This document shows, one piece after another, positions 1-64,000 of a stretch of DNA of 64,000 nucleotides. The notes under the pieces were generated by a model that did no database searches, was not told the DNA's origin, and saw only the letters and a list, made by a program, of their open reading frames with translations. The stretch is taken from NCBI GenBank assembly GCA_902826695.1, contig CADEFU010000006.1:1-64000 (forward strand), in the 5' to 3' direction. Numbering within the stretch: position 1 is the stretch's first letter; the number at the start of each line of letters is the position of its first letter. The position numbers and the translations under genes are program-made. Source of the stretch: an uncultured Alphaproteobacteria bacterium. Lineage in GTDB: Bacteria > Pseudomonadota > Alphaproteobacteria > Micropepsales > Micropepsaceae.

Positions 1-919
1 GCACGCAGTCCATCGCGGTGTCGCCGCCGCCGATGACGACGACGTTCTTGCCCTTCGCGTTCAGCGTGCCGTTGTCGTAGTCCTTCACCTTGTCGCCGAG
101 GCAGACGCGGTTCGACGCGGTGAGATAGCTCATCGCCTGTACGATGCCGGACAGGCCAACGCCCGGCGCGCTCATGTCGCGCGCTTTGTAGACGCCGGTT
201 GCGAGCAACATCGCGTCGTGTTGCGTGCGCAGCTTGGCGAGCGTCACGGTCTTACCGACATCGACGTTGAGTTCGATTTTGATGCCGCCCTGGCTAAGCC
301 GCTTCGTGCGGCGTTCGACGATGTCCTTCTCGAGCTTGAAGTTCGGGATGCCGTAGGTCAGCAAGCCGCCGGCCCGGTCGTAGCGATCGTAGATCGTGAC
401 GCCATAGCCTTTCGCGCGCAGCTGTTCGGCGGCGGCGAGGCCCGCGGGACCCGCGCCGACAATGCCGATCGTGCGGCCGCGCTCGCGTGCGGGTGCCAGC
501 GGCTTGATCCAGCCTTTCTCCCATGCGGTGTCGGTGATGTATTTTTCGACGGCGCCGATCGTGACGGTGCCGTGACCCGATTGTTCGATCACGCAGTTGC
601 CTTCGCACAGGCGATCCTGAGGGCAGATGCGGCCGCAGACCTCGGGCATGTTGTTCGTCGCTTGGGAGAGCTCGTAGGCCTCCTCAAGGCGGCCCTCAGC
701 CGTCATCTTCAGCCAGTCGGGGATGTTGTTCTGAAGCGGACAGTGGACCTGGCAGAACGGCACGCCGCACTGCGAGCAGCGACCGGCCTGTTCTTCGGCC
801 TTCTTGGCCACGTACTCCGCGTAGATTTCGTCGAAATCCGACGTGCGCGTCTTTGCTGCCCGCTTTTCGGGCATCTGGCGGGAGACTGAGACGAAGCGCA
901 GGAGCTTGTTGTCGGCCAC
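1..919 (-). CDS. gltD: Glutamate synthase (NADPH) small subunit, 3' end cut by the window
   Basis: GltD carries electrons from NADPH through FAD and Fe-S clusters to the large GOGAT subunit, which makes glutamate from glutamine and 2-oxoglutarate. About 306 residues are visible, roughly the first two thirds of a normal ~480-residue protein. The N-terminus has the cysteine-rich Fe-S region (CSQCGVPFC, then CGRICPQDRLCEGNC). An FAD-binding Rossmann motif GAGPAGLAAAEQL follows, and GGGDTAMDC, the NADPH site, lies at the window edge. The start is GTG at 919, because no in-frame ATG or TTG lies upstream before the intergenic region. The gene is divergent from uppP, so gltB is not immediately upstream of it. 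Confidence 0.95.
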   Translation of the reverse strand, partial: MADNKLLRFVSVSRQMPEKRAAKTRTSDFDEIYAEYVAKKAEEQAGRCSQCGVPFCQVHCPLQNNIPDWLKMTAEGRLEEAYELSQATNNMPEVCGRICPQDRLCEGNCVIEQSGHGTVTIGAVEKYITDTAWEKGWIKPLAPARERGRTIGIVGAGPAGLAAAEQLRAKGYGVTIYDRYDRAGGLLTYGIPNFKLEKDIVERRTKRLSQGGIKIELNVDVGKTVTLAKLRTQHDAMLLATGVYKARDMSAPGVGLSGIVQAMSYLTASNRVCLGDKVKDYDNGTLNAKGKNVVVIGGGDTAMDCV

Positions 920-988
920 TTGGGGTCGGTCCGTAAGAATATGAGTCGAGCGGGGCCTTATACGGATCAAATGTTACTGGAAGAAGGC

Positions 989-1004
989 GTAATGTCAGTA
1001 TTAC
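989..1004. promoter_or_regulatory. Small inverted repeat in the gltD-uppP divergent region
   Basis: The 236-bp gap between gltD and uppP is AT-rich compared with its surroundings. It contains GTAATGTCAGTATTAC, two perfect 5-bp arms around a 6-bp spacer, 70 bp upstream of gltD. Its size suits a dimeric repressor or activator, but no known consensus is matched and it could be chance. Confidence 0.2.
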
Positions 1005-1155
1005 TTACCTATTTTCTGCACAAACGGCCTACCTGTCATAGTCCCCGTTGCTCTCTTGCCGCGAATTAGCTTCGATTCGGTACTAAACTGCAGTCAGGTG
1101 GACGGCCTGAGGGGATGTGGTACACGGGGCGCCCTTCCAGCTGCGGCGCGCCTCC

Positions 1156-2004
1156 ATGGACCAACTGATTTGGAAACTCATTTCGGCGGTGATTCTCGCG
1201 CTGGTTGAGGGGGTTACAGAGTTCCTGCCAGTCTCATCTACCGGGCACATGATTCTGGTCGAGGAGATGCTTGGGCTTACCGCCAGCCCAGTCTTCATGA
1301 TCGTCATCCAATTCGGGGCGATCCTGTCGATCTGCGTGATCTACTTCGAATACCTTTGGCGGGTGACGAAGGCCGTGCCGGTCAATCCGAACGCGCAACG
1401 CTTTGCCGTTGGGCTGCTCATCGCCTTCTTGCCGTCGGCGTTCTTGGGCGTGCTGCTGTCGGACTACATCACGACGTATCTGTTCTCGAAGTGGACGGTA
1501 GCGATTGCGCTCGTGATCGGCGGTATTGCGATCATCTTCATCGAGAAGGTCGTGAAGATCCCGCAGTACTATGCGGTCGAGGATTTTCCGCTCAGCGTGT
1601 ACTTGAAGATTGGGCTGTGCCAGTGCTTGGCGCTCGTGCCCGGCGTGTCACGCTCCGGCGCGACAATCATGGGATCGCTGCTTTTGAAAGTGGAGCGCGG
1701 AGCGGCGGCGGAGTTTTCGTTCTTCCTTGCGATCCCGACGATGTTGGGCGCGGCGGTGTACTCGCTCTACAAGGAGGGGACCGCTATCCCCTTTGACGAC
1801 GCGATCGCGCTCGCCGTCGGGTTCGTGCTTTCCTACATCAGCGCCTATTACGTTGCGAAGGCATTCATCAGCTTCGTGTCGAACAACGGCTTCGGCGTGT
1901 TCGCGTGGTATCGGATATTCCTCGGCTCGTTCCTGCTCGGCTATTTGATCTTCAATGAGTTCGAGACCACGCTGAGGCCCATCATAAACTCGCTGCTGAC
2001 TTAG
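1156..2004 (+). CDS. uppP: Undecaprenyl-diphosphatase (UppP/BacA)
   Basis: This integral inner-membrane enzyme dephosphorylates undecaprenyl pyrophosphate to recycle the lipid carrier used for peptidoglycan and O-antigen synthesis; overexpression gives bacitracin resistance. The two family signatures are present: EGVTEFLPVSSTGH at residues 18-31 and PGVSRSGATI at about 162-171. The rest is a string of hydrophobic helices. At 282 residues it is a normal family length. ATG 1156 was chosen because the upstream extension (from 1117) adds only a non-conserved polar tail before the canonical MDQL-like start. The stop overlaps the stop of the convergent gene by 4 bp. Confidence 0.96.
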   Translation: MDQLIWKLISAVILALVEGVTEFLPVSSTGHMILVEEMLGLTASPVFMIVIQFGAILSICVIYFEYLWRVTKAVPVNPNAQRFAVGLLIAFLPSAFLGVLLSDYITTYLFSKWTVAIALVIGGIAIIFIEKVVKIPQYYAVEDFPLSVYLKIGLCQCLALVPGVSRSGATIMGSLLLKVERGAAAEFSFFLAIPTMLGAAVYSLYKEGTAIPFDDAIALAVGFVLSYISAYYVAKAFISFVSNNGFGVFAWYRIFLGSFLLGYLIFNEFETTLRPIINSLLT

Positions 2005-2981
2005 ACGCCACGCGGTTCTGCGTATTGGCCGGTCGCGCGGTAGGCGTAGAGATAGCTTGGGACCACGGCTTCGACCGACGTTGGCTGAACGCAAAGGTCG
2101 GCTAGCGTGCCAACCGAGGCCGCATCGGGGCCAGCTTTCACAACGTTGTCTTTGCGCAGCAAGCGTGCCTGATCGAGCGTGAGCGGGGCGAACGGTAGCC
2201 AACCGGTGAGGGCTGCGGCGAACTCCGTCAGGAAGAAGGGGATCGAGTAGAACGCGCGCTTGCGCTCAATCGTGGCGGAGATGAACGTCAAAAGCTCTTT
2301 CATCGAATAGACCGAGGGGCCACCGAGTTCATATGTGCGGCCGCGCGCGCGCTCATCCACGAGCGCGTTTGCCAGAGCCTCAGCGACGTCGCCGACGAAC
2401 ACCGGCTGAAACTTCGTCTTGCCACCGCCGAAGACCGGGAAGGCCACTTTCGCGAACCGGATGGCGTTGGCAAACATGTTGAAGAAGCCGTCGCCCGGAC
2501 CGAACATGACAGACGGGCGAAGGATCGTCGCCGTTGGGAACGCCTCGCGCACTTGCGCCTCGCCCTCGCCCTTCGTCCGCGAATAGCTGGCGCGCGCCTT
2601 AGGGTCGGCGCCGATCGACGAGATGTGGATGAGCCGCTCGGCACCCGCCTTCGCGGCGCAGCGTGCCACGATCGCCGCGCCCTCGTTGTGCATCGCGTCG
2701 AAGCTGCGGCCGCCCGAGGGGCGCAAGATGCCGACAGTGTTGATCACGATTTTGGCGCCTGCCACGGCAGCGGCAACGTCGCCTTCGTTGCGGATGTCGG
2801 CTTTGACGACCGCGATCTGACCGACATCGCCCAAGGGCTTCATGTCGTAGGCACGCGATGGCGCCCGGGTCGTCACGCGGATACGGTAGCCTTCCTTCGC
2901 CAGGCGGCGGACGATCTGGCGGCCCAAGAAGCCCGTCCCGCCGATCACGGTCACCAGCGTCGCTGCGTTGTTCCTGGCCAT
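2001..2981 (-). CDS. NDUFA9-like NAD(P)-binding oxidoreductase (complex I 39-kDa subunit family)
   Basis: This is an atypical short-chain dehydrogenase/NmrA-like protein of the family that includes the 39-kDa accessory subunit of mitochondrial complex I, common in Alphaproteobacteria. The N-terminal Rossmann motif VIGGTGFLGRQIVRRL lies at about residues 12-27 and binds NAD(P)H. A Y-x3-K-like stretch (YSRTKGEGE) follows around residue 133. At 326 residues it matches the family. Its bacterial function is unproven; roles in complex I assembly or quinone metabolism have been suggested from the eukaryotic relatives. No nuo gene is adjacent. Confidence 0.85.
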   Translation of the reverse strand: MARNNAATLVTVIGGTGFLGRQIVRRLAKEGYRIRVTTRAPSRAYDMKPLGDVGQIAVVKADIRNEGDVAAAVAGAKIVINTVGILRPSGGRSFDAMHNEGAAIVARCAAKAGAERLIHISSIGADPKARASYSRTKGEGEAQVREAFPTATILRPSVMFGPGDGFFNMFANAIRFAKVAFPVFGGGKTKFQPVFVGDVAEALANALVDERARGRTYELGGPSVYSMKELLTFISATIERKRAFYSIPFFLTEFAAALTGWLPFAPLTLDQARLLRKDNVVKAGPDAASVGTLADLCVQPTSVEAVVPSYLYAYRATGQYAEPRGV

Positions 2982-3112
2982 GCGGTCCCTGCCCTAAGTT
3001 CAAGATTCGACTGGTGTGATAGCGAAAAGGCCGCGCCACTTGAAGCCCGGTGACGCCCAGGCTTTTCGTTGACAGGCAGGCGGCCCCGCGGATATGCATC
3101 GGCCCCTTCCGT

Positions 3113-3197
3113 GCCCAGATGGCGGAATTGGTAGACGCGCTAGTTTCAGGTACTAGTATCGCGAGATGTGGAGGTTCGAGTCCTCTTCTGGGCACCA
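3113..3197 (+). tRNA. tRNA-Leu (anticodon CAG)
   Basis: The acceptor stem GCCCAGA pairs with TCTGGGC, followed by discriminator A and an encoded CCA at 3195-3197. The D-loop contains GGTAGACGC, the anticodon loop TTTCAGG reads CTG codons, and a long variable arm of leucine type precedes the T-arm GAGGTTCGAGTCCTC. Total length is 85 nt. The gene stands alone between two minus-strand protein genes. Confidence 0.97.
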
Positions 3198-3225
3198 CGC
3201 TTCGCTGCGCAGCAAGCGAAGCGTG
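3196..3225 (+). terminator. Hairpin directly after tRNA-Leu
   Basis: CACGCTTCGCT and AGCGAAGCGTG form a perfect 11-bp stem with an 8-nt loop, starting inside the encoded CCA. There is no clear U-tract, so it could end transcription weakly, guide 3' processing, or both. Confidence 0.5.
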
Positions 3226-3299
3226 CCCTGCGTAGCCTCTTTGGCGAAGCATGGGCAGCGTCCGCAGCTACGCGTGGCGCGGCCAGGCAATCCCCCTCG

Positions 3300-3734
3300 T
3301 CAAATAGTTGCGCGCGCGGCGTTGATTGCCAGTGCGATCAGGCAGAGGCTCGATAGCGTGAAAAGCGACATGCGGATTGGAAGCTTGTTGACCGTCCCTT
3401 GCCAGATGCTGTGAGCAACGCGTAGCGCGGTATAGCTCCATGCGAGCGCCGTGTTCATCGCGCCGCCTTCGCCTGCGAGCGCCAGAATGATGACCGCCGC
3501 GTAGAAGGCCGTCGGCTGCTCCATGAGGTGCGTGTAGTTGTGGGATTTCCAGTTCACGCTCTCGGGAAGGACGCGCTCCAGATCCGGGCCTCGTGTTCCG
3601 GCCTTCGATAGCGTGCGAAGGCTATCCTTGGGCAAACGCGAGATCGCTGCAAATCGCGTGACCGTCACCCAGATCAGCACGACCATCGACCAGAGCACCA
3701 GCATCGCTGCGGGCGCGAGTATCGGACTTTGCAT
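3300..3734 (-). CDS. MAPEG family membrane protein
   Basis: This is a 144-residue protein with four hydrophobic segments, typical of membrane-associated proteins in eicosanoid and glutathione metabolism. The family hallmark is visible in the middle: NYTHLMEQPTAFYA (consensus N-Y-x-x-L-x-E-x-P-x-x-F-Y-A). Bacterial MAPEG proteins are often annotated as possible glutathione transferases or peroxidases, but the substrate here is unknown. ATG 3734 was preferred over an upstream extension that lacks homology-like character. It lies 84 bp downstream of the WYL regulator on the same strand and may be controlled by it. Confidence 0.85.
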   Translation of the reverse strand: MQSPILAPAAMLVLWSMVVLIWVTVTRFAAISRLPKDSLRTLSKAGTRGPDLERVLPESVNWKSHNYTHLMEQPTAFYAAVIILALAGEGGAMNTALAWSYTALRVAHSIWQGTVNKLPIRMSLFTLSSLCLIALAINAARATI

Positions 3735-3818
3735 GGCTGAATACTCCCCTTGGGGCTGGCACGGTGCGAGCAGCCAGGGAAACATCTACGCTGGCGTACT
3801 GTCAGTTTTTGTCAGCAG

Positions 3819-4508
3819 TCATTGCTCGGGGATTTCTTTGAGCGTGCGCCACTCCTTGAGCAGCGCGATGCGACGGCGCGGGTAGCGCTTGGGCGTGGAC
3901 TTAAGCGCGGTGATGCGGTCGGTTCTGAAATGGCGGTAGCCGTTGCGCAGTTCGCACCACGCAACGACAACACGCACGCGATCGTAGAAGGCCAGCGCAA
4001 TGGGCCAGATCGTTCGCTTCGTCGCGCGCCCTCGTTCGTCTGCGTAGGCGACCTGCAGCTTGCGCTCAGACCTTATCGCCTGGCGGATCGCGCCGAGTTC
4101 AGCGTCTCCGGCAGCGATCGGCGCACCTGGCCCAATCAGGAGACCCGACGCATCGATGCCGTCTTTGAGGTCGCCGGGAAGTACCGCGCCGATCTTGGCG
4201 AGCAGGTTGCGGGCGGCCTTGCCCAAGGGCCCATCCGCCCTTTCCGACACCCAACGCGAACCGAGCACCAGCGCTTCGATTTCCTCCTCCGAGAACATTA
4301 GCGGTGGCAGCATGAAGCCCGGGCGGAGCACGTAGCCGACGCCCGCTTCTCCGTCGATGTGCGCGCCTTGCGCCTTCAAGGTCTCGATGTCGCGATAGAG
4401 GGTACGCAACGACACGCCGACCTCTTCGGCGAGCACGGCGCCCGCAACGGGCCGCCGATGACGGCGCAGGACCTGGATCAAGTCGAGAAGGCGCCGTGCG
4501 CGAGACAT
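3819..4508 (-). CDS. YafY-type transcriptional regulator (HTH_11 + WYL domain)
   Basis: This is a 229-residue DNA-binding regulator. Residues about 1-60 form a winged helix-turn-helix (type 11) with the typical EVGVSLRTLYRDIETLKAQG recognition segment. A central linker follows, then a WYL domain whose core KLQVAYADERG...TIWPIALAFYDRVRVVVAW lies at about residues 140-190. WYL domains sense nucleic acid or small ligands, and YafY-type proteins usually control nearby detoxification or metabolic genes. ATG 4508 (MSRARRLLDLIQ) was chosen over the upstream extension because it begins exactly at the HTH. The likely target is the adjacent MAPEG gene. Confidence 0.9.
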   Translation of the reverse strand: MSRARRLLDLIQVLRRHRRPVAGAVLAEEVGVSLRTLYRDIETLKAQGAHIDGEAGVGYVLRPGFMLPPLMFSEEEIEALVLGSRWVSERADGPLGKAARNLLAKIGAVLPGDLKDGIDASGLLIGPGAPIAAGDAELGAIRQAIRSERKLQVAYADERGRATKRTIWPIALAFYDRVRVVVAWCELRNGYRHFRTDRITALKSTPKRYPRRRIALLKEWRTLKEIPEQ

Positions 4509-4651
4509 AGGCGAGCATAGCGCTTCCTGCCAAAATTTGGCAGTAGTCGATGTTCGCCCTCGCCGCGTCGCCCCACGCGGCACGTGGCGCTCTTGACCTG
4601 CCCGGCCCTCGCATGGCTTTTGGCGCGAAACGGCCGGATTCTCAAACCATC

Positions 4652-5263
4652 ATGAAGATACACTTCCACGAGGGCGATCTGCCTTCAGGCGTCGATTTCG
4701 GAAAGTCGGTTGCGATCGACACCGAGACGCTCGGGCTGAACCCGCAGCGCGATGCGCTGTGTCTGGCGCAACTGTCGGGTGGCGATGGGCATTGCCATGT
4801 CGTGCGCTTCGACCGGAAGACGTATCAAGCGCCGAATATGGTGCGGCTTCTGACCGACACCGATGTCGTGAAGATCTTCCACTATGCGCGCTTCGATGTG
4901 GGCGTGTTTCAGAAGTATCTGAACACGCCGACGACGCCGATTTGGTGCACGAAGATCGCTTCGAAACTCGTACGCACGTACACGGACAAACACGGGCTTA
5001 AGGACCTGGTCAAAGAACTGCTCGACGTCGACCTGTCGAAACAGCAGCAGAGCTCCGACTGGGGTGCGGCGAAATTGAGCGACGCGCAGCTTTCCTATGC
5101 CGCTTCCGACGTGTTGCATCTTCACAAGCTGAAGAACACGCTGGACGCAATGCTGGTGCGCGAAGGGCGCCAGGAACTGGCGCTGAAATGCTTCGGTTTT
5201 GTAGGCACCCGGGCGCAGCTCGACCTCGCCGGATGGGGCCTTGAGGATATCTTCGCGCACTGA
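4652..5263 (+). CDS. rnd: Short RNase D family 3'-5' exonuclease
   Basis: This is a DEDDy-type 3'-5' exoribonuclease domain for RNA trimming. Exo I VAIDTETLGL carries catalytic Asp23 and Glu25, Exo II is KIFHYARFDVGVF, and Exo III is YAASDVLHLHKL with the Tyr/Asp pair. At 203 residues it contains only the nuclease domain and lacks the HRDC domains of E. coli RNase D, as is usual for the short alphaproteobacterial form. The start was set at ATG 4652 (MKIHFHEGDL), just ahead of the domain. It precedes the LPS operon by 162 bp. Confidence 0.9.
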   Translation: MKIHFHEGDLPSGVDFGKSVAIDTETLGLNPQRDALCLAQLSGGDGHCHVVRFDRKTYQAPNMVRLLTDTDVVKIFHYARFDVGVFQKYLNTPTTPIWCTKIASKLVRTYTDKHGLKDLVKELLDVDLSKQQQSSDWGAAKLSDAQLSYAASDVLHLHKLKNTLDAMLVREGRQELALKCFGFVGTRAQLDLAGWGLEDIFAH

Positions 5264-5425
5264 GCCAACGTTAACCGGGAAGGCCTGGGTTTGCCTTGAT
5301 TTGAGGGGGATCAGGGCTCATACTGAGCGCAGTTGGCATGACTTTCGCGTCGGCGCCTTTATTGCGCCGCACAATCGTGACAAAACGTGGCTCGCGTTCA
5401 TGCCCGGTTTGCGAGTTTCGCTCTA

Positions 5426-6430
5426 ATGACGGCTATTGCGGATTCTCTTCTCAACGCCGACCTCGAGGCCGCGCGGCGCGTGCTTGCGACCGAAGGCGAT
5501 GCGCTCGCCGCGCTCGCGCGTTCGCTCGACGGGCGGTTCTCAAAGGCGCTCGACCTCCTGATCGGGATCGAGGGGCGGGTGATCGTCTCGGGCATGGGCA
5601 AGAGCGGACATATCGGCAACAAGATCGCGGCCACCTTCGCCTCGACCGGCACGCCGTCGCAATTCGTACATCCCGGCGAGGCGAGCCACGGCGATCTTGG
5701 CTTCGTGACGCGCAAGGATGCGGTTCTGCTGCTCTCCAATTCGGGAAAGACCGCCGAACTAACCGACATCATCGACTTCACGCGGCGCAACGGCATTCCG
5801 ATGATCGCGATCACGGCCGGCGTGGAATCGCCCTTGGCGCAGCACGCGGACGTGGCGTTGATCCTGCCGCCGGCACGCGAAGCGTGCGCGATCGAGATGG
5901 CGCCGACAACATCGACTACCATGCAGCTTGCCTTGGGCGATGCGCTGGCGGTTGCGTTGATGAAACGGCGCGGGTTTACGGCAGACGACTACCGCGAGCT
6001 GCATCCGGGCGGGTCGCTTGGGCGCAAGCTCGTGCGGGTGGCGGATATCATGCATACGGGCACAGAGCTGCCGCTCGTGAACGAGAACAGAGTGATGAGC
6101 GAAGTGCTGATCGAGATCACCTCGAAGCGCTTTGGCTGCGCCGGCGTCGTGAATGCGGATGGCGGGCTGATCGGTGTGATCACGGACGGCGACTTGCGCC
6201 GCCATATGCAGAACGATCTCTTGAAGCAGACGGCACGCCTGGTGATGACAGGCAAGCCGCGGCTGATCCGGCCGGGTGCGCTCGGCGGCGAGGCGCTTCG
6301 GCTCATGAACCAAAATGCGGTGCCGGTAACGTGCTTGTTCGTCGTTGCGGATGAAGACGTGACCAAGGCTACGCCGAGGCCGGTCGGGATCGTGCATATC
6401 CACGACTGTTTGCGCGCAGGCGTGGCTTAG
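5426..6430 (+). CDS. kdsD: Arabinose-5-phosphate isomerase (KpsF/GutQ/KdsD)
   Basis: KdsD interconverts ribulose-5-phosphate and arabinose-5-phosphate, the first step of KDO synthesis for the LPS core. An N-terminal SIS domain has the phosphosugar-binding signature GMGKSGHIGNK from residue 56, then HPGEASHGDLGFV and LLLSNSGKTAEL. Two CBS motifs fill about residues 205-330. Length is 334 residues, as usual. ATG 5426 is favoured; an upstream in-frame start adds 13 poorly conserved residues. It is the first gene of the run kdsD-lptC-lptA, with 7 bp to lptC. Confidence 0.95.
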   Translation: MTAIADSLLNADLEAARRVLATEGDALAALARSLDGRFSKALDLLIGIEGRVIVSGMGKSGHIGNKIAATFASTGTPSQFVHPGEASHGDLGFVTRKDAVLLLSNSGKTAELTDIIDFTRRNGIPMIAITAGVESPLAQHADVALILPPAREACAIEMAPTTSTTMQLALGDALAVALMKRRGFTADDYRELHPGGSLGRKLVRVADIMHTGTELPLVNENRVMSEVLIEITSKRFGCAGVVNADGGLIGVITDGDLRRHMQNDLLKQTARLVMTGKPRLIRPGALGGEALRLMNQNAVPVTCLFVVADEDVTKATPRPVGIVHIHDCLRAGVA

Positions 6431-6437
6431 AGGCGCC

Positions 6438-7253
6438 ATGGCGATCGACGAACAGACCGTTTCCCGCACACGCCTCGACAACTGGCAGCACCGCGTGCGT
6501 CCGGCGGCGGACGCGACGGTCAGCTATACGCGGTTCGTGCGCATCATGAAGGTGATGCTGCCGCTTGTCGCGCTGTCTCTGATCGTGCTCGTCATCGTTT
6601 ATTCGACGAGCCGCGAAGAGAGGATCCGCGTTGTGGTCCAAGATATCGGCGCCGTCGACAAGGACCGGCAGCTCGTTGCGCCGCGCCTCACCGGGACCGA
6701 CGGACGAGGTCAGCCGTTTACGGTGACCGCCAAGGGTGCAACGCAGGCGCCGGGCAAGGCACGCAAGCTTACGATCGACGAAGTGACTGCCGACATCACC
6801 ATGCAGGACAAGAGTTGGGTGCAGGTGGGCGCGGTGCAAGGGCTCCTCGATGTCGAGGGCAAGACGCTCGACCTCGTGAAGTCGATCAATATCTACTCGG
6901 ACAAAGGTTATGAGTGCCACACGGACGCGGCGCGTTACGACTTCGGCAGCGGGCTGCTGAAGGGCGATGCGCCGATCCGCTGTCAGGGTCCGATGGGCGT
7001 GTTTGACGCCCAAAAGTTCGAGGGCCTGCGCGATCCCGGAATTTTGCGCTTCATGGGCGGCGTGAAGACGACCTACGTACCGACGGCGCGCGCCGGTGAA
7101 GCCGCAAAAGCAGCTGAGACGAACCCCGACGGTATCGGTGAGGCCGTCGTGGCGCCGGATGAGCCCATCGCGCCTTACGATGCGGTGCCCGCACCGCTAG
7201 AGCCAACGACGCGCATACCACCCGTTCAACCCAAAGCGAAGCCAACGCCATGA
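6438..7253 (+). CDS. lptC: LPS export protein LptC
   Basis: LptC is the bitopic inner-membrane protein of the LptBFGC-A-DE bridge and passes LPS from LptB2FG to LptA. It has a single N-terminal transmembrane segment (about residues 40-58, VMLPLVALSLIVLVIVYS) followed by a periplasmic beta-jellyroll containing DVEGKTLDLVKSINIYSDKGYE. At 271 residues it is longer than the E. coli protein because of an N-terminal extension and a proline-rich C-terminal tail, typical of alphaproteobacteria. It overlaps lptA by 4 bp (ATGA), which suggests translational coupling. Confidence 0.92.
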   Translation: MAIDEQTVSRTRLDNWQHRVRPAADATVSYTRFVRIMKVMLPLVALSLIVLVIVYSTSREERIRVVVQDIGAVDKDRQLVAPRLTGTDGRGQPFTVTAKGATQAPGKARKLTIDEVTADITMQDKSWVQVGAVQGLLDVEGKTLDLVKSINIYSDKGYECHTDAARYDFGSGLLKGDAPIRCQGPMGVFDAQKFEGLRDPGILRFMGGVKTTYVPTARAGEAAKAAETNPDGIGEAVVAPDEPIAPYDAVPAPLEPTTRIPPVQPKAKPTP

Positions 7254-7795
7254 AGCACGCCCTTGCCCTCGCCGCTTTCGTTTGCGTCACCGCCACTGCG
7301 CATGCTCAGGGCGTGCCCAATCCGTTTTCCGGCATGGGACGCGACAGCGATAAGCCGATCTCGATTGCGGCGGATACGACCACGGCAGACATTCGAAATG
7401 AGTCGGCGACCTATGCCGGCAACGTGCGGGTCGAGCAGGGCAATCTGAAACTGCGGTCGGATTCGCTTTCGATCAAGGCAACGAAGGGAACGATCACGCG
7501 GATCGAAGCTAAGGGCAACGTGGTGCTCGCCTCACCGCAAGGACAAGCGACCGGCGCGACGGCGCTCTACGACATCGGTCAGCGCGTCGTGAAGATGGGC
7601 GGTAAGGTTATTCTCGCGCAAGGTTTGAACATCATGCGCGGAAGTTCACTCGTGATTAACCTCGCTACCGGAAGAGCGGAACTTACCGGTGCGGGGCAAG
7701 GCGGCCGTGTCGAAGGCGTGTTTGTGCCTGCAAAGACGCCAAAAATCTCATCACCGCTGAGTGGTGAACAGAAGCCCGCGACGCCGGAAAACTGA
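7250..7795 (+). CDS. lptA: LPS transport periplasmic protein LptA (OstA-like)
   Basis: LptA is the periplasmic bridge protein that carries LPS to the outer-membrane LptDE. It has a cleavable signal peptide (about residues 1-21, ending AHA-QG). An OstA/LptA jellyroll domain follows with PISIAADTTTADI near its start and repeated beta-strand units (GNVRVEQGNLKLRSDSLSIK, GNVVLASPQGQATGATALYD). Length is 181 residues. It lies between lptC and lptB in the expected order. Confidence 0.93.
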   Translation: MKHALALAAFVCVTATAHAQGVPNPFSGMGRDSDKPISIAADTTTADIRNESATYAGNVRVEQGNLKLRSDSLSIKATKGTITRIEAKGNVVLASPQGQATGATALYDIGQRVVKMGGKVILAQGLNIMRGSSLVINLATGRAELTGAGQGGRVEGVFVPAKTPKISSPLSGEQKPATPEN

Positions 7796-7846
7796 GCGTC
7801 ATTTCACGCAACTTTAAAGCCAATTGGCATTTGATGAGACGGCACA

Positions 7847-8662
7847 ATGGGTAACGGTTTTCAAGGCGGCGACCATCCTTCAATGGACGGGCAATCGGCA
7901 TACGATGCGCAGTATGGACGGCCTCGGCTTGTTGCCGAGCAGACCGGCCTTGTCGCTGTGCAAGTGGGCAAGAGCTTTCGCCGCCGCCCGGTGGTGCGCG
8001 GTGTGTCGCTCCAGGTGAGACGCGGCGAGGCGGTCGGCCTGCTTGGGCCAAACGGCGCCGGCAAGACGACGTGCTTTTACATGATTACGGGTTTGATCCC
8101 GGTGGATACGGGTTCGATCTTCTTCGACGGGCACGACATCACGGCGCTGCCGATGTACCGGCGCGCGCGGCTTGGGATCGGCTATCTGCCGCAGGAAGCA
8201 TCGATCTTCCGTGGGCTGACGGTCGAGCAGAACATCATGGCGGTCGCCGAGTTGGTTGAGCGCGACGCCCAGCGCCGGCGTCAACTCGTGGACGATCTGC
8301 TTGCGGAATTCGCGATTGAGCATTTGCGCCGGGCCCCTGCCCTTGCGCTTTCGGGCGGCGAGCGGCGGCGCGTCGAGATTGCGCGCGCGTTGGCGACGCA
8401 ACCGTCGTTCATGCTGCTCGACGAACCGTTTGCCGGCATCGATCCGATCGCGATCGGGGAAATCCGCAAACTGGTGCATCATTTGAAGGAACGCGGGATC
8501 GGCGTGCTGATTACCGATCATAATGTTCGTGAAACGCTTGAGATTATCGACCGTGCATACATCATCCATGACGGCGAAGTGATGACCGAGGGTTCGCCTC
8601 GCGAGATCGTTTCGAACATGGATGTGCGGCGCGTCTATCTCGGCGAGAAATTCTCGTTGTAG
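7847..8662 (+). CDS. lptB: LPS export ABC transporter ATPase LptB
   Basis: LptB is the cytoplasmic ATPase that powers LPS extraction by LptFG. It has Walker A GPNGAGKT at residues 67-74, a Q-loop in GIGYLPQEASIFRGLT, the ABC signature LSGGERRRVEIARA, Walker B FMLLDEPFAGID and an H-loop in VLITDHNVRETL. All are near-canonical for LptB. The predicted 271 residues exceed the usual ~240 by an unstructured N-terminal stretch. A second in-frame ATG at 7883 is therefore possible; neither start has a clear ribosome binding site. Confidence 0.94.
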   Translation: MGNGFQGGDHPSMDGQSAYDAQYGRPRLVAEQTGLVAVQVGKSFRRRPVVRGVSLQVRRGEAVGLLGPNGAGKTTCFYMITGLIPVDTGSIFFDGHDITALPMYRRARLGIGYLPQEASIFRGLTVEQNIMAVAELVERDAQRRRQLVDDLLAEFAIEHLRRAPALALSGGERRRVEIARALATQPSFMLLDEPFAGIDPIAIGEIRKLVHHLKERGIGVLITDHNVRETLEIIDRAYIIHDGEVMTEGSPREIVSNMDVRRVYLGEKFSL

Positions 8663-8678
8663 GATACAAGGATATGTC

Positions 8679-10193
8679 ATGGCTCTGACGCAACGCTTAG
8701 AGCTTCGCCAGGGGCAATCCCTGGTCATGACACCGCAACTGCAGCAGGCGATCAAGCTGCTGCAAATGTCGAACCTTGAAGTTCAGGCCTTCGTCGAGCA
8801 GGAGCTCGAGCGCAATCCCGTGCTTGAACGCGACGACGGACAGAGCGAGGAGAAGCCTGCGGAAGCGGCGCCTGCCGAAACCGCGCTAACGCTCAGCGAG
8901 GCCGCACCGCCGGCGGATGCTTCGGCCGATCTCGATACCGACTACGACAACGTCTACGGCGAAGATTCCGCGTGCGACCGGGCAACGGCGGCGCCGGAGG
9001 CGGGGCCATCGAGCTACGCCGAGGCCGGCAGCTCGTCGCGCCTCGGGGCGGACGATGCGATGTCGCTTGAGTCCACGCTGACGCGCGGGATGACTTTGCA
9101 CGAGCATTTGGCCGGACAGCTGACCGTCGCTTGCACCGACGCGCGCGACCGGCTTATCGGGGCGTTCTTGGTCGATGCCATCGACGACGCCGGCTATTTG
9201 ACGGTCGATTTGACCTCGGCGGCGCAGCACCTGGCGGTGCCGGTGACGGTGGTCGAGAACGTGCTCAAGGCAATTCAGACGTTCGATCCGACGGGCGTTG
9301 GTGCGCGCTCGCTGAGCGAGTGCTTGGCGTTGCAGCTGAAAGAGCGCAACCGGCTTGATCCGGCAATGCAAGCATTGCTCGACAATCTTGAGCTTCTGGC
9401 CAAGCGCGACTTGCAAGGTCTGCTGCGCCTTACACAGGTGTCGAGCGAAGATCTGAGCGACATGATCGGCGAGATTCGCGCTCTCAATCCGAAGCCTGGT
9501 CTGCAGTACGGGTTCGAACCGGTGCAGCCTGTCGTGCCGGATGTGTATGTGCGAGACGGCAAGAACGGCAGCTTTCACGTCGAGCTGAACTCCGACACTC
9601 TTCCCCGGGTGCTAATCAATTCGCGCTACTGTTCGACGGTCGACGGCAAGGACAAGGAAACGAAGACATTTCTGACGGACTGCCTGGCGAATGCGAACTG
9701 GCTTGTGCGCAGTCTCGATCAGCGCGCGCGGACGATCCTCAAAGTGGCGAGCGAGATCGTGCGGCAGCAGGACGGATTCTTCGTGCACGGCGTCACGCAT
9801 CTTCGGCCGCTGAATCTGCGCGCAATTGCGGAAGCGATCGGGATGCATGAATCGACGGTCAGCCGCGTGACCGCCAACAAGTACATTGCGACGCCACGCG
9901 GCACTTACGAGCTCAAGTACTTCTTCACGTCGGCGATTCAGTCGTCGGCGGAGGGCGGCGAGGCGCATTCGGCCGAAGCGGTGCGCCACCACATCCGCGA
10001 CCTCATCGACAACGAAGCGCCAAGCGCGATCCTCTCGGACGATCGAATCGTCGAAGTTTTGCGTAAGACTGGCATCGACATTGCCAGGCGAACTGTTGCA
10101 AAATATCGCGAAGCCATGCGCATTCCTTCTTCCGTCGAAAGACGGCGCTTGAAGCACGGGTTGAACTTGTCCGACGGTGCCACCGCTCAGTGA
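8679..10193 (+). CDS. rpoN: RNA polymerase sigma-54 factor RpoN
   Basis: Sigma-54 directs RNA polymerase to -24/-12 promoters under enhancer-binding activators. Region I is the glutamine-rich start (LVMTPQLQQAIKLLQMSNLE, about residues 16-35). An acidic region II follows to about residue 110, then the core-binding domain, and the RpoN box ARRTVAKYRE near the C-terminus that contacts the -24 element. Length is 504 residues. ATG 8679 gives the conserved MALTQRLELRQ start. It begins 16 bp after lptB, so both may share transcripts, and it is followed by hpf and ptsN as in many proteobacteria. Confidence 0.96.
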   Translation: MALTQRLELRQGQSLVMTPQLQQAIKLLQMSNLEVQAFVEQELERNPVLERDDGQSEEKPAEAAPAETALTLSEAAPPADASADLDTDYDNVYGEDSACDRATAAPEAGPSSYAEAGSSSRLGADDAMSLESTLTRGMTLHEHLAGQLTVACTDARDRLIGAFLVDAIDDAGYLTVDLTSAAQHLAVPVTVVENVLKAIQTFDPTGVGARSLSECLALQLKERNRLDPAMQALLDNLELLAKRDLQGLLRLTQVSSEDLSDMIGEIRALNPKPGLQYGFEPVQPVVPDVYVRDGKNGSFHVELNSDTLPRVLINSRYCSTVDGKDKETKTFLTDCLANANWLVRSLDQRARTILKVASEIVRQQDGFFVHGVTHLRPLNLRAIAEAIGMHESTVSRVTANKYIATPRGTYELKYFFTSAIQSSAEGGEAHSAEAVRHHIRDLIDNEAPSAILSDDRIVEVLRKTGIDIARRTVAKYREAMRIPSSVERRRLKHGLNLSDGATAQ

Positions 10194-10259
10194 TTCGTTC
10201 GGACCGGTTTCGCCGGCCTTCGCATCAGGGTCGCCCACTTCTCTAGGACTTGAGAGAGC

Positions 10260-10844
10260 ATGCAACTTTCCATTACCGGCAAACAGATCGATATCGGCAC
10301 CGCGCTGCGCACTTATGTGCAGGAGAAAGTCACCCACTCGGTCGGCAAGTATTTCGACCGGCCGGTTGACGGGGCCGTCACGTTTTCACGGGACGGGCAT
10401 GAGTATCGCGCGGACTGCAGTGTGCATCTGGCGTCGGGGTTGCATCTGCAATCGCAGGGGCGCTCCAGCGACATCTACGCCAGCTTTGACGGCGCGATCG
10501 AGCGGATGGAGAAGCGACTCAGGCGCTACAAGAGCCGCATTCGCGACCATCACAACGGCACTCGGGCCAGCTTCGATTGGAGCCCGGCACGCGAGCACGT
10601 GATCGCGGGCGACGCTGACGAAAGCGCTAGCGAGCCCACAACGCTGAACCCCGTTATCGTGTCGGAGAACACGACGCAGCTGAAGACGCTCACGGTGGGC
10701 GAAGCGGTCATGCAACTCGACCTCTCTGAGGCGCCTGCTTTGGTGTTCCGGAACAGAGCGCATGGCGAGATCAATGTCGTTTACCGGCGCGGAGACGGCA
10801 ACATCGGCTGGATCGACGCTTCCGCCGCTGCGGCCAAGCGCTGA
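10260..10844 (+). CDS. hpf: Ribosome hibernation-promoting factor, long form
   Basis: This binds the 30S subunit and dimerises ribosomes into inactive 100S particles in stationary phase. The N-terminal S30AE/YfiA domain covers about residues 1-105 (MQLSITGKQIDIG...). A linker leads to the C-terminal dimerisation domain at about residues 130-190 (KTLTVGEAVMQLDLSEAPALVFRN). The 194-residue size identifies the long form. It sits between rpoN and ptsN, 19 bp from ptsN. Confidence 0.95.
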   Translation: MQLSITGKQIDIGTALRTYVQEKVTHSVGKYFDRPVDGAVTFSRDGHEYRADCSVHLASGLHLQSQGRSSDIYASFDGAIERMEKRLRRYKSRIRDHHNGTRASFDWSPAREHVIAGDADESASEPTTLNPVIVSENTTQLKTLTVGEAVMQLDLSEAPALVFRNRAHGEINVVYRRGDGNIGWIDASAAAAKR

Positions 10845-10863
10845 TCCGGCGCGGCTTCGAACA

Positions 10864-11331
10864 ATGGACATCAGCGATATCCTTGCACCGCAGGCCGTGT
10901 TTCTGCGGGTCGGCGCGCCGTCGAAGCGCAAGCTGATCGACGAGATCGCGATACGGCTTGGCGCGATTGCGGGTCTCGACAGCGACAAGGTGTTCGAGAC
11001 GCTGTGGCAACGCGAGAAGCTGTCGAGCACGGGCGTCGGCCATGGGGTCGCCATCCCGCACGGACGGATGCCGAAGCTCGAGCGGATCGTGGGTAGCTTC
11101 ATACAGTTGGCGGAACCGGTCGATTTCGAGTCGATCGATGAGGCGCCGGTGGATTTGGTGTTTGCGTTGCTGACCCCGGCCGATGCCGGCGGCGATCACC
11201 TGAAGGCGCTGGCGCGGGTGTCACGGCTGCTGCGTAACGCCTCTGTGTGCGAGAAGCTTCGTGCAGCCGGCGATCCGGCGCAGGCTTATGCCCTATTGAC
11301 CGAACCGACCGCCGGCGTGCACGCGGCTTAG
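10864..11331 (+). CDS. ptsN: Nitrogen-PTS enzyme IIA (PtsN)
   Basis: PtsN is the terminal phospho-acceptor of the nitrogen phosphotransferase system, with regulatory roles in potassium and carbon/nitrogen balance and no sugar transport. The EIIA fold covers the whole 155-residue protein. The phosphorylated histidine is His66 in GHGVAIPHGRMPKL. ATG 10864 gives the conserved MDISDILAP start; an in-frame start upstream would run into hpf. The location downstream of rpoN and hpf is the classical rpoN-operon arrangement. Confidence 0.95.
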   Translation: MDISDILAPQAVFLRVGAPSKRKLIDEIAIRLGAIAGLDSDKVFETLWQREKLSSTGVGHGVAIPHGRMPKLERIVGSFIQLAEPVDFESIDEAPVDLVFALLTPADAGGDHLKALARVSRLLRNASVCEKLRAAGDPAQAYALLTEPTAGVHAA

Positions 11332-11346
11332 CAACATCTCTCCCAC

Positions 11347-11604
11347 TTAGTGGACGCTGACAGGTTCGAGTTCGTGCTGACGCGCGGCCACGAACGCCAT
11401 GTCGCGGCTGTCCACGACGGCGACACGGCGGCCGTCGGCAGCGTGCAGCGCAAAGAACTTTTGCGTCGGCGCAATCGGCGCATCTACCGGGATCATGCCT
11501 GAGCCCTTCAACTCGGCGATGCCGACTTCGCGCACATAGACGGTGTTCGGACCGATGATACGGGCGATTTCATCCGGGTTTAGTTTGTGTGCGTTCGTTT
11601 CCAT
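11347..11604 (-). CDS. DUF1150 family protein
   Basis: This is an 85-residue soluble protein of a family largely confined to Alphaproteobacteria, of unknown function. Core segments are PNTVYVREVGIAELKGSG and FALHAADGRRVAVVDSRDMAF. It is convergent with ptsN and lies downstream of an hsp20 gene on the same strand; DUF1150 genes are often found next to small heat-shock genes, which suggests a stress role but proves nothing. ATG 11604 (METNAHKLNPDEIA) matches the start of the conserved domain. Confidence 0.85.
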   Translation of the reverse strand: METNAHKLNPDEIARIIGPNTVYVREVGIAELKGSGMIPVDAPIAPTQKFFALHAADGRRVAVVDSRDMAFVAARQHELEPVSVH

Positions 11605-11716
11605 ACTCGTTACTCCTACAAGCCGTCGCTTCGGCCCCCAGTTGGGCAACCATGTAGCGACCCTTCATGGCGAATATGTGGGTGTTAACCAGCGCTTTGG
11701 GAATACCAGCGGGGCG

Positions 11717-12130
11717 TCACTCCAAAGTGATCTGAATCTGACGAATCTCGAGGGATTGCCGGCGGTGGCGCAAATCGATCCTGAGCAGGCCGTTTGCCAA
11801 TTTAGCGCCTTCGACTTCAAGGCCGTCGGCGAGCACGAATGAGCGCTGAAAGCCGCGATTGGCGATGCCTTTGTGCAGGAACGTACGTTCCTCAGATGGG
11901 GTGGTGCGGGCGCCTTTCACAACCAGCTCACGATCTTGCAAAGTGACCGTCAGCTGCTCCGGCGCGAAGCCGGCGACGGCTAGGGTGAGGCTTAGGCGGC
12001 CTTCGGCGGGCTGTTCGATGTTCATTGGCGGATAGGCGTCGGTTTGGCCGCGGGCGAGGCGTTCAAGCAGGCGCTCGACCTCGTCAAAACCCAGGCAGTA
12101 GGGATGGCCGAAGGGGCCAGGTCGCGACAT
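11717..12130 (-). CDS. Small heat-shock protein, Hsp20/IbpA type
   Basis: This is an ATP-independent holdase of the alpha-crystallin class that keeps unfolded proteins soluble. The alpha-crystallin domain spans about residues 35-125 with the A-x-x-x-n-G-v-L-like motif AKLANGLLRIDL near the end. The start resembles IbpA (SRPGPFGHPYCLGFDEVERLLERL). It has 137 residues. It is divergent from the pabB-pabC fusion and upstream of DUF1150. No convincing sigma-32 promoter could be picked by eye in the 112-bp divergent region. Confidence 0.92.
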   Translation of the reverse strand: MSRPGPFGHPYCLGFDEVERLLERLARGQTDAYPPMNIEQPAEGRLSLTLAVAGFAPEQLTVTLQDRELVVKGARTTPSEERTFLHKGIANRGFQRSFVLADGLEVEGAKLANGLLRIDLRHRRQSLEIRQIQITLE

Positions 12131-12242
12131 CGGCTTTGCCTCACGCTATATGAACCGCGAAAAGGTACACCCCTCCCCGCCCTCGTCCTGCCATTTGGGC
12201 GAAGCGGCGCCGGGATTCAAGCACAGCAGCCCTACCCGCCTC

Positions 12243-14018
12243 ATGACCCTCAGCGATACTGAGCCGTTTGCCCTGTTCAATGACGCCACGTGGCCGGACC
12301 GGCCCGCGCTCTTGGCCTATGGGGCTCAGGCTTTGGTTGAGGCGCACGCGGCCAGTGAGGTCGCCGGCGCACTTGCCGCGCTCGACGAGGCGCGGGCTCA
12401 GGGGCTGATCGTTGCCGGCTATTGCGCCTACGAGCTTGGCTATGTGTTCGAGCCGCGTCTGGCGCCGCTGATGCCCGCGACCGGCCGGCCGCTATTGCGC
12501 TTTCATCTGTTCGAACGGCGCGAGCGGATGAGCGCGGGCGAGCGTGCGCGGTGGCTGCGTGAGCGCGCTCGCGATGCGGCCGCCGGCGGCGAGGTTGCGG
12601 CGGGCCTTTCCGAGGCGGCACATGCGGCCAAGATCGCGCGCGTGCGGCAACTGATCGGCGATGGCGACGTCTATCAGGTCAATCTGACGTTCAAACTCAC
12701 GGGCAGTGCGGGCGATCCGTTCGCGACCTATGCAGCATTGTGCGAGAAGTCGCGCGCGGGGGCGTGTGCGTTCTTACGGTTCGGGGATGAGGACGTTTTG
12801 TCGTTCTCGCCGGAGCTCTTTTTTGCGGTGCGCGGCCAACGAATCTCGGCGCGGCCGATGAAAGGAACCACGTCACGTGCGCCCGATCTCGCGGGCGACG
12901 CGCGGCGGCGGCAGGAACTTGCGGGCGACGAGAAGCAACGCGCCGAAAACCTGATGATCGTGGACTTGCTGCGCAACGATCTCGCGCGCGTGTCGCGGCC
13001 AGGAAGCGTGACGGTCACGGACCTTTTCACGATTGAGACCTATCCGCGCTTTCACACGCTGACGTCCGGGGTCGAGGCGGAACTCCAAGAACCCACGGCG
13101 CTCGCGCGTCTGCTGCCCGCTCTCTTTCCTTGCGGGTCGGTGACGGGGGCCCCCAAGATCCGGGCGATGGAGATCATTCGCGAAGTCGAGGATGAGCCGC
13201 GCGGCGTCTATTGCGGAGCGGTCGGCTTTGCGACGCGCGAGACGATGGCGTTCAACGTCGCTATACGGACGTTGACGTTGCGCGACGGCCGCGCGGAGAT
13301 GGGTGTCGGCGGCGGGATCGTGTGGGACTCGCGTGCTGATGCAGAGTACGCAGAGTGCCTGCTCAAGGCACGGTTCTTGACGGAGGCGGAGCCGCCGTTC
13401 CGCCTGATCGAAACGATGCGCTGGACGGCCGAAGGCGGTTTTCATCTTCTGACGCGCCATCTCGCGCGGTTGCGCGGGTCGGCGGGATATTTCGGATTCC
13501 GTTTCGACGATGTGGTTGTAAGGCGCGTGTTGGCTCGTGCTGTCGAAGGCCGCGACGGGACACAGCGCGTGCGGCTGACCTTGGGCGAGCGCGGCGATAT
13601 GCAGGTGGAAGCGGCACCTATCGAGCTGCCCCCCGAAGGGACCGTGTGGCGTTATTCGATCGCGCCGACGCCCGTGAACAGCGGCGACCGGCGACTTTAT
13701 CACAAGACGACGGCGCGCGCGTTCTACGATGATGCGCTGAAAGCGGCGGCTGGGTGCGACGAGGTCATCTTCGTCAACGAGCGCGGCGAGATTACAGAAG
13801 GCAGCCGCACGAATGTGTTCGTCGAGCGCGATGGTGTGTGGCTGACGCCGCCGCTCACGAGCGGCCTGCTCGACGGATGCCTCCGGCGCGAGCTGACCGA
13901 GCGCGGGCCTCAGCGCGTGGTCGAACAGGCGCTGCGCGTGGAAGACCTTGCGATGGGTCAGGTTTGGTTCGGCAATGCGCTGCGCGGTTTGGTGCGCGGT
14001 GAGCGCTACCAACCGTAG
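12243..14018 (+). CDS. pabB: Fused aminodeoxychorismate synthase component I / aminotransferase class IV
   Basis: The N-terminal ~370 residues are a PabB/TrpE-like chorismate-binding domain, with the signatures PMKGTTSR, LFPCGSVTGAPKIRAMEII and the C-terminal DAEYAECLLKA. The C-terminal ~210 residues are a PLP-dependent class IV aminotransferase fold like aminodeoxychorismate lyase (PabC), with EVIFVNERGEITEGSRTNVF and TPPLTSGLLDGCLR. Together they could convert chorismate plus ammonia to p-aminobenzoate for folate. Length is 591 residues. ATG 12243 was chosen because the upstream extension is unlike the family. A separate PabA glutaminase must supply ammonia and is not in the window. The stop overlaps the convergent pcfJ-like gene by 13 bp. 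Confidence 0.93.
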   Translation: MTLSDTEPFALFNDATWPDRPALLAYGAQALVEAHAASEVAGALAALDEARAQGLIVAGYCAYELGYVFEPRLAPLMPATGRPLLRFHLFERRERMSAGERARWLRERARDAAAGGEVAAGLSEAAHAAKIARVRQLIGDGDVYQVNLTFKLTGSAGDPFATYAALCEKSRAGACAFLRFGDEDVLSFSPELFFAVRGQRISARPMKGTTSRAPDLAGDARRRQELAGDEKQRAENLMIVDLLRNDLARVSRPGSVTVTDLFTIETYPRFHTLTSGVEAELQEPTALARLLPALFPCGSVTGAPKIRAMEIIREVEDEPRGVYCGAVGFATRETMAFNVAIRTLTLRDGRAEMGVGGGIVWDSRADAEYAECLLKARFLTEAEPPFRLIETMRWTAEGGFHLLTRHLARLRGSAGYFGFRFDDVVVRRVLARAVEGRDGTQRVRLTLGERGDMQVEAAPIELPPEGTVWRYSIAPTPVNSGDRRLYHKTTARAFYDDALKAAAGCDEVIFVNERGEITEGSRTNVFVERDGVWLTPPLTSGLLDGCLRRELTERGPQRVVEQALRVEDLAMGQVWFGNALRGLVRGERYQP

Positions 14019-15496
14019 AGGTAGGGTCCTGATTTCAGCGACGCTTTCTGCATCCAACCGGCGAGCATGCCCTTCTCTTGTTCGGTTGGCAGGCGATTGG
14101 CTTGGCCGCGGGCTTGGACGACGGTGTGGCGAGCGTCTACTTCGATGGTGAGGACAGAACTCACACGGCCGTCCGTGCCGAAACGCCGATCGAGCGACCA
14201 GATCGAGCATGCGCCGCGAACGCAACTTTCGGCGTAGCTTGCGACGCAGTGCTTCAGCTGGCGGCCGTTGTCGATGAGCTCTTGGCCGCTCAAGAGTTCG
14301 CGGAATGTCCAGAGCGTTTGTTCGTCCGGGCGGTCGCGCGGGCCGGTCTGGAACGCGAGGCTTGGGATGCCGGAGGTGCGCCAGAAGCGCTTGTCGTTCG
14401 CGCGCGCGACGCGCAGCGCGCCGTGCCAGGCTTCGACTTGGCGCAGCAGGCTTTCGGGCGTGCGCCGCGCCATGCTGAGGTTCGGCTGCGGGGGTGGACG
14501 GCGCTCAACTTGACCGGGCCCGACCATGACCTCTTGCGTTTCGAACTTTTGAAAGTTCAGGAAGTCTATGATCGGACCGGCGTGGCTCAGATCCAGCATC
14601 GGGTTTGCGATGAAGAATTTGTAGACGGAGAGCCAAAACGTACGGCGTTCTTCGTCGCGCTCCACGCGCAGACCGAGGCGCGTGCCCATAAGCGCGTCGG
14701 CCAAGCGCTCCCCGCCGCCGAGCGCTTTGATGTCAGCGAGCATTAGCGCTTGTTCGATCGAACAGTCCGCGGGCGCATGCGTGAAGTGATGCGCGATCAT
14801 CTTCGTCATCGGGTAGAGCGTCTTGGCCGTGCGAATATTGTGGCCGCGCCCGAGGTGCACGAACCAGTCGCGGAAGCGGTGCGCGCCCGCCTCATTGCGC
14901 AACCAGGCAGCATCCATGAAAAGCGGCACGTCGTAATTCGCAAACAGATGGCGCGCCAGAGATGAGAACTGGCGTTTCGCGTTGTGGCTGGGCGGCTTCC
15001 ATGCCAGGGGATCGCGTAGCCAAAGTGTCTTGCGGTCATGGAAGCGGACGAGGCCGTCAAGGAAGAGCATGGGCTGGCGAGCGACGGTGGTCGCCTCGAA
15101 TACAAGCGACGAAGCCCGCTCCATGTGCAGCAGGAATGCGGCGAGGCTTTCACGCTCGGGGCTCTTGTCTTTGCTGCGCGAGATAGCGAGCGCGACTTCG
15201 CGCCAGCCAGGCCGGTCCACGGCTGCGGGATCGATGCGCCCAGCGCAGGCTTCGGCGATGAACTTGCGGGGGTTGCGATGCAGCCGGGCGCGCGCCTCGC
15301 CAGCCGCCTTCTGTGCTGCGACGAGGGCGAGCTCGCGCTGACGGTCCTCGCTCGACTTTTCAAGAGATGGCGAAACGCGATTCGTCCGGCACCAGTCGAG
15401 GTAGTGCGCTGCGTCGCGTAGGCCCAGCGCACGGATATGCCGCGCCATCAGAGGGCGGAGACTGTCTTGTTCGTCCGATGGTGCGCGCCGGGCCAT
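14006..15496 (-). CDS. PcfJ-like domain protein, function unknown
   Basis: This is a 496-residue soluble protein, rich in Arg and Trp, with no signal peptide or membrane segment. The C-terminal part resembles the PcfJ-like domain first named from the enterococcal conjugative plasmid pCF10. The core is LLSGQELIDNGRQLKHCVASYAESC...SIWSLD, followed by VLTIEVDARHTVVQARGQANRLPTEQE, with the characteristic L-x-H-C-V pair of His and Cys. The first 350 residues are unassigned helical sequence. No relaxase, coupling protein or other mobility gene is nearby, so a role in conjugation is not supported here. The molecular activity of the family is unknown. Confidence 0.7.
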   Translation of the reverse strand: MARRAPSDEQDSLRPLMARHIRALGLRDAAHYLDWCRTNRVSPSLEKSSEDRQRELALVAAQKAAGEARARLHRNPRKFIAEACAGRIDPAAVDRPGWREVALAISRSKDKSPERESLAAFLLHMERASSLVFEATTVARQPMLFLDGLVRFHDRKTLWLRDPLAWKPPSHNAKRQFSSLARHLFANYDVPLFMDAAWLRNEAGAHRFRDWFVHLGRGHNIRTAKTLYPMTKMIAHHFTHAPADCSIEQALMLADIKALGGGERLADALMGTRLGLRVERDEERRTFWLSVYKFFIANPMLDLSHAGPIIDFLNFQKFETQEVMVGPGQVERRPPPQPNLSMARRTPESLLRQVEAWHGALRVARANDKRFWRTSGIPSLAFQTGPRDRPDEQTLWTFRELLSGQELIDNGRQLKHCVASYAESCVRGACSIWSLDRRFGTDGRVSSVLTIEVDARHTVVQARGQANRLPTEQEKGMLAGWMQKASLKSGPYLYGW

Positions 15497-15601
15497 GGGG
15501 AAGGCTTACGCTCTCGCGCTTGGGAAAATAAGAGCGGGCAGGCGCGGGTGTGAGATTGTCACGCTCCGCGTGAGTTTCCGGCAAGGGTCGCAATGGTGGT
15601 T

Positions 15602-15665
15602 CGGCGATGTTGGCGCCAAGGTTGTCCCGGGGATGGCGCATTAGCCCCGGCGCACAACATCGCCG
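15602..15665 (-). terminator. Nested inverted repeat downstream of the small ORF
   Basis: CGGCGATGTTG at 15602-15612 and CAACATCGCCG at 15655-15665 are perfect 11-bp arms. Inside them CCGGGG and CCCCGG form a second stem. The structure starts 3 bp after the stop of the minus-strand ORF 15668-15829, which fits a terminator or 3' stabiliser, though no long U-tract follows. Confidence 0.5.
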
Positions 15666-15667
15666 AT

Positions 15668-15829
15668 TCAGTTGGCCTTCGTGGTGGCGGCTTGCGAGAA
15701 GGCGCAGATGCGGAGGCCGTTGTCGGGGGCGGCAAGAGCCTTGGAGGCGAGGCTGGCGCCGTAGGTAACGAGCGCGGCCGCGACGAGGGCTACATAGGCC
15801 CAGTCTCTGATCGTGACGGTGGTGTGCAT
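15668..15829 (-). CDS. Small exported or membrane protein (53 aa)
   Basis: This short ORF reads MHTTVTIRDWAYVALVAAAL at its start, a single hydrophobic segment at about residues 11-33. A short polar tail follows with one Cys (RICAFSQAATTKAN). The hydrophobic stretch could be a signal peptide ending at ALA-AP or a membrane anchor. A good ribosome binding site (AGGAG, 8 nt before ATG 15829) and a strong inverted repeat just after the stop support it being a real gene. No homologue is recognised. Confidence 0.5.
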   Translation of the reverse strand: MHTTVTIRDWAYVALVAAALVTYGASLASKALAAPDNGLRICAFSQAATTKAN

Positions 15830-16003
15830 CTCAAAGGCTCCTGCTGTAACGGCTTGTGAGCTTGAGGATGCGGCCGTGCCGGCGATTTCGCCAATGCCGG
15901 GTGTCTTCTGTCACAATGCGGGGCAGCTATTGCGAAGACGCGGATTGCCGCGGTTCGCGTGATCGGTTAACCCATCGGCTCAGTAGCTCGCCAAGGGGTC
16001 CGC

Positions 16004-16582
16004 ATGCTTCGCAGTTGGTACGATTGGGTGATCCGGATGTCGGAACACCCGAAGTCGCTTTGGGTGCTTGCGGGCGTGTCGTTCGCCGAGAGTTCGTTCT
16101 TCCCGATCCCGCCGGACATCATGCTCATCCCGATGGTGATCGCGCAGCGCGCGAAGGCGTGGCTGATTGCGGGCGTGTGTACGATCGCGTCAGTGGTTGG
16201 CGGCTTCTTCGGCTATGCGATCGGCTACTTTTTCTTCGAGACGCTCGGCAAGTGGGTCATCGATCTCTACGGGCTGCAGGGCGGATTTGCGGATTTTCAA
16301 CAGCAGTTTAACGAGTACGGGCTTTGGATCATCCTCGTCAAAGGGCTGACGCCGATCCCCTATAAGCTCGTCACGATCGCCAGCGGGGCCGCGCACTTCG
16401 ACCTGCTGACGTTCGGCTTGGCTTCGCTCGCTACGCGTGGCGGGCGGTTCTATCTCGTCGCGGGCTTGCTCTACATCATCGGACAGCCCGCTCGCACGTT
16501 CGTAGAGAAGCACTTGACGTTGGTGACGACGGCTTTCGCCGTCATCATCGTGGCAGGCTTCGTGGCGGTGGCTTACCTCTAG
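16004..16582 (+). CDS. YqaA/DedA-like integral membrane protein
   Basis: This is a 192-residue inner-membrane protein of the VTT/SNARE-associated superfamily, YqaA branch. The re-entrant motif typical of DedA relatives is seen in SFAESSFFPIPPDIMLIPM (about residues 26-44) and again in LVKGLTPIPYKLVTIASG. Four or more hydrophobic segments follow. DedA relatives move lipid carriers or lipids across membranes, but the substrate of this branch is not established. Its stop overlaps the convergent phzF-like gene by 4 bp. Confidence 0.85.
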   Translation: MLRSWYDWVIRMSEHPKSLWVLAGVSFAESSFFPIPPDIMLIPMVIAQRAKAWLIAGVCTIASVVGGFFGYAIGYFFFETLGKWVIDLYGLQGGFADFQQQFNEYGLWIILVKGLTPIPYKLVTIASGAAHFDLLTFGLASLATRGGRFYLVAGLLYIIGQPARTFVEKHLTLVTTAFAVIIVAGFVAVAYL

Positions 16583-17388
16583 ATGCGGATGATGCCTTCG
16601 AGGTAAGGCGCGACCTTGCCTTTGAGGATCACGCGTTCGCCCTGTTCTTCGCAGTGGAGCGTGCCGCCGCGTTGGCTGATTTGGCGGGCGAGCAGCTTGG
16701 CCTTGCCGAGGCGCTTGGCCCAGAACGGCACCAGGCCTGCGTGGGCCGAGCCGGTGACGGGGTCTTCGAGGACGCCTTTGCCGGGGGCGAAGAAGCGAGA
16801 GACGAAGTCGAACCCTAACTCGGTGCCGGGCGCGGTGACGACCAGGCATTCCTCTTCGAACTCTTCCAGCGTGTCGGCAACCGCGTCGGCGTCGATGTCG
16901 GCGATTTCGTCGGCCGTCTTGAACAGCGCGATCGTATAGTTCGCCTTCACGATCTCCGTCGGCGTTACGTCGAGTGCCTCTTCCAAGGCCTCACGATAGT
17001 CCTCGGCGTCGGGGTGAGGGCCTGCCTGGTACGCAGGCAGAGCCATGACGAGTAGGCCGGCGTCACCCTTCTCGACGGTCAGGATCCCGCTCTTCGTCGA
17101 GAAGTCCACGCGGGCAAGGCTGGGCACCAGGTGGCTGAAGATCACGTGGGCGCTCGCCAACGTCGCATGGCCGCAGAGCGGCACTTCGACTTCCGGCGTG
17201 AACCAGCGCAGGTCGTATTTGCCGGCGCCCGTCGAAACGAAGAACGCGGTTTCGGCGAGGTTGTTCTCGGCGGCGATCGCCTGCATCTGCTCATCCGTGA
17301 GCCAATGCGTTAGCGGTACGACAGCGGCGGGGTTGCCTTCGAAAGGTTTGTCGGCGAAGGCATCGACTTGCCAGAGCTTCAGTTCCAT
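16579..17388 (-). CDS. PhzF family isomerase/epimerase
   Basis: This is a 269-residue protein with the two-lobed diaminopimelate-epimerase-like fold. N-terminal hallmarks are the PFEGNPAAVV motif (about residues 15-24) and the catalytic Glu in AENNLAETAFF. The second lobe has EDPVTGSAHAGLVPFWAKRL. PhzF of pseudomonads isomerises a phenazine precursor, but most chromosomal relatives outside phenazine producers have unknown substrates, and no phz gene is present here. It starts 3 bp downstream of thiD on the same strand. Confidence 0.88.
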   Translation of the reverse strand: MELKLWQVDAFADKPFEGNPAAVVPLTHWLTDEQMQAIAAENNLAETAFFVSTGAGKYDLRWFTPEVEVPLCGHATLASAHVIFSHLVPSLARVDFSTKSGILTVEKGDAGLLVMALPAYQAGPHPDAEDYREALEEALDVTPTEIVKANYTIALFKTADEIADIDADAVADTLEEFEEECLVVTAPGTELGFDFVSRFFAPGKGVLEDPVTGSAHAGLVPFWAKRLGKAKLLARQISQRGGTLHCEEQGERVILKGKVAPYLEGIIRI

Positions 17389-17391
17389 TGG

Positions 17392-18207
17392 TCATTCCTC
17401 CGTGAACGGACGAACCGTGTGTGCGTGGTTGAGCGGCCCGTGGCCCTGCCCCAATCCCGGTGCCGTCTCGATCGCGCGGCGCACATAGTGCCTCGCGCGG
17501 GTGATCGAATCGACGGCGCTTAGGTGTTGAGCGAATCCTGTTGCGACGGCGGATGCAAGCGTGCAGCCCGTGCCATGGGTGTGGCGCGTTGCGATGCGCT
17601 TGTTGTGCCACTCATGCGTGCCGTCGGGACCTGCGTAGAGGTCGACAATTTCGTTGCCCGCAAGATGACCACCTTTGAGCAGCACTGCCTTGGGGCCCAA
17701 ATCGAGCAATTGTTTCAGTGCGTCGCGCATCGCTTCGGGCGTTGCAATTCTCCGACCGGTCAGCGCCTCGGCTTCCGGCAGGTTCGGCGTGATCAAGTGT
17801 GCGCGCGGCAGAACATGGCGCTTCAGCGCTGCAACCGCGTCGGATTCGAGGAGGGCTGCGCCGCCTTTGGCGACCATAACCGGGTCGACGATCAGGGGCG
17901 CTCGGTTTGCCTGCAACGCTGCCATCACGGTTTCGATCACCGCGGCGGTCGCGAGCATGCCGGTCTTGATCGCATCTGCGCCGATGTCGCCGAGCACGGT
18001 CTCGATTTGCGCGCGCACGATGTCGAGCGGGATGGAGTGAATAGCGCTCACGCCCAGCGTGTTCTGCACGGTGACCGCGGTGACGGCCGTTGCTGCGTAG
18101 CCGCCGAGGGCGGTTACTGTCTTTATGTCGGCCTGAATTCCAGCGCCGCCGCCGGAGTCAGACCCAGCGACGATCAGAACGCGGCCGTGCATGCGTGTGG
18201 GCTGCAT
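17392..18207 (-). CDS. thiD: Hydroxymethylpyrimidine/phosphomethylpyrimidine kinase
   Basis: ThiD phosphorylates HMP twice to HMP-PP, the pyrimidine half of thiamine. The ribokinase-type fold shows GSDSGGGAGIQADIKT at the N-terminus, VVDPVM-like IVDPVMVAKGG in the middle, and the anion-hole/catalytic motif HTHGTGCTLASAVA near the end. Length is 271 residues. The start could be ATG 18207 or the ATG five codons on (MHGRVLIV). It lies far from thiE (60.4 kb) on the opposite strand. Confidence 0.95.
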   Translation of the reverse strand: MQPTRMHGRVLIVAGSDSGGGAGIQADIKTVTALGGYAATAVTAVTVQNTLGVSAIHSIPLDIVRAQIETVLGDIGADAIKTGMLATAAVIETVMAALQANRAPLIVDPVMVAKGGAALLESDAVAALKRHVLPRAHLITPNLPEAEALTGRRIATPEAMRDALKQLLDLGPKAVLLKGGHLAGNEIVDLYAGPDGTHEWHNKRIATRHTHGTGCTLASAVATGFAQHLSAVDSITRARHYVRRAIETAPGLGQGHGPLNHAHTVRPFTEE

Positions 18208-18285
18208 GCAGTCAATCTAGTCGCGCGCCAGCGCGTTGGCGAGTTCGTGTTTGGCGCACAGGATGATACGAAGGAACAAGAGAGG

Positions 18286-18367
18286 TTCGCACAATGAAAC
18301 AATGCAACAATGAGGCGCCCTCGGCGCGCGGGAACGCGCCCATCGTTTCATTGTTTCATTGTGTGAA
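18286..18367. repeat. Palindromic intergenic repeat, copy 1
   Basis: This 82-bp element lies between thiD and the end of glmM. The left arm 18286-18312 and right arm 18341-18367 are inverted 27-mers matching at 24 positions, with core CACAATGAAACAATG. The centre is GC-rich (GGCGCCC...GGGCGC-like). Over 32 bases starting at 18290 it matches copy 2 at 34717 in 30 positions, so it is a dispersed family rather than a private terminator. It could act as a REP-like or MITE-like element and also end glmM transcription. Confidence 0.75.
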
Positions 18368-18372
18368 CCCTC

Positions 18373-19725
18373 TTACGCTACGCAGGCTTTTTCGAGGACT
18401 TTCACGATGTCGCCGACGACGGTCGTGACGAGTTTTTCGTCGTCGCCTTCGGCCATCACGCGGATCAAGGGCTCGGTGCCGGATTTGCGGATAAGGAGGC
18501 GTCCTTTGCCGACGAGGCGGGCCTCACCGTCCTTGATGGCGGTGGCGACGTCTTGGTTCTCGAGCGGCTTTTGGCCGGCGCGGAAGCGGACGTTCTTGAG
18601 GAGTTGCGGCAGTGGGTCGAAAAGGTGGGCAGCTTCGCTTGCCTTCTGGCCGGTTTGTGCGATCACGGCGAGAACTTGGAGGGCGGCGATCAGGCCGTCG
18701 CCCGTGGTCGAGAAGTCGTTCAGGACGACGTGGCCGGATTGTTCGCCGCCGATGTTGAAGCCCTTGTCGCGCATGTGTTCGACGACGTAGCGGTCGCCGA
18801 CCGCCGTGCGTTCGAGCGAGAGGCCCATCGCGCGGACGTAGCGCTCGAGGGCGAGGTTCGACATGACAGTCGCGACGATACCACCGCCTTTGAGCGTGCC
18901 GGCCTTGCTCCATGAGCGGGCGATCAGCGCGAGGATCTGATCACCGTCGATGATCTGGCCCTTCTCGTCTGCCAAGACGACGCGGTCGGCGTCGCCGTCG
19001 AGGGCGATGCCTAGGTCGGCGCGGCTTTCCTTTACTTTGGCGCACATCGCGTCAGGCGAGGTTGAGCCGCACTTGTTGTTGATGTTGAATCCGTTTGGCT
19101 CAATGCCGATCTTGATGACTTCAGCGCCCAGTTCCCAGAGCACTTCCGGTGCCACGCGGTAGGCGGCGCCGTTCGCACAGTCGAGTACGATGCGCAAGCC
19201 GTCGAGGCGCAGGTGAGCGGGGAACGTACGTTTGGCGAATTCGATGTAGCGGGCCTGTGCATCGTCGATGCGTTTGGCGCGGCCCAGATCGGCAGGCGCG
19301 GCCAGATGGTCGGCGAGGCCGTTGTCCATCATCCGCTCGATTTCGATCTCGACATCGTCGGAGAGTTTGTATCCGTCGGGACCGAACAGCTTGATGCCGT
19401 TGTCTTCGAACGCATTGTGCGAGGCAGAGATCATCACGCCCAAATCGGCGCGCAGCGAGCGCGTCAGCATTGCAACGGCGGGCGTGGGCAGCGGGCCGAA
19501 CTGGATCGTATCCATGCCGACGGAGGTGAAGCCCGCGACAAGCGCGGTCTCGATCATGTAGCCGGAGAGGCGCGTATCCTTGCCGATGACGACGCGGTGG
19601 CGGTGCTCGCCGCGCGTGAAATAGCGGCCCGCGGCCATGCCAACGCGCAGCGCGGTTTCGGCGGTCATCGGCGCGGCGTTCGCTTTGCCGCGAATCCCGT
19701 CGGTTCCGAAGTACTTCCGGCTCAT
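18373..19725 (-). CDS. glmM: Phosphoglucosamine mutase
   Basis: GlmM converts glucosamine-6-phosphate to glucosamine-1-phosphate for UDP-GlcNAc, hence for peptidoglycan and lipid A. The four-domain phosphohexomutase fold shows the catalytic phosphoserine loop [16 protein letters not shown] (Ser about residue 103), the metal-binding loop DGDADRVV (about 242-249), and the C-terminal phosphate-binding loop [15 protein letters not shown]. Length is 450 residues. It is the last gene of the ftsH-folP-glmM run, 73 bp downstream of the DHPS gene. Confidence 0.97.
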
Positions 19726-19798
19726 TTAATCCCCTCATTCAGTAGGCGGAACGTAGCACGAAATGCTGACGAACCCGAAAGTACCGCCTCACAAATTG

Positions 19799-20608
19799 TT
19801 AAGGTTTTTGACGGGATTCGAGCGCCGCCCACACGGAAAGGGCGTGGCGCAAGGCGGCTACGTCGTGCGTGCGCAGATAGTCGGCGCCGCGGGCCGCGGC
19901 AAAGAGCTCGGCTGCAAGCGTGGCGGGGCCCGAAGCGGCCACTTCAACGCCTGCGAGTCTTCTGACGAACGACTTGCGGGAGAGGGAGATTAGGACGGGG
20001 AGCCGGTAGCGCGCCTTCAGCTCGTCGAGGCGGCGCAGGACTGTGAGCGAGACTTCCGGGTCGGTGCCGAGGAAGAACCCCATGCCGGGGTCGAGCACGA
20101 TCCGATCGCGGACGATGCCGGCATTCTCGAGCGCCGCGAGGCGCGTGTCGAAGAACGAGAACAGGCGGTCAAGGATCGTGGCCGGATCGGTGGCAATGCG
20201 CTCTGCCCTGCCCCGCGGTGCTACGTTGTGCATCACGACGATGCGCGCGCTGGAGCGCGCGAGCGCGGGGTAGATCGAGGCGTCGGGGAAGCCCAGGATG
20301 TCGTTCAGCCAAGGAACGCTTTGCTCCAAGGCCCAAAGCTGCGTCTCGGGCGCGAAGGTGTCGATCGAGAGTGTCACCTTGTCTTTGAGCGCGGCGACGA
20401 TTGGAGCCAAGCGCGCAATCTCGACGTCCGGCGGCACGTGCTCGGCATCGGGGTTCGAAGCCGCGGCGCCAAGATCGATGACGTCCGCGCCGTCGGCGGC
20501 GAGTTTCAGCGCGTGCGCAATTGCGGCCTCAGGTGCCAAATACCTGCCGCCGTCGGAGAATGAGTCCGCCGTCGCATTGACGATGCCGAAGATCTTTGGT
20601 GCAGTCAT
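19799..20608 (-). CDS. folP: Dihydropteroate synthase-like protein with an atypical substrate loop
   Basis: DHPS joins p-aminobenzoate to the pterin pyrophosphate in folate synthesis. The TIM-barrel pattern is clear: FGIVNATADSFSDGG at the start, the IDTFAPE strand, VVMHNV, LDPGMGFF, the SRKSFVRRL motif with the catalytic Lys, and a C-terminal YLRTHDV (R-x-H-D). The second loop, normally GGESTRPG, reads GAAASNPDA instead, and the first loop has NATADSF for NVTPDSF. Length is 269 residues from ATG 20608. The position between ftsH and glmM is the standard folP slot, so this is probably the working enzyme, but a paralogue of different specificity cannot be excluded. Confidence 0.8.
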   Translation of the reverse strand: MTAPKIFGIVNATADSFSDGGRYLAPEAAIAHALKLAADGADVIDLGAAASNPDAEHVPPDVEIARLAPIVAALKDKVTLSIDTFAPETQLWALEQSVPWLNDILGFPDASIYPALARSSARIVVMHNVAPRGRAERIATDPATILDRLFSFFDTRLAALENAGIVRDRIVLDPGMGFFLGTDPEVSLTVLRRLDELKARYRLPVLISLSRKSFVRRLAGVEVAASGPATLAAELFAAARGADYLRTHDVAALRHALSVWAALESRQKP

Positions 20609-20685
20609 ATGCCGTCCTTGAGGCCAGAATGGGCCACGAGCAAGCATCCGAATGCAAGACTGCTCAGGCCAGGAGAAGGTGCGAC

Positions 20686-21852
20686 GTGTGGTGGAAAGTG
20701 ACGCTGGTGATTGCTTTGACACTCGCGATTCTCGTCGCAGGCGGCCTAGCCTGGCTGGGGTCATATCGCCCACGGTCGATTGAAGCGCCGCAGGGCGTGC
20801 AGCTGAGCCCGCTAAGAACCGTCACAGCGCTCGAAGCGCGCATTCTGTTGATGATGACCGGCGTTCACGGCATTCCCGTTTCGAACGCCGTAGATCTCTA
20901 TCGCATGAACTACACCGCGCAGACCCCAAAGGGTGCAATGCGTCTGAGCGGCTTGCTTGCCCTGCCGCACGTCGGCAGCGCGCGGCGGCTTGTGAGCTTT
21001 CAGCACGGCACGGCGACGACACGTAGCGCTGTTCCTTCGCGTCCGGACGGTACAGGTATCGCCGCCGCCATCGCGTTCGCGGGCAACGGTTACGCGTTGA
21101 TTGCGCCGGACTACCCGGGGATGGGCGACGCCGAGGGGCGGCATCCCTACTACGTTGGCGACGCGATCGGACCGTCGATCGTTGCGATGATCGAAGCGGC
21201 GCAACGACTGGACGATGTTCCGGATGCGCCCGTGTTTCTTGCCGGGTTTTCCGAAGGCGCGTGGGCGAGCCTCGTCGCCTTGCGCCTCATCGAGAATACC
21301 GGCGGACGCGTACTCGGGTCGGCGCAGGTGGCTGGCCCATACGATCTACGGCACCTGTCCGTGCCGACGACTTTGCGCGAGCCTGGCCCGTCGGGATCGC
21401 TCTACCTCGCGTATGCCGCGTGGGGGCAAGCCGCCTATTTCGGGAAGCCGCTGGATAGCGCGCTCGACAGAAAGTACACGGCGTTGGTCGAGCGGCTGTT
21501 TGCGGGAGCGCCACCGGAAGAGATCGTGACGTCACTTCCGAAACAGCCTCGCGAGATGTTCGTGCGCGCGTTCCTCGACGCCATGAACGGTCACGGCGCG
21601 CACTGGCTGGCGGACTCTTTTGCGCAGAACAGCCTCATTGATCTGACCCCACGAGCGCCGGTGCGCCTTTATTATGGCGCTAAAGACGTTGATGTGCCGC
21701 CTCTGGAGTCGATTGCAGCCGCCGCTCGCATGACCGAGCGCGGCGCCGATGTGGCGGCGATCGATGTGGGGCCGCACGCGCACGATGCATCCATGTTGGC
21801 AGCGGCTCCGCTCATCCTCGCATGGCTGAATGAGCTGGAATCCAAGCCGTAG
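20686..21852 (+). CDS. Membrane-anchored alpha/beta hydrolase (secretory-lipase-like)
   Basis: This is a probable serine esterase. A strong N-terminal hydrophobic segment (about residues 3-24, VTLVIALTLAILVAGGLAWL) acts as signal or anchor. The hydrolase domain has FQHGTATTR (oxyanion region), the nucleophile elbow GFSEGAW, a late Asp in YYGAKDVDVPP and a His in VGPHAHDAS, giving a plausible Ser-Asp-His triad. GTG 20686 was chosen because AGGAGAAGG lies 6 nt before it; an ATG at 20629 would add 19 polar residues and has no such site. The substrate is unknown. It is divergent from folP. Confidence 0.8.
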   Translation: MWWKVTLVIALTLAILVAGGLAWLGSYRPRSIEAPQGVQLSPLRTVTALEARILLMMTGVHGIPVSNAVDLYRMNYTAQTPKGAMRLSGLLALPHVGSARRLVSFQHGTATTRSAVPSRPDGTGIAAAIAFAGNGYALIAPDYPGMGDAEGRHPYYVGDAIGPSIVAMIEAAQRLDDVPDAPVFLAGFSEGAWASLVALRLIENTGGRVLGSAQVAGPYDLRHLSVPTTLREPGPSGSLYLAYAAWGQAAYFGKPLDSALDRKYTALVERLFAGAPPEEIVTSLPKQPREMFVRAFLDAMNGHGAHWLADSFAQNSLIDLTPRAPVRLYYGAKDVDVPPLESIAAAARMTERGADVAAIDVGPHAHDASMLAAAPLILAWLNELESKP

Positions 21853-21871
21853 TGCGGGACGGCTGCCGCTC

Positions 21872-22264
21872 TCAGCGGCAGCTCAGCGTCGGGGAGCCCA
21901 CGACTTCGCCTTGGTCGGTGATGAGGCCTTCGAGGCGGCATTCTTGGACGTCGGGCGGGACATCCTGCACGAGCGTGCGATCGGTGTCGTGGTAGCGGCA
22001 GACCATGACGATCGGGCGGCCGGGGGCGCGCGAGAACTGCCAGCGCTGTTCTAGGACTTTGGGGCTCGGACCTTCCTCAGGGGCAAGGTTTGCCATTTCG
22101 CGCGGATCGCCGTCGAAGAATGAGACATAGCGAAACTTGAAAGACTCGGGCAGGCCGCTCGCGGTCGCATCGCCGTCGATGGTCGCAGGGCAGCCGAGAT
22201 CGCTCGCGCTGGCGGAGGAGACGGCGGCGGCGAGGGCGAAGCCGATCATTAGAATTGAGCGCAT
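21872..22264 (-). CDS. Secreted protein of unknown function (STY0301-like?)
   Basis: This 130-residue protein has a clear signal peptide (MRSILMIGFALAAAVSSASA, cleavage near residue 20) and a small mature domain with three further cysteines (GCPATI, MVCRYHD, ECRLEG) plus one at the C-terminus. The overall pattern CPATI...W-F...CRYHDTD recalls the STY0301 family of short exported proteins, but that is a guess from memory. It lies convergent with the hydrolase and downstream of ftsH, separated from it by a terminator. Confidence 0.65.
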   Translation of the reverse strand: MRSILMIGFALAAAVSSASASDLGCPATIDGDATASGLPESFKFRYVSFFDGDPREMANLAPEEGPSPKVLEQRWQFSRAPGRPIVMVCRYHDTDRTLVQDVPPDVQECRLEGLITDQGEVVGSPTLSCR

Positions 22265-22319
22265 TACAAATCCCCGAACATCAAGGATGCGAAAGATGTG
22301 CAAAGCGCGCGCAAAAGCA

Positions 22320-22349
22320 AAGGCCCCGCACGACAGTTTGCGGGGCCTT
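22320..22349 (-). terminator. Rho-independent-type terminator after ftsH
   Basis: AAGGCCCCGCA and TGCGGGGCCTT form a perfect 11-bp stem with an 8-nt loop, 26 bp beyond the ftsH stop. On the minus strand it is followed by an imperfect T-rich run (TTTGCTTTTG). It would separate ftsH from the small secreted protein gene downstream. Confidence 0.8.
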
Positions 22350-22374
22350 CATGTGCGAAATTTTTCTTGACGTG

Positions 22375-24306
22375 TTAGGCGGGCAGCGGCTCCGTTCCGC
22401 CGGGTTCGCCGCGCGGGCGGCCCGCGCTTGGCACGGACGAGGATGGCGGGCGCGGCGTTTGCGGCTCGTCCGGCGGCGGTTCGCGCACGATCGTCTCGCC
22501 GCGCATCAGCGCGTTGATTTCATCGCCCGACAGCGTCTCATACTCCAGCAGCGCGCCCGCGATCTTGTGCAGGTCATCGAGATTGTCGGTCAGGATTCGA
22601 CGCGCCTTCTCCAACGCCTCTTCAACCAAGCGCTTGATCTCTTGGTCAATGAGTTGCGCAGTCGCTTCCGACACGTTTTGCGTGCGGGCGACGGAATGGC
22701 CGAGGAAGACCTCTTCTTCGTTCTGGGCGTAGAGCAGAGGCCCCAGCTTGTCGCTCATGCCCCACTTGGTGACCATGGCGCGAGCGAGGCCGGTGGCCAT
22801 TTGGATGTCGCCGGAGGCGCCTGATGTCACCTTGTCGTAGCCCAAGATGATCTCCTCGGCCACGCGGCCGCCCATGGCGACTGCCAGGTTCGCGTACATC
22901 TTGTCGCGAGCGTAGGAGTACTGATCGCGCTCCGGCAAGCGCATGACCATGCCAAGCGCGCGACCGCGCGGAATGATCGTCGCCTTGTGGATCGGATCCG
23001 ACGCGGGGCAATGCAGCGCAACCAGTGCGTGGCCGGCTTCGTGATAAGCGGTCTTGCGCTTTTCTTCCTCGGTGATCGCCATGGACTTGCGCTCGGCGCC
23101 CATCATCACCTTGTCCTTCGCCTCTTCGAACTCGCGCATCGTGACCATGCGCTTGTTGCGGCGCGCGGCAAGCAGGGCCGCTTCGTTCACAAGGTTTGCG
23201 AGGTCGGCGCCAGAGAAGCCGGGCGTGCCCCGCGCGATGACGTTCGGGTTGACGTCGGGGGCGAGCGGCACCTTCTTCATGTGCACTTTCAGGATCTTCT
23301 CGCGGCCGTTGATGTCGGGGTTCGGGACCACAATCTGGCGGTCGAAGCGGCCGGGCCGCAGGAGCGCCGGGTCGAGCACGTCGGGGCGGTTCGTGGCGGC
23401 GATCAAGATCACGCCCTCGTTCATGTCGAAGCCGTCCATCTCGACGAGCAGCTGGTTTAGCGTTTGCTCGCGCTCGTCGTTGCCACCGCCGAGGCCCGCG
23501 CCGCGGTGGCGGCCGACGGCGTCGATTTCGTCGATGAAGATGATGCAAGGTGCGTTCTTCTTTGCCTGCTCGAACATATCGCGCACGCGAGACGCGCCGA
23601 CGCCCACGAACATTTCGACGAAGTCCGAGCCGGAGATCGTGAAGAACGGCACGTTCGCTTCACCCGCGATCGCGCGGGCGAGCAGCGTCTTGCCGGTGCC
23701 CGGGGGGCCGACGAGCAAGGCGCCCTTCGGAATCTTGCCGCCGAGGCGTTGAAACTTTTGCGGGTCGCGAAGGAACTCGACGATCTCTTGCAGATCTTCC
23801 TTGGCTTCGTCGATACCGGCAACGTCTTCGAACGTCACGCGGCCATGGCGTTCGGTCAGCAGCTTGGCGCGGCTTTTGCCAAAGCCCATCGCCCTGCCCC
23901 CACCGCCTTGCATCTGTCGCATGAAGAATATCCAGACGCCGATCAGCAGCAGTATCGGGAACCAGTTCACGATGATCGAAGTTAGCGTCGGTTGGTCGCT
24001 CTCATCGGCGGCGAAGGAGACGGCAACTTTGTGCTTCTTCAGTTCCTGCGCGAGCGGACCGGTGTCTTCGGGGCCGACACTCGTGAACACGTTGTTCGTG
24101 TCGCGGTATTTGCCGGACATCTTGTTGCCGCGGAACGTGACTTCCTGAATCTTGCCCAACTCGGCGTCGGCCATCACCTGGCCCCACGGAATCTCCGTCG
24201 ACTTCGGCTGCTGCGATACGGGCGACAACATCTGGATCAGCGCCAAGACCAACAGGCCGATCACCACCCAGACCACAATGTTACGCAGATTCTGATTGCC
24301 GTTCAT
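22375..24306 (-). CDS. ftsH: ATP-dependent zinc metalloprotease FtsH
   Basis: FtsH is the membrane-anchored AAA+ protease that degrades LpxC, sigma-32 and damaged membrane proteins. It has two N-terminal transmembrane helices (about residues 9-25 and 104-122) around a periplasmic domain. The AAA module follows with Walker A GPPGTGKT near residue 200, Walker [12 protein letters not shown] and the second region of homology [18 protein letters not shown]. The zinc protease motif HEAGH lies near residue 421. Length is 643 residues. ATG 24306 (MNGNQNLRN) is favoured over upstream in-frame starts. The order tilS-ftsH-folP-glmM is conserved. Confidence 0.97.
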
Positions 24307-24421
24307 TCGTACCGGTTCTTTCGTCGTGAGGCGCCCAACAGGCGTTCGAGGGTATTCAGATAGGCGCGCCAGCGGTGTTTCGCCAGACGCAGACCATACC
24401 AAGGTTTTTGCGCCGCAACTC

Positions 24422-25840
24422 TTAAGTTCCTGCAAACCCTACGAAACGGGCCGAAATCGCGGGCTCATCACCGGCGTATCCGATGAGCGGCGCGGCGACC
24501 AAGCGGCCGCCCCGCCACAGGGCGGGCAGCGCGGCGGCGATCCGGCGGGGTTCAACCGGAGGCAAGGCAGCTTTCTCGCCTACAGCCTTGAGGCCGGCGG
24601 CGCCGAGCTTGGCGGCCTCGACAGGGGCACGCGCCGTTCGCGGAAGCGTGATGAGGAACCTGCGGTCCCACAGCTGCGAGGTTCCGGGTTCGATGGCGGT
24701 TTTCGGATCGTCTTTGGCGAGCGCCGCCTCTTCGCGCGTGAGCAGGATTGTTTTCCGGTCGCGGCGCGCGAGGCGTACGCCGCCCAGCGTTCGGCCAGCG
24801 GGCTTGGCGTCGGACGCGACGAGCCAGCCGACCAGTGCTTCGGTTTGGTCGAAGCGCGGGGGAAAGTCGGCGCCGCCATGCACCTGCAGCAGCTTGGCGA
24901 GGGCCCGCAGGGCAACCTCGCGCGGGGCTGTGGCGAAGGGCCCGATTGCGATCAGGGCGTAGCCCCAGGGCGCGACCTCAACGGCTGTGGCGATGAGTTG
25001 GGCGACCGCTGCGTCGATGGCTTCGCGCGCGCGGCGCAAATGGTGGGTCGTTGCGGCGATGCGATCTGCGGTGAGACCCGCGGCTTCTAGAGCCGAGCTT
25101 GCGTTCCTTACCTGCACGCGGGCGAAGCGGTCGTTCGCGTTGCTGGGATCGGTGATCCAAGGTTGTTTCAAGTGGATCAATGTTGCGATCAGCTCCGCGT
25201 GCCCGAACGGCAGCAGCGGGCGCGCAATTTTCAGGTCGCGGAATTCGGGCAGCGGAAACGCTGCGACGGGAGCCATCCCGCTTAGGCCGTCGAGGCCGCT
25301 GCCGCGCGCAAGGCGCAACAAGAACGTTTCGGCTTGATCATCCAGTGTGTGGCCCGTCAGGACAACGCCAATGCCTTTCGCGCGGCAACGCTCTGCCAGC
25401 AAACGGTAGCGCGCTTCGCGGGCGGCGGCCTGGATGTTTTGCCGGGGCTTCGTACCCGTCCAGGTCAGCGTTTCGTGCGGGATGCCGCAGGTCCGCGCCC
25501 ACGCGGCGACTTGTGTTGCTTCATCGGCGGACTCCGGGCGCAGTCCGTGATCGACGGTGAGCGCGAGTGGCGGGCGCAGCTTGCGCTTTTTGCACCATGC
25601 CGCCGTCAGGCGTAGCAGGGCAAGCGAGTCTGCGCCCCCGGATACAGCGACTGCGAACGGTGGCGCGACACCGAGCGAATCGAGCGCGGCGTCGAACGCG
25701 ACCGCGCTGACGGGATTACTTGCAGCCGGCTTCGCCCGCGCGTTTGGCCGCGAGGTCGAGGAACTTCTTTTGGGCGGCGGGATATTTGACTTTGAGCGCG
25801 CCAAGTGTGGTGCAGCCTTCTTTCTTCTGGCCGAGCTCAA
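24422..25840 (-). CDS. tilS: tRNA(Ile)-lysidine synthetase
   Basis: TilS modifies C34 of tRNA-Ile(CAU) to lysidine, so that it reads AUA as Ile. The N-terminal PP-loop ATPase motif [12 protein letters not shown] is followed by DHGLRPES and [22 protein letters not shown]. About 470 residues are encoded if the first ATG is used. That start lies 125 bp inside cpoB. The only later alternative before the PP-loop is a TTG at 25804, and no ATG, GTG or TTG occurs in frame after it, so an overlap of at least 89 bp with cpoB is forced. Confidence 0.93.
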
Positions 25841-26642
25841 GGAGCGAGAGGCCGAGCTTGAGCATAGCTTCCGGGGCCTTCGGCGTCTTCGCGTAACTTT
25901 TCAGCACCGCGGCAAACGCCTTGGCGGAACCTTGGTAGTCCTTTTGCGTGAACGCTATGTCGCCGACCCAATATTGCGCGGGACCTGCGAGTTGGTTCGT
26001 CGGGTTGGCGGCGACGAATGCGCGGAAGGCTTGCTGAGCTTCGCCATACTGGGCCCGGCTTAGGAGATCGACCGCCCCGTCGTATTGGTCTTGCGGCGAC
26101 GGGCCGATGTCGTCGGCAATCGGTTCGTTGGCCGGGATCGAACCCAGAGTGCCCGGCTTCTTGCCGGCTTGATTGCTTCCCGTGGTTAGCGCGACCGGCG
26201 GATTTGCGCCGGTGGTTTTCGCCGCCGGTGCGGCGACCGAGCCTGCGGGCGGAAGCGCGCTTGCGGGCGCGCCACCTTCGAGGGCGCCAAGGCGGTAGTT
26301 CGATTCCTTGCGCGCGATGTCGAGTTGCTCGGTCAGCTGCTTCACCTGAAACGACAACGATTCGACTTGGCCGCGGAGCTCGCGAAGCGATTGCTCCATA
26401 TCGTTCAGTCGGGCGCCGCCTTGGCTGACGCCGCCGGCCGGACCGCCGGCGAGGCCGCCGGAGCCTGCGGGCGGGTTGCCCTTGTGGACGTCGTATTGCA
26501 GTTCGCGCAGGTCGCGTTCGACGCGCTCGAGCTTGTCTTCAAGGTCGTCCACGTCGGCCGACCACGCAGGTGCCAGCGAAAGTGCGAGCATGGCGCTCAA
26601 CGCGGCCGCGGTCAGCAGTTTGGGACGGAACGAAGACATCAT
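25716..26642 (-). CDS. cpoB: Tol-Pal system protein CpoB/YbgF
   Basis: CpoB is a periplasmic coordinator of peptidoglycan synthesis and outer-membrane constriction that binds TolA. It has a signal peptide (about residues 1-27, ending PAWSA) and an N-terminal coiled coil (DDLEDKLERVERDLRELQYD). A second heptad stretch (MEQSLRELRGQVESLSFQVK) follows, then a low-complexity Ala/Pro/Gly linker and C-terminal TPR repeats from about residue 185 (DLLSRAQYGEAQQAFRAFVA). ATG 26642 has a GGAG site 8 nt upstream. A terminator lies between pal and this gene. Confidence 0.94.
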   Translation of the reverse strand: MMSSFRPKLLTAAALSAMLALSLAPAWSADVDDLEDKLERVERDLRELQYDVHKGNPPAGSGGLAGGPAGGVSQGGARLNDMEQSLRELRGQVESLSFQVKQLTEQLDIARKESNYRLGALEGGAPASALPPAGSVAAPAAKTTGANPPVALTTGSNQAGKKPGTLGSIPANEPIADDIGPSPQDQYDGAVDLLSRAQYGEAQQAFRAFVAANPTNQLAGPAQYWVGDIAFTQKDYQGSAKAFAAVLKSYAKTPKAPEAMLKLGLSLLELGQKKEGCTTLGALKVKYPAAQKKFLDLAAKRAGEAGCK

Positions 26643-26728
26643 GACGAGAACTCCACGCACGCAAGCTATTGGGCGCTAGATCGCCCGGCCGGGTGACGAA
26701 ATTGAGGCAGAGCGGGGGAAAATGCAAA

Positions 26729-26759
26729 GGGCGCGGGAACTTGAAGGTTCCGCGCGCCC
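26729..26759 (-). terminator. Hairpin with T-rich tail after pal
   Basis: A near-perfect stem-loop of about 12 pairs (GGGCGCGGGAAC against GTTCCGCGCGCCC, loop TTGAAG) is followed on the minus strand by TTTGCATTTT. It sits between the pal stop and the cpoB start, so it may lower expression of cpoB and tilS relative to the upstream tol genes. Confidence 0.7.
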
Positions 26760-26783
26760 GAAATCAAGTGATGCGGCGCCGAT

Positions 26784-27281
26784 TTACGAGCCGGCCCCGG
26801 CAGAGATGACAGAATAGCCGCGGCGATTCTGCTGCCAGCAACTGTCATCGGACTCCGCGCAGACCGGCCGCTCTTTGCCGTAGCTCTTCGTCTGAAGGCG
26901 CGCGGCATCAACGCCGAGCGAGACCAAGAACTCTTTCACCGCGTACGCGCGGCGGTCGCCGAGCGCGAGGTTGTATTCGCGCGTACCGCGTTCGTCGCAA
27001 TGGCCTTCGACCATCAGGCGCACGGCCGGATACTGCTTCAACCACGCAGCCTGCTTTTGCAGGATCGCCTGCCCGTCCGGACGGACCGAATGCTGATCGA
27101 GATCGAACAGCACCGTGTCACCGACGTTGACGCGGAAGTCTTCAGCCGAACCCGGCGTGATCTTCGTCGTCTGTGTTGTGGTGACGGGCGCGGTCGCCTC
27201 TTCCTTCGTCGAAGAGCACGCCGTTAGCAGCAGAGAACCCGCAACTACTGCAATTCCAAGCTTCATCGAAACGCGAAACAT
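26784..27281 (-). CDS. pal: Peptidoglycan-associated lipoprotein Pal
   Basis: Pal is an outer-membrane lipoprotein that binds peptidoglycan and TolB, tethering the envelope during division. Lipoprotein signal with lipobox LTAC, lipidated Cys at about residue 22. An OmpA-like domain follows: DTVLFDLDQHSVRPDG, then VEGHCDERGTREYNLALGDRRA, the meso-DAP-binding region. Length is 165 residues from ATG 27281; the longer upstream reading is not supported by the signal peptide. Order tolB-pal-cpoB is standard. Confidence 0.96.
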   Translation of the reverse strand: MFRVSMKLGIAVVAGSLLLTACSSTKEEATAPVTTTQTTKITPGSAEDFRVNVGDTVLFDLDQHSVRPDGQAILQKQAAWLKQYPAVRLMVEGHCDERGTREYNLALGDRRAYAVKEFLVSLGVDAARLQTKSYGKERPVCAESDDSCWQQNRRGYSVISAGAGS

Positions 27282-27442
27282 GTTCTGAGGGTCTCCCTCA
27301 CCCAAACCGGACTCGCCCCAGCGCGAGCCCCCTTGATGACATTGCGCCCATGGGTAGTCGCCACGCAAGCATAGCGTCAAGCACGCAGGACGTTTTTTGC
27401 ATAAATCCCAGTTAATCTACGTGACGGTTGTCGCACTTTTCC

Positions 27443-28765
27443 TCAACGGTTTAGCGGCGACCAAGCGGGATCGGAGGCTTCACCGGGCGTAATAACCCTG
27501 CGGAGATTGCGGCCGGTCAAATCGACCGACCATACCGCTGAGCCGCCGCTTTGGCCGCCGCGACCAGCAGTTGTGCGGGTAAACAGGATCACTCGACCGT
27601 TTGGCGACCAGGTTGGGCCTTCTTCCGAGTACGACGACGAAAGGATGCGTTCACCTTGTCCGTCGGGGCGCATGACGCCTATCGAGAAGGTTTGGCCGAC
27701 CTGCTTGGTAAAGGCGATCAGGTCGCCGCGTGGGCTCCATACGGGTGTCGTGTAGCGGCCTTGGCCGAACGAGATCCGCTGTTGGCCGGAGCCGTCGGCG
27801 TTCATGACGTAGAGCTGCGGTGAGCCGCCGCGGTCGGAGTTGAAGACGATACGCGAGCCGTCGGGAGCGAACGACGGCGACGTGTCGATGCCGGGGTCAG
27901 ATGTCAAACGCTGCGGACGGCGCGAGCGCAAGTCCACGACATAGACGTCCACGTTGTTGTCGCGCGAATAGCTGAAGATCACGCGGTTGCCGTCGGGCGC
28001 GAAGCGCGGCGCGAACGTCATGCCGGAATATTGGCCGATGACTTCGCGCTGACCGGTCTGCAGATCGAACACGAACACGGACGGCGTTTGACGCTCGTAC
28101 GACATGTAAGTGATTGCCTGCGTCGTCGGCGAGAAGCGCGGCGACAGCACGATGAAATCGCCGCCGGTCAGGAACGACGGGTTGGCGCCGTCTTGATCCA
28201 TGATCGAGAGGCGGTAGCGGCGCTTTGTTTTGGGACCCGATTCGGAGATGAAGACGATGCGGGTGTCGAAGTAGCCCTTCTCGCCCGTTAGGCGTTCGTA
28301 GATCGCGTCGGCGACGAGGTGGCCCAACCGGCGCCAGTTTTCCGGCGTCGTTTTGAACGACATGCCGACCATTTGCTGTTCGCCGAAAATGTCCCAGAGG
28401 CGGAAGTCCACTTGCAGCTGGCCGTCGGCGAGCTGGCGCGCCTGGCCGGTGACAAGGCCTTGCGCGTTGATGGTGCGCCAGTCTCCGAAGCGGGGGAGCG
28501 ATGAGAAGTTCGTGATCTTCTCAAGGTAGGAACGCGGATCGAGCGGCGCGAACAGGCCGGAGCGCTCAAGGTCGCCGCGAATGACACCTGCGACTTGAGC
28601 GGCCACCTGCTGGTCGCGTGGAGTTGCGCCGAGGAAATCGTGGATCGCAATCGGGATCGGCTGAACGACGCCTTGGTCGAGTTTGATTTCGAGTGAGGCC
28701 TGCGCAGGGAGCGCGGCACCGCAGATCAACGATAGGGCGGCAAGCGCTGCACGGAACATTCTCAT
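27443..28765 (-). CDS. tolB: Tol-Pal system beta-propeller protein TolB
   Basis: TolB is periplasmic and shuttles between Pal and TolA. A signal peptide (ending PAQA-S, about residue 24) is followed by the N-terminal TolB domain (about residues 25-160) that carries the TolA box and by a six-bladed PD40 propeller with repeats such as [17 protein letters not shown] and [18 protein letters not shown]. Length is about 440 residues. ATG 28765 was picked because GAGG lies 9 nt upstream; a TTG further up is unlikely. Confidence 0.96.
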
Positions 28766-28792
28766 GTGTCGTATCCTCAAACTTCAGTGTCG

Positions 28793-29689
28793 TTAGTACC
28801 CGGCCATCTTGGTCGGGTCGAACTCGATCGTGATGTCCCGCCAATTCGCGTATTTTTCAGGTGGCAACTCGTAGGGACCGCAAATCTGGATTGCGCGAAT
28901 AGCCGAATCGGCGGCCGCGCGGAAGTAGGGATCGCCAAGACCGCCCTTGTCGATGAGCTGCGGGGCTCCCGAAACCGTGCCGTCTTCGTTCAGCGCGAAT
29001 TTTACGCGGAAGACGAGCGCCGTCGGATCGGGCGCACCAACGGGCACGTTCCAGCACTTCGCGAGGCGCGCTTTGAGCGCGTCGATCTCGCTTGCGGTGA
29101 GCGCGCTTTGCGCGCCAGCGCCGCGGAGCGTGCGATCGGCTTTCGAGGGCGGGGCCTTGGTTTCCTGCGGTGCCTTGGGCGCAGCCTCGATGCCCTTCAT
29201 GATTTTGTCGAGGTCGAATTCGTCCTTCTTCGGCTTTTCGGGCTTGGGTTTCGCGCGCGGTTCGGACATTGCGAGGCGCTGCGGCTCGGGCTTCGGCGGC
29301 TCCGGCTTGGGCGGCTCCGGCTTCAGCTCCTCGGCCTCGGGCGCCGGCTCCTCGGGTTCAGGCGGCAGGGGTGGCGTTGGTTCGGCGGCAGCTTGTTCTT
29401 GCGCGTCTTGCAGCGGCTCTGGCGGGGGCGGTTCAACCGGCGCTTCCACGGGCTTTTCGGGCTCGGGCTGTTCCAGCTCTTTGGATTGCGCCTGGATGTT
29501 CGTCATTTCGGCGACGGTCAAGAGTTCGACAGGCACGATGTCGGACGGCATCTCGATCGGCGGCGACACGAACGGCCATACGACGATCGCGCCGAACAGC
29601 GCGAGGCCGTGCAGCATCGCCGACAGAATCGCCGCGCCAAGCAGCGAGTCGGACTCGGGCGTGTTATTTGTGCTTCTTGCTCTCGCCAC
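28793..29689 (-). CDS. tolA: Tol-Pal system protein TolA
   Basis: TolA spans from the inner membrane to the outer membrane and is energised by TolQR. It has an N-terminal transmembrane anchor with the His of the SHLS-type motif in LSAMLHGLALFGAIVVW. A long Pro/Glu/Lys-rich periplasmic arm follows (about residues 70-190, with repeated PKPEPP units), then a C-terminal globular domain (AKCWNVPVGAPDPTALVFRV onward) that binds TolB and CpoB. It has 298 residues. It overlaps tolR by 26 bp. Confidence 0.92.
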   Translation of the reverse strand: MARARSTNNTPESDSLLGAAILSAMLHGLALFGAIVVWPFVSPPIEMPSDIVPVELLTVAEMTNIQAQSKELEQPEPEKPVEAPVEPPPPEPLQDAQEQAAAEPTPPLPPEPEEPAPEAEELKPEPPKPEPPKPEPQRLAMSEPRAKPKPEKPKKDEFDLDKIMKGIEAAPKAPQETKAPPSKADRTLRGAGAQSALTASEIDALKARLAKCWNVPVGAPDPTALVFRVKFALNEDGTVSGAPQLIDKGGLGDPYFRAAADSAIRAIQICGPYELPPEKYANWRDITIEFDPTKMAGY

Positions 29690-30140
29690 GCGGAGGCTCT
29701 GTCACTAGGCCAATGCGACGGAAGCCCGCCGCATTCAACTCACCCATCACTTGCATCACCGTGCCGTAGTCCACCGACTTGTCGCCGCGGACGAAGATGC
29801 GCTGGTCGTAGCCGTTCTCGGCGATTGCCGTAACTTTGGCCGCGAGATCGTCGAGTTCGATCGCTTCATCTTGCGTCTTTGCGCCGCCCAGGAAGATCGT
29901 TCCCGACTTGTCGATTGAAACGGTCAGCGGCTCCTTGTCCTTGGTCAGCGCTTTTGCGCGCGTCTTCGGCAGATCGACCGGAACGCCTGGAATCAGCAAC
30001 GGCGCCGTCACCATGAAGATGATGAGCAGCACGAGCATCACGTCGACCATCGGGGTGACGTTGATGTCGGCGTTTGGCTTGAGGCGGCTGCGCCAGGCGC
30101 CACGCCCGCGGTGCGATCCGCCGTTGATGACGCCCGCCAT
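29664..30140 (-). CDS. tolR: Tol-Pal system protein TolR (ExbD family)
   Basis: TolR forms the proton channel with TolQ and reaches into the periplasm to contact peptidoglycan. It has a single N-terminal transmembrane helix with the essential aspartate in VTPMVDVMLVLLIIFMVT (about residues 28-45) and a periplasmic ExbD domain ending in MGELNAAGFRRIGLV. Length is 158 residues. It starts immediately after the tolQ stop. Confidence 0.95.
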   Translation of the reverse strand: MAGVINGGSHRGRGAWRSRLKPNADINVTPMVDVMLVLLIIFMVTAPLLIPGVPVDLPKTRAKALTKDKEPLTVSIDKSGTIFLGGAKTQDEAIELDDLAAKVTAIAENGYDQRIFVRGDKSVDYGTVMQVMGELNAAGFRRIGLVTEPPRGESKKHK

Positions 30141-31025
30141 CTAACGCGCCTTTTCGTCGAGCTGGCGGGAGAGGATGGCGGCAAATTCGTCGGAGAAACC
30201 TTCGAGGCGCGCAGCCATGCGACCGACGGAGGTGGAGAAGTGGTTGTAGGCCATCGATGCCGGGATCGCGGCGACGAGGCCCATGGCGGTGGCGAACAAC
30301 GCCTCTGCAATGCCAGGGGCGACGACGGCGAGCGATGTATCTTGGGACGCAGCGATGTGGCGGAACGAGTTCATGATGCCCCACACCGTGCCGAACAGGC
30401 CGATGAACGTCGCGTTTACACCGACCGTGGCCAGGAAGCCGAGCGACGATTCCAGGCGCGTGATCTCACGGCTGATCGTGACGTTCATGACCTTGTTGAT
30501 GCGGTCCTTGACGCTCGGCAACAGGCCGGTCGAAACCGGACCGGTTTCGAAAGAGCGCTTCCACTCGCGCATCGCGGCGACGAAGACGTGCGCCATCGGG
30601 TGATGTTCGCTGCGCGACTGGAGCGATTGATAGACGTCGTCGAGCGAGCGGCCGGACCAGAACAATTGCTCGAAGCGTTCGGCTTGGGCGCGCACGCTGC
30701 CCAGGCGCATCCACTTGCCGATGATGATTGCCCAAGACCACACGGAGGCCAGCAGCAGGATCCCCATCACGCCTTTGACGACGATGTCGGCCTTCATGAA
30801 CAGCGCCCATGGCGACATGTCCAACGCGGCACCGACGGCGCCAGGGCTGGCTTCGCGACCGCCTTCGGGAGCGGCGAGCGGAATGGTTTCGGGCATCGGG
30901 TCCACAGGGGCCGCGTTCGGCGCCTGAACCGCATCGGTGAAAGACGTGAGGCTATCGACGAACGCCATCAGCGGCTTGGCGAAGGCCTCCAAATCGTGGA
31001 CGAGAGCGAGCGCTGAAAACTCCAT
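30141..31025 (-). CDS. tolQ: Tol-Pal system protein TolQ (ExbB family)
   Basis: TolQ is the inner-membrane stator subunit homologous to ExbB and MotA. Three transmembrane helices are seen: about residues 80-99 (VVKGVMGILLLASVWSWAII) and two in the C-terminal half around GVNATFIGLFGTVWGIMNSF and ALFATAMGLVAAIPAS, the family signature regions. At 294 residues it has a longer N-terminal extension than E. coli TolQ. ATG 31025 was chosen for its purine-rich upstream sequence. It is the first gene of the tolQRAB-pal run; ybgC is separated from it by two opposite-strand genes. Confidence 0.95.
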   Translation of the reverse strand: MEFSALALVHDLEAFAKPLMAFVDSLTSFTDAVQAPNAAPVDPMPETIPLAAPEGGREASPGAVGAALDMSPWALFMKADIVVKGVMGILLLASVWSWAIIIGKWMRLGSVRAQAERFEQLFWSGRSLDDVYQSLQSRSEHHPMAHVFVAAMREWKRSFETGPVSTGLLPSVKDRINKVMNVTISREITRLESSLGFLATVGVNATFIGLFGTVWGIMNSFRHIAASQDTSLAVVAPGIAEALFATAMGLVAAIPASMAYNHFSTSVGRMAARLEGFSDEFAAILSRQLDEKAR

Positions 31026-31331
31026 AGACCCTACTTCCCCTCGAGATGACGCCGCGCCCGCAAGCGGCCCCGGCGCCCAAGCGGCGTTCGGGAAATCGGG
31101 CGCAACTAGACCCATTCAACATGTCGAAATTTGGGCGCAGAACTGCGCTTTCTTGGCCGTGAGCCCAAACCGTTCCCGCTTCCCTAGCCCGAACCGCCCC
31201 GAACGCCAAGGGGACGGGCGGTAAATGACAGGGACTTCACACTTCTTCTGCCCGGTTTCTGCACGGATAACTTGCGAGGTGCGCCGACATTCGCGCACCG
31301 TGGGACCTGTCGATTGCACCTGGAGGATTTC
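31026..31331. other. Intergenic region between tolQ and a secreted protein gene
   Basis: This 306-bp divergent gap must contain the tolQ promoter and that of the plus-strand gene at 31332. No convincing consensus promoter, tRNA, hairpin or extra ORF with a ribosome binding site is visible to the eye. Confidence 0.4.
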
Positions 31332-31721
31332 ATGCGCGGCGTCGCCATAGCGTTTTTGACGATGGGTTTGGCGTCGAGTGCGTGGGCCAACATGATCCCG
31401 CCGCAGACATCGACACCGCGAACGTACTTCGCCGGCACATGGTCGTTCGACGGCACGTGCGCGAGCGGGGACGGGATGGTGTTGCATACGAACGGCAAGG
31501 CCGCTTACGACGAGTGGGGCACGGGCTTGTGGGCGATTGGCGAGAACGGTGCGCGGTTGGTGCTGATTGTCGAGGATATCAGCGAAGAGGCCGACCGCCG
31601 CAAGGAAGCGGAGATGATCGAATTCCTCAACGTGCAACGGACCGGGTCGACGCTCTGGATGAAGCGAGCTTCCGACGGCGCGAAGATCAAGGCGAAGCGG
31701 TGTCTGGCGCCAGCGCGTTAG
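31332..31721 (+). CDS. Small secreted protein of unknown function
   Basis: This is a 129-residue protein with a signal peptide (MRGVAIAFLTMGLASSAWAN, cleavage around residue 19-20). The mature domain is probably beta-rich, with FAGTWSFDGTCASGDGMVLH and LWAIGENGARLVLIVED, and has two Cys (GTC and KRC at the end) that could form a disulphide. A very good TGGAGG site precedes ATG 31332. The FAGTWSFDGTC pattern resembles small lipocalin-like or inhibitor-like exported proteins, but no family can be assigned. Confidence 0.7.
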   Translation: MRGVAIAFLTMGLASSAWANMIPPQTSTPRTYFAGTWSFDGTCASGDGMVLHTNGKAAYDEWGTGLWAIGENGARLVLIVEDISEEADRRKEAEMIEFLNVQRTGSTLWMKRASDGAKIKAKRCLAPAR

Positions 31722-31815
31722 ATAGGGCTCGATCCTTCCGGATCCTGCAGTTTCGGGGACGTAACGTCGGGGAAATCGCTTCACACATTGCGGGTGTGTG
31801 CACGATTCGCCGCGG

Positions 31816-31829
31816 TTGACCTAGGTCAA
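31816..31829 (+). promoter_or_regulatory. FNR/FixK-type palindrome upstream of ompW
   Basis: TTGACCTAGGTCAA is a perfect 14-bp palindrome that fits TTGA-N6-TCAA, the CRP/FNR-family site bound by FNR, FixK and relatives. Its centre is 71 bp before the ompW start. A class II promoter (site centred at -41.5) would start transcription near 31864 and give a ~30-nt leader. ompW is oxygen/FNR-regulated in enterobacteria, which makes the match more credible. Confidence 0.7.
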
Positions 31830-31893
31830 AGCGCGTATTGGACCGCGGGCCTAGTCGTGGCGCCGAAACCCGCCACCCTAGGAGTTCGTTCCC

Positions 31894-32541
31894 ATGATCA
31901 ACCGCTCGTTCGCCGCAGCCACCCTCAGCTGCGCCCTTGTCGCGTCTGTCGCTGCCGTCATTGTGCCAGGCGAAGCGGAAGCCAAAAGTCCGTGGATGGT
32001 GCGCGGCCGTCTGATCGCCGTTCTGCCCGACGAAGACGCGACGGTGTCGATCCTGGGCGGCGATGTGGACATCGACACGTCGATCGTGCCGGAGCTCGAC
32101 ATCACGTATTTCTTCGACGAGCACTGGGCCGCTGAGCTGATCCTGGGCGTCACGCCGCACGAGATCACGCACAAGCCTTCGAACATCGATCTCGGGTCCG
32201 TTTGGCTGCTGCCGCCGACGCTGACGCTGCAGTATCATTTCCAGCCGAACGATCCGGACTTCCGGCCCTATATCGGCGCTGGCGTGAACTACACCTTGTT
32301 CTTCGGGCATGACGATGCCGATCCGGTCGTGCGCAAGGCCGAGTTCGATCCGAGCTTCGGGTTCGCGTTGCAGGCGGGTGTCGATATTCCGATCGGCGGC
32401 AACTGGACGCTGAACGTCGACGTCAAGAAGGTTTGGATCAACACCGAAGCCACGATCGACACGACGATCCCGGCGGTCGTGCGCGCGGATGTCGATATCG
32501 ATCCGGTGATCGTGGGCGTCGGCCTCGGCTATCGCTGGTAG
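31894..32541 (+). CDS. ompW: OmpW family outer-membrane beta-barrel protein
   Basis: This is a small 8-stranded outer-membrane barrel with a hydrophobic channel. It has a signal peptide (about residues 1-30, ending AEAKS), then alternating strands with the family features WMVRGRLIAVLPDED at the start, PTLTLQYHFQP and FRPYIGAGVNYTLFF in the middle, and a C-terminal aromatic residue (GLGYRW) as needed for barrel assembly. Length is 215 residues. OmpW proteins are linked to small hydrophobic molecules and to anaerobic or stress adaptation. It is preceded by an FNR/FixK-type site and is convergent with ybgC, stops 2 bp apart. Confidence 0.93.
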   Translation: MINRSFAAATLSCALVASVAAVIVPGEAEAKSPWMVRGRLIAVLPDEDATVSILGGDVDIDTSIVPELDITYFFDEHWAAELILGVTPHEITHKPSNIDLGSVWLLPPTLTLQYHFQPNDPDFRPYIGAGVNYTLFFGHDDADPVVRKAEFDPSFGFALQAGVDIPIGGNWTLNVDVKKVWINTEATIDTTIPAVVRADVDIDPVIVGVGLGYRW

Positions 32542-32542
32542 T

Positions 32543-32980
32543 TCAAGCCAGATAGGGGCTGAGTTTCGCCTTCACGTCTTCCGGGATGCGGCGCGGTTTA
32601 CCGGTCATGGTAATCAGCGCCGCTTCCACTTTGGCAGTGACGAGGTCGATGCCTTTGCATTTGACCCATTGGTCGCCGCTCATGCGTGCACCCGTCAGCG
32701 AGTGGAAGCGGGTGTGGATTTCGAGGGCGTCGTCGAGGCGCGCGGGTCTCGCGTAGTCGAGTTCCATCCTTCGGATCGTCCAGGCGACGGGTTCGGTGCC
32801 CGACATCATCACCATATGGTGCACGCCAGCGAGGCGCAGGAACTCCGAGCGGCCGCGCTCCATGTAACGCAGGTAATTCGCGTGATAGACGATGCCGGAG
32901 ACGTCGGTGTCTTCGTAATAGACGCGCGCCGGCAGGATGTGCGTCTTGCCGTCGAAGCGGCCCATCGTGGGCTCAGACAT
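32543..32980 (-). CDS. ybgC: Tol-Pal-associated acyl-CoA thioesterase YbgC
   Basis: This is a hot-dog-fold thioesterase, cytoplasmic, acting on short or long acyl-CoA/ACP and linked to phospholipid metabolism near Tol-Pal. The catalytic motif [20 protein letters not shown] contains the conserved Asp (about residue 27) and the helix [17 protein letters not shown] follows. Length is 145 residues. It overlaps the end of ruvB by 8 bp and would normally lead directly into tolQ; here two plus-strand genes lie between. Confidence 0.93.
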
Positions 32981-34028
32981 CGGCGTCCTCGTCGCGCGCC
33001 GTGTCGAACAGCGTTTGCTGCGTCACAGTCTTCGGGGCCACGAGGCCGAGGTGGTGGTAGGCCAAGGCCGCCGCCATACGGCCGCGCGGCGTGCGCTGCA
33101 CGAAGCCTTCCTGGAGCAAGAACGGCTCGATGATTTCTTCGAGCGCGTCGCGCGGTTCGCCGAGCGCGGCCGAGAGCGTTTCCACGCCGACGGGGCCGCC
33201 GTTGTAGTTGTCCATGATGATCTTGAGGTAGCGGCGGTCGAAATTGTCGAGGCCGCGCTTGTCGACTTCGAGGCGGGTCAACGCTTCGTCGGCGGCTTTC
33301 GCGTCGACTTTCGGGAGCTTCGCAACGGCGGCGAAATCGCGGATGCGGCGGAGTAGGCGCCCGGCGATGCGGGGCGTGCCGCGCGATCTTGCTGCGATTT
33401 CGCGCGATGCTTCGGGCGTGAGCGGCAAGTTCAAGATACGCGCGCCGCGGCTTACGATCTCGATCAGGTCTTCGACTTTGTAGAACTCGAGGCGCAGCGG
33501 GATGCCGAAGCGGTCGCGGAGCGGCTTCGTGATCATACCCGAGCGCGTCGTCGCGCCCACGAGCGTGAACGGCGCGAGATCGATCTTCACCGTGCGCGCC
33601 GCCGGACCTTCGCCGATGATGAGGTCGAGCTGAAAGTCCTCCATCGCGGGGTAGAGGATTTCTTCGACCGCCGGGTTCAGGCGGTGGATCTCGTCGATGA
33701 ACAGGACGTCGCGCGGCTGCAGGTTCGTCAGGATGGCGGCGAGGTCGCCGGCGCGCGCGATCACGGGACCCGATGTCGAGCGGAAGTTCACGCCGAGTTC
33801 GCGGGCGACGATTTGCGCCATCGTCGTCTTGCCGAGGCCCGGGGGGCCTGCGAGCAGAACGTGATCAAGCGCTTCATTGCGGCCGCGTGCGGCGTCGATG
33901 AAGACTTTCAGGTTCGCGCGAGCTTGGTCCTGGCCAATGAACTCGGCGAGCGTCAACGGGCGGAGCGACGCCTCGCCGGTGTCGTCGTCGCGCGTTTCGG
34001 GTGTGATGAGGCGGTTGGGTTTGGTCAT
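32973..34028 (-). CDS. ruvB: Holliday junction DNA helicase RuvB
   Basis: RuvB is the AAA+ hexameric motor that drives branch migration with RuvA. Walker [10 protein letters not shown] is near residue 60, Walker B is [11 protein letters not shown], sensor 1 lies in [10 protein letters not shown], and the arginine finger in [17 protein letters not shown]-terminal winged helix follows ([15 protein letters not shown]). Length is 351 residues. It follows ruvA with a 4-bp gap in the conserved ruvCAB order. Confidence 0.97.
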
Positions 34029-34032
34029 GAGG

Positions 34033-34656
34033 TTACGCCGCGCTCGACAAGGCGCGCAGGCCTTCGCGGATCATGGCTTGCAGCGGGAGCTCCTTGCCTT
34101 CGCGAGCGACGACGGTTGCGATCGCTTGGCTGGCTTGGGCTTGGCTGTAGCCGAGGTTCACCAGTGCCGAGACGGCTTCGGCAGCGACGCCGGCGGGGCG
34201 GTTGAGCGCGACGACGGCGCCCTCCCCTTTCGCAATGTGGAGCGGGGCCGAGATGCTCGCCGCTTTGTCTTTCAGTTCGGCGGTGATGCGGGCGGCGAGT
34301 TTGGGGCCGACGCCTTGGGCGCGGCCGACCGCGGCTTTGTCTTCGAATGCTACAGCGCGGGCGAGGTCTGAGACATTGAGCGTGCTCAGAATCGAAAGCG
34401 CCACTTTGGCGCCGACGCCTTGCACGGTTTGCATGAGACGGAACCATTCGCGCTCTTCACTCGTCGTAAAGCCGAACAGTTTGATCGCGTCTTCGCGCAT
34501 TTGCGTTTCGACGAACAGCGTCGCGCGTTGGCCCGGTTGGGGAAGGTTCGACAGCACGCGTGCGGCGCAGTGCACGACGTAACCGACGCCGCCCACGTCA
34601 ATGACTGCGAAGTCGGTGCCGATTTCGTCGATGATACCGGTGAGTTTGCCGATCAT
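34033..34656 (-). CDS. ruvA: Holliday junction branch migration protein RuvA
   Basis: RuvA binds the four-way junction and positions RuvB rings. It has an N-terminal OB fold ([26 protein letters not shown]), two helix-hairpin-helix motifs ([13 protein letters not shown] and [16 protein letters not shown]) and a C-terminal RuvB-binding domain ([18 protein letters not shown]). Length is 207 residues. It is separated from ruvC by the palindromic repeat element. Confidence 0.97.
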
Positions 34657-34678
34657 GCGTTTGTGCCTTGAAGAGGGT

Positions 34679-34867
34679 TCACGCCAAGCCGCCGAGCCGC
34701 CAAGAAGATTTTCTCACACAATGAAACAATGGAACAATGGGGCGCCCTTCTTGCGCCGCAGGCGCTATTTCGAACGTTCGAAGGGCGCTTCGCGCCGAAG
34801 GAAGACCTCTCATTGTTCCATTGTTTCATTGTGTGAGGCGCTCTTTCTTCTTCGCGGCTTGGCGTGA
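34679..34867. repeat. Palindromic intergenic repeat, copy 2, nested inverted arms
   Basis: This lies between ruvA and ruvC. Outer arms TCACGCCAAGCCGC (34679-34692) and its complement (34854-34867) are perfect 14-mers. Inner arms 34713-34739 and 34811-34837 are perfect inverted 27-mers with core CACAATGAAACAATG. The centre is GC-rich with further self-complementarity (CGAACGTTCG at its middle). Over 32 bases from 34717 it matches copy 1 (18290) at 30 positions. No coding capacity is seen. It is consistent with a non-autonomous mobile or REP-like element. Confidence 0.75.
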
Positions 34868-34873
34868 GGTTTT

Positions 34874-35398
34874 CTAGCGAGCCCGCGCCATCATCGCCTC
34901 GATGCGATCGTTCGACTCCGACATGTGGGCGTGGGTGATGGCGATGGCGAGCGCGTCGGCGGCGTCGGGACCTTTGGCGTTCGATTGCGGGAGTAGGATT
35001 TTGACCATCGCGTAGACTTGATCCTTGTCGGCATGACCGACGCCGACGACCGACTTCTTCACTTGGTTCGGCGCGTATTCGGCGACTATGAGGCCGGCGC
35101 GCGCGGGCACCAAAAGGGCGATCGCACGGGCTTGTCCGAGTTTCAGCGTCGAGACCGGGTCCTTGTTGACGAACGTGTTCTCCACGGCGGCCACTTCGGG
35201 CCTTAAGCGCTCGATGACAGCTGACAGGCCCTCGTGCAGCGCGACAAGGCGGTCGGCCAACGACATCTCGCTGTCCGAGGTGACCACCCCGCATTCGATG
35301 AATTTGAGCCTGCTGCCGTCGCGTTCGATTACGCCCCAGCCAGTGCGGCGGAGGCCGGGATCGAGACCTAGGATGCGAACGGCTTGGGGGAGCGTCAT
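34874..35398 (-). CDS. ruvC: Crossover junction endodeoxyribonuclease RuvC
   Basis: RuvC cleaves Holliday junctions with an RNase H-like fold. Catalytic acidic residues are the Asp in [14 protein letters not shown] (about residue 12), the Glu in [11 protein letters not shown], and the C-terminal pair in [16 protein letters not shown]. Length is 174 residues from ATG 35398 ([15 protein letters not shown]). Upstream in-frame readings carry no homology. It is first in the ruvC-ruvA-ruvB order and divergent from the tandem secreted paralogues. Confidence 0.96.
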
Positions 35399-35513
35399 CG
35401 ATGCGCTTTGTACACTAAATGTTCCGCTTAGACCATAGCCGATTCGGTGATCGGTGTTGCAGACATTCATGCACACGGCGTCCAGAATTCGTGACGCTTC
35501 TCGTGAGGATTCT

Positions 35514-35957
35514 ATGCGCACGCTTCTTGCCTCCGCCGCTCTCATCGCCGCGATGCTTCCGGCTACCGCCGCCGAGGTTCGCGATTGCGACTTCGCGGCG
35601 AGCCTTCAGACTTTGGTCGAGCCGTGGGAGAAGAACATCCGAAGCTACTACAACGGGCAAGTTCGTGTTGCGCTGGTCGATACGTGGGGCGAGCCCGCGT
35701 GCTGCAGCACGCATTTGCTCATCATGATCCCGAGCAACGACGAGCCGGCAGAGGGGCGCATATGCAAGGTCGTGGGCGACAAGGGTACGAACGGCTTTCA
35801 GGCGATCGCGATCGACAAGATCAAGACGAGCTATGACGCCAAGCGCGGGCTTTTGATCTCGTTTCCATTCAAGCGCTATATCGACGGCGTGAAGTTCACG
35901 CCCGGCGTCGGGCGCGTGCGCGTGAACTTGCAGGCCGGAACCGTTAAGGCCGAATAG
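35514..35957 (+). CDS. Secreted Cys-containing protein, tandem paralogue A
   Basis: This 147-residue protein has a signal peptide (cleavage at TAA-EV, about residue 20) and is not assignable to a known family. The mature part has four cysteines: Cys25, the vicinal pair Cys63-Cys64, and Cys84 (GRICKVVGD). It shares about half of its mature residues with the next gene, including EPWE-N-R-Y-N, VRVAL-DT-GEP-CCS-HLLI, EGRIC-VVGD and KRGLL-FP. A GAGG site precedes ATG 35514. The two genes lie 21 bp apart and are probably co-transcribed. Confidence 0.75.
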
Positions 35958-35978
35958 GCCCACTTCAGGAGATCCTTC

Positions 35979-36428
35979 ATGCGCCTCTTTGTTGCCGCGG
36001 CTCTCGCCTTCGCCGCCGCCCTGCCCGCCGCGGCGACCCAGGTTCGCAATTGCGACTACGCCGCGAACGTGACGGCAATCGCCGAACCGTGGGAGCGCAA
36101 CACGCGGGCCTTCTACAATCGCAACGTCCGCGTCGCGCTGCTCGATACCGGGGGCGAACCCGTGTGCTGCAGCCAGCACTTGCTGATTTTGATGCCCGAC
36201 CGCAGCACCCCGCCCGGCATGGACGAGGGACGCATCTGTCGCGTTGTCGGCGATCGCGAGGGGATGGGTTTCCTCGGCATCGAGTTTCAGCGGATGCGCT
36301 CGTGGTACGACAAGCGCGGGCTGCTGCTCGAGTTTCCGGTGCACATCTACGGCGACGGCGTGCGCAATAGTCGACGCATGGTGCGCGTGCGTATCGACGC
36401 GGCGCGCGGGTTGGTGACGCCGGAGTAG
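35979..36428 (+). CDS. Secreted Cys-containing protein, tandem paralogue B
   Basis: This is a 149-residue duplicate of the preceding gene with its own signal peptide (MRLFVAAALAFAAALPAAAT, cleavage near residue 20). Cysteines are at 25, 63, 64 and 87, in register with paralogue A apart from a three-residue insertion before the last. Both proteins share the order NCD/DCD, EPWE, CCS-HLL, RIC and a basic C-terminal strand (MVRVRID). The preceding gap has an AGGAG site 8 nt before ATG. Function unknown; the periplasm or outside of the cell is the likely location. Confidence 0.75.
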   Translation: MRLFVAAALAFAAALPAAATQVRNCDYAANVTAIAEPWERNTRAFYNRNVRVALLDTGGEPVCCSQHLLILMPDRSTPPGMDEGRICRVVGDREGMGFLGIEFQRMRSWYDKRGLLLEFPVHIYGDGVRNSRRMVRVRIDAARGLVTPE

Positions 36429-36432
36429 TCGA

Positions 36433-36990
36433 TCAGTGTAAGCTGCGCCGATACTCGTAGGCTGCGGTTGCGGCGAGCGCTAGCGTCGCCGGTGCAAAGA
36501 AGGCAATCAGCCAGAACAAGATGCGATTGTCGGCTTTCCAGGCGCGTTCAACGTCCTCGAAGCTGCGAATGATTTTGCCATTCGAGGTGAGCGAATACAC
36601 CGTTGTCCTTTGGCTCTCGTCGTTCACGAATCTGCGGCGATCGACCAAGATCACAGCATTGCCGCCTTCCTTGAGAGCGGCCACCACGGCGTTGAGATTT
36701 CGAGCTTTCGCGGGGTAGTCGAACCTTGCTTTCCACGGCTCCAGTTTAAAGATCACACTGTACTTGTTGGCGTATTGGAAGTTCGCGACCCCGCGAAGCT
36801 CACGCAGCGCCTGTCGCTCAGGAAGGCCATAGCGATCGCCTCGGGCAACGGCGGCGCCAACGAACGCCGTGACCAGCAGCGAAAGCAACGCGCAGCCGGC
36901 AATAATGCGCCAATCTGTTGGCGCGCCCATGAGCCAAACGTTTTCGTAAAACCGTATCCAGCGAGACTGCCTGGAGGACGTGTCCGTCAC
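36433..36990 (-). CDS. Membrane protein of unknown function, coupled to yebC
   Basis: This is a 185-residue protein with two transmembrane helices: about residues 28-48 ([21 protein letters not shown]) and about 160-178 ([21 protein letters not shown]), leaving a ~110-residue extracytoplasmic or cytoplasmic middle domain. That middle part contains [14 protein letters not shown] and [13 protein letters not shown]. The start is GTG 36990, overlapping the yebC stop as GTGA, a typical coupled start. No family is recognised. Confidence 0.7.
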
Positions 36991-37727
36991 GCCGTCAGCT
37001 TCGCCATCGTGGCGTCGGACATTTCGAAGTTCGCGTAGACGGTTTGCACGTCGTCGTGATCGTCGAGGGCGTCGATGAGCTTGATCAGCGCCTCGGCCGC
37101 TTCGCCTTCGACGGGCACCGCGGTCTGCGGACGCCACACGAACTTCGCCATCGAGGGCGGGCCGTATTTCTTTTCGAGCGCGCGGGAGACTTCGTTCAGA
37201 TCATCGGGCTTGCAGAAAAGGTCGTGCGCTTGATCCGAGGTTTGGCAGTCGTCGGCGCCGGCCTCGATCGCGGCGTCGAGCATCGCCTCCGCGCTTGCGA
37301 CGCTGAGCGGGTATTGGATCTGGCCTAGACGGTCGAACATATAGGCGACGGTTTCGCCGGATTGGCCGCCGTGTTTCGCGAACAGCGAGCGGACGTCGCT
37401 CGCGGTGCGGTTGCGGTTGTCGGTCAAAGCCTCGACGATCATCGCGACGCCACCGGGACCTCTACCTTCGTAGCGAACCTCTTCGAAGTTCTCCAAGTCC
37501 GGCCCTGAGGCCTTCTTGATCGCGCGCTCGATGTTGTCTTTTGGCATGCTTTCCTTGCGCGCCGCGATGATGGCTGCGCGCAACTTCGGGTTCTTGTCGG
37601 GGTCCGGCAGGCCGCCTTTCGCCGCGACCGTGATTTCGCGCGCGAGCTTGGAAAACAGCTTCGAGCGCTTCGCATCCTGCGCGCCCTTGCGGAACATGAT
37701 GTTCTTGAACTGACTATGGCCGGCCAT
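36987..37727 (-). CDS. yebC: YebC/PmpR family protein (translation/transcription regulator)
   Basis: These are three-domain proteins, long annotated as DNA-binding regulators and more recently linked to ribosome function at difficult peptide motifs. The start [21 protein letters not shown] is diagnostic, followed by [15 protein letters not shown], the AIKKASGPD linker and [17 protein letters not shown]. Length is 246 residues. In many proteobacteria yebC lies next to ruvC, as it nearly does here; only the three genes of 35.5-37.0 kb intervene. Confidence 0.95.
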
Positions 37728-37790
37728 GTCGACGTCTCTGTCGGATCGTTGGATTAAGGGCGGTGATAAAGCGCAAGCTCGTATGCCCGA

Positions 37791-38615
37791 TCAAGTGGGC
37801 AGATCGCCCGGCAGTGCGGGCTTCAGCCGCCCGCCGAGGCGCACGGGTTCGATGCGTTTCGCCAAGCCCGTGTTGTCGTCGGTTTCGATGAAGGCGCCGC
37901 AGATCGTGGCGGGGCCTTGGGCTGGGGTCATTCTCCCGGTCGAGAGTTTGCGGGTGAAGCGCTGCAGGGGTTCTGTCTTTTCCATGCCGATGACGCTGTC
38001 GTAGTCGGCGCAGGCGCCGGCATCGGTTTGATAGGCCGTGCCGCCATGCAGGATCTGCGCGTCGGCCGTCGGCACGTGGCTGTGGGTGCCGATGACGAGG
38101 CTCGCGCGGCCATCGCAGAAGTGGCCCATCGCCATTTTCTCGGACGTCGCTTCCGCATGGATGTCGACGATCGCCGCGTCGCAGCCCCAGGCGAGTTTGC
38201 AGGCGTCGAGTTCGCGGTCGACGGCGGCGAACGGGTCGTCGAGCGCTTCCATGAAGACGCGGCCCATGGCGTTGATGACGAGCACGCGCTTGCCGGTTTG
38301 GGTTTCGTAGAGGCCGGTGCCGCGGCCGGGGACACCTTGCGGGTAGTTCAGGGGCCTCAGCAGGCGGCGCTCGTTGTCGTAGACGTCGATCTTGTCGCGC
38401 TGGTCGAAGGCGTGGTTGCCGGTCGTGATGCAGTCGACGCCCGCAGCAAAGAGGGCTTGGGCGATCTCTTCGTTGATGCCGAAGCCGCCTGCGGCGTTCT
38501 CGCCGTTCACGACGACGAAATCGAGCGCGAGTTTCTTCCTCAATGCGGGCACATGTTCCACCACGGCAGTGCGGCCGGAGCGGCCGACGAGATCTCCCAA
38601 GAACAGCAGGCGCAT
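37791..38615 (-). CDS. YmdB-type metallophosphoesterase (TIGR00282 family)
   Basis: This is a calcineurin-like phosphodiesterase of the family that includes Bacillus YmdB, which hydrolyses 2',3'- and 3',5'-cyclic nucleotides. Metal-binding motifs are seen in order: FLGDLVGRSGR (Asp8), VVNGENAAGGFG, TTGNHAFDQRD, DIHAEATSEK and GTHSHVPTADAQIL. Length is 274 residues. The start ATG immediately follows the 5-FCL stop (TGAATG), so the two are coupled. Confidence 0.92.
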   Translation of the reverse strand: MRLLFLGDLVGRSGRTAVVEHVPALRKKLALDFVVVNGENAAGGFGINEEIAQALFAAGVDCITTGNHAFDQRDKIDVYDNERRLLRPLNYPQGVPGRGTGLYETQTGKRVLVINAMGRVFMEALDDPFAAVDRELDACKLAWGCDAAIVDIHAEATSEKMAMGHFCDGRASLVIGTHSHVPTADAQILHGGTAYQTDAGACADYDSVIGMEKTEPLQRFTRKLSTGRMTPAQGPATICGAFIETDDNTGLAKRIEPVRLGGRLKPALPGDLPT

Positions 38616-39212
38616 TCAGGTCCTTTCGAAGCGCCAGACGCGCTCTTGCGTGACGACGGCATCGAGCGGTTCGTCGTGCGGCTCGCGCGGGAGCTTTTCC
38701 ACGTGCTGGGCCGCGTAGGCGATGCCGATCGCGCGGATCGTGCGCTTCTGCCGTGCTTCGCTCAAGTGGCGGTCGTAGTAGCCGGCGCCGTAGCCCAAGC
38801 GGTAACCATCGCTGTCGAAGGCCAGCAAGGGCACGAGCAGCAGATCCGGGCGGCGCTCCTTGGCGCTCGCGGCGGGTTCGGGCACGTTCATCTTGCCCGG
38901 TATCAGCGGCTCGCCGGGTTTCCAGGCGCGGAACGCGAGCTGCTTGCCCTCAACGCGCGGGAGACAGAGCGGATGGCCCTGGCCGCTTAGCGTCGCCATC
39001 AGCGGGAACGGGTCGGCTTCGCTTCCGATCGCCGCGTAGCCCGCGATGATGGCGCCTTTCATGAAGACGAAATCGCCCAAGACGCGCCTTGCGATCAGCA
39101 GTGCGGCCTTTGGGCCCGCGGCTTCGGCGGCGCGGCTGCGCTTGGCGAGCGCTTCGATGCGGAGTTCTTGCTTGTTCAAAACGCTCTCAAATGAAGTGGG
39201 CGGGACCGCCAT
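38616..39212 (-). CDS. 5-formyltetrahydrofolate cyclo-ligase
   Basis: This converts 5-formyl-THF to 5,10-methenyl-THF with ATP, returning stored folate to the active pool. Signatures are the N-terminal KQELRIEALAKRSRA and C-terminal GYRLGYGAGYYDRHLSE, the substrate/ATP loop. Length is 198 residues from ATG 39212; an upstream in-frame extension would run through the probable 6S RNA. The ygfA position next to ssrS and zapA is classical. Confidence 0.93.
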   Translation of the reverse strand: MAVPPTSFESVLNKQELRIEALAKRSRAAEAAGPKAALLIARRVLGDFVFMKGAIIAGYAAIGSEADPFPLMATLSGQGHPLCLPRVEGKQLAFRAWKPGEPLIPGKMNVPEPAASAKERRPDLLLVPLLAFDSDGYRLGYGAGYYDRHLSEARQKRTIRAIGIAYAAQHVEKLPREPHDEPLDAVVTQERVWRFERT

Positions 39213-39229
39213 GCCGTCGAACGCACGGA

Positions 39230-39365
39230 TCCTCACGGGCCTGCCAAAGCAGGTGGGCGCCATATGTCCGGGACCACGGTCCCGGTCAGGGACAGCTCCC
39301 GGTGAGAACTGTTTACGGCCCCTGGGTCCTAGATTCTAACGCGCGAGGCAGTGCCCGCCCGCCCT
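39230..39365 (-). ncRNA. ssrS: Probable 6S RNA
   Basis: This 163-bp gap between zapA and 5-FCL is exactly where 6S RNA lies in many proteobacteria. On the minus strand it folds into a long rod. A closing stem pairs CGGGC-A-CTGCC (39347-39357) with GGCAGGCCCG (39236-39245, one bulged A). An inner arm contains ACAGTTCTC/GGGAGCTGT, and a perfect hairpin CCGGGACC-GT-GGTCCCGG is present. 6S RNA mimics an open promoter and sequesters the housekeeping RNA polymerase. Ends are approximate. The call rests on synteny and hand folding, not on a covariance search. Confidence 0.6.
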
Positions 39366-39375
39366 TAAAGTAGGG

Positions 39376-39657
39376 TCAGCCGAGGCGCGCCGCAATGTCT
39401 TCCATGCGGCGGGCGGCGTTTTCGAGCAACAGGGCGAATTTGTCCTCATCCGCCAATTCGGCCGCATCGAGTTCGTCTTCGAGCAGCAATCCCGCCATTA
39501 ACAGTAACTGCGTGTCGGAGGCGTTGCGGGCGTCTTTCTTGATTTCGGCCACGCGCTTGTCGAACCGCTTTGCCAGCACACCCAAGTGCGCCTCTTCGCC
39601 ATCGTCGCAGGCCAGCGTGTAGCTCGCGTTGTTGACAGTGACGGTGACGTGCGCCAT
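39376..39657 (-). CDS. zapA: Cell division protein ZapA
   Basis: ZapA bundles FtsZ protofilaments in the division ring. It has an N-terminal beta-alpha domain (VTVTVNNASYTLACDDGEE) and a C-terminal coiled coil (LLLENAARRMEDIAARL). Length is 93 residues. ATG 39657 was chosen because the longer reading is arginine-rich nonsense through the upstream intergenic sequence. It is 10 bp downstream of the DUF4164 gene and precedes 6S RNA. Confidence 0.92.
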   Translation of the reverse strand: MAHVTVTVNNASYTLACDDGEEAHLGVLAKRFDKRVAEIKKDARNASDTQLLLMAGLLLEDELDAAELADEDKFALLLENAARRMEDIAARLG

Positions 39658-39667
39658 CTCGCGGTCC

Positions 39668-39943
39668 CTAGTGTGAGAGCACGGCGCGGATCTCGCGGAT
39701 CGCACCTTCGAGCCGTCCGGCCACCTCTTCGGTGAAGCCTTCGAGCGCAACTTTTTCGACGTTCAGCCGCGATAGCTCATCGGCGAGCTTGGCGCGATCT
39801 TCTTTGAGCGCGTTTAGCTCCTTCGCGAGCGTGTCGTCGAAGGGAGACGAAGACGGTGCGCTCCCGTTCGTGCGGCGCGCAGCCGCCTCCAACCGCTCGA
39901 GGGCGGCGTTGAAACGTCGGATGGCCGAATCAAGTCGTGACAT
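39668..39943 (-). CDS. DUF4164 family coiled-coil protein
   Basis: This is a 91-residue protein made almost wholly of a predicted coiled coil (SRLDSAIRRFNAALERLEAA; AKELNALKEDRAKLADELSR; VALEGFTEEVAGRLEGAIRE). Such proteins lie directly upstream of zapA in many alphaproteobacteria and may be an analogue of the ZapB partner, but this is inference from position. ATG 39943 starts the conserved part; a ~100-residue upstream in-frame extension is judged non-coding. Confidence 0.8.
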   Translation of the reverse strand: MSRLDSAIRRFNAALERLEAAARRTNGSAPSSSPFDDTLAKELNALKEDRAKLADELSRLNVEKVALEGFTEEVAGRLEGAIREIRAVLSH

Positions 39944-40207
39944 GAGAGAATCTCTATACGCCAATTCGGTCTTAGCGCGATGTCTTAATTCTTGGTTTCC
40001 ACTCTCGTTCTGCGATTTCAAACCTGAGGTTGTGATGTCGGCAGTGTTCGCGCCAGGCTCGATTGATTGTGTGCGGAGCGTCTCGCGCGGGTGATGTGCT
40101 CTTGCGCCTGGCAGCAGGTGCACGGGCAAGCGGCGCAACCGGACGGAAGGAGCCAGCGGTTTTCGTGTCACCGCAATGGCCAGTGCCACGCGATGCAAAA
40201 TCGAATC

Positions 40208-40276
40208 CGTTAGAAGCGTTAGATCGGCAGATTTGCGCGGGTTCATCCGTTAGAAATCCGTTAGATTGGCGTTAGG
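40208..40276 (+). repeat. Cluster of five CGTTAG(A) direct repeats
   Basis: CGTTAGA occurs at 40208, 40217, 40248 and 40259, and CGTTAGG at 40270. The last three are exactly 11 bp apart, close to one helical turn, so proteins bound to them would face the same side of the DNA. It could be a regulator binding array or a decayed iteron cluster. Confidence 0.5.
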
Positions 40277-40465
40277 CGAGCGTTTGGCCGGCGGCCGCGC
40301 GTGTGCGCTATCGCCGCGGACACTATGCGCAGGAGCGGGGACGAACTTCCGGTGAGAGGCGCTTCGCATCAAGCAATATAACTAACAGTTCTTTTTCCAA
40401 TAGTCACGATAGCTACGTTGCGCGAAGTGCCGCGGCGTCTTTTGAGCGCCACAGACAGGCTTTAC

Positions 40466-40479
40466 TTGACGCAGATCAT
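40466..40479 (+). promoter_or_regulatory. FNR/FixK-like site upstream of the MacAB genes
   Basis: TTGACGCAGATCAT has one perfect half (TTGA) and a 3-of-4 second half (TCAT for TCAA). The spacing of six and the CGCAGA centre resemble alphaproteobacterial FixK/FnrL sites. Its centre is 41 bp from the start codon, so it would overlap a promoter only if the transcript is nearly leaderless or if it represses. Confidence 0.35.
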
Positions 40480-40513
40480 GCCCGGTGATGCTGTGGGGCG
40501 GTAAGTTGGTGCC

Positions 40514-41791
40514 ATGCAGCAGCGAACAGACCTGAAGAGCGTCTTAGCGGCGAACCGGACGGCGGATTGGATACGCCTTCTCCCGCCGATGTGGGCGATG
40601 CCGATGTGGGCGATAATGTCGGCTGCGGGCGTTCTCGTGCTTGCGATCGTCTATTGGTACTTCTTCGCTCAGGCGACAGCCGAAACCAGGTACACGACGC
40701 AACCCGTCACGCGGGGCGATGTCGTCGTCACCGTGCGTGCGACGGGCACAATCGAGCCCGTCGATCAGGTCGAGATATCGAGCGAACTCTCCGGCACGAT
40801 GCGTTACGTCGATGTCGACTTCAATGACGTCGTCAAGAAGGGTCAGGTGCTGGCCCGCCTCGACACCGACGCGCTGGACGCGCAAATCGCCTCCTCCACC
40901 GCTACCCTTGCCGCGCGCGAGGCGCGCGTGCGGGAAGCGCGGGCAACCGTCGCGGAAACGCGCGCGGCTTACGCGCGTGCGAAGACACTGCGCGAGAAGC
41001 AGTTTCTGTCGGCGGCCGGGTTGGAGCAGGCGGGTGCCGCCTACGAGCGCGCGGCGGCGTCGCTCGGGAGCGCCGAAGCCGATGTTCGCACGGCGCGCGC
41101 CGATCTGAAGGTCAAGGAAACCAATCTCGGGAAGGCAAACATCCGTTCGCCGATCGCGGGCGTCGTTCTCGACCGCAATGTGGAACCCGGCCAGACGGTC
41201 GCCTCGTCGCTGCAAGCGCCGATCTTGTTCAAGCTCGCGCAGGATCTGAAGCGGATGCAGCTCGAGGTGGACATCGACGAAGCAGATGTGACCGCGGTGA
41301 ACGACGGCGACCAAGCAACGTTCTGGGTCGAAGGATTGCCCGAGAAAACGTTTCCTGCGCAGATTTCGGAAGTGCACCTCGCCTCGAGGACGATTGAGGG
41401 CGTTGTCACGTACAAAGCGATTCTGTCGGTCGACAATTCGGAGTTATTGCTGCGCCCCGGCATGACGGCCACCGCCGACATCCGCGTCGAGGACGTCAAA
41501 AACGCCGAACTGATCCCGAATGCGGCGCTGCGGTTCGCGCCGACGGCACAGACGAACGGCACCTCGCGGTCGTGGCTGCAGCGGTTGATGCCGCGCGGAC
41601 CCGGCAGCGGGCGCAGGCCCGAAGCCGCGAAGTCGCCCGGCACCGGCAAATCGGTCTGGGTTCTGGTGAACAAGCAAGCGGTCGAGCGGCCGGTCACGAC
41701 GGGCTTGAGCGACGGCACCAATACGGTCTTGAAGAGTGGCGAGGTTAAGGTCGGCGATCCGGTGATCGTCGACGCGGAAACGGCGAGTTGA
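40514..41791 (+). CDS. MacA-type periplasmic adaptor (HlyD/RND-MFP family)
   Basis: This is the adaptor subunit linking an ABC permease to an outer-membrane channel for drug, peptide or lipoprotein export. It has an N-terminal transmembrane anchor (about residues 35-54), then a beta-barrel and lipoyl half (VTVRATGTIEPVDQVEISSE). A long alpha-helical hairpin at about residues 115-200 is rich in Ala/Arg (AARVREARATVAETRAAYARA-like), followed by the second lipoyl half (SPIAGVVLDRNVEPGQTV). Length is 425 residues. The anchor region carries a 15-bp tandem duplication. It is followed by its ATPase and permease genes. Confidence 0.9.
   Translation: MQQRTDLKSVLAANRTADWIRLLPPMWAMPMWAIMSAAGVLVLAIVYWYFFAQATAETRYTTQPVTRGDVVVTVRATGTIEPVDQVEISSELSGTMRYVDVDFNDVVKKGQVLARLDTDALDAQIASSTATLAAREARVREARATVAETRAAYARAKTLREKQFLSAAGLEQAGAAYERAAASLGSAEADVRTARADLKVKETNLGKANIRSPIAGVVLDRNVEPGQTVASSLQAPILFKLAQDLKRMQLEVDIDEADVTAVNDGDQATFWVEGLPEKTFPAQISEVHLASRTIEGVVTYKAILSVDNSELLLRPGMTATADIRVEDVKNAELIPNAALRFAPTAQTNGTSRSWLQRLMPRGPGSGRRPEAAKSPGTGKSVWVLVNKQAVERPVTTGLSDGTNTVLKSGEVKVGDPVIVDAETAS
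40586..40615 (+). repeat. 15-bp tandem duplication in the macA-like gene
   Basis: The unit CCGATGTGGGCGATG is repeated once with a single difference at the last base, giving PMWAM-PMWAI in the protein just before the membrane anchor. The reading frame is kept. Confidence 0.8.
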
Positions 41792-41797
41792 AGCGCG

Positions 41798-42520
41798 ATG
41801 AGTGCGAGCGACGACGCAACCTCACCGCCGCTGATCGAGTTTCGCGGCGTGCGCAAGACGTTCGGCGAGGGCGATGCGGCGGTGCATGCGCTGGCCGGTG
41901 TCGATCTCGTCATCCGGCGCGGCGAGTTCGTCGCGATCATGGGGCCGTCGGGCTCCGGCAAGTCGACGGCGATGAACATTCTGGGCGGGCTCGATACGCC
42001 GACCGAGGGCGAGTACCTGTTCGACGGCGTTTCGGTCGGCCAACTGTCGTTGGACGATTGCGCACTGCTGCGGCGGCATTTCCTGGGCTTCGTGTTTCAG
42101 GGCTACAATCTTCTTGCGCGCACATCGGCGGTCGAGAATGTCGAACTGCCGCTCGTCTATCGCGGCGTTCCGGGGGAGCAGCGGCGGCGCATGGCGATGG
42201 ATGCTCTTGCCAAGGTCGGGCTGCAAGGGCGCGAGCATCACGAGCCGGCGAAACTGTCCGGTGGGCAGCAGCAGCGCGTGGCGATCGCGCGCGCGATCGT
42301 GAGCGGACCCGAGGTCGTGCTCGCCGACGAGCCGACCGGTAATCTCGACACCGCCAAAAGCCGCGAGATCATGGATTTGCTGACGGCGCTCTGCCGCGAC
42401 GAAGGCATCACGATCATCATGGTGACGCACGAGCCCGACATGGCGCAGTACGCCGACCGCATCGTCCGCTTCGTCGACGGGCTGATCGCCGGCGACGCGG
42501 CTCCGCAGAAGGCGGCGTGA
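41798..42520 (+). CDS. MacB/LolD-type ABC transporter ATP-binding protein
   Basis: This is the cytoplasmic ATPase of the exporter. Walker A is GPSGSGKS (about residues 48-55), the Q-loop lies in FVFQGYNLLARTSAVENVE, the signature is LSGGQQQRVAIARA, Walker B is VVLADEPTGNLD, and the H-loop is in MVTHEPDMAQY. The hallmark ENVELPLVYRG matches the mechanotransmission (MacB/LolD/FtsE) class. Length is 240 residues. Unlike E. coli MacB, ATPase and permease are separate genes here. Confidence 0.93.
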   Translation: MSASDDATSPPLIEFRGVRKTFGEGDAAVHALAGVDLVIRRGEFVAIMGPSGSGKSTAMNILGGLDTPTEGEYLFDGVSVGQLSLDDCALLRRHFLGFVFQGYNLLARTSAVENVELPLVYRGVPGEQRRRMAMDALAKVGLQGREHHEPAKLSGGQQQRVAIARAIVSGPEVVLADEPTGNLDTAKSREIMDLLTALCRDEGITIIMVTHEPDMAQYADRIVRFVDGLIAGDAAPQKAA

Positions 42521-42523
42521 GCG

Positions 42524-43729
42524 ATGCTTCGGGAGGCTTTCAAACTTGCGATCCGCACCATCCGGCGCAACGCGCTGCGGTCGTTCCTAACGGTGCTTGG
42601 CGTCGTGATCGGCGTCGGCGCCGTCGTCGGCATGGTCACGACAGGGCAAGGCACAACGGCACAGGTGACTGCCGACATGGCCAAGCTTGGTACGAACCTT
42701 TTAACGGTGCGGACGGGCCGCGGGTTCGGGCCGCCGACGGGCGGTAGCGCGCGCAACTTCAGCATCGACGACGTGAATGCCGTCGAGGCACAGGTTCCCG
42801 GCATCAAGATCGCGGGGCCATCCGGGCAGCGGAATTTGACCGCGATCTACGGCAACGAGAACTTCAACACCAGCGTGACAGGGTCGGACAACCGCTTCTT
42901 CGAGGCGCGGCAATGGACGCTTGCCAAGGGACGCTTGTTTCAGACGGGCGAGCTCAGCGTCGGGGGATCGGTTTGCGTGATCGGGGAAACCGTGCGGCGC
43001 GAACTCTTCGGCAAGCGCGATCCGGTCGGCGAGACGATCAGGCTTGAGAAGTTTTCCTGCAACGTCATCGGCCTTTTGGCTGCGAAGGGCGCTTCGACGG
43101 CAGGCCCCGACCAAGACGACTTGATCGTGATTCCCTTGCGCACGTTCCAGCGGCGCATCTCGGGCAACCGGGACGTTTCAAGCCTGTTCGTCGTGGCAAA
43201 GGACGGTGTTTCGACAGCGAAAGTACAGCGCGATCTCGAGCGGTTGCTGCGGGAACGGCGGCGCATCAAACCGGGCGAGGAAGACGACTTCGCCGTCATG
43301 GATACGAAGCAGATGGCCTCGACGATGACGAGCGTCACGAACACGCTGACGGGGCTTTTGAGCGCGGTCGCGGCGGTGAGCCTGCTCGTCGGCGGCATCG
43401 GCATTATGAACATCATGCTGGTTTCGGTAACGGAGCGCACGCGCGAGATCGGCATTCGCCTGGCGATCGGGGCGCAGGCGCGCCAGGTGCTGCTGCAGTT
43501 TCTGGTCGAGGCAGTCGTTCTGTCGCTTTTCGGCGGGCTCGTCGGGATCGCGGCCGGCCTCGGCTTCGCCGCGATCGCGACGTCTGCGTTGGGTGTGCCG
43601 TTCCTTGTCGATGTGCCGACAGTCGTCGTCGCCTTCGCGTTTTCGGCGATGGTCGGGATCGTGTTCGGCTATTTTCCGGCGCAGCGCGCGTCGCGCCTCA
43701 ATCCTATTGAGGCGCTGCGCCACGAGTAG
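42524..43729 (+). CDS. MacB-like ABC transporter permease (FtsX family)
   Basis: This is the membrane component with an N-terminal transmembrane helix (RSFLTVLGVVIGVGAVVGMV), a periplasmic MacB core domain of about 220 residues, and three C-terminal helices containing VGGIGIMNIMLVSVTERTRE, the FtsX-family signature. Length is 401 residues. It starts 3 bp after the ATPase stop. With the preceding two genes it should form a MacAB-type exporter; the substrate cannot be told, and a TolC-like channel is not in the window. Confidence 0.93.
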   Translation: MLREAFKLAIRTIRRNALRSFLTVLGVVIGVGAVVGMVTTGQGTTAQVTADMAKLGTNLLTVRTGRGFGPPTGGSARNFSIDDVNAVEAQVPGIKIAGPSGQRNLTAIYGNENFNTSVTGSDNRFFEARQWTLAKGRLFQTGELSVGGSVCVIGETVRRELFGKRDPVGETIRLEKFSCNVIGLLAAKGASTAGPDQDDLIVIPLRTFQRRISGNRDVSSLFVVAKDGVSTAKVQRDLERLLRERRRIKPGEEDDFAVMDTKQMASTMTSVTNTLTGLLSAVAAVSLLVGGIGIMNIMLVSVTERTREIGIRLAIGAQARQVLLQFLVEAVVLSLFGGLVGIAAGLGFAAIATSALGVPFLVDVPTVVVAFAFSAMVGIVFGYFPAQRASRLNPIEALRHE

Positions 43730-43732
43730 CCG

Positions 43733-44446
43733 CTACTCGCACACAGTTTCATAGCCTTTGATCACGCGGTCGTTGCAGATGCCGGAGGGTTGGCACCAGT
43801 AGGAGACGCGGAAGCCCCAGATCGGGCGGCGTTCGCAGCGTTTGCCGCCTTGCGATTGCGGGGCGGGGGCCGCCGGCGGTGCGGGTGGCCGCGGCGCGGT
43901 TTGCGTGTTCGTGTAGGCGGTCACGGTTCGGGCTTGCGGCGCCGTACGATCGAAGGCGCGCGGATCGGTCATGCGGTACTTCGTGCGCACGGCGGTTGCG
44001 ACGAAGTCGAGCGCGTGGCTCACGCGGGGATCGTTGTCGGCGAGCGTCGAGGCATAGGCAATGGCTCCGACTTGAAAGATTTTTCCGCCCGTATCGTAAG
44101 CGAAGATGAGCAGGTCGACGGTGCCGCCGTTCACCGCGACCTTCAACGATTCGACGATCAAGCCGCCTTGAACTTGAACGCCCGAGCGCTGCGTCAGTCT
44201 GAAGTCGCCCTCCATGTCTCTGATTGCTTCATCGACGGATTTGCGAAACTCAACCTTCGGGTCGCCGCCTTCGTACTCGGCCACGTTCAGCATGAAGTTG
44301 ACCATGCCGTTCGCATCTTGCGGCGAGGTGATCGTGACGGCTTGCGCGTCGTAAGAGCGTTGCCAGCCGGGGAAGTTTGCGGCAGCGGCGATAGGCGTGA
44401 GGAAGACGAGCGCGAGCAACAGCGTCGCGGCGCGGCGTATCAGCAT
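43733..44446 (-). CDS. Secreted protein of unknown function with C-terminal Cys cluster
   Basis: This is a 237-residue protein with a signal peptide (ending AAAA-NF, about residue 22). The N-terminal domain (WQRSYDAQAVTITSPQDANG; VNFMLNVAEYEGGDPKVEFR) looks beta-rich. A Pro/Ala linker (TAPRPPAPPAAPAPQS) leads to a C-terminal tail with four Cys (RCERRP, YWCQP, ICND, TVCE). No family is recognised. It is convergent with the MacB-like permease, stops 3 bp apart. Confidence 0.7.
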   Translation of the reverse strand: MLIRRAATLLLALVFLTPIAAAANFPGWQRSYDAQAVTITSPQDANGMVNFMLNVAEYEGGDPKVEFRKSVDEAIRDMEGDFRLTQRSGVQVQGGLIVESLKVAVNGGTVDLLIFAYDTGGKIFQVGAIAYASTLADNDPRVSHALDFVATAVRTKYRMTDPRAFDRTAPQARTVTAYTNTQTAPRPPAPPAAPAPQSQGGKRCERRPIWGFRVSYWCQPSGICNDRVIKGYETVCE

Positions 44447-44532
44447 ATGTTGTTTCTCTCCCTGACGTGTTCGAGAGAGGCTAACGGGAATTCGGTTTGG
44501 TGAGAACCGTGAATGACGGTGGTGTGATCGCG

Positions 44533-44560
44533 ATCATATCCATCATTTGATGGAGATGAT
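44533..44560. promoter_or_regulatory. Imperfect 28-bp palindrome upstream of the secreted protein gene
   Basis: ATCATATCCATCA and TGATGGAGATGAT are inverted 13-mers with one mismatch around a 2-bp centre, 86 bp upstream of the 43733-44446 gene. It could be a dimer operator or the first of two adjacent hairpins. Confidence 0.4.
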
Positions 44561-44589
44561 CCTCTCTCCCGGCTTGAGCGGGAGAGAGG
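44561..44589 (-). terminator. Hairpin downstream of the beta-propeller gene
   Basis: CCTCTCTCCCG and CGGGAGAGAGG are perfect 11-bp arms with a 7-nt loop, 34 bp after the stop of the 44623-46545 gene. It lacks a U-tract but is followed by the second palindrome. Similar purine/pyrimidine hairpins occur as intergenic repeats in many genomes. Confidence 0.5.
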
Positions 44590-44622
44590 GGGAGAGGGAA
44601 CGCTGCACTGCTCCTCGTGCGT

Positions 44623-46545
44623 TCAACGCCGGCCGGGGGCGAAGTTGGTGCGGCGAACCTCGCGGATTGCGCGAGGGTTGATTTGGCCTTCGACGATCTC
44701 GTAGCCCATGAGCGCGAAGGTGCGGCCGCGCAGGAAGATCGGTCTCGCGTTGCCGTACCAGTCGACGCACGAGGCGCGGCAGTTGTCGTTCGTGCTGCGC
44801 ACGTCGCTCGAGAACAGCTCGCCCAGAGGCATAAAGCGGCGATTCTCGCGGCGTAGGAACGTGATGGCGGCGGAGCCTTCGACGAGTTGACCGTAGCCGG
44901 GGCGGCCGGCGCGCGTCACCGGGAGGCCCAAGATGCCGGCGCCTTCACGTTCCGGTTTGAAGAAGAACGCGTGGCTGCGTGTTTCGCCTTGGGTTGCGCT
45001 TTCCAGCGTGTAGCGGTCGCCCAGTTGCGGGCGCCAGCCTTGCGTGAGTTCGATCGCTTGGAACGTGAGGTTGCGCTGATTGGCGCCGATGACGACGGCG
45101 TCGTCGCCCATCGCTTCAATGCGGTCGACGCCGTGCTCGAGCGGAAGCTGCGTCAGGCCGCGGCCGCGCACGTTGGCGATCACGACGCCGCCGTTGGCGC
45201 CGCCGGGCGAACCCCAGCTGTTGCCGGTGCCGTAGAGCAGATAGTTGCCGACATAGCGGTTCTGGAACGCCCAGGCGTTGCCCGGCGGGCGCGGGAGTTC
45301 GCGATAATGGCCGCGTTCGATCACGTCGGTACCGTCACCGAAGTCGCGCAACGGAAAGCGCACGAGCGCGATGTCGCCGGACGAGAATTCCGGATTCCAC
45401 ATCGCGTCGCCACCGCCGTCGCTGCGCACAAGTACGTTCAGCACACCGTCTTCCCAATCTTCGCGAAACGAGAATTGGTCGACGGGGGCGCCGTGCGCGA
45501 TGACGGCCGAAGGCGCGCTGCCGTCGAGCGGCAGACGGTAGAGCATCGATTGTTGGCGCCGTTCAGCCTGCGGGCGCCACCAGCCGTAGTCCGTCACCCA
45601 AACATAGACCGCATGCGCCGAGACGTAGAACGTGCGCCCTGCGGGGCCGAGCACGCTGGTTGCGCGGCAACGGAGGTCGGGCGCCAGGAGATCGCATTCG
45701 GTGACGGTGTGAATCGCGTCGATCGAGGCGCGCTCGGGATCTTCCCATTGCTTAGGGATGTAGATGTCGCTGGCGCCGACGATGCGCTGGAACGGCGCGG
45801 CGGGGTTGCCCGACCAGCGCCGGACGGCGGGCATCCAGTCGGTCGAGGCTTCGGCGTTGTAGGGAACGTAGAGCGGCGAATAAACGATGAGACGCGTGCC
45901 GATCAGGCGCGAAGCGTAGTTGCGCGACGAATAGTAGTCGTTCGATTTCAGATGATACGCATCTTCGAAACGCAAGCGGCCGTCGGCCGAGAGGCGGAAG
46001 CGGTTGATCTCCGTGCCACCGCGGCCATAGCTGTAGCCAATGACGACGATGCGGTCGCCCGCGATCAGCATTTCGTCGTACCAGTCGCTCGACGGGTTCA
46101 CGCCGGGCGGGAAGGCGTCGATATAGTCGACGGGGCGCAATTCGCCGTTGCGGGTCGAGACCGTGAACAGGCGGCCGCGGCGCAGGATCACCAAGATGTC
46201 GCCCCGCACCTTCACGATGCCACCCTCGTCGACGCCGGCTTCTTGCGTGTTCGTGATGCTGTCGTCGGCTTCCTTCGCGGGTGCTGCGGCGGCGTCGGTT
46301 GCAGCTTCGGCAGGAGCCGGTGCGGCTTGGGGTTGGGCGTAACCGGAGCTCTTCTGTCGGCGCGCTTCCTGGCGCTTGGCGCGCTCGGCGAGGTAGCGGC
46401 GGAACGCTTCCTCGGACTTGAACGGGAGCATCTTCGCGTGGGGGCTGTTGCGCCAACTCGTCCAGCTGCTTTCGGCGGATACGGTTGGGGCGAGCACGCA
46501 GGCGAGTGCGAATGCGACGGCGATCAGTTTGACGAGTGCCTTCAT
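44623..46545 (-). CDS. Secreted beta-propeller domain protein
   Basis: This is a 640-residue exported protein with a signal peptide (about residues 1-24, ending VSA-ES). An Ala/Lys/Arg-rich linker region to about residue 100 is followed by a large propeller. The opening ITNTQEAGVDEGGIVKVRGD is the signature of the Beta_propel family (N-x-Q-x-x-G-V-D-E-x-x-I-V-K) seen in archaea and some bacteria. Later blades include YVWVTDYGWWRPQ, NRYVGNYLLYGTGN and GVDRIEAMGDDAVVIG. Cysteines occur in pairs (TECDLLAPDLRC; NCRASC). The ligand is unknown. The regulator gene lies upstream on the same strand, 123 bp away. Confidence 0.85.
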   Translation of the reverse strand: MKALVKLIAVAFALACVLAPTVSAESSWTSWRNSPHAKMLPFKSEEAFRRYLAERAKRQEARRQKSSGYAQPQAAPAPAEAATDAAAAPAKEADDSITNTQEAGVDEGGIVKVRGDILVILRRGRLFTVSTRNGELRPVDYIDAFPPGVNPSSDWYDEMLIAGDRIVVIGYSYGRGGTEINRFRLSADGRLRFEDAYHLKSNDYYSSRNYASRLIGTRLIVYSPLYVPYNAEASTDWMPAVRRWSGNPAAPFQRIVGASDIYIPKQWEDPERASIDAIHTVTECDLLAPDLRCRATSVLGPAGRTFYVSAHAVYVWVTDYGWWRPQAERRQQSMLYRLPLDGSAPSAVIAHGAPVDQFSFREDWEDGVLNVLVRSDGGGDAMWNPEFSSGDIALVRFPLRDFGDGTDVIERGHYRELPRPPGNAWAFQNRYVGNYLLYGTGNSWGSPGGANGGVVIANVRGRGLTQLPLEHGVDRIEAMGDDAVVIGANQRNLTFQAIELTQGWRPQLGDRYTLESATQGETRSHAFFFKPEREGAGILGLPVTRAGRPGYGQLVEGSAAITFLRRENRRFMPLGELFSSDVRSTNDNCRASCVDWYGNARPIFLRGRTFALMGYEIVEGQINPRAIREVRRTNFAPGRR

Positions 46546-46668
46546 GGCACACCTCTCCTCGAAGGTTGCGGGGCGGACGGTCGTCTGCGATTTCGGTGAA
46601 AGTGTGTCGGGCGCATGGCAATTGAGTTGCGGCTGCCTGCGGCAAAGCGTCGATGCGCGCGCATCAAC

Positions 46669-48513
46669 CTAAACGCCGAACCTGTCCTTCGGGAGCTGCG
46701 CGTGCTTGGTGCATTCGGCTTTGAAATCGTACAAGGGCGCGAGTTCCGCGGCGCAGTCGGGCCAAAGTCCGGTCGCCAACCAGTACTCGACGAGACCCAG
46801 GCGGGCGCAGAGTTTTGCGAAGCGCGGGTCGCGGCGCAACTCCGGATAGGGTGCGTAGAACAGGATCGCCGTGCGATAGGCGTGGATGCCCATCGTGTCG
46901 CGCTCATCGCCGGCGGGGCCGAATTTGGCGCGCTCGGCGATCGCGTAGGCTTCGTCGACGGCGCCGAGATGGGCGGCATAGACGAGCGCATCGAGGCTTA
47001 GTCGCCCGGTCTTCTCGACGCGGCGGCGCGCGGATTCCGCCGAACTGTGCGCGGCATCAGGGCCGCCCGTGCGCATGGCTTCTACCAGGCGTGCGGCACG
47101 TTCGAACTCGCGCAATGGAAACTTCGCGAGGCGGGCCGGTTCGACGAGTGCGTCGATCGCAGTCCAGTCCTTTTGATGCGCGTAAAGCAGCATCAACAGC
47201 ATCGCGACGCCTTGCACGTCTGGAAACTGCGTGTGCGTGTGTTCGAGGCGCTTGCGCGCTTCGTCGTAGCGGCCCGCGACCAACAGGCATTGGCCCCAAA
47301 AGTTTGCAACGATCGGATCGAAGGCGTCGAGTTCGTAGGCGCGTTCACAAAGATCGACAGCTTCGCGCGCGCGGCCCACGCCTTGGGTGTGAACAGCGGC
47401 GGTGATCAGGCCGTAGGCATCCGATGGCGCGGCGCGCATGATGCGGGCGATGGCGTCGCCGGTTTCGACGAAGGCGCCGTAAGGCGGCAGAAGCAGATAT
47501 TCCGCCATGCGCGCGGCTGGGTTGCGCTCATCGCGCGCGTAAGCCTCGGCGATTTCCTTGCCTATGATGGATGCCACGGCAGCGCGGTGTTTGTAGGGGA
47601 TGAAGTGATAGAGGAAGGCGCGGCGTTGCGCGAGCTTGCCCCAAGCATCGGCGAAATGCGGGGCACGCTTCGTCACCTCTTCAAGCAAGCCGATGTTCTC
47701 GACGATCCGCGCAGGTACGAGATCGGGACGAAGCGCGCGCAGGAAGAGGTCGTAAGTCGCGGGATCGACCGCTGCGGGCGCAACGCTCGAGAATGCGCGT
47801 TGCAGAGCTGCCGCCAGACTTTCGGCGATTTCGTCTTGGACGGCGAAGATGTCGGCAAGGTCGCGGTCGTAGGTGCCCGACCAAAGCGTCGTATGCGAAG
47901 AGGCTTCGACAAGGTGCGCCGCGATCCTGACTCGATCGGCCGATCTGCGGACGGAGCCGTCGAGCATGTGCGTACATCTCAGCGCGCGGGCAGCTTCGCC
48001 TTTGCGCTCGCCCGCGAACTGGAAGCTCGACGTCCGGCCAATGACCTTGATTTTCGTGCCGCGGGCGACCCGCTGAATGATTTCGTCGCTGATCCCTTCG
48101 GAGAAGAAGTCCATCTCAGTGTCGTTCGACAAATTATCGAACGGCAGAACGGCCAGTAGCGGCGTGTCCGAGGGCTGCACCCCCGAGACGTCCACCGTCA
48201 CCGTCAGTTGATAGCCACGCCCAGGCACGGTTGCGATCGCGCGAGCGCCCAGCGCTTTCCTCAGCGTGCTGATTTGAACTTGGAGGTTGTTCTCATCGAC
48301 GGTGAGGCCCGGCCAGCCAGCGGTGAGCAGCTCTGTCTTCGTCGCGACCGCGCCTCGCCGCTCGGCGAGCGCCAGCAGCACGTCGAACGCGCGGGCGCCG
48401 ATGGTTACGACATCGCCGTTGATCCTCAATTCGCGCTGCGCCATGCGCAGTTCGAGATGGGGATGCAACACGGCTTGCGACGGCGCGGATGATCGGTTTG
48501 TGACTCTGCTCAC
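46669..48513 (-). CDS. Winged-helix regulator with TolB-like and TPR regions
   Basis: This is a 614-residue one-component regulator. Residues about 20-110 form an OmpR/CadC-type winged helix (ELRINGDVVTIGARAFDVLL, VDENNLQVQISTLRKALG, TVPGRGYQLT). Residues about 118-255 resemble the N-terminal domain shared by TolB and adenylate-cyclase-associated proteins (LLAVLPFDNLSNDTEMDFFS, FAVQDEIAESLAAALQ). The rest is helical, TPR-like. No transmembrane segment links the parts, unlike CadC. The start is GTG 48513; an ATG at codon 24 would remove only a disordered tail. Likely target: the adjacent beta-propeller gene. Confidence 0.85.
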   Translation of the reverse strand: MSRVTNRSSAPSQAVLHPHLELRMAQRELRINGDVVTIGARAFDVLLALAERRGAVATKTELLTAGWPGLTVDENNLQVQISTLRKALGARAIATVPGRGYQLTVTVDVSGVQPSDTPLLAVLPFDNLSNDTEMDFFSEGISDEIIQRVARGTKIKVIGRTSSFQFAGERKGEAARALRCTHMLDGSVRRSADRVRIAAHLVEASSHTTLWSGTYDRDLADIFAVQDEIAESLAAALQRAFSSVAPAAVDPATYDLFLRALRPDLVPARIVENIGLLEEVTKRAPHFADAWGKLAQRRAFLYHFIPYKHRAAVASIIGKEIAEAYARDERNPAARMAEYLLLPPYGAFVETGDAIARIMRAAPSDAYGLITAAVHTQGVGRAREAVDLCERAYELDAFDPIVANFWGQCLLVAGRYDEARKRLEHTHTQFPDVQGVAMLLMLLYAHQKDWTAIDALVEPARLAKFPLREFERAARLVEAMRTGGPDAAHSSAESARRRVEKTGRLSLDALVYAAHLGAVDEAYAIAERAKFGPAGDERDTMGIHAYRTAILFYAPYPELRRDPRFAKLCARLGLVEYWLATGLWPDCAAELAPLYDFKAECTKHAQLPKDRFGV

Positions 48514-48609
48514 GGCGGCGGGGGGCTTCAGGCGGTTTCAGGTGGCTTAAGTACACGGATCGGTCACGCCGCCATATCTGTTGCTGGTCACAAAGTGGAG
48601 AGACGACAG

Positions 48610-48717
48610 ATGTTCCGTAAAATCCTGCATTCTTGGAGTGCCGCCTTCGCCAGCACGATACTGACGGTCTACTGGTTCGCATACGTGGTGATGATCGCCT
48701 CCGATCGCTTGGCGTAA
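48610..48717 (+). CDS. Possible 35-aa membrane miniprotein
   Basis: This short ORF encodes MFRKILHSWSAAFASTILTV and a further 15 residues, with one hydrophobic helix (about residues 12-29) flanked by basic residues. GGAGAG lies 7 nt before the ATG. Codon use is compatible with coding. Without homologues this remains tentative. It sits between the divergent regulator and a secreted protein gene. Confidence 0.4.
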   Translation: MFRKILHSWSAAFASTILTVYWFAYVVMIASDRLA

Positions 48718-48806
48718 GGCGCAACCCATGATTGCGACCGACAATGGCAAGAATCCCCTAGACTCCGCACAAGCGATTCGCCCGGCGGGGTGGAACGGGG
48801 GTGCAC

Positions 48807-49457
48807 ATGACTTTGATATGGAAGTGGTCTTGGGAGATCGCGCTGGCGCTGATCGTGGTGTCGGTGAGCGTTGCGACCTATTCGTTCGCGCAGAACCGGC
48901 AACTCACCTACGCGCCCTGCCTTGCGCAAGTGATGACGGCGCTCAGAGCCGACCCGGCGGCTGCACAGCTGCAAAAGGCTTCGATCGCATCGGTGCCTCG
49001 CGCTGAGGCGTGCGCCGTGTCGGAAGACGTTGCGCGCGCGGCGAACGAGGCGATCACCGACATGCTCGTTGCCGACAAGACTCTGTTTGCGCGGTTGCCG
49101 AAGCTGTTGGCGGACGCGGGAATGGACTGCCGCTCGGACAAGCAGTCCGTCGTGTGCGACTGCAAGTCCAGCGGGCCCTTTGCGATCGCCAATCCAAGCG
49201 AAACGTGCAAGTCGCTCGTCGATCTGCCTCTGCCGTTGAAGCGGGCGCTCAGCGTCGCGGCGACGCGACAGCCGGCCGTGCGCAAAGCATCATTCAGCAA
49301 ACCCGTCACCTACATCGTGCGCGTTGCCTATGCGACGACGATGTTCGAACGTGAAGCGACGCCGCTGCCGCCGGTCGCGAACGAGGGCGAGGACGAGGAC
49401 GAGGACGACGGCGGACCGGTAGTGACGCAAATCGTCAACACGGGCGTTCAGTGGTGA
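48807..49457 (+). CDS. Anchored periplasmic protein of unknown function, Cys-rich
   Basis: This 216-residue protein has an N-terminal hydrophobic segment (WEIALALIVVSVSVATYSFA) acting as signal or anchor. The mature part holds six Cys (PCLAQ, EACAV, DCRS, CDC, TCKS). It ends in an acidic run (EGEDEDEDDGG) and a short hydrophobic tail. ATG 48807 was preferred to the GTG two codons earlier. No family is recognised. It is convergent with the serine hydrolase, overlapping by 10 bp. Confidence 0.6.
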   Translation: MTLIWKWSWEIALALIVVSVSVATYSFAQNRQLTYAPCLAQVMTALRADPAAAQLQKASIASVPRAEACAVSEDVARAANEAITDMLVADKTLFARLPKLLADAGMDCRSDKQSVVCDCKSSGPFAIANPSETCKSLVDLPLPLKRALSVAATRQPAVRKASFSKPVTYIVRVAYATTMFEREATPLPPVANEGEDEDEDDGGPVVTQIVNTGVQW

Positions 49458-50509
49458 GGGGCGAGCAGCGCTTCCGCCACCAGCATGTTGGCGTCGCGTG
49501 AAAGCCTGCGCAACATCGGTATGTCGACGCGATTGACGGTGAGAAATAGGCCTTTGCGCCGGGACGGGGCTAGGATCACGTAGTTCATGAAACCTCCGCC
49601 GCCGCCGGTTTTCTGAAGCACAAGCACGCCGTTCAGACGCATGCGGAGCCAACCCATGGCGATGGCATCCATGGGGCCTGCCATATCGAGGTTGAGGACG
49701 CGCTTGAGCGCCTGGCGTTCGACGATCGCATCTTGCGCGACGGCGCGCGGCGTGTCGGCCGGTGCTTCGAGTTCAGCGCGCATCCAACGGGCCATGTCGC
49801 TTGCGGTCGAATAGAGACCACCCATGGCTGCGAACTCGTAGGTGGGCATGCAGGGGTGCGTTGCCGGCAAGAGGCGCTCGCACTGCGACGGCGTGGGATT
49901 GAGCGTCGTGTCGGCGAGCGCGAGCGGGCCGGTGATGTGGCGCTTCAGTAGCGCTTCGTAGCTTGTGCTTGCGGCGTTGCTCAGTGCGTCACCCAGAAAC
50001 GTGTAGGCGGCGTTCGAATATTCGGCGACAAGTGCGGGAGGTCTGCGCAGCTTGAAGCGTGCCAGCCAGCGCCAGCGTGCGGCGACGCTCAACCCCGGCG
50101 GCAGATCGCGCGGCAGACCACTCATATGCGCCGTCAGATCACGCAATGTGATGGCGCGGCCGGCGCGCGGGACGGGCACACGCATCCGCGGCGGCGCGTG
50201 GGCTTGCAGCGTGTCGTCTAGGCGCACGCGGCCTTGGGCGATCAGCGTTGCGAGCAATTCGCCCGTCATCACCTTGGTGAGCGAGTTGATGCGGACTAGG
50301 CTCCGCTCGTTTGCGTTGATGCCTTCGACGTACGTGCGCTCGCCGTCGACGACGACCGCGATCATCGCGGTGGCGCCGGAGGCGGCGTGCATGGCGCCCA
50401 GCCTTTGGGCGAGGTCCGGGCGCATGGCTTCGGCGCGGACCGCTGTCGCAAGCACGGCGAAAAGAGCGGCGAAAAGCCAGGTTCTCACGGATCGCATTTT
50501 GGTCGCCAT
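49448..50509 (-). CDS. Serine hydrolase, class C beta-lactamase/AmpH-like
   Basis: This is a periplasmic penicillin-binding-type hydrolase. It has a signal peptide (ending VRA-EA, about residue 27). The catalytic S-x-x-K is SLTK in RINSLTKVMTG, the Y-x-N motif is YSN in VAEYSNAAYTFLG, and the KTG triad is in VLQKTGGGGGF. These place it with AmpC/AmpH/EstB-like enzymes that cut muropeptide stems or esters. Length is 353 residues, a usual size. Its start is only 34 bp from that of the divergent dipeptidase gene, so the two share a promoter region. Confidence 0.9.
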   Translation of the reverse strand: MATKMRSVRTWLFAALFAVLATAVRAEAMRPDLAQRLGAMHAASGATAMIAVVVDGERTYVEGINANERSLVRINSLTKVMTGELLATLIAQGRVRLDDTLQAHAPPRMRVPVPRAGRAITLRDLTAHMSGLPRDLPPGLSVAARWRWLARFKLRRPPALVAEYSNAAYTFLGDALSNAASTSYEALLKRHITGPLALADTTLNPTPSQCERLLPATHPCMPTYEFAAMGGLYSTASDMARWMRAELEAPADTPRAVAQDAIVERQALKRVLNLDMAGPMDAIAMGWLRMRLNGVLVLQKTGGGGGFMNYVILAPSRRKGLFLTVNRVDIPMLRRLSRDANMLVAEALLAPHH

Positions 50510-50543
50510 TTGAGCAGGGCGAATTAGGCGCTATTGTGACGTC

Positions 50544-51287
50544 ATGCTGAGACTAGCTCTTTTGGTTGCCGTCATCATCGGTTTCGCTGCCCCGGCCCAT
50601 GCGGCGGACGTGCCGCTCGTATACCTGCGCGACGTCGATCCTTCGATCGCGCAGGACATTCGCTATGCGACGAAGGACAATTTCACCGGGTTCAAGGTCC
50701 CGGGATATCTGGCCGGCGAGTGCTTGTTGCTTGGGCCCGTGGCGAAGGCGTTGAAGAAGGTGCAGGCGGATCTGATGGAGCGCGGGCTTTCGCTCAAGGT
50801 CTACGACTGCTACCGGCCGCAGAAGGCGGTCGACGCTTTCGTCGCTTGGGCGAACTCGGCCGCGCCGGGCGTGTCGCGATTCTTTCCGCGTACGCCCAAG
50901 GGCGAGTTGCTGAAGAAGGGGTACATCGAACCCGTTTCCAACCATTCGCGTGGCGCGGCGGTGGACGTAACGCTCGTGGCCGCGTTCGCGGCATCAGCGA
51001 AACCGTTCGATCCGTTGAAAACATATGGCGGCTGCATAGGACCGCAAGGGCAACGCGCGCCGGACAATAGCCTCGACATGGGGACCGGCTACGATTGCTT
51101 CGACGAGATGGCCGCCACCGATGCGAACGTCTCGCCCCCGCAGAAGAAGCTGCGCAAAGCCCTTCTCGATGCGATGTCGAAACACGGATTCAAGAACTAC
51201 AAGGGCGAGTGGTGGCACTTCGGCTATCCGCCTGCGGAGAAGGCGCCGGTGCTGAACGTCGACGTCACCGGTTATCCGAAACACTAG
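50544..51287 (+). CDS. D-alanyl-D-alanine dipeptidase, VanX/DdpX type (M15D)
   Basis: This is a zinc dipeptidase that hydrolyses D-Ala-D-Ala; chromosomal DdpX-like enzymes use it as nutrient or in wall turnover. It has a signal peptide (about residues 1-20, ending HAA-DV), the catalytic Arg in VYDCYRPQKAVDAF, zinc ligands in SNHSRGAAVDV (S-x-H-x-x-G-x-A-x-D), and the catalytic Glu plus zinc His in GEWWHFGY. Length is 247 residues. The export signal argues for a periplasmic enzyme rather than a cytoplasmic vancomycin-resistance VanX; no vanHA genes are near. Confidence 0.92.
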   Translation: MLRLALLVAVIIGFAAPAHAADVPLVYLRDVDPSIAQDIRYATKDNFTGFKVPGYLAGECLLLGPVAKALKKVQADLMERGLSLKVYDCYRPQKAVDAFVAWANSAAPGVSRFFPRTPKGELLKKGYIEPVSNHSRGAAVDVTLVAAFAASAKPFDPLKTYGGCIGPQGQRAPDNSLDMGTGYDCFDEMAATDANVSPPQKKLRKALLDAMSKHGFKNYKGEWWHFGYPPAEKAPVLNVDVTGYPKH

Positions 51288-51297
51288 GCGGGGCGGC

Positions 51298-51876
51298 ATG
51301 ACAGTGCTTTTGACACGGCGCGCGGCGCTTGCGGGTGCGGTTGCGGCGAGTATCACCGCTGCCGAGGCCGACGCGCCGGTCGATGTCGTCGTGACGCGAT
51401 CGCGGATCGCGCGCGCCGGCAATTTGCGTGTCAGGCGCGCTGTCGGTCGCAATGGAATCGTGCTCGACAAGCGCGAGGGCGACGGCGGCACGCCTGCGGG
51501 CATTTGGCCGCTGCGCGAGGTGCTCTACCGGCCGGACCGGCTCGCGATGCCGGTAACACGGTTGCCGGTGCGGCCGCTTCAGCCTTACGACGGGTGGTGC
51601 GATGCCCCGGGCGATGCGCGCTACAACAAGCCGGTGCGGCTGCCCTACCCCGCCAGCGCCGAGCAGCTTTGGCGCGGCGATCATTTGTACGATCTGATCG
51701 TCGTCGTCGGCTACAACGACGCGCCGGTCGTGCCGGGCAAGGGCAGCGCGATCTTCCTCCACTTGGCGCGCAGCGATTATGCACCGACCGCCGGGTGCGT
51801 TGCGTTCGCGCGTGGGCATGTGCTTTCGATCCTAGCGCGCATCGATATGCGGTCGCGGTTGATCGTCCAGGCGTAG
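51298..51876 (+). CDS. L,D-transpeptidase (YkuD) family protein
   Basis: This is a 192-residue exported protein with a twin-arginine-like start (LTRRAALAGAVAASI). The YkuD domain has the catalytic motif H-x-x-R-S-D-Y-A-P-T-A-G-C-V-A-F, with nucleophile Cys and the upstream His in FLHLARSD. This is the short variant lacking the LysM region of ErfK. Enzymes of this type cross-link peptidoglycan stems or attach proteins to them. It begins 10 bp after the dipeptidase stop; together with the serine hydrolase they form a wall-remodelling cluster. Confidence 0.88.
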   Translation: MTVLLTRRAALAGAVAASITAAEADAPVDVVVTRSRIARAGNLRVRRAVGRNGIVLDKREGDGGTPAGIWPLREVLYRPDRLAMPVTRLPVRPLQPYDGWCDAPGDARYNKPVRLPYPASAEQLWRGDHLYDLIVVVGYNDAPVVPGKGSAIFLHLARSDYAPTAGCVAFARGHVLSILARIDMRSRLIVQA

Positions 51877-51997
51877 AGGCCGTCGGGCGTGGCACCGCCG
51901 TCCTCCCCGTCAATCTTGCGCAACGTCTTGAGGAATACGCGGCGCGCGGCCTATTCGCGGGCGGCGTGTCCTCGGGATGGAAGCGCGAGGGTCGTTC

Positions 51998-52765
51998 TCA
52001 TCTAACGTCCCTCTTTGCCTTGTTGTATTCGTCGATCGTCAGCATGCCGCTGGGGCGCGGCGCCGGATCCGTGTAGCCCGCCGGCCTGAGCCACGAATAG
52101 AGGAAGTCCGGCAGCGTACCGCCGCCTTCGAAATCGAGATCGTTGAGGGATTTGTAGAGAATGGTGCGCCCAGTGGACGTGTCGGCGCCTTGCGTGCCGG
52201 AGTGGGCGTAGCGGCGCCCGATCTCGTCGCGCAACGGCTTGTAGGCGTTCTTCATGTCGCTCACATCCATTTGCTGCTTCAATTTCAGCTTCACGAAGGC
52301 AAGCACTTTCGCGCGACGAATCGGAGATTTTTTGTAGTACGCGACGATCTTGTTGAAGCCGGACGCGTCCTCCGACCACGCGGTTTCCATATTGAGCGGC
52401 GGGTCGAGTGCCTCTTGGAACACGCGCTTGGCGGCGCCAGATGTCGGATAGGTCACCAACTCCGCGGCGTCGCTGCCTTCTATCGTTACGAAGATCCTGC
52501 GGTACAGGCTTTGTGTCAGTTCGTTGAGAAGGTCCCCTTCCTTGTCGTCGATCGTGCCCACGCTTTCGCCGGGAAGCGGCTTCTTGATTGCCGCCACGAT
52601 GGCGCGTGCATCGGACTCCCGCAAAGTGGTGCCCGGCGAGGTGTTGACTTTGAGCGCCGCAAACGTCGCCGGATTCAGACCTTTGACCTTGCCGTCAAGA
52701 GCCTCCTCAGCGTGCGCGAGGGCGGTTGTACCCAACAAGGTAACGGCAGCTATGAGTGTGCGCAT
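51998..52765 (-). CDS. Secreted protein of unknown function
   Basis: This is a 255-residue protein with a signal peptide (MRTLIAAVTLLGTTALAHA, cleavage near residue 20). The mature part is mostly helical and charged (DLLNELTQSLYRRIFVTIEG; KVLAFVKLKLKQQMDVSD), without cysteines, and ends in IDEYNKAKRDVR. The start is ATG 52765; the upstream in-frame stretch is low quality. No homology is recognised. Confidence 0.65.
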   Translation of the reverse strand: MRTLIAAVTLLGTTALAHAEEALDGKVKGLNPATFAALKVNTSPGTTLRESDARAIVAAIKKPLPGESVGTIDDKEGDLLNELTQSLYRRIFVTIEGSDAAELVTYPTSGAAKRVFQEALDPPLNMETAWSEDASGFNKIVAYYKKSPIRRAKVLAFVKLKLKQQMDVSDMKNAYKPLRDEIGRRYAHSGTQGADTSTGRTILYKSLNDLDFEGGGTLPDFLYSWLRPAGYTDPAPRPSGMLTIDEYNKAKRDVR

Positions 52766-52850
52766 GAACGGCTCCTGTTCTATTGGGGCGATTCTGAGCA
52801 GCGGCGGCGGCTGCGCGAATACCGCAATTGGGGTATGCGGCAGGCGGCAG

Positions 52851-53210
52851 CTATTCGTCCAAAAACTTCCACGTATCGGCGCCGTCAAAGGGGCGGATGC
52901 GGGCTTTGGCGAGCACTTCGGGGTCGCTCATGCGCATGTTGACGCCCATGCGGTCGTAGGCCGGATCGACCGCGGTCCAATGGGTGAAGCAGCCGCACGT
53001 CTTGCAACGATGGAAGACGATGGCGTTGTCGCCCCACATGTACGTGTCGGTCGGCGGCGGCGATGGCGTGAAGCGTACTTGGCGCGGCGAATAATACGCC
53101 AGAATCGCGCCGGTGCGCCGACAAATCGAGCAGTTGCACGACGTCACCTCGGTGGGCGCTGTTTCGACTTCAATGCGGATGGCGCCGCAGTGGCAGGTGA
53201 GTTCTGGCAT
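52851..53210 (-). CDS. GFA/CENP-V family zinc-binding protein
   Basis: This is a 119-residue protein of the glutathione-dependent formaldehyde-activating enzyme fold (Mss4-like). Zinc cysteines are seen in CHCGA (residues 6-8), CNCSICRRTGA (about 25-30), and CKTCGC (about 69-74). Most members are not formaldehyde-activating enzymes and have no proven function. It is upstream of and co-oriented with the preceding secreted protein gene, 85 bp away. Confidence 0.9.
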   Translation of the reverse strand: MPELTCHCGAIRIEVETAPTEVTSCNCSICRRTGAILAYYSPRQVRFTPSPPPTDTYMWGDNAIVFHRCKTCGCFTHWTAVDPAYDRMGVNMRMSDPEVLAKARIRPFDGADTWKFLDE

Positions 53211-53316
53211 GGCTCTCGCTCTCGCATGTGTTGATGGGCTCGATCAACGCAAGACGGTCTCATTACCGGAAGCAGCGAAAACTCGACAGATCATTGACTG
53301 AATCGAGGCCTGCGCC

Positions 53317-53326
53317 GAAACGTTTC
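53317..53326 (+). promoter_or_regulatory. Candidate LacI-type operator before tkt
   Basis: GAAACGTTTC is a perfect palindrome with the central CG typical of LacI-family operators, 184 bp upstream of tkt in a 299-bp gap that otherwise holds no gene. Alphaproteobacterial CceR, a LacI-type regulator, controls central-carbon genes of this kind. A TTGACG at 53381-53386 could be a -35 element downstream of it. Confidence 0.35.
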
Positions 53327-53509
53327 AGTTCGTTACGGCATTCCTCCCCAAATGTCGCAGAATTGCAGGGGTTTGCGGGGTTGACGCGAAGCGTATGCGC
53401 GCCGCATGGTCCGCCCGCTTTTCCGGCCTTTTGCACCCCAAGGTCACGGAACCCGGCCAACTCCTGGGCGGGCGTGGCTTGAGGTCTTGGCCATGAGACA
53501 CGAACACAC

Positions 53510-55504
53510 ATGGCAAGCTCCCCCACATCCTCCGTTTCCCACCGCGACATGGCGAACGCCATCCGTGCACTCAGCATCGACGCTGTCGAAGCGGCGAAGT
53601 CCGGGCATCCTGGCATGCCGATGGGCATGGCGGATGTCGCGACGGTCCTCTTCTCGAAGTTTCTGAAGTTCGACCCGCGCAATCCGAAGTGGCCGGATCG
53701 CGACCGCTTCGTGCTCTCGGCCGGGCACGGTTCGATGCTGCTTTATTCCTTGCTGCACCTGACGGGCTACAAGGACTTCACGCTCGCCGACATCAAGAAC
53801 TTCCGGCAGCTGGGAAGCCCATGCGCGGGGCATCCGGAGTACGGGCACGGTGCCGGCGTCGAGACGACGACGGGGCCACTCGGCCAAGGGATCGCGACCG
53901 CGGTCGGCATGGCGATGGCCGAGCGCATCATGAATGCGCGGTTCGGCAACGACCTCGTCGATCACTTCATGTACGTGGTCGCCTCGGACGGCGATCTGAT
54001 GGAAGGCATCAGCCACGAAGCGATTTCGCTCGCGGGGCATTTGAAGCTCTCGAAGCTGATCGTCCTCTTCGACGACAACGGCATTTCGATCGACGGTCCG
54101 GTTTCGCTCTCAGAATCGGGCGATCAGGTCGCGCGGTTCGAAGCGGCGGGCTGGTCGGCTTCGCGCGTGGACGGGCACGATCCGGCGGCCATTGCGGCGG
54201 CGATCGAGTCGGCGCAAGCTTCGGATCGGCCGTCGCTGATCGCGTGCCGCACGATCATCGGCTACGGCGCGCCGAAGAAGCAGGGCACGGCCTCGTCGCA
54301 CGGTTCGCCGCTGGGTGCGGAAGAAGCGGCGGGCGCGAAGAAGGCGCTGGGCTGGGCGCATGGGGTGTTTGAGGTTCCGGACAATATTCGCGCGGTTTGG
54401 CTTGCCGCGGGCGAGCGCAGCCACGGCGAATACACGGCGTGGCTTAAGCGCATGACGTCCGCGAACGGCGAGACGAAGACCTCGTTCGAGCGTGCGAACG
54501 AAGGCGCGATCAATCCGGCGCTGTGGCCCGCGATGACCGCTTATCGCAAGGCGCTGACCGAGAAGCCGGTGACGGTGGCGACGCGCAAAGCGTCGGAAAT
54601 GGCACTCGAAGTGATCAACGCGCATGTGGCGGAAGCGCTCGGCGGTTCGGCGGACCTGACCGGCTCGAACAACACGCGCACAAAGGGCATGGAGGCGATC
54701 GAGGCGGGCGACTTCCGCGGGCGCTTCGTGCACTACGGCATTCGCGAGCACGGCATGGCGGCCGCGATGAACGGTATGGCGCTGCACGGCGGCGTTATTC
54801 CCTACTCCGGTACGTTCTTGGTGTTTGCCGACTATTGCCGGCCTTCGATCCGCCTTGCGGCGCTCATGGGACAGCGCGTTATCCATGTGATGACGCACGA
54901 CTCGATCGGGCTTGGCGAAGACGGGCCGACGCACCAGCCGGTCGAGCATCTGGCTTCGTTGCGCGCGATCCCGAACTTGTTCGTCTATCGTCCGGCGGAT
55001 GCGGTCGAGACCGCCGAATGCTGGGAACTGGCGCTACGCGCTGCGAAGTCGCCCAGCGTGATCGCTCTGTCGCGGCAGAACCTGCCGCAGGTGCGGTTGA
55101 AGCACACGGACGAGAATCTGTCGGCACGCGGCGGCTATGTGCTGTCGCCCGCGAAGGCCAAGCATCGCGTGACGTTGATCGCATCGGGCTCGGAAATCTC
55201 GATCGCGATGGACGCGCAGAAGCTGCTTGAAGCCGAAGGTATCGGTGCGAGCGTCGTGTCGATGCCGTGCCTCGATATCTTCAATGGCGAGGAACCGGAT
55301 TATCAGGATCGCGTTATCGATCCGAAGACTGTGCGCATCGTCGTCGAGGCGGGCTCGCCCATGGGCTGGGACCGCTGGACCGGCCGTGAAGGTACGGTCA
55401 TCGGCATGACGACATTCGGCGCCAGCGCGCCGTATGAGAAGCTCTATGAACATTTCGGCATCACGCCGGACAACATCGTGAAAGCCGCGAAGGCGCGGCT
55501 GTAA
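53510..55504 (+). CDS. tkt: Transketolase
   Basis: This is a thiamine-diphosphate enzyme of the non-oxidative pentose phosphate pathway, moving two-carbon units between sugar phosphates. Visible are [11 protein letters not shown] at the start of the ThDP domain, the metal/ThDP motif [13 protein letters not shown] (about residues 160-172), [15 protein letters not shown], and the second domain with [12 protein letters not shown] and [17 protein letters not shown]. Length is 664 residues. It opens the tkt-gap-pgk-fba operon, 13 bp before gap. Confidence 0.97.
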
Positions 55505-55517
55505 AGGGGACACCACC

Positions 55518-56525
55518 ATGGCTGTGAAAGTTTTCATCAACGGGTTCGGGCGCATCGGGCGCCTTGTGTTGCGCGCGATCGTGGAGTCGGGCCGCAACGA
55601 TATCGACATCGTGGGCGTCAACGACCTTGGCCCCATCGAGACGAACGCGCATTTGCTGCGCTACGACTCAGTGCACGGGCGCTTTCCGGCCGACGTCAAA
55701 GTCGACGGCGACCGCATGATCGTGGGCCGTCACAAGATCAAGGTGACCGCGGTCAAGGATCCGGCGCAGCTGCCGCACAAGGAACTTGGCGTCGATATCG
55801 CCATGGAATGCACGGGCATCTTCACGTCGAAGGAAAAGGCCTCGGCGCATCTTACGGCAGGCGCGAAGCGCGTGCTGGTGTCGGCCCCGGCTGACGGCGC
55901 AGACCTCACCGTTGTCTACGGCGTCAACCACCAGAAGCTGACGAAGGATCACATCGTCGTTTCGAACGCGTCGTGCACGACGAACTGCCTCGTTCCGGTC
56001 GCGAAGGTGCTGCACGACGCGGTCGGCATCGACAAGGGCATGATGACGACGGTCCACTCCTACACGAACGACCAGCCGTCGCTCGACCAGATGCACAAGG
56101 ACCTCTATCGCGCCCGCGCGGCGGCGTTGTCGATGATCCCGACGTCGACCGGTGCAGCGAAAGCGGTCGGCTTGGTGCTGCCGGAGCTCAAGGGCAGGCT
56201 CGACGGGATTTCCATCCGCGTGCCGACTCCGAACGTCTCGGTCGTGGACCTCAAGTTCGTGGCCAAGCGTGCGACGACCGTCGCCGAGATCAACGACGCG
56301 ATGAAACGCGCGGCGGCGCAGGAGCTCAAAGGCGTGCTCGATATCGTCGATGCGCCGCTGGTGTCGTCGGACTTCAACCACAATCCGGCATCGTCGTCGT
56401 TCGCGCTCGATCAGACGAAGGTGATGGACGGGACGCTGGTCAGCGTCTTGACCTGGTACGACAACGAGTGGGGCTTTGCGAACCGCATGAGCGACACCGC
56501 GGTCGCGATGGCGAAGCTGATCTGA
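55518..56525 (+). CDS. gap: Glyceraldehyde-3-phosphate dehydrogenase, type I
   Basis: This interconverts GAP and 1,3-bisphosphoglycerate with NAD(P). The Rossmann start is [16 protein letters not shown], the catalytic Cys153 lies in [12 protein letters not shown], and the substrate region in [20 protein letters not shown]. The C-terminal [13 protein letters not shown] is diagnostic. Length is 335 residues. Stop and the pgk start overlap by one base (TGATG). Confidence 0.97.
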
Positions 56526-57718
56526 TGCCAGCGTTCCGTACGATCGATCAGCTGGAGGCCAAGGGCAAACGCGTGCTGGTGCGCGCGGACCTGAACGTTC
56601 CGATGAAGGATGGCGCCGTGACCGACACGGCGCGCATCGACCAGGCCGCGACGACGATCCGCGATTTGGTGGCGAAGGGGGCGCGCGTGGTCGTGCTATC
56701 CCACTTCGGACGGCCCGACGGCAAGCGCGTGGAGAGCATGTCGCTGAAGGCGATTTTGCCGGCCCTTTCGAAGGCCGTCGGCAAGCCGGTCGGTTTTGCG
56801 AACGACTGTATCGGGCCGGACGCCGAGGGTGCGGTTGCGGGGCTGAAGGATGGCGATATCCTTTTGCTCGAAAACACGCGCTTTCATGCCGAGGAAGAGA
56901 AGAACGACGCGCGCTTCGTGGCGGCGCTTGCGAAGCTTGGCGACGCTTACGTGAACGATGCGTTCTCGGCCGCGCACCGGGCGCATGCGACGACGGAAGG
57001 CTTGGCGCACCGACTGCCGGCGTTTGCTGGCCGCGGCATGCAGGCGGAGCTCGAAGCGCTGGGCCGCGTACTAGAGAAGCCGCAGCATCCGGTGGTCGCG
57101 ATCGTGGGCGGCGCGAAGGTTTCGTCGAAGCTTGCCGTGCTTGAGCACCTGATCGCAAAGGTCGATGCGCTCGTCATCGGCGGGGGCATGGCGAACACGT
57201 TCTTGAAGGCACAAGGGTTTCCCATCGGAAAGTCGCTGCACGAACCGGCGCTCTTGGACAAGGCGCGCGAGATCATGGCGGCGGCGAAGGCCAAGGGCTG
57301 TGCGATCGTGCTGCCGAGCGACGGCGTGGTGGCGAAAGAGTTCAAGGCAATGGCGGCTTCGAAGACGCTGCCCATCGCGCAGACGCCCGACGACGGGATG
57401 ATCCTCGACATCGGATCGGACTCGATCGCGGCGATCGCGGCGCGGCTCGAGTCCGCGAAGACCGTGGTTTGGAACGGACCGGTCGGCGCGTTCGAAATGC
57501 CGCCGTTCGACAATGGGACGAGCGCGGTGGCGCGGCATGTCGCGATGCTGACCAAGGTCGGTCAGATGGTGTCGGTGGCGGGCGGCGGCGACACGCTTGC
57601 CGCACTTGCGCACGCGGGCGCGGAAGACGGGTTTACGTACTGCTCGACGGCGGGCGGCGCGTTCTTGGAATGGCTTGAGGGTAAAGAGCTGCCGGGCGTG
57701 AAAGCTCTGGCGCAATAA
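56525..57718 (+). CDS. pgk: Phosphoglycerate kinase
   Basis: Pgk transfers phosphate from 1,3-bisphosphoglycerate to ADP. The signature near the N-terminus is [16 protein letters not shown], followed by [10 protein letters not shown] and the substrate loop [15 protein letters not shown]. In the C-lobe, [11 protein letters not shown] and GGGDTLAAL bind nucleotide. Length is 397 residues, normal. Start ATG 56525 overlaps the gap stop, so translation is coupled. Confidence 0.97.
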
Positions 57719-57730
57719 CGGGAGAGACGT

Positions 57731-58747
57731 ATGACGGATTTGGAAAAGATTGCGCGGAAGATGGTCGCGCCGGGTAAGGGCATTCTGGCCGCCGACGAAA
57801 GCACGGGGACAATCAAGAAACGCTTCGATGCGATCGGAACCGAGTCCACGGAAACGAGCCGGCGCGATTATCGCGAGCTGATGTTCCGCACGCCCGCGAT
57901 GAAGGAGTTCATTTCCGGCGTCATTCTCTACGACGAAACGATCTGGCAGGACGCCGCCGACGGCACGCCGCTGGTCAAGATCATCGCTGACGCCGGCGCC
58001 GTGCCGGGGATCAAGGTCGACGAGGGCACGGAGATGCTGCCCGGCTCGCCCAAGGAGCTGATCACGAAGGGCCTCGACGGGCTCTCGAAGCGGCTGCCGA
58101 AGTACTACGAGCGCGGCGCGCGGTTTGCGAAGTGGCGTGCGGTGATCGATATCGGCGCCGGTATTCCGACCTACAACTGCATTCACGCGAATGCGCATGC
58201 GCTTGCGCGCTATGCGGCGCTCTGCCAACAAGCGAACATCGTGCCGATCGTCGAGCCGGAAGTGCTGATGGACGGCGAGCACGATATCGACCGCTGTTAC
58301 GACGTCACCGAATGGGTGCTGAAGGAAACGTTCGACGAGCTTTATGCGGCGGACGTGAAGCTTGAGGGCATGGTGCTCAAGCCGAACATGGCGATTGCCG
58401 GCAAGAAGGCCGCAAAGCGCGCGGGCGTGCAGGAAGTCGCCGAGAAGACCGTGAAGATGCTCAAGAACTGCGTGCCGCCGGCGGTGCCGGGGATCGCGTT
58501 CCTGTCGGGCGGCCAGTCGGACGAAGAAGCGACGGCGCATCTCGACGCGATGAACAAGCTCGGCCCCCTGCCCTGGGCACTGACGTTCTCCTACGGCCGC
58601 GCGCTGCAGGCGGCGCCGCAGAAGGCGTGGTCGGGCAAGAAGGACAACGTCGCCGCCGCGCAACGCGCCTTTGCGCACCGCGCCCGCATGAACGGCCTCG
58701 CCGCCCTTGGGCGTTGGGCGCACGGTCTTGAGAAAGAAGCCGCCTAG
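57731..58747 (+). CDS. fba: Fructose-bisphosphate aldolase class I
   Basis: This is a Schiff-base (metal-independent) aldolase cleaving fructose-1,6-bisphosphate. The N-terminal KGILAADESTGTIKKRF and RELMFRTPAMKEFISGVILY are class I hallmarks. The active-site lysine lies in EGMVLKPNM (about residue 220), after IVEPEVLMDGEHDI. Length is 338 residues. It follows pgk by 12 bp and is closed by a strong terminator. Confidence 0.96.
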   Translation: MTDLEKIARKMVAPGKGILAADESTGTIKKRFDAIGTESTETSRRDYRELMFRTPAMKEFISGVILYDETIWQDAADGTPLVKIIADAGAVPGIKVDEGTEMLPGSPKELITKGLDGLSKRLPKYYERGARFAKWRAVIDIGAGIPTYNCIHANAHALARYAALCQQANIVPIVEPEVLMDGEHDIDRCYDVTEWVLKETFDELYAADVKLEGMVLKPNMAIAGKKAAKRAGVQEVAEKTVKMLKNCVPPAVPGIAFLSGGQSDEEATAHLDAMNKLGPLPWALTFSYGRALQAAPQKAWSGKKDNVAAAQRAFAHRARMNGLAALGRWAHGLEKEAA

Positions 58748-58780
58748 CCCGTCGGCCAGCTCTTAAACTTAGAACTCGTG

Positions 58781-58813
58781 CAACGGCCCGCGGCGTCATC
58801 GCCTCGGGCCGTT
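58781..58813 (+). terminator. Terminator after fba
   Basis: CAACGGCCCG and CGGGCCGTTG are perfect 10-bp arms around a 13-nt loop, 33 bp after the fba stop. A T-run is lacking, but position and stem strength suit the end of the tkt-gap-pgk-fba operon. Confidence 0.65.
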
Positions 58814-58839
58814 GTCAGTTGGCTCGTTGCTGCACCTTT

Positions 58840-58855
58840 ATTTATCAATTGACAA
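58840..58855 (+). promoter_or_regulatory. Operator-like palindrome overlapping the yceI promoter
   Basis: TTTATCAATTGACAAA has an 8-bp perfect core TCAATTGA and one mismatched pair before three more matches. TTGACA inside it is a consensus -35 element, with TTCTAT 18 bp on as a weak -10. Binding here would block the promoter. The TetR regulator encoded just downstream of yceI is the obvious candidate. Confidence 0.45.
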
Positions 58856-58903
58856 ATTAATCCGCGAGCGTTTCTATCGGCGCCGGTGGATGGGAGAAAC
58901 GCT

Positions 58904-59503
58904 GTGAATTTGGGTCACTACACGACTGCATTGGTGTTCATCGCGGCAAGCGCGGGGGCGGCTCAGGCCGAGCCGACGGCGTTCAAGTTCGACAAGGGGC
59001 ACGCAGACATCTCTTTCTCCGTCAGCCATCTGGGCTATTCGATGGTCAGGGGCGGGTTTCGGGAGTTCGACGGCGAACTCACGCTCGACCGCGCCGATCC
59101 CAGCGCTTCAAAGGTGTCGGCCACGATTTACACCTACAGCGTCGATAGCGGACTTGAGGCGCGCGACAGGCATTTGCGCACGGCCGATTTCTTCAACGTT
59201 GTGAAGTTCCCGACGATGACTTTCGTCAGCAACACGGTAAAGCCGGCGGGCCGCGACAAGAACAAGGCGGAGATTACAGGCGATCTGACTCTGTTGGGCG
59301 TGACGAAGCCGGTCACCTTAAGCGTCACGCTGAACAAGCTTGACCCGAACCCACGGACGAACGCTATGACCGCAGGGTTCACGGCGACGGGTAAAATCAA
59401 GCGTAGCGATTTCGGAATGTCGTTCGGCGCACCCGCCCTCGGCGACGAGATTCAAATCACGATCAACATCGAAGCCACTGAAGCTGCAACCAAGGCACCG
59501 TGA
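58904..59503 (+). CDS. YceI family periplasmic protein
   Basis: This is a lipocalin-like beta-barrel that binds isoprenoid or amide lipids. It has a signal peptide (ending AQA-EP, about residue 24), then the YceI core: FKFDKGHADISFSVSHLGYS, RDRHLRTADFFNVVKFPTMTF and LTLLGVTKPVTLSVTLN. Length is 199 residues from GTG 58904, which has a GGGAGA site 6 nt upstream; a GTG at 58886 is possible but lacks one. It overlaps the TetR gene by 4 bp (GTGA). Confidence 0.9.
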   Translation: MNLGHYTTALVFIAASAGAAQAEPTAFKFDKGHADISFSVSHLGYSMVRGGFREFDGELTLDRADPSASKVSATIYTYSVDSGLEARDRHLRTADFFNVVKFPTMTFVSNTVKPAGRDKNKAEITGDLTLLGVTKPVTLSVTLNKLDPNPRTNAMTAGFTATGKIKRSDFGMSFGAPALGDEIQITINIEATEAATKAP

Positions 59504-60312
59504 CGAGCGCGCAGCGTCAAGGACAGAGGGTTAGGCGCGGGACGGCCGCCGCAGAACCGCGGCGCAGACTGCGCCTTTCGCCGGATGAGCGGCGCTCGCA
59601 GATCGTCGATCATTGCATCGAAATCTTGTCCGAGCGCGGGCTTTCGGTCAGTACGCGCGACATCTGCAAGCCTTTGGGCGTTACGCAAGCACTCTTGTAT
59701 CGCTACTTTCCGTCGCGCCAAGCGCTTATCGAAGCCGCGCTGGAGAAGGTGTTTGCGCATCTGTGGCGCGCGGATTGGTCTCACGAACTTGAAACCACCG
59801 ACGGCGACCTCGCGGCGCGTTTGACGGCCTTCTACACGAGCTATGCCGAAACCACGACGGAACCGTTCATGCGGCTTTTCATGTGGTGTGCGCTGTCCGG
59901 ATACCATGTGCCCCGGCGATTTGCTGTGCCGCTGACCGACAAGATCTTGCGGACCATCGTCGGCGCCCTCCGAAGTGAACGCGACCTGCCGGCACTTGCG
60001 GATGCGCCGATGATGCATGGCGAACGCGAGCTTGCATTGACCTTGCACACGGGGATCGTGTTTCTGGCGATCCGCCGTCACATCTATCGCTGGTCGCTGC
60101 CCTCACAATTGGGGGACATCGTCGCGTTGCAGGTGCGGACGTACGTTCCGGGCGCCCTGGATGAGATTGTTCGACTGCACAGCCGCGTGTCGGGCGACGA
60201 GATGACGGTGCGCATTCTTGAAGGACCGTCTGCCCGGGGCAAGGCGCGCAAACGGGCGCAGACAATCGAGCCAACGCCGGGACATGAGGTCGCTCGGCTG
60301 CACAAGAAGTAG
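59500..60312 (+). CDS. TetR family transcriptional regulator
   Basis: This is a 270-residue regulator. The N-terminal helix-turn-helix lies at about residues 30-76 (RRSQIVDHCIEILSERGLS, ICKPLGVTQALLYRYFPSR). A ligand-binding helical domain follows with MRLFMWCALSGYHVPRRFAV. An Arg-rich N-terminal tail and a basic C-terminal tail (ARGKARKRAQ) are added. The start is GTG 59500, inside the yceI stop. It is translationally coupled to yceI, and autoregulation through the upstream palindrome is likely. Confidence 0.9.
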   Translation: MTSAQRQGQRVRRGTAAAEPRRRLRLSPDERRSQIVDHCIEILSERGLSVSTRDICKPLGVTQALLYRYFPSRQALIEAALEKVFAHLWRADWSHELETTDGDLAARLTAFYTSYAETTTEPFMRLFMWCALSGYHVPRRFAVPLTDKILRTIVGALRSERDLPALADAPMMHGERELALTLHTGIVFLAIRRHIYRWSLPSQLGDIVALQVRTYVPGALDEIVRLHSRVSGDEMTVRILEGPSARGKARKRAQTIEPTPGHEVARLHKK

Positions 60313-60425
60313 CCGTTCCTGGGGGCAAGGAGTGTCGACCGCGGACCCGACCGGCGCCGCCGGTAGCCTGTCGCGGACGGCTCGGATACTGTGATAAGGC
60401 TCTCGATCCGACATAGAGTTCGACC

Positions 60426-61064
60426 GTGCGCTGCCGTCTTTACCTCATTACACCACCGAATTTCGAAGCCTCCTTCGACGAGACGTTGAAACGCGCACTC
60501 GGCGACGGCGACGTGGCGTCGCTGCAGCTGCGGCTCAAGGACGTCTCGGACGACAACATTCTGCGCGCGGGCGAGCGTTTGATGCGCATTGCGCAGAGCC
60601 GCGACGTCGCCTTCATCGTCAACGACCGGCCGGACTTGGCCCTGAAGCTCGGCGCGGACGGCGTGCATGTGGGTCAGGACGACGTGCCCTATGCGGAAGC
60701 GCGGGCACTGCTTGGGCCGGACAGGATCATCGGCGTGACGTGTCACAACTCACGCCACCTCGCGATGGAGGCGGCCGAGGCCGGCGCGGACTATGTCGCG
60801 TTCGGGGCGTTCTATCCGACAACCACGAAAGAGCCGAAGACGCGGGCGGAGCCCGAGATCCTGACCTGGTGGCAAGACATCATGGAAGCGCCCTGTGTCG
60901 CGATCGGGGGTATCACCGTCGCGAACGCGATGCCGTTGGTCAAGGCGGGGGCGGATTTCCTCGCGGTTTCGGCGGGCGTCTGGGAACACGCGCAGGGGCC
61001 CGAGGCGGCCGTCCGGCAGTTCAATCAGATCTTCGACGCTGCGGCGCCTGAACGCACGCGATAG
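60426..61064 (+). CDS. thiE: Thiamine-phosphate synthase
   Basis: ThiE joins HMP-PP and the thiazole phosphate to form thiamine phosphate. The TIM-barrel signature is visible in [56 protein letters not shown] and the phosphate-binding [27 protein letters not shown]. Length is 212 residues. The start is GTG 60426. Its partner thiD lies 42 kb away. Confidence 0.95.
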
Positions 61065-61134
61065 CTCGCGCCAGCCTTGATTCTAGGGCGCGGCGCTTCA
61101 TTTCAAATCGACCTGAAGGGGTTGGAGCCAGAAC

Positions 61135-61923
61135 ATGCAGAAGTTGAAGGCTGTTATCGAATCGAACGCGTTCACGACGGCGATTATGGTCCTGATCGTG
61201 ATCAACGCGATCACGCTTGCACTCGAAACGTCGCCCAGCGTGATGGCGGCGGCGGGGCCTGCGTTACTTGCCTTCGACAAAGCCGTCCTTGCGGTTTTCG
61301 TCTTGGAGATCGCGGCGAAGATGGCGGTCTATCGCGCCGGCTTCTTCCGGTCCGGGTGGAACGTGTTCGATTTGGTCATCGTCGGGATCGCGCTGATGCC
61401 AGCCTCCGGGCCGCTTGCCGTTTTGCGGGCGTTGCGCGTGCTGCGCGTTCTGCGCTTGGTGTCGTTGCTGCCGCAAATGCGGCGCGTGGTCGAAGCGCTG
61501 CTCTACTCGCTGCCGGGCATGGCTTCCATTGCGATGCTGATGGGGGTCGTTTTCTTCGTGGGGTCGGTGATCGCGACGAAGCTGTTCGGGGCGGCCCATC
61601 CCGTTTACTTCGGCACGCTGGGGGATTCGCTGTTCACGCTGTTTGCGGTCATGACGTTGGAAGGTTGGGCCGACATCGCGCGCGAAGTTCAGGCGACACA
61701 TCCGCAGGCCTATCTGTTCTTCGTTCCCTTCATCGTGATTTCGGTGTTCGCGGTGCTTAACCTGTTCATCGCGGTGCTGACGAACTCGATGCAAGAGATG
61801 CAAAAGGAAGAGCTTGTAGCCGAAGAGAAGATGCTGACCTCAAGCCAGCAGACGGTCATTGCGGAGATCATCTCCTTGCGCAAAGAAATCGAGACGCTAA
61901 GGGCCGCGCTCGAGCGGCGTTGA
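61135..61923 (+). CDS. Bacterial voltage-gated sodium channel (NaChBac family)
   Basis: This is a six-helix, 262-residue channel subunit that should form tetramers. S1-S3 are hydrophobic segments at about residues 13-30, 48-66 and 77-90. S4 is LRALRVLRVLRLV at 97-109 with arginines at 98, 101, 104 and 107 every third residue. The pore filter is TLEGWAD at 174-180 (TLESW in NaChBac), with the key Glu kept. S6 is FIVISVFAVLNLFIAVLTNS, followed by a C-terminal coiled coil (EIISLRKEIETLRAALE) that assembles tetramers. Bacterial relatives are linked to motility and pH homeostasis. Confidence 0.9.
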   Translation: MQKLKAVIESNAFTTAIMVLIVINAITLALETSPSVMAAAGPALLAFDKAVLAVFVLEIAAKMAVYRAGFFRSGWNVFDLVIVGIALMPASGPLAVLRALRVLRVLRLVSLLPQMRRVVEALLYSLPGMASIAMLMGVVFFVGSVIATKLFGAAHPVYFGTLGDSLFTLFAVMTLEGWADIAREVQATHPQAYLFFVPFIVISVFAVLNLFIAVLTNSMQEMQKEELVAEEKMLTSSQQTVIAEIISLRKEIETLRAALERR

Positions 61924-62072
61924 CGAAGCTGCGGCGCTTTAACGATGTCCTAAGAATCCCCGCGAAACGGCGGACGGCTGCGCATTGAAGGCTTGCACGG
62001 CCCCTGATAGGTTCCGCGCCCTTGCGCCAAGGGCGGCACCCCGCCCTTTCTCCTTTCGTCATACGGGCAATC

Positions 62073-62636
62073 ATGAAAATCGCAGGCAACGAAATCTCTC
62101 CCGGCGCGGTGATCGAGCACGACGGCTCACTTTGGGTCGCGGTGAAGACGCAAGCCGTGAAGCCGGGTAAGGGCGGTGCGTACAATCAGGTGGAACTCAA
62201 GAACCTGTTCGACGGGCGCAAGCTGAACGAGCGGTTCCGTTCGGCCGAGGCGGTCGAGCAGATCGAGCTCGAGTTCAAGCCGTATACGTTCCTCTATGCG
62301 TCCGGCGAGATGCTGACGTTTATGGATCAGGAGACGTTCGACCAGATCGAGATTGCGGCCGACTTTGTGGGCGAGCGCGCTGCGTTCCTGACCGATGGGA
62401 TGGAAGTCAAGGTCGAGAGCTATGAGGGCCGGCCGATCAGCGTGAAGTTGCCCACGCAGGTCGTGCAGACGATCGTCGAAGCCGACCCCGTGATTAAGGG
62501 ACAGACGGCTGCGTCGTCCTATAAGCCTGCAAAGCTTGAGAACGGGGTGCGGGTCATGGTGCCGCCGTTCATCGAATCCGGACAGAAAATCGTCGTTGCG
62601 ACGGAAGACGCCTCCTACGTGAAGCGGGCGGAGTAA
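62073..62636 (+). CDS. efp: Elongation factor P
   Basis: EF-P rescues ribosomes stalled at polyproline. Three beta-barrel domains; the modified tip loop is [14 protein letters not shown] with the Lys33 used for beta-lysylation. The second domain has [20 protein letters not shown], the third [17 protein letters not shown] and [13 protein letters not shown]. Length is 187 residues. ATG 62073 begins [11 protein letters not shown]. It is coupled to suhB by a 1-bp overlap (TAATG). No epmA/B genes are here. Confidence 0.97.
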
Positions 62637-63442
62637 TGCCACTCAACACCCCGCTGATGAACGTGATGACGGCGGCCGCGCGTAAGGCCGGCAAGGCGAT
62701 CTTGCGCGACTTCGGCGAGCTCGAGAAGCTGCAGGTGTCGCGCAAGGGAATCGCCGACTTCGTCACCAAAGCCGACACGAAGGCCGAGCGTATCCTGCAC
62801 GACGAGTTGCTGCGCACGCGGCCGCACTACAGCTTCGTGATGGAAGAAAGCGGCACGGTCGAGGGGCTGGATCAAACCCATCGCTGGTACATCGATCCCA
62901 TCGACGGGACGACGAATTTTTTGCATGGCGTGCCGCATTTCGCGATTTCGATCGGGCTGGAGCGTGAGGGGCACCTCGTGGCGGGGCTCGTCTTCAATCC
63001 CGTGACCGACGACATGTTCGTGGCCGAGAAGGGCAAGGGTGCGTGGCACAACGATGTGCGTCTGCGCGTGTCCGGACGGCGGGAGTTAAACACGGCTCTG
63101 ATCGCAACAGGCGTGCCGAACATGGGTGTGGCGACCGCCAGGCGGGAGGAATTCTCCGATGAACTCTCGCGAATTATGTCGGAGGTCGCGGGCGTGCGCC
63201 GGTTCGGGGCCGCCGCGCTCGACCTCGCCTGGGTTGCAGCGGGACGCTACGACGCGTTTTGGGAGCGGGCTTTGTCACCCTGGGACGTGGCGGCCGGTAT
63301 CGTTATCGTCCGTGAAGCTGGCGGTTTGGTCAGCGATCTTAACAGCGGGCAGGATATGCTGACCGGGGGCAGTATCCTTGCCTCAAACGCCCACTTGCAC
63401 GGGGCGCTGCTCAAGGTCTTCAAAGGACGCAGTCGCGGGTGA
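62636..63442 (+). CDS. suhB: Inositol-1-monophosphatase (SuhB)
   Basis: This is a Mg/Li-sensitive phosphatase; SuhB also helps rRNA antitermination. The metal-binding motifs are EESG in FVMEESGTVEG, WYIDPIDGTTNFLHG, and the C-terminal SPWDVAAGIVIVREAGG. Length is 268 residues. It directly follows efp and precedes a proline-rich exported protein. Confidence 0.96.
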   Translation: MPLNTPLMNVMTAAARKAGKAILRDFGELEKLQVSRKGIADFVTKADTKAERILHDELLRTRPHYSFVMEESGTVEGLDQTHRWYIDPIDGTTNFLHGVPHFAISIGLEREGHLVAGLVFNPVTDDMFVAEKGKGAWHNDVRLRVSGRRELNTALIATGVPNMGVATARREEFSDELSRIMSEVAGVRRFGAAALDLAWVAAGRYDAFWERALSPWDVAAGIVIVREAGGLVSDLNSGQDMLTGGSILASNAHLHGALLKVFKGRSRG

Positions 63443-63473
63443 AATCCCGTTTCGTTTGCTGTAGTCTGACGCC

Positions 63474-64000
63474 ATGCGAGTTGGTTTGGTTGCGTTGGTG
63501 ATCTTGGCGTGCGGCGTTGCCCGCGCGAACGAAGCTGCGCCTGCGCCCGCCGAACCCACGGATCAATCGGGCGTCACGATCAATCTCGATGCCCTGCCCT
63601 CTTCCACGCCTCAGACACCGCCGCCGCGCCCGTTGTCGCTCGCACGGCCGCGGCCTAAGCCGGAGCTGAGTGCGCCTGGCGAAGACTCTGACGGCCGAGT
63701 CGAGGGATCGTTTGCGCTGCCGCGTGAGAAGCCAGTCGACGTTGCCGCCGTGGCGCCAACGCCGCCCAAGCCTTCACCAGCCGCCGAGCGTCCACCGGTT
63801 GCGGCAACGCCGCCCGCCCAGCCCCAAGTGCCGGTGACGATCGTCAGCTCGAGCACAAAGGCGTTTCCTGTCGAGATCTCCGGCGTTGCTGCCGATCCGT
63901 TTGCGGGCGCCAAGCACATCAATCCGCTTGAAGGATTTGCCGTGCTGAGCCGCGTGCGGTTCTTGAACGGCAAGGCCGATATCCCCGCTCAAGCACAAGC
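63474..64000 (+). CDS. Proline-rich exported protein, 3' end cut by the window
   Basis: This protein has 175 complete codons visible. It has a signal peptide (MRVGLVALVILACGVARA, cleavage near residue 18). A long Pro/Ala-rich region from about residue 22 to 125 follows (with TPQTPPPRPLSLARPRPKPE). At the window edge sits the start of a domain, GFAVLSRVRFLNGKADIPAQ, that looks like the first strand and loop of an OmpA-like peptidoglycan-binding domain. If so, the Pro-rich part spans the periplasm. The remainder is outside the window. Confidence 0.65.
   Translation, partial: MRVGLVALVILACGVARANEAAPAPAEPTDQSGVTINLDALPSSTPQTPPPRPLSLARPRPKPELSAPGEDSDGRVEGSFALPREKPVDVAAVAPTPPKPSPAAERPPVAATPPAQPQVPVTIVSSSTKAFPVEISGVAADPFAGAKHINPLEGFAVLSRVRFLNGKADIPAQAQ

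Follow-up and report, generated by a model that had tools for sequence, protein, structure and literature searches.

Two intergenic palindromes of an uncultured alphaproteobacterium as probable copies of a genus-wide family of mobile elements with exchangeable octamer arms

Introduction

Are the two long intergenic palindromes of this alphaproteobacterial contig copies of one repeat family and, if so, is that family mobile? Most of what is known of bacterial interspersed palindromes concerns short REPs that have a RAYT. The two palindromes lie in the window, the whole 64,000-nt stretch analyzed here, and are longer and more layered. Taken in aggregate, the comparative data suggest, with a probability of roughly 0.6, that the two loci belong to a family of non-autonomous mobile palindromes found across the genus. 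The best reading of these elements is REPIN/MITE-like, with exchangeable and internally homogenized octamer arms.

Results

Structure and position of the two palindromes

A preliminary description of the window had placed the palindromes at 18286-18367 (copy 1) and 34679-34867 (copy 2), and both were recovered there. The 30 identical bases of 32 in their left halves are found at 18289-18320 and 34717-34748. This match is real, but it consists mostly of a period-8 octamer array and is no unique 32-bp core. In copy 2, the inner arms of 27 bp are perfect (34713-34739 / 34811-34837) and an outer pair spans 14 bp (TCACGCCAAGCCGC / GCGGCTTGGCGTGA), as described; copy 1 is also a strong inverted repeat, with arms of 29 nt that are 90% complementary. 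The period-8 tandem repeats read ACAATGNA in the inner arms and CGCCAAGN in the outer arms of copy 2. Terminal inverted repeats, as looked for in MITEs, are therefore present in the elements. Both copies are intergenic, with the exception that the right end of copy 1 overlaps the glmM stop codon by 2 nt. Copy 2 lies within the ruv genes, between ruvC and ruvA, with ruvB adjoining ruvA (Table 1).

Copies 1 and 2 are the two longest inverted repeats listed for the window. Among ungapped hairpins they also score highest, both in the window and across a 445-kb sample of which it is part. In this sample, five hairpins score 16 or more; after shuffling in 3-nt blocks, the number is zero. The predicted DNA folding of the two copies lies 8 and 11 sd below shuffles, and none of 200 shuffles equals it. 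At the curated threshold, no Rfam family matched over the window elements or over four element loci.

Table 1. Coordinates of the two palindromes, their parts and other features in the window
Feature	Position	Strand
Copy 2 left outer arm: TTCAC, three CGCCAAG-type octamers, start of purine linker	34678..34707	+
Copy 2 left inner arm: CTCAC, three ACAATG octamers	34713..34739	+
Copy 2 core: spacer, H1, middle stem, H2, spacer; family orientation reads on -	34740..34810	-
Copy 2 hairpin H2, GCGCC-TGC-GGCGC on - strand	34753..34765	-
Copy 2 middle stem TTCGAACGTTCGAA; conservation across the family is weak (64.8% of cells paired)	34769..34782	
Copy 2 hairpin H1, GGCGC-GAA-GCGCC on - strand	34784..34796	-
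Copy 2 right inner arm, exact inverse of 34713-34739	34811..34837	-
Copy 2 right outer arm	34846..34868	-
Copy 1 short-form element, arms 18284-18312 / 18341-18369; right end overlaps glmM stop (18373-18375)	18278..18374	
Copy 1 central GC hairpin GGCGCG-CGGGAA-CGCGCC	18323..18340	
ruvA, downstream neighbor of copy 2	34033..34656	-
ruvC, upstream neighbor of copy 2; palindrome starts 5 nt past the ruvC stop codon	34874..35398	-
glmM, ends at copy 1	18373..19725	-
thiD-type HMP-P kinase, other neighbor of copy 1	17392..18207	-
6S RNA, above the Rfam gathering score	39199..39357	-
tRNA	3113..3194	+

Copy number and distribution

The inner-arm motif CAATGNAACAATG has 37 matches at 15 loci in the 4.3-Mb source genome (G000), with both arms at 12 loci and a single arm at 3; the reversed pattern has none. 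The two window copies are thus not the only ones, and the proposed multicopy interspersed family stands. A sister species (G002) contains 47 matches at 23 loci. Among 61 genomes scanned with this motif, 18 have any match, and only G000 and G002 are loaded; the other 59 have 0-2 each. The outer-arm pattern TCACGCCAAGNCGCC, allowing up to two mismatches, was set aside as not discriminating in the source genome (123 matches versus 78 reversed). Spread by phage or plasmid was also considered: plasmids and phages searched with one G002 element, and viral contigs searched with two arm patterns, gave no match.

These counts bear on the simplest explanation, that the palindromes are chance products or tandem-repeat artefacts of a GC-rich genome. 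Slippage can expand period-8 tandem repeats, and ACAATG octamer arrays that have no inverted partner occur in other phyla. Neither accounts for 15 loci with a silent reversed control, for a shared core at fixed spacing or for a folding energy that shuffled sequence does not reach. Copy number, together with the empty orthologous sites described below, refutes this explanation, and the probability left to it is negligible.

Conserved hairpins between variable spacers

The two-armed inner elements that were extracted (35) comprise 29 long copies (108-136 nt), 5 short copies (73-78 nt, copy 1 included) and one of 301 nt. Read in order, the long-form core starts with a variable spacer and hairpin H1 (GGCGC-GAA-GCGCC), continues through a weak 4-bp stem to hairpin H2 (GCGCGC..GCGCGC) and closes with a second variable spacer. 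This segmentation was made by regular expression and is visibly wrong in a few rows. Among 28 of the 29 long copies (L121, with an unrecognized H2, was dropped), mean identity is 0.93/0.89 for the arms, 0.93 for H1 and 0.79 for H2. The arm values are biased upwards because the copies were found by their arm motif; H1 was not used for finding. The spacers of the same copies reach 0.45-0.51, versus 0.36-0.42 when shuffled. As they differ strongly between copies, the family did not arise in a recent burst from one master. The earlier suggestion of free variation in the center does not hold, since the long form, represented by copy 2, carries conserved hairpins and copy 1 represents the short form.

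The H1 13-mer extends the family beyond the two loaded genomes, with 16 copies in G000, 31 in G002, 21 in G007, 22 in G010 and 13 in G005 (reversed control 0-4). The covariation score of the folded structure and its number of pair types exceed all 500 shuffles. Pairs changed on both sides number 7 of 37, which 167 of 500 shuffles equal, and most pairs never vary. With so few double-sided changes, and with the middle stem paired in 64.8% of cells, covariation was not accepted as proof of RNA function.

The element is therefore modular: two conserved GC hairpins and a weak stem are wrapped by one or two nested layers of inverted arms. Each arm consists of about TCAC followed by two to four tandem octamers.

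Two further arrangements were seen beside the regular forms. The short form lies within another palindrome (CCCGGCCACCCAGGG..) in L102 (G002) and in L087 (G000), where the composite is similar. Between the arms of the 301-bp variant (L100:1518-1818, G002:C10), which was inspected in six reading frames, lie ~180-220 additional bp and a short open frame.

One core within exchangeable, nested arms

In G007, which has a single ACAATG match, H1 lies within ACGAAGCA, CGCGAAGN, CACCAAGN and CACGAAGN arms. Arms were surveyed at 56 H1 loci: all 16 sites of G000; 19 loci of G007 (21 sites); 11 of G010 (22 sites); and 10 of G002 (31 sites). Octamer arms are found on both sides at 36 loci, on one side at 15 and on neither at 5. 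At 3000 random positions, the corresponding numbers are 4, 188 and 2808.

The two arms of an element also resemble one another. In the 26 elements of this set that have strict 8-nt dimers on both sides, the best left-right dimer identity is 0.97 within elements versus 0.77 between elements, a baseline that the octamer regular expression inflates. At L370, ACAAAG occurs in all three units of one arm and ACGAAG in the other arm, as if the units of one arm had changed together. Viewed by eye, L353, L351, L371, L377, L380, L363 and L370 are nested, reading inwards from an outer octamer layer through a purine linker and an inner layer of another octamer type to the core. One core is thus combined with different octamer types, and both arms of an element tend to the same type.

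The same combination could arise if the core alone were mobile. Here, a REP-dimer-like H1-stem-H2 unit would insert into the tips of older octamer palindromes, and the arms would form a separate, wider class. Consistent with this proposal, one core is found with many arm types, a coreless palindrome exists in G000 (L092) and no H1 is seen in Geobacteraceae palindromes whose octamer is nearly identical. There is also a precedent in the REP dimers that lie inside long palindromes in A. variabilis and H. neapolitanus (PMC3733652). However, H1 differs from H2, so that the core is no doublet of one REP, and neither a GTAG nor a CGTC tag was seen beside the stems. The length of the inner element is nearly fixed, and L092 is the single coreless palindrome noticed, with none in the 445-kb sample under strict two-unit arms. 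Movement of the core alone is accordingly improbable, while retaining some weight.

Presence and absence at orthologous sites

A RuvC match was obtained in 9 of the 11 genus genomes, and the ruvC-ruvA junction is visible in 7. An element of ~200 nt occupies this junction in G000 and G002. In the genomes that have no element here, the two genes overlap (G009, G003 and G001) or lie 11 nt apart (G007 and G005). Copy 1 is missing at the orthologous site in G007, G009 and G002. Other G000 copies are likewise missing: L010 and L004 in G007; L007 in G002 and G005; and L024 in G002. Close relatives thus differ in whether an orthologous site carries a copy.

G000 and G002 have common flanks at only two loci, and both are empty in G007. 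As G007 is closer to G000 than G002 is (RuvC identity of 91% versus 84%), losses as well as gains must have occurred. The spacer identities of the two shared pairs rank 18th and 99th of 378 pairs, and common descent of the shared copies is therefore not proven. One of these loci has an outer layer in G002 that is absent from G000. In eight flank alignments, no target-site duplication or exact junction was readable, the intergenic flanks being too diverged. The MITE/REP-like reading of the preliminary description gains from the copy number and from presence/absence between species, but no transposase with matching ends was seen.

Gene ends and their re-occupation

The gene context of 38 elements is co-directional in 23, convergent in 14 and divergent in 1, against a window background of 42, 9 and 10 (convergent versus divergent, p=0.001). 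Gene calls came from a simple hexamer model, and a called gene overlaps the element in 2 of the 38 (the first element of L100, and L111). Nearly all copies lie 3' of a gene.

Four G000 sites, part of 11 obtained with a joined-flank query, were viewed across relatives. At each of the four, one or more relatives have, judged by eye, a different palindrome in that position. In G010, an H1/H2 element with CACCACAAAG arms stands behind glmM, and the L010 and L007 sites hold an octamer palindrome and a nested element, respectively. Other palindromes occupy the L012 and L024 sites in G005 and the L010 site in G002. An ordinary terminator-like hairpin with a T-rich tail stands in G007 at the L010 site, where G000 has its element. 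The remaining relatives have unrelated sequence at the four sites, or the sites are empty or unresolvable. At the examined sites, which palindrome occupies a given gene end thus varies from species to species. L282, L305 and L307 contain further palindromic repeats (CCCTCATCCGTC.., CCCCTCCACCGTCGC.. and GGTCGGCC..), which occupy these gene ends in G005 and G002.

This distribution raises the alternative that the elements are 3'-end structures useful to the host, such as terminators, mRNA stabilizers or nucleoid-protein sites, that are selected and spread by recombination and are not self-mobile. The strong 3'-end bias with avoidance of divergent promoters is consistent with such a role, as are the conservation of arms and hairpins while spacers drift, the terminator-like hairpin of G007 and the other palindromes at the same gene ends. 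A nucleoid-protein role has also been proposed for Geobacter repeats, as IHF/HU sites (PMC2700814). However, several orthologous sites in relatives have no palindrome of any kind. The overlap or near contact of ruvC and ruvA in five relatives implies that a terminator there would break the operon, and a terminator scan around copy 2 gives 1 site versus 0.6 in shuffles. REPs have the same 3'-end bias (PMC3733652). A host function as the primary explanation is quite unlikely.

A candidate mobilizing enzyme

The preliminary description had called for a search for a REP-associated transposase. Y1 transposase genes of RAYT size, 25 matches in all, were found in 10 of 11 genus genomes, with three RAYT proteins in G000, and genomes with more H1 copies tend to have more of these genes (Spearman 0.88, n=11 genomes). 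Correlations of 0.65 with genome size and 0.53 with completeness were also obtained, and either factor, or general transposon load, may underlie the RAYT correlation. The flanks of 21 of the 25 matches, some of which end at contig ends, were scanned for TCAC-type arms and GGCGCNNNGCGCC only. In 20 of the 21, the fetched flanks contain no TCAC-type arm or H1-like hairpin; in the remaining one, an octamer arm lies ~1.1 kb away and none is nearer. The search thus returned RAYT genes in the genus, but none of the 21 has an element within 1 kb. No autonomous copy, and no transposase gene between matching arms, was seen among the 35 two-armed copies from the motif search.

RAYT was rejected as a proven mobilizer, as several RAYT genes, among 10 judged for such motifs, have their own inverted ends (GGGGACACGTAACAA, AGTGCACTGTCACCGAA) and no octamer arms nearby. 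An HUH/Y1 enzyme of RAYT type is nevertheless the best candidate, at somewhat less than even odds. RAYT-type genes with inverted motifs of their own were observed in L263, L264, L265 and L267 (G002) and at L448:5143-5191 (G000:C1). G000 also contains a lone palindrome with GGGACACGTAACAAATT arms.

Discussion

A possible mode of movement

If the elements are mobile palindromes, the process may involve: recognition of the folded single strand of the element by a trans-acting transposase; movement of the element into lagging-strand or hairpin DNA; and its persistence where insertion is tolerated, behind stop codons. Movement of a folded single strand would fit the conserved hairpins, variable spacers, many sites and gene-end bias. 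Slippage among the octamers during replication, together with template switching from one arm to the other, could keep the arm units alike. Nested layers might form by insertion of one palindrome into the tip of a second.

Relation to known repeats

MITEs have terminal inverted repeats, no coding capacity and presence/absence at orthologous sites. The elements described here share the terminal inverted repeats and the presence/absence at orthologous sites and have no evident coding capacity. They differ from MITEs in that their arms are tandem octamers of varying type. No target duplication was read, and they have no known cognate transposase.

Comparison with REPINs and REP doublets (PMC3116915) shows two GC hairpins in a fixed pair, a variable spacer, an intergenic position and conservation as a unit in both. 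RAYT genes are likewise present, in 10 of 11 genus genomes. In contrast to REPINs, in which one REP occurs as two inverted copies, H1 and H2 differ in sequence; they are enclosed by long octamer arms, and no REP-RAYT adjacency was found. The GTAG/CGTC REPs (PMC3733652) are also palindromic and lie 3' of genes, and some are inserted within longer palindromes. The CGTC families are mostly alphaproteobacterial and, on that account, apparently have no dedicated transposase (PMC3733652). At 73-136 bp (one 301), the inner elements are larger than these REPs of 20-40 bp (PMC3733652), and in 22 aligned copies viewed by eye no GTAG/CGTC tag directly adjoins H1 or H2.

The claim that the family is apparently undescribed holds in part. 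The closest published relative is the class 1 sites of Geobacter metallireducens. These comprise 48 sequences of four tandem octanucleotides GTTGCTYN, paired on opposite strands at variable distance (PMC2700814), and their authors read them there not as mobile palindromes but as IHF/HU sites. The kind of architecture is shared, but the ACAATG arms of the window differ. The class 1 octamer is the reverse complement of NRAGCAAC, and the ACGAAGCA arms of G007 and G010, which contain GAAGCAAC, fit the GTTGCTYN consensus (PMC2700814); the ACAATG and CGCCAAG arms of the window do not. This agreement between the genus and Geobacter was noticed after the fact, from the octamer sequences, and is suggestive. 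A search of the literature by repeat letters found no relevant paper, and the combination of a common core, exchangeable octamer arms and nested layers was not found described in the literature searched (the Geobacter supplementary figures lay outside the comparison).

In a few Geobacteraceae genomes, ACACGGAGCAACGGAGCAACGGAG-type arms occur, and 6 or more of the 10 loci retrieved show an inverted partner; some genomes have ACACGGAGCAACGGAG.. arms with the partner roughly 110-280 bp off. No H1/H2 core and no second octamer layer were seen at the Geobacteraceae loci. A three-unit Geobacter pattern gave no match in 7 genomes or in 48 Geobacteraceae, among which G. metallireducens was not recognized. 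The two-unit pattern was discarded, as its matches in 24 of the 48 (at most 5 each) are near control for most. The idea that the ACGRAG arm type is widespread among Pseudomonadota was rejected as well (2 of 398 genomes with one match each, the chance level).

A wider class of layered palindromes

A broader proposal is that the octamer-phased arms are an exchangeable recognition module of an unrecognized, cross-phylum class of mobile palindromes. In such a class, all units of the two arms would change type together, onion-like layers would surround a lineage-specific core and one conserved octamer-reading enzyme would move the elements to gene ends. This proposal is speculative, and its odds are low. 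ACAC-GRAG-CAAC-GRAG.. arms are shared by this alphaproteobacterial genus with some Geobacteraceae, and those reading TCACGCAAAGN.. occur in Bacteroidota as well.

A larger, layered type of palindrome, with a constant center and arms that change as a block, would allow two questions to be asked: how inverted repeat arrays undergo concerted evolution; and by which enzyme a period of eight bases is read. Gene ends re-taken by different palindromes offer a natural test between tolerated parasites and useful 3' ends. The Geobacter octamer arms, published as predicted regulator sites (PMC2700814), may need re-reading.

ACAATG tandem arrays occur in at least 118 contigs of many phyla, a number that is not evidence of kinship because it has no scrambled-octamer comparison. 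Tandem ACAATGNN octamer arrays were observed in L177, L207, L172 and L205 (Geomesophilobacter, Spirochaetaceae and others), with no inverted partner array reported within 200 bp. The Bacteroidota contigs L189, L194, L175 and L138 differ from the genus in that no H1/H2 core was seen and their ACAATG arms are oppositely directed. L189 contains two palindromes whose arms read TCACGCAAAGTCGC.. and which have an A-rich linker. At L194:3600-3720 (Saprospiraceae), an inverted AACAATGN array lies beside a CGCAGAGN array, also given as CGCAGAGGCGCGGAGACGCAGAG; these are the same two octamer kinds as in the genus, in another phylum.
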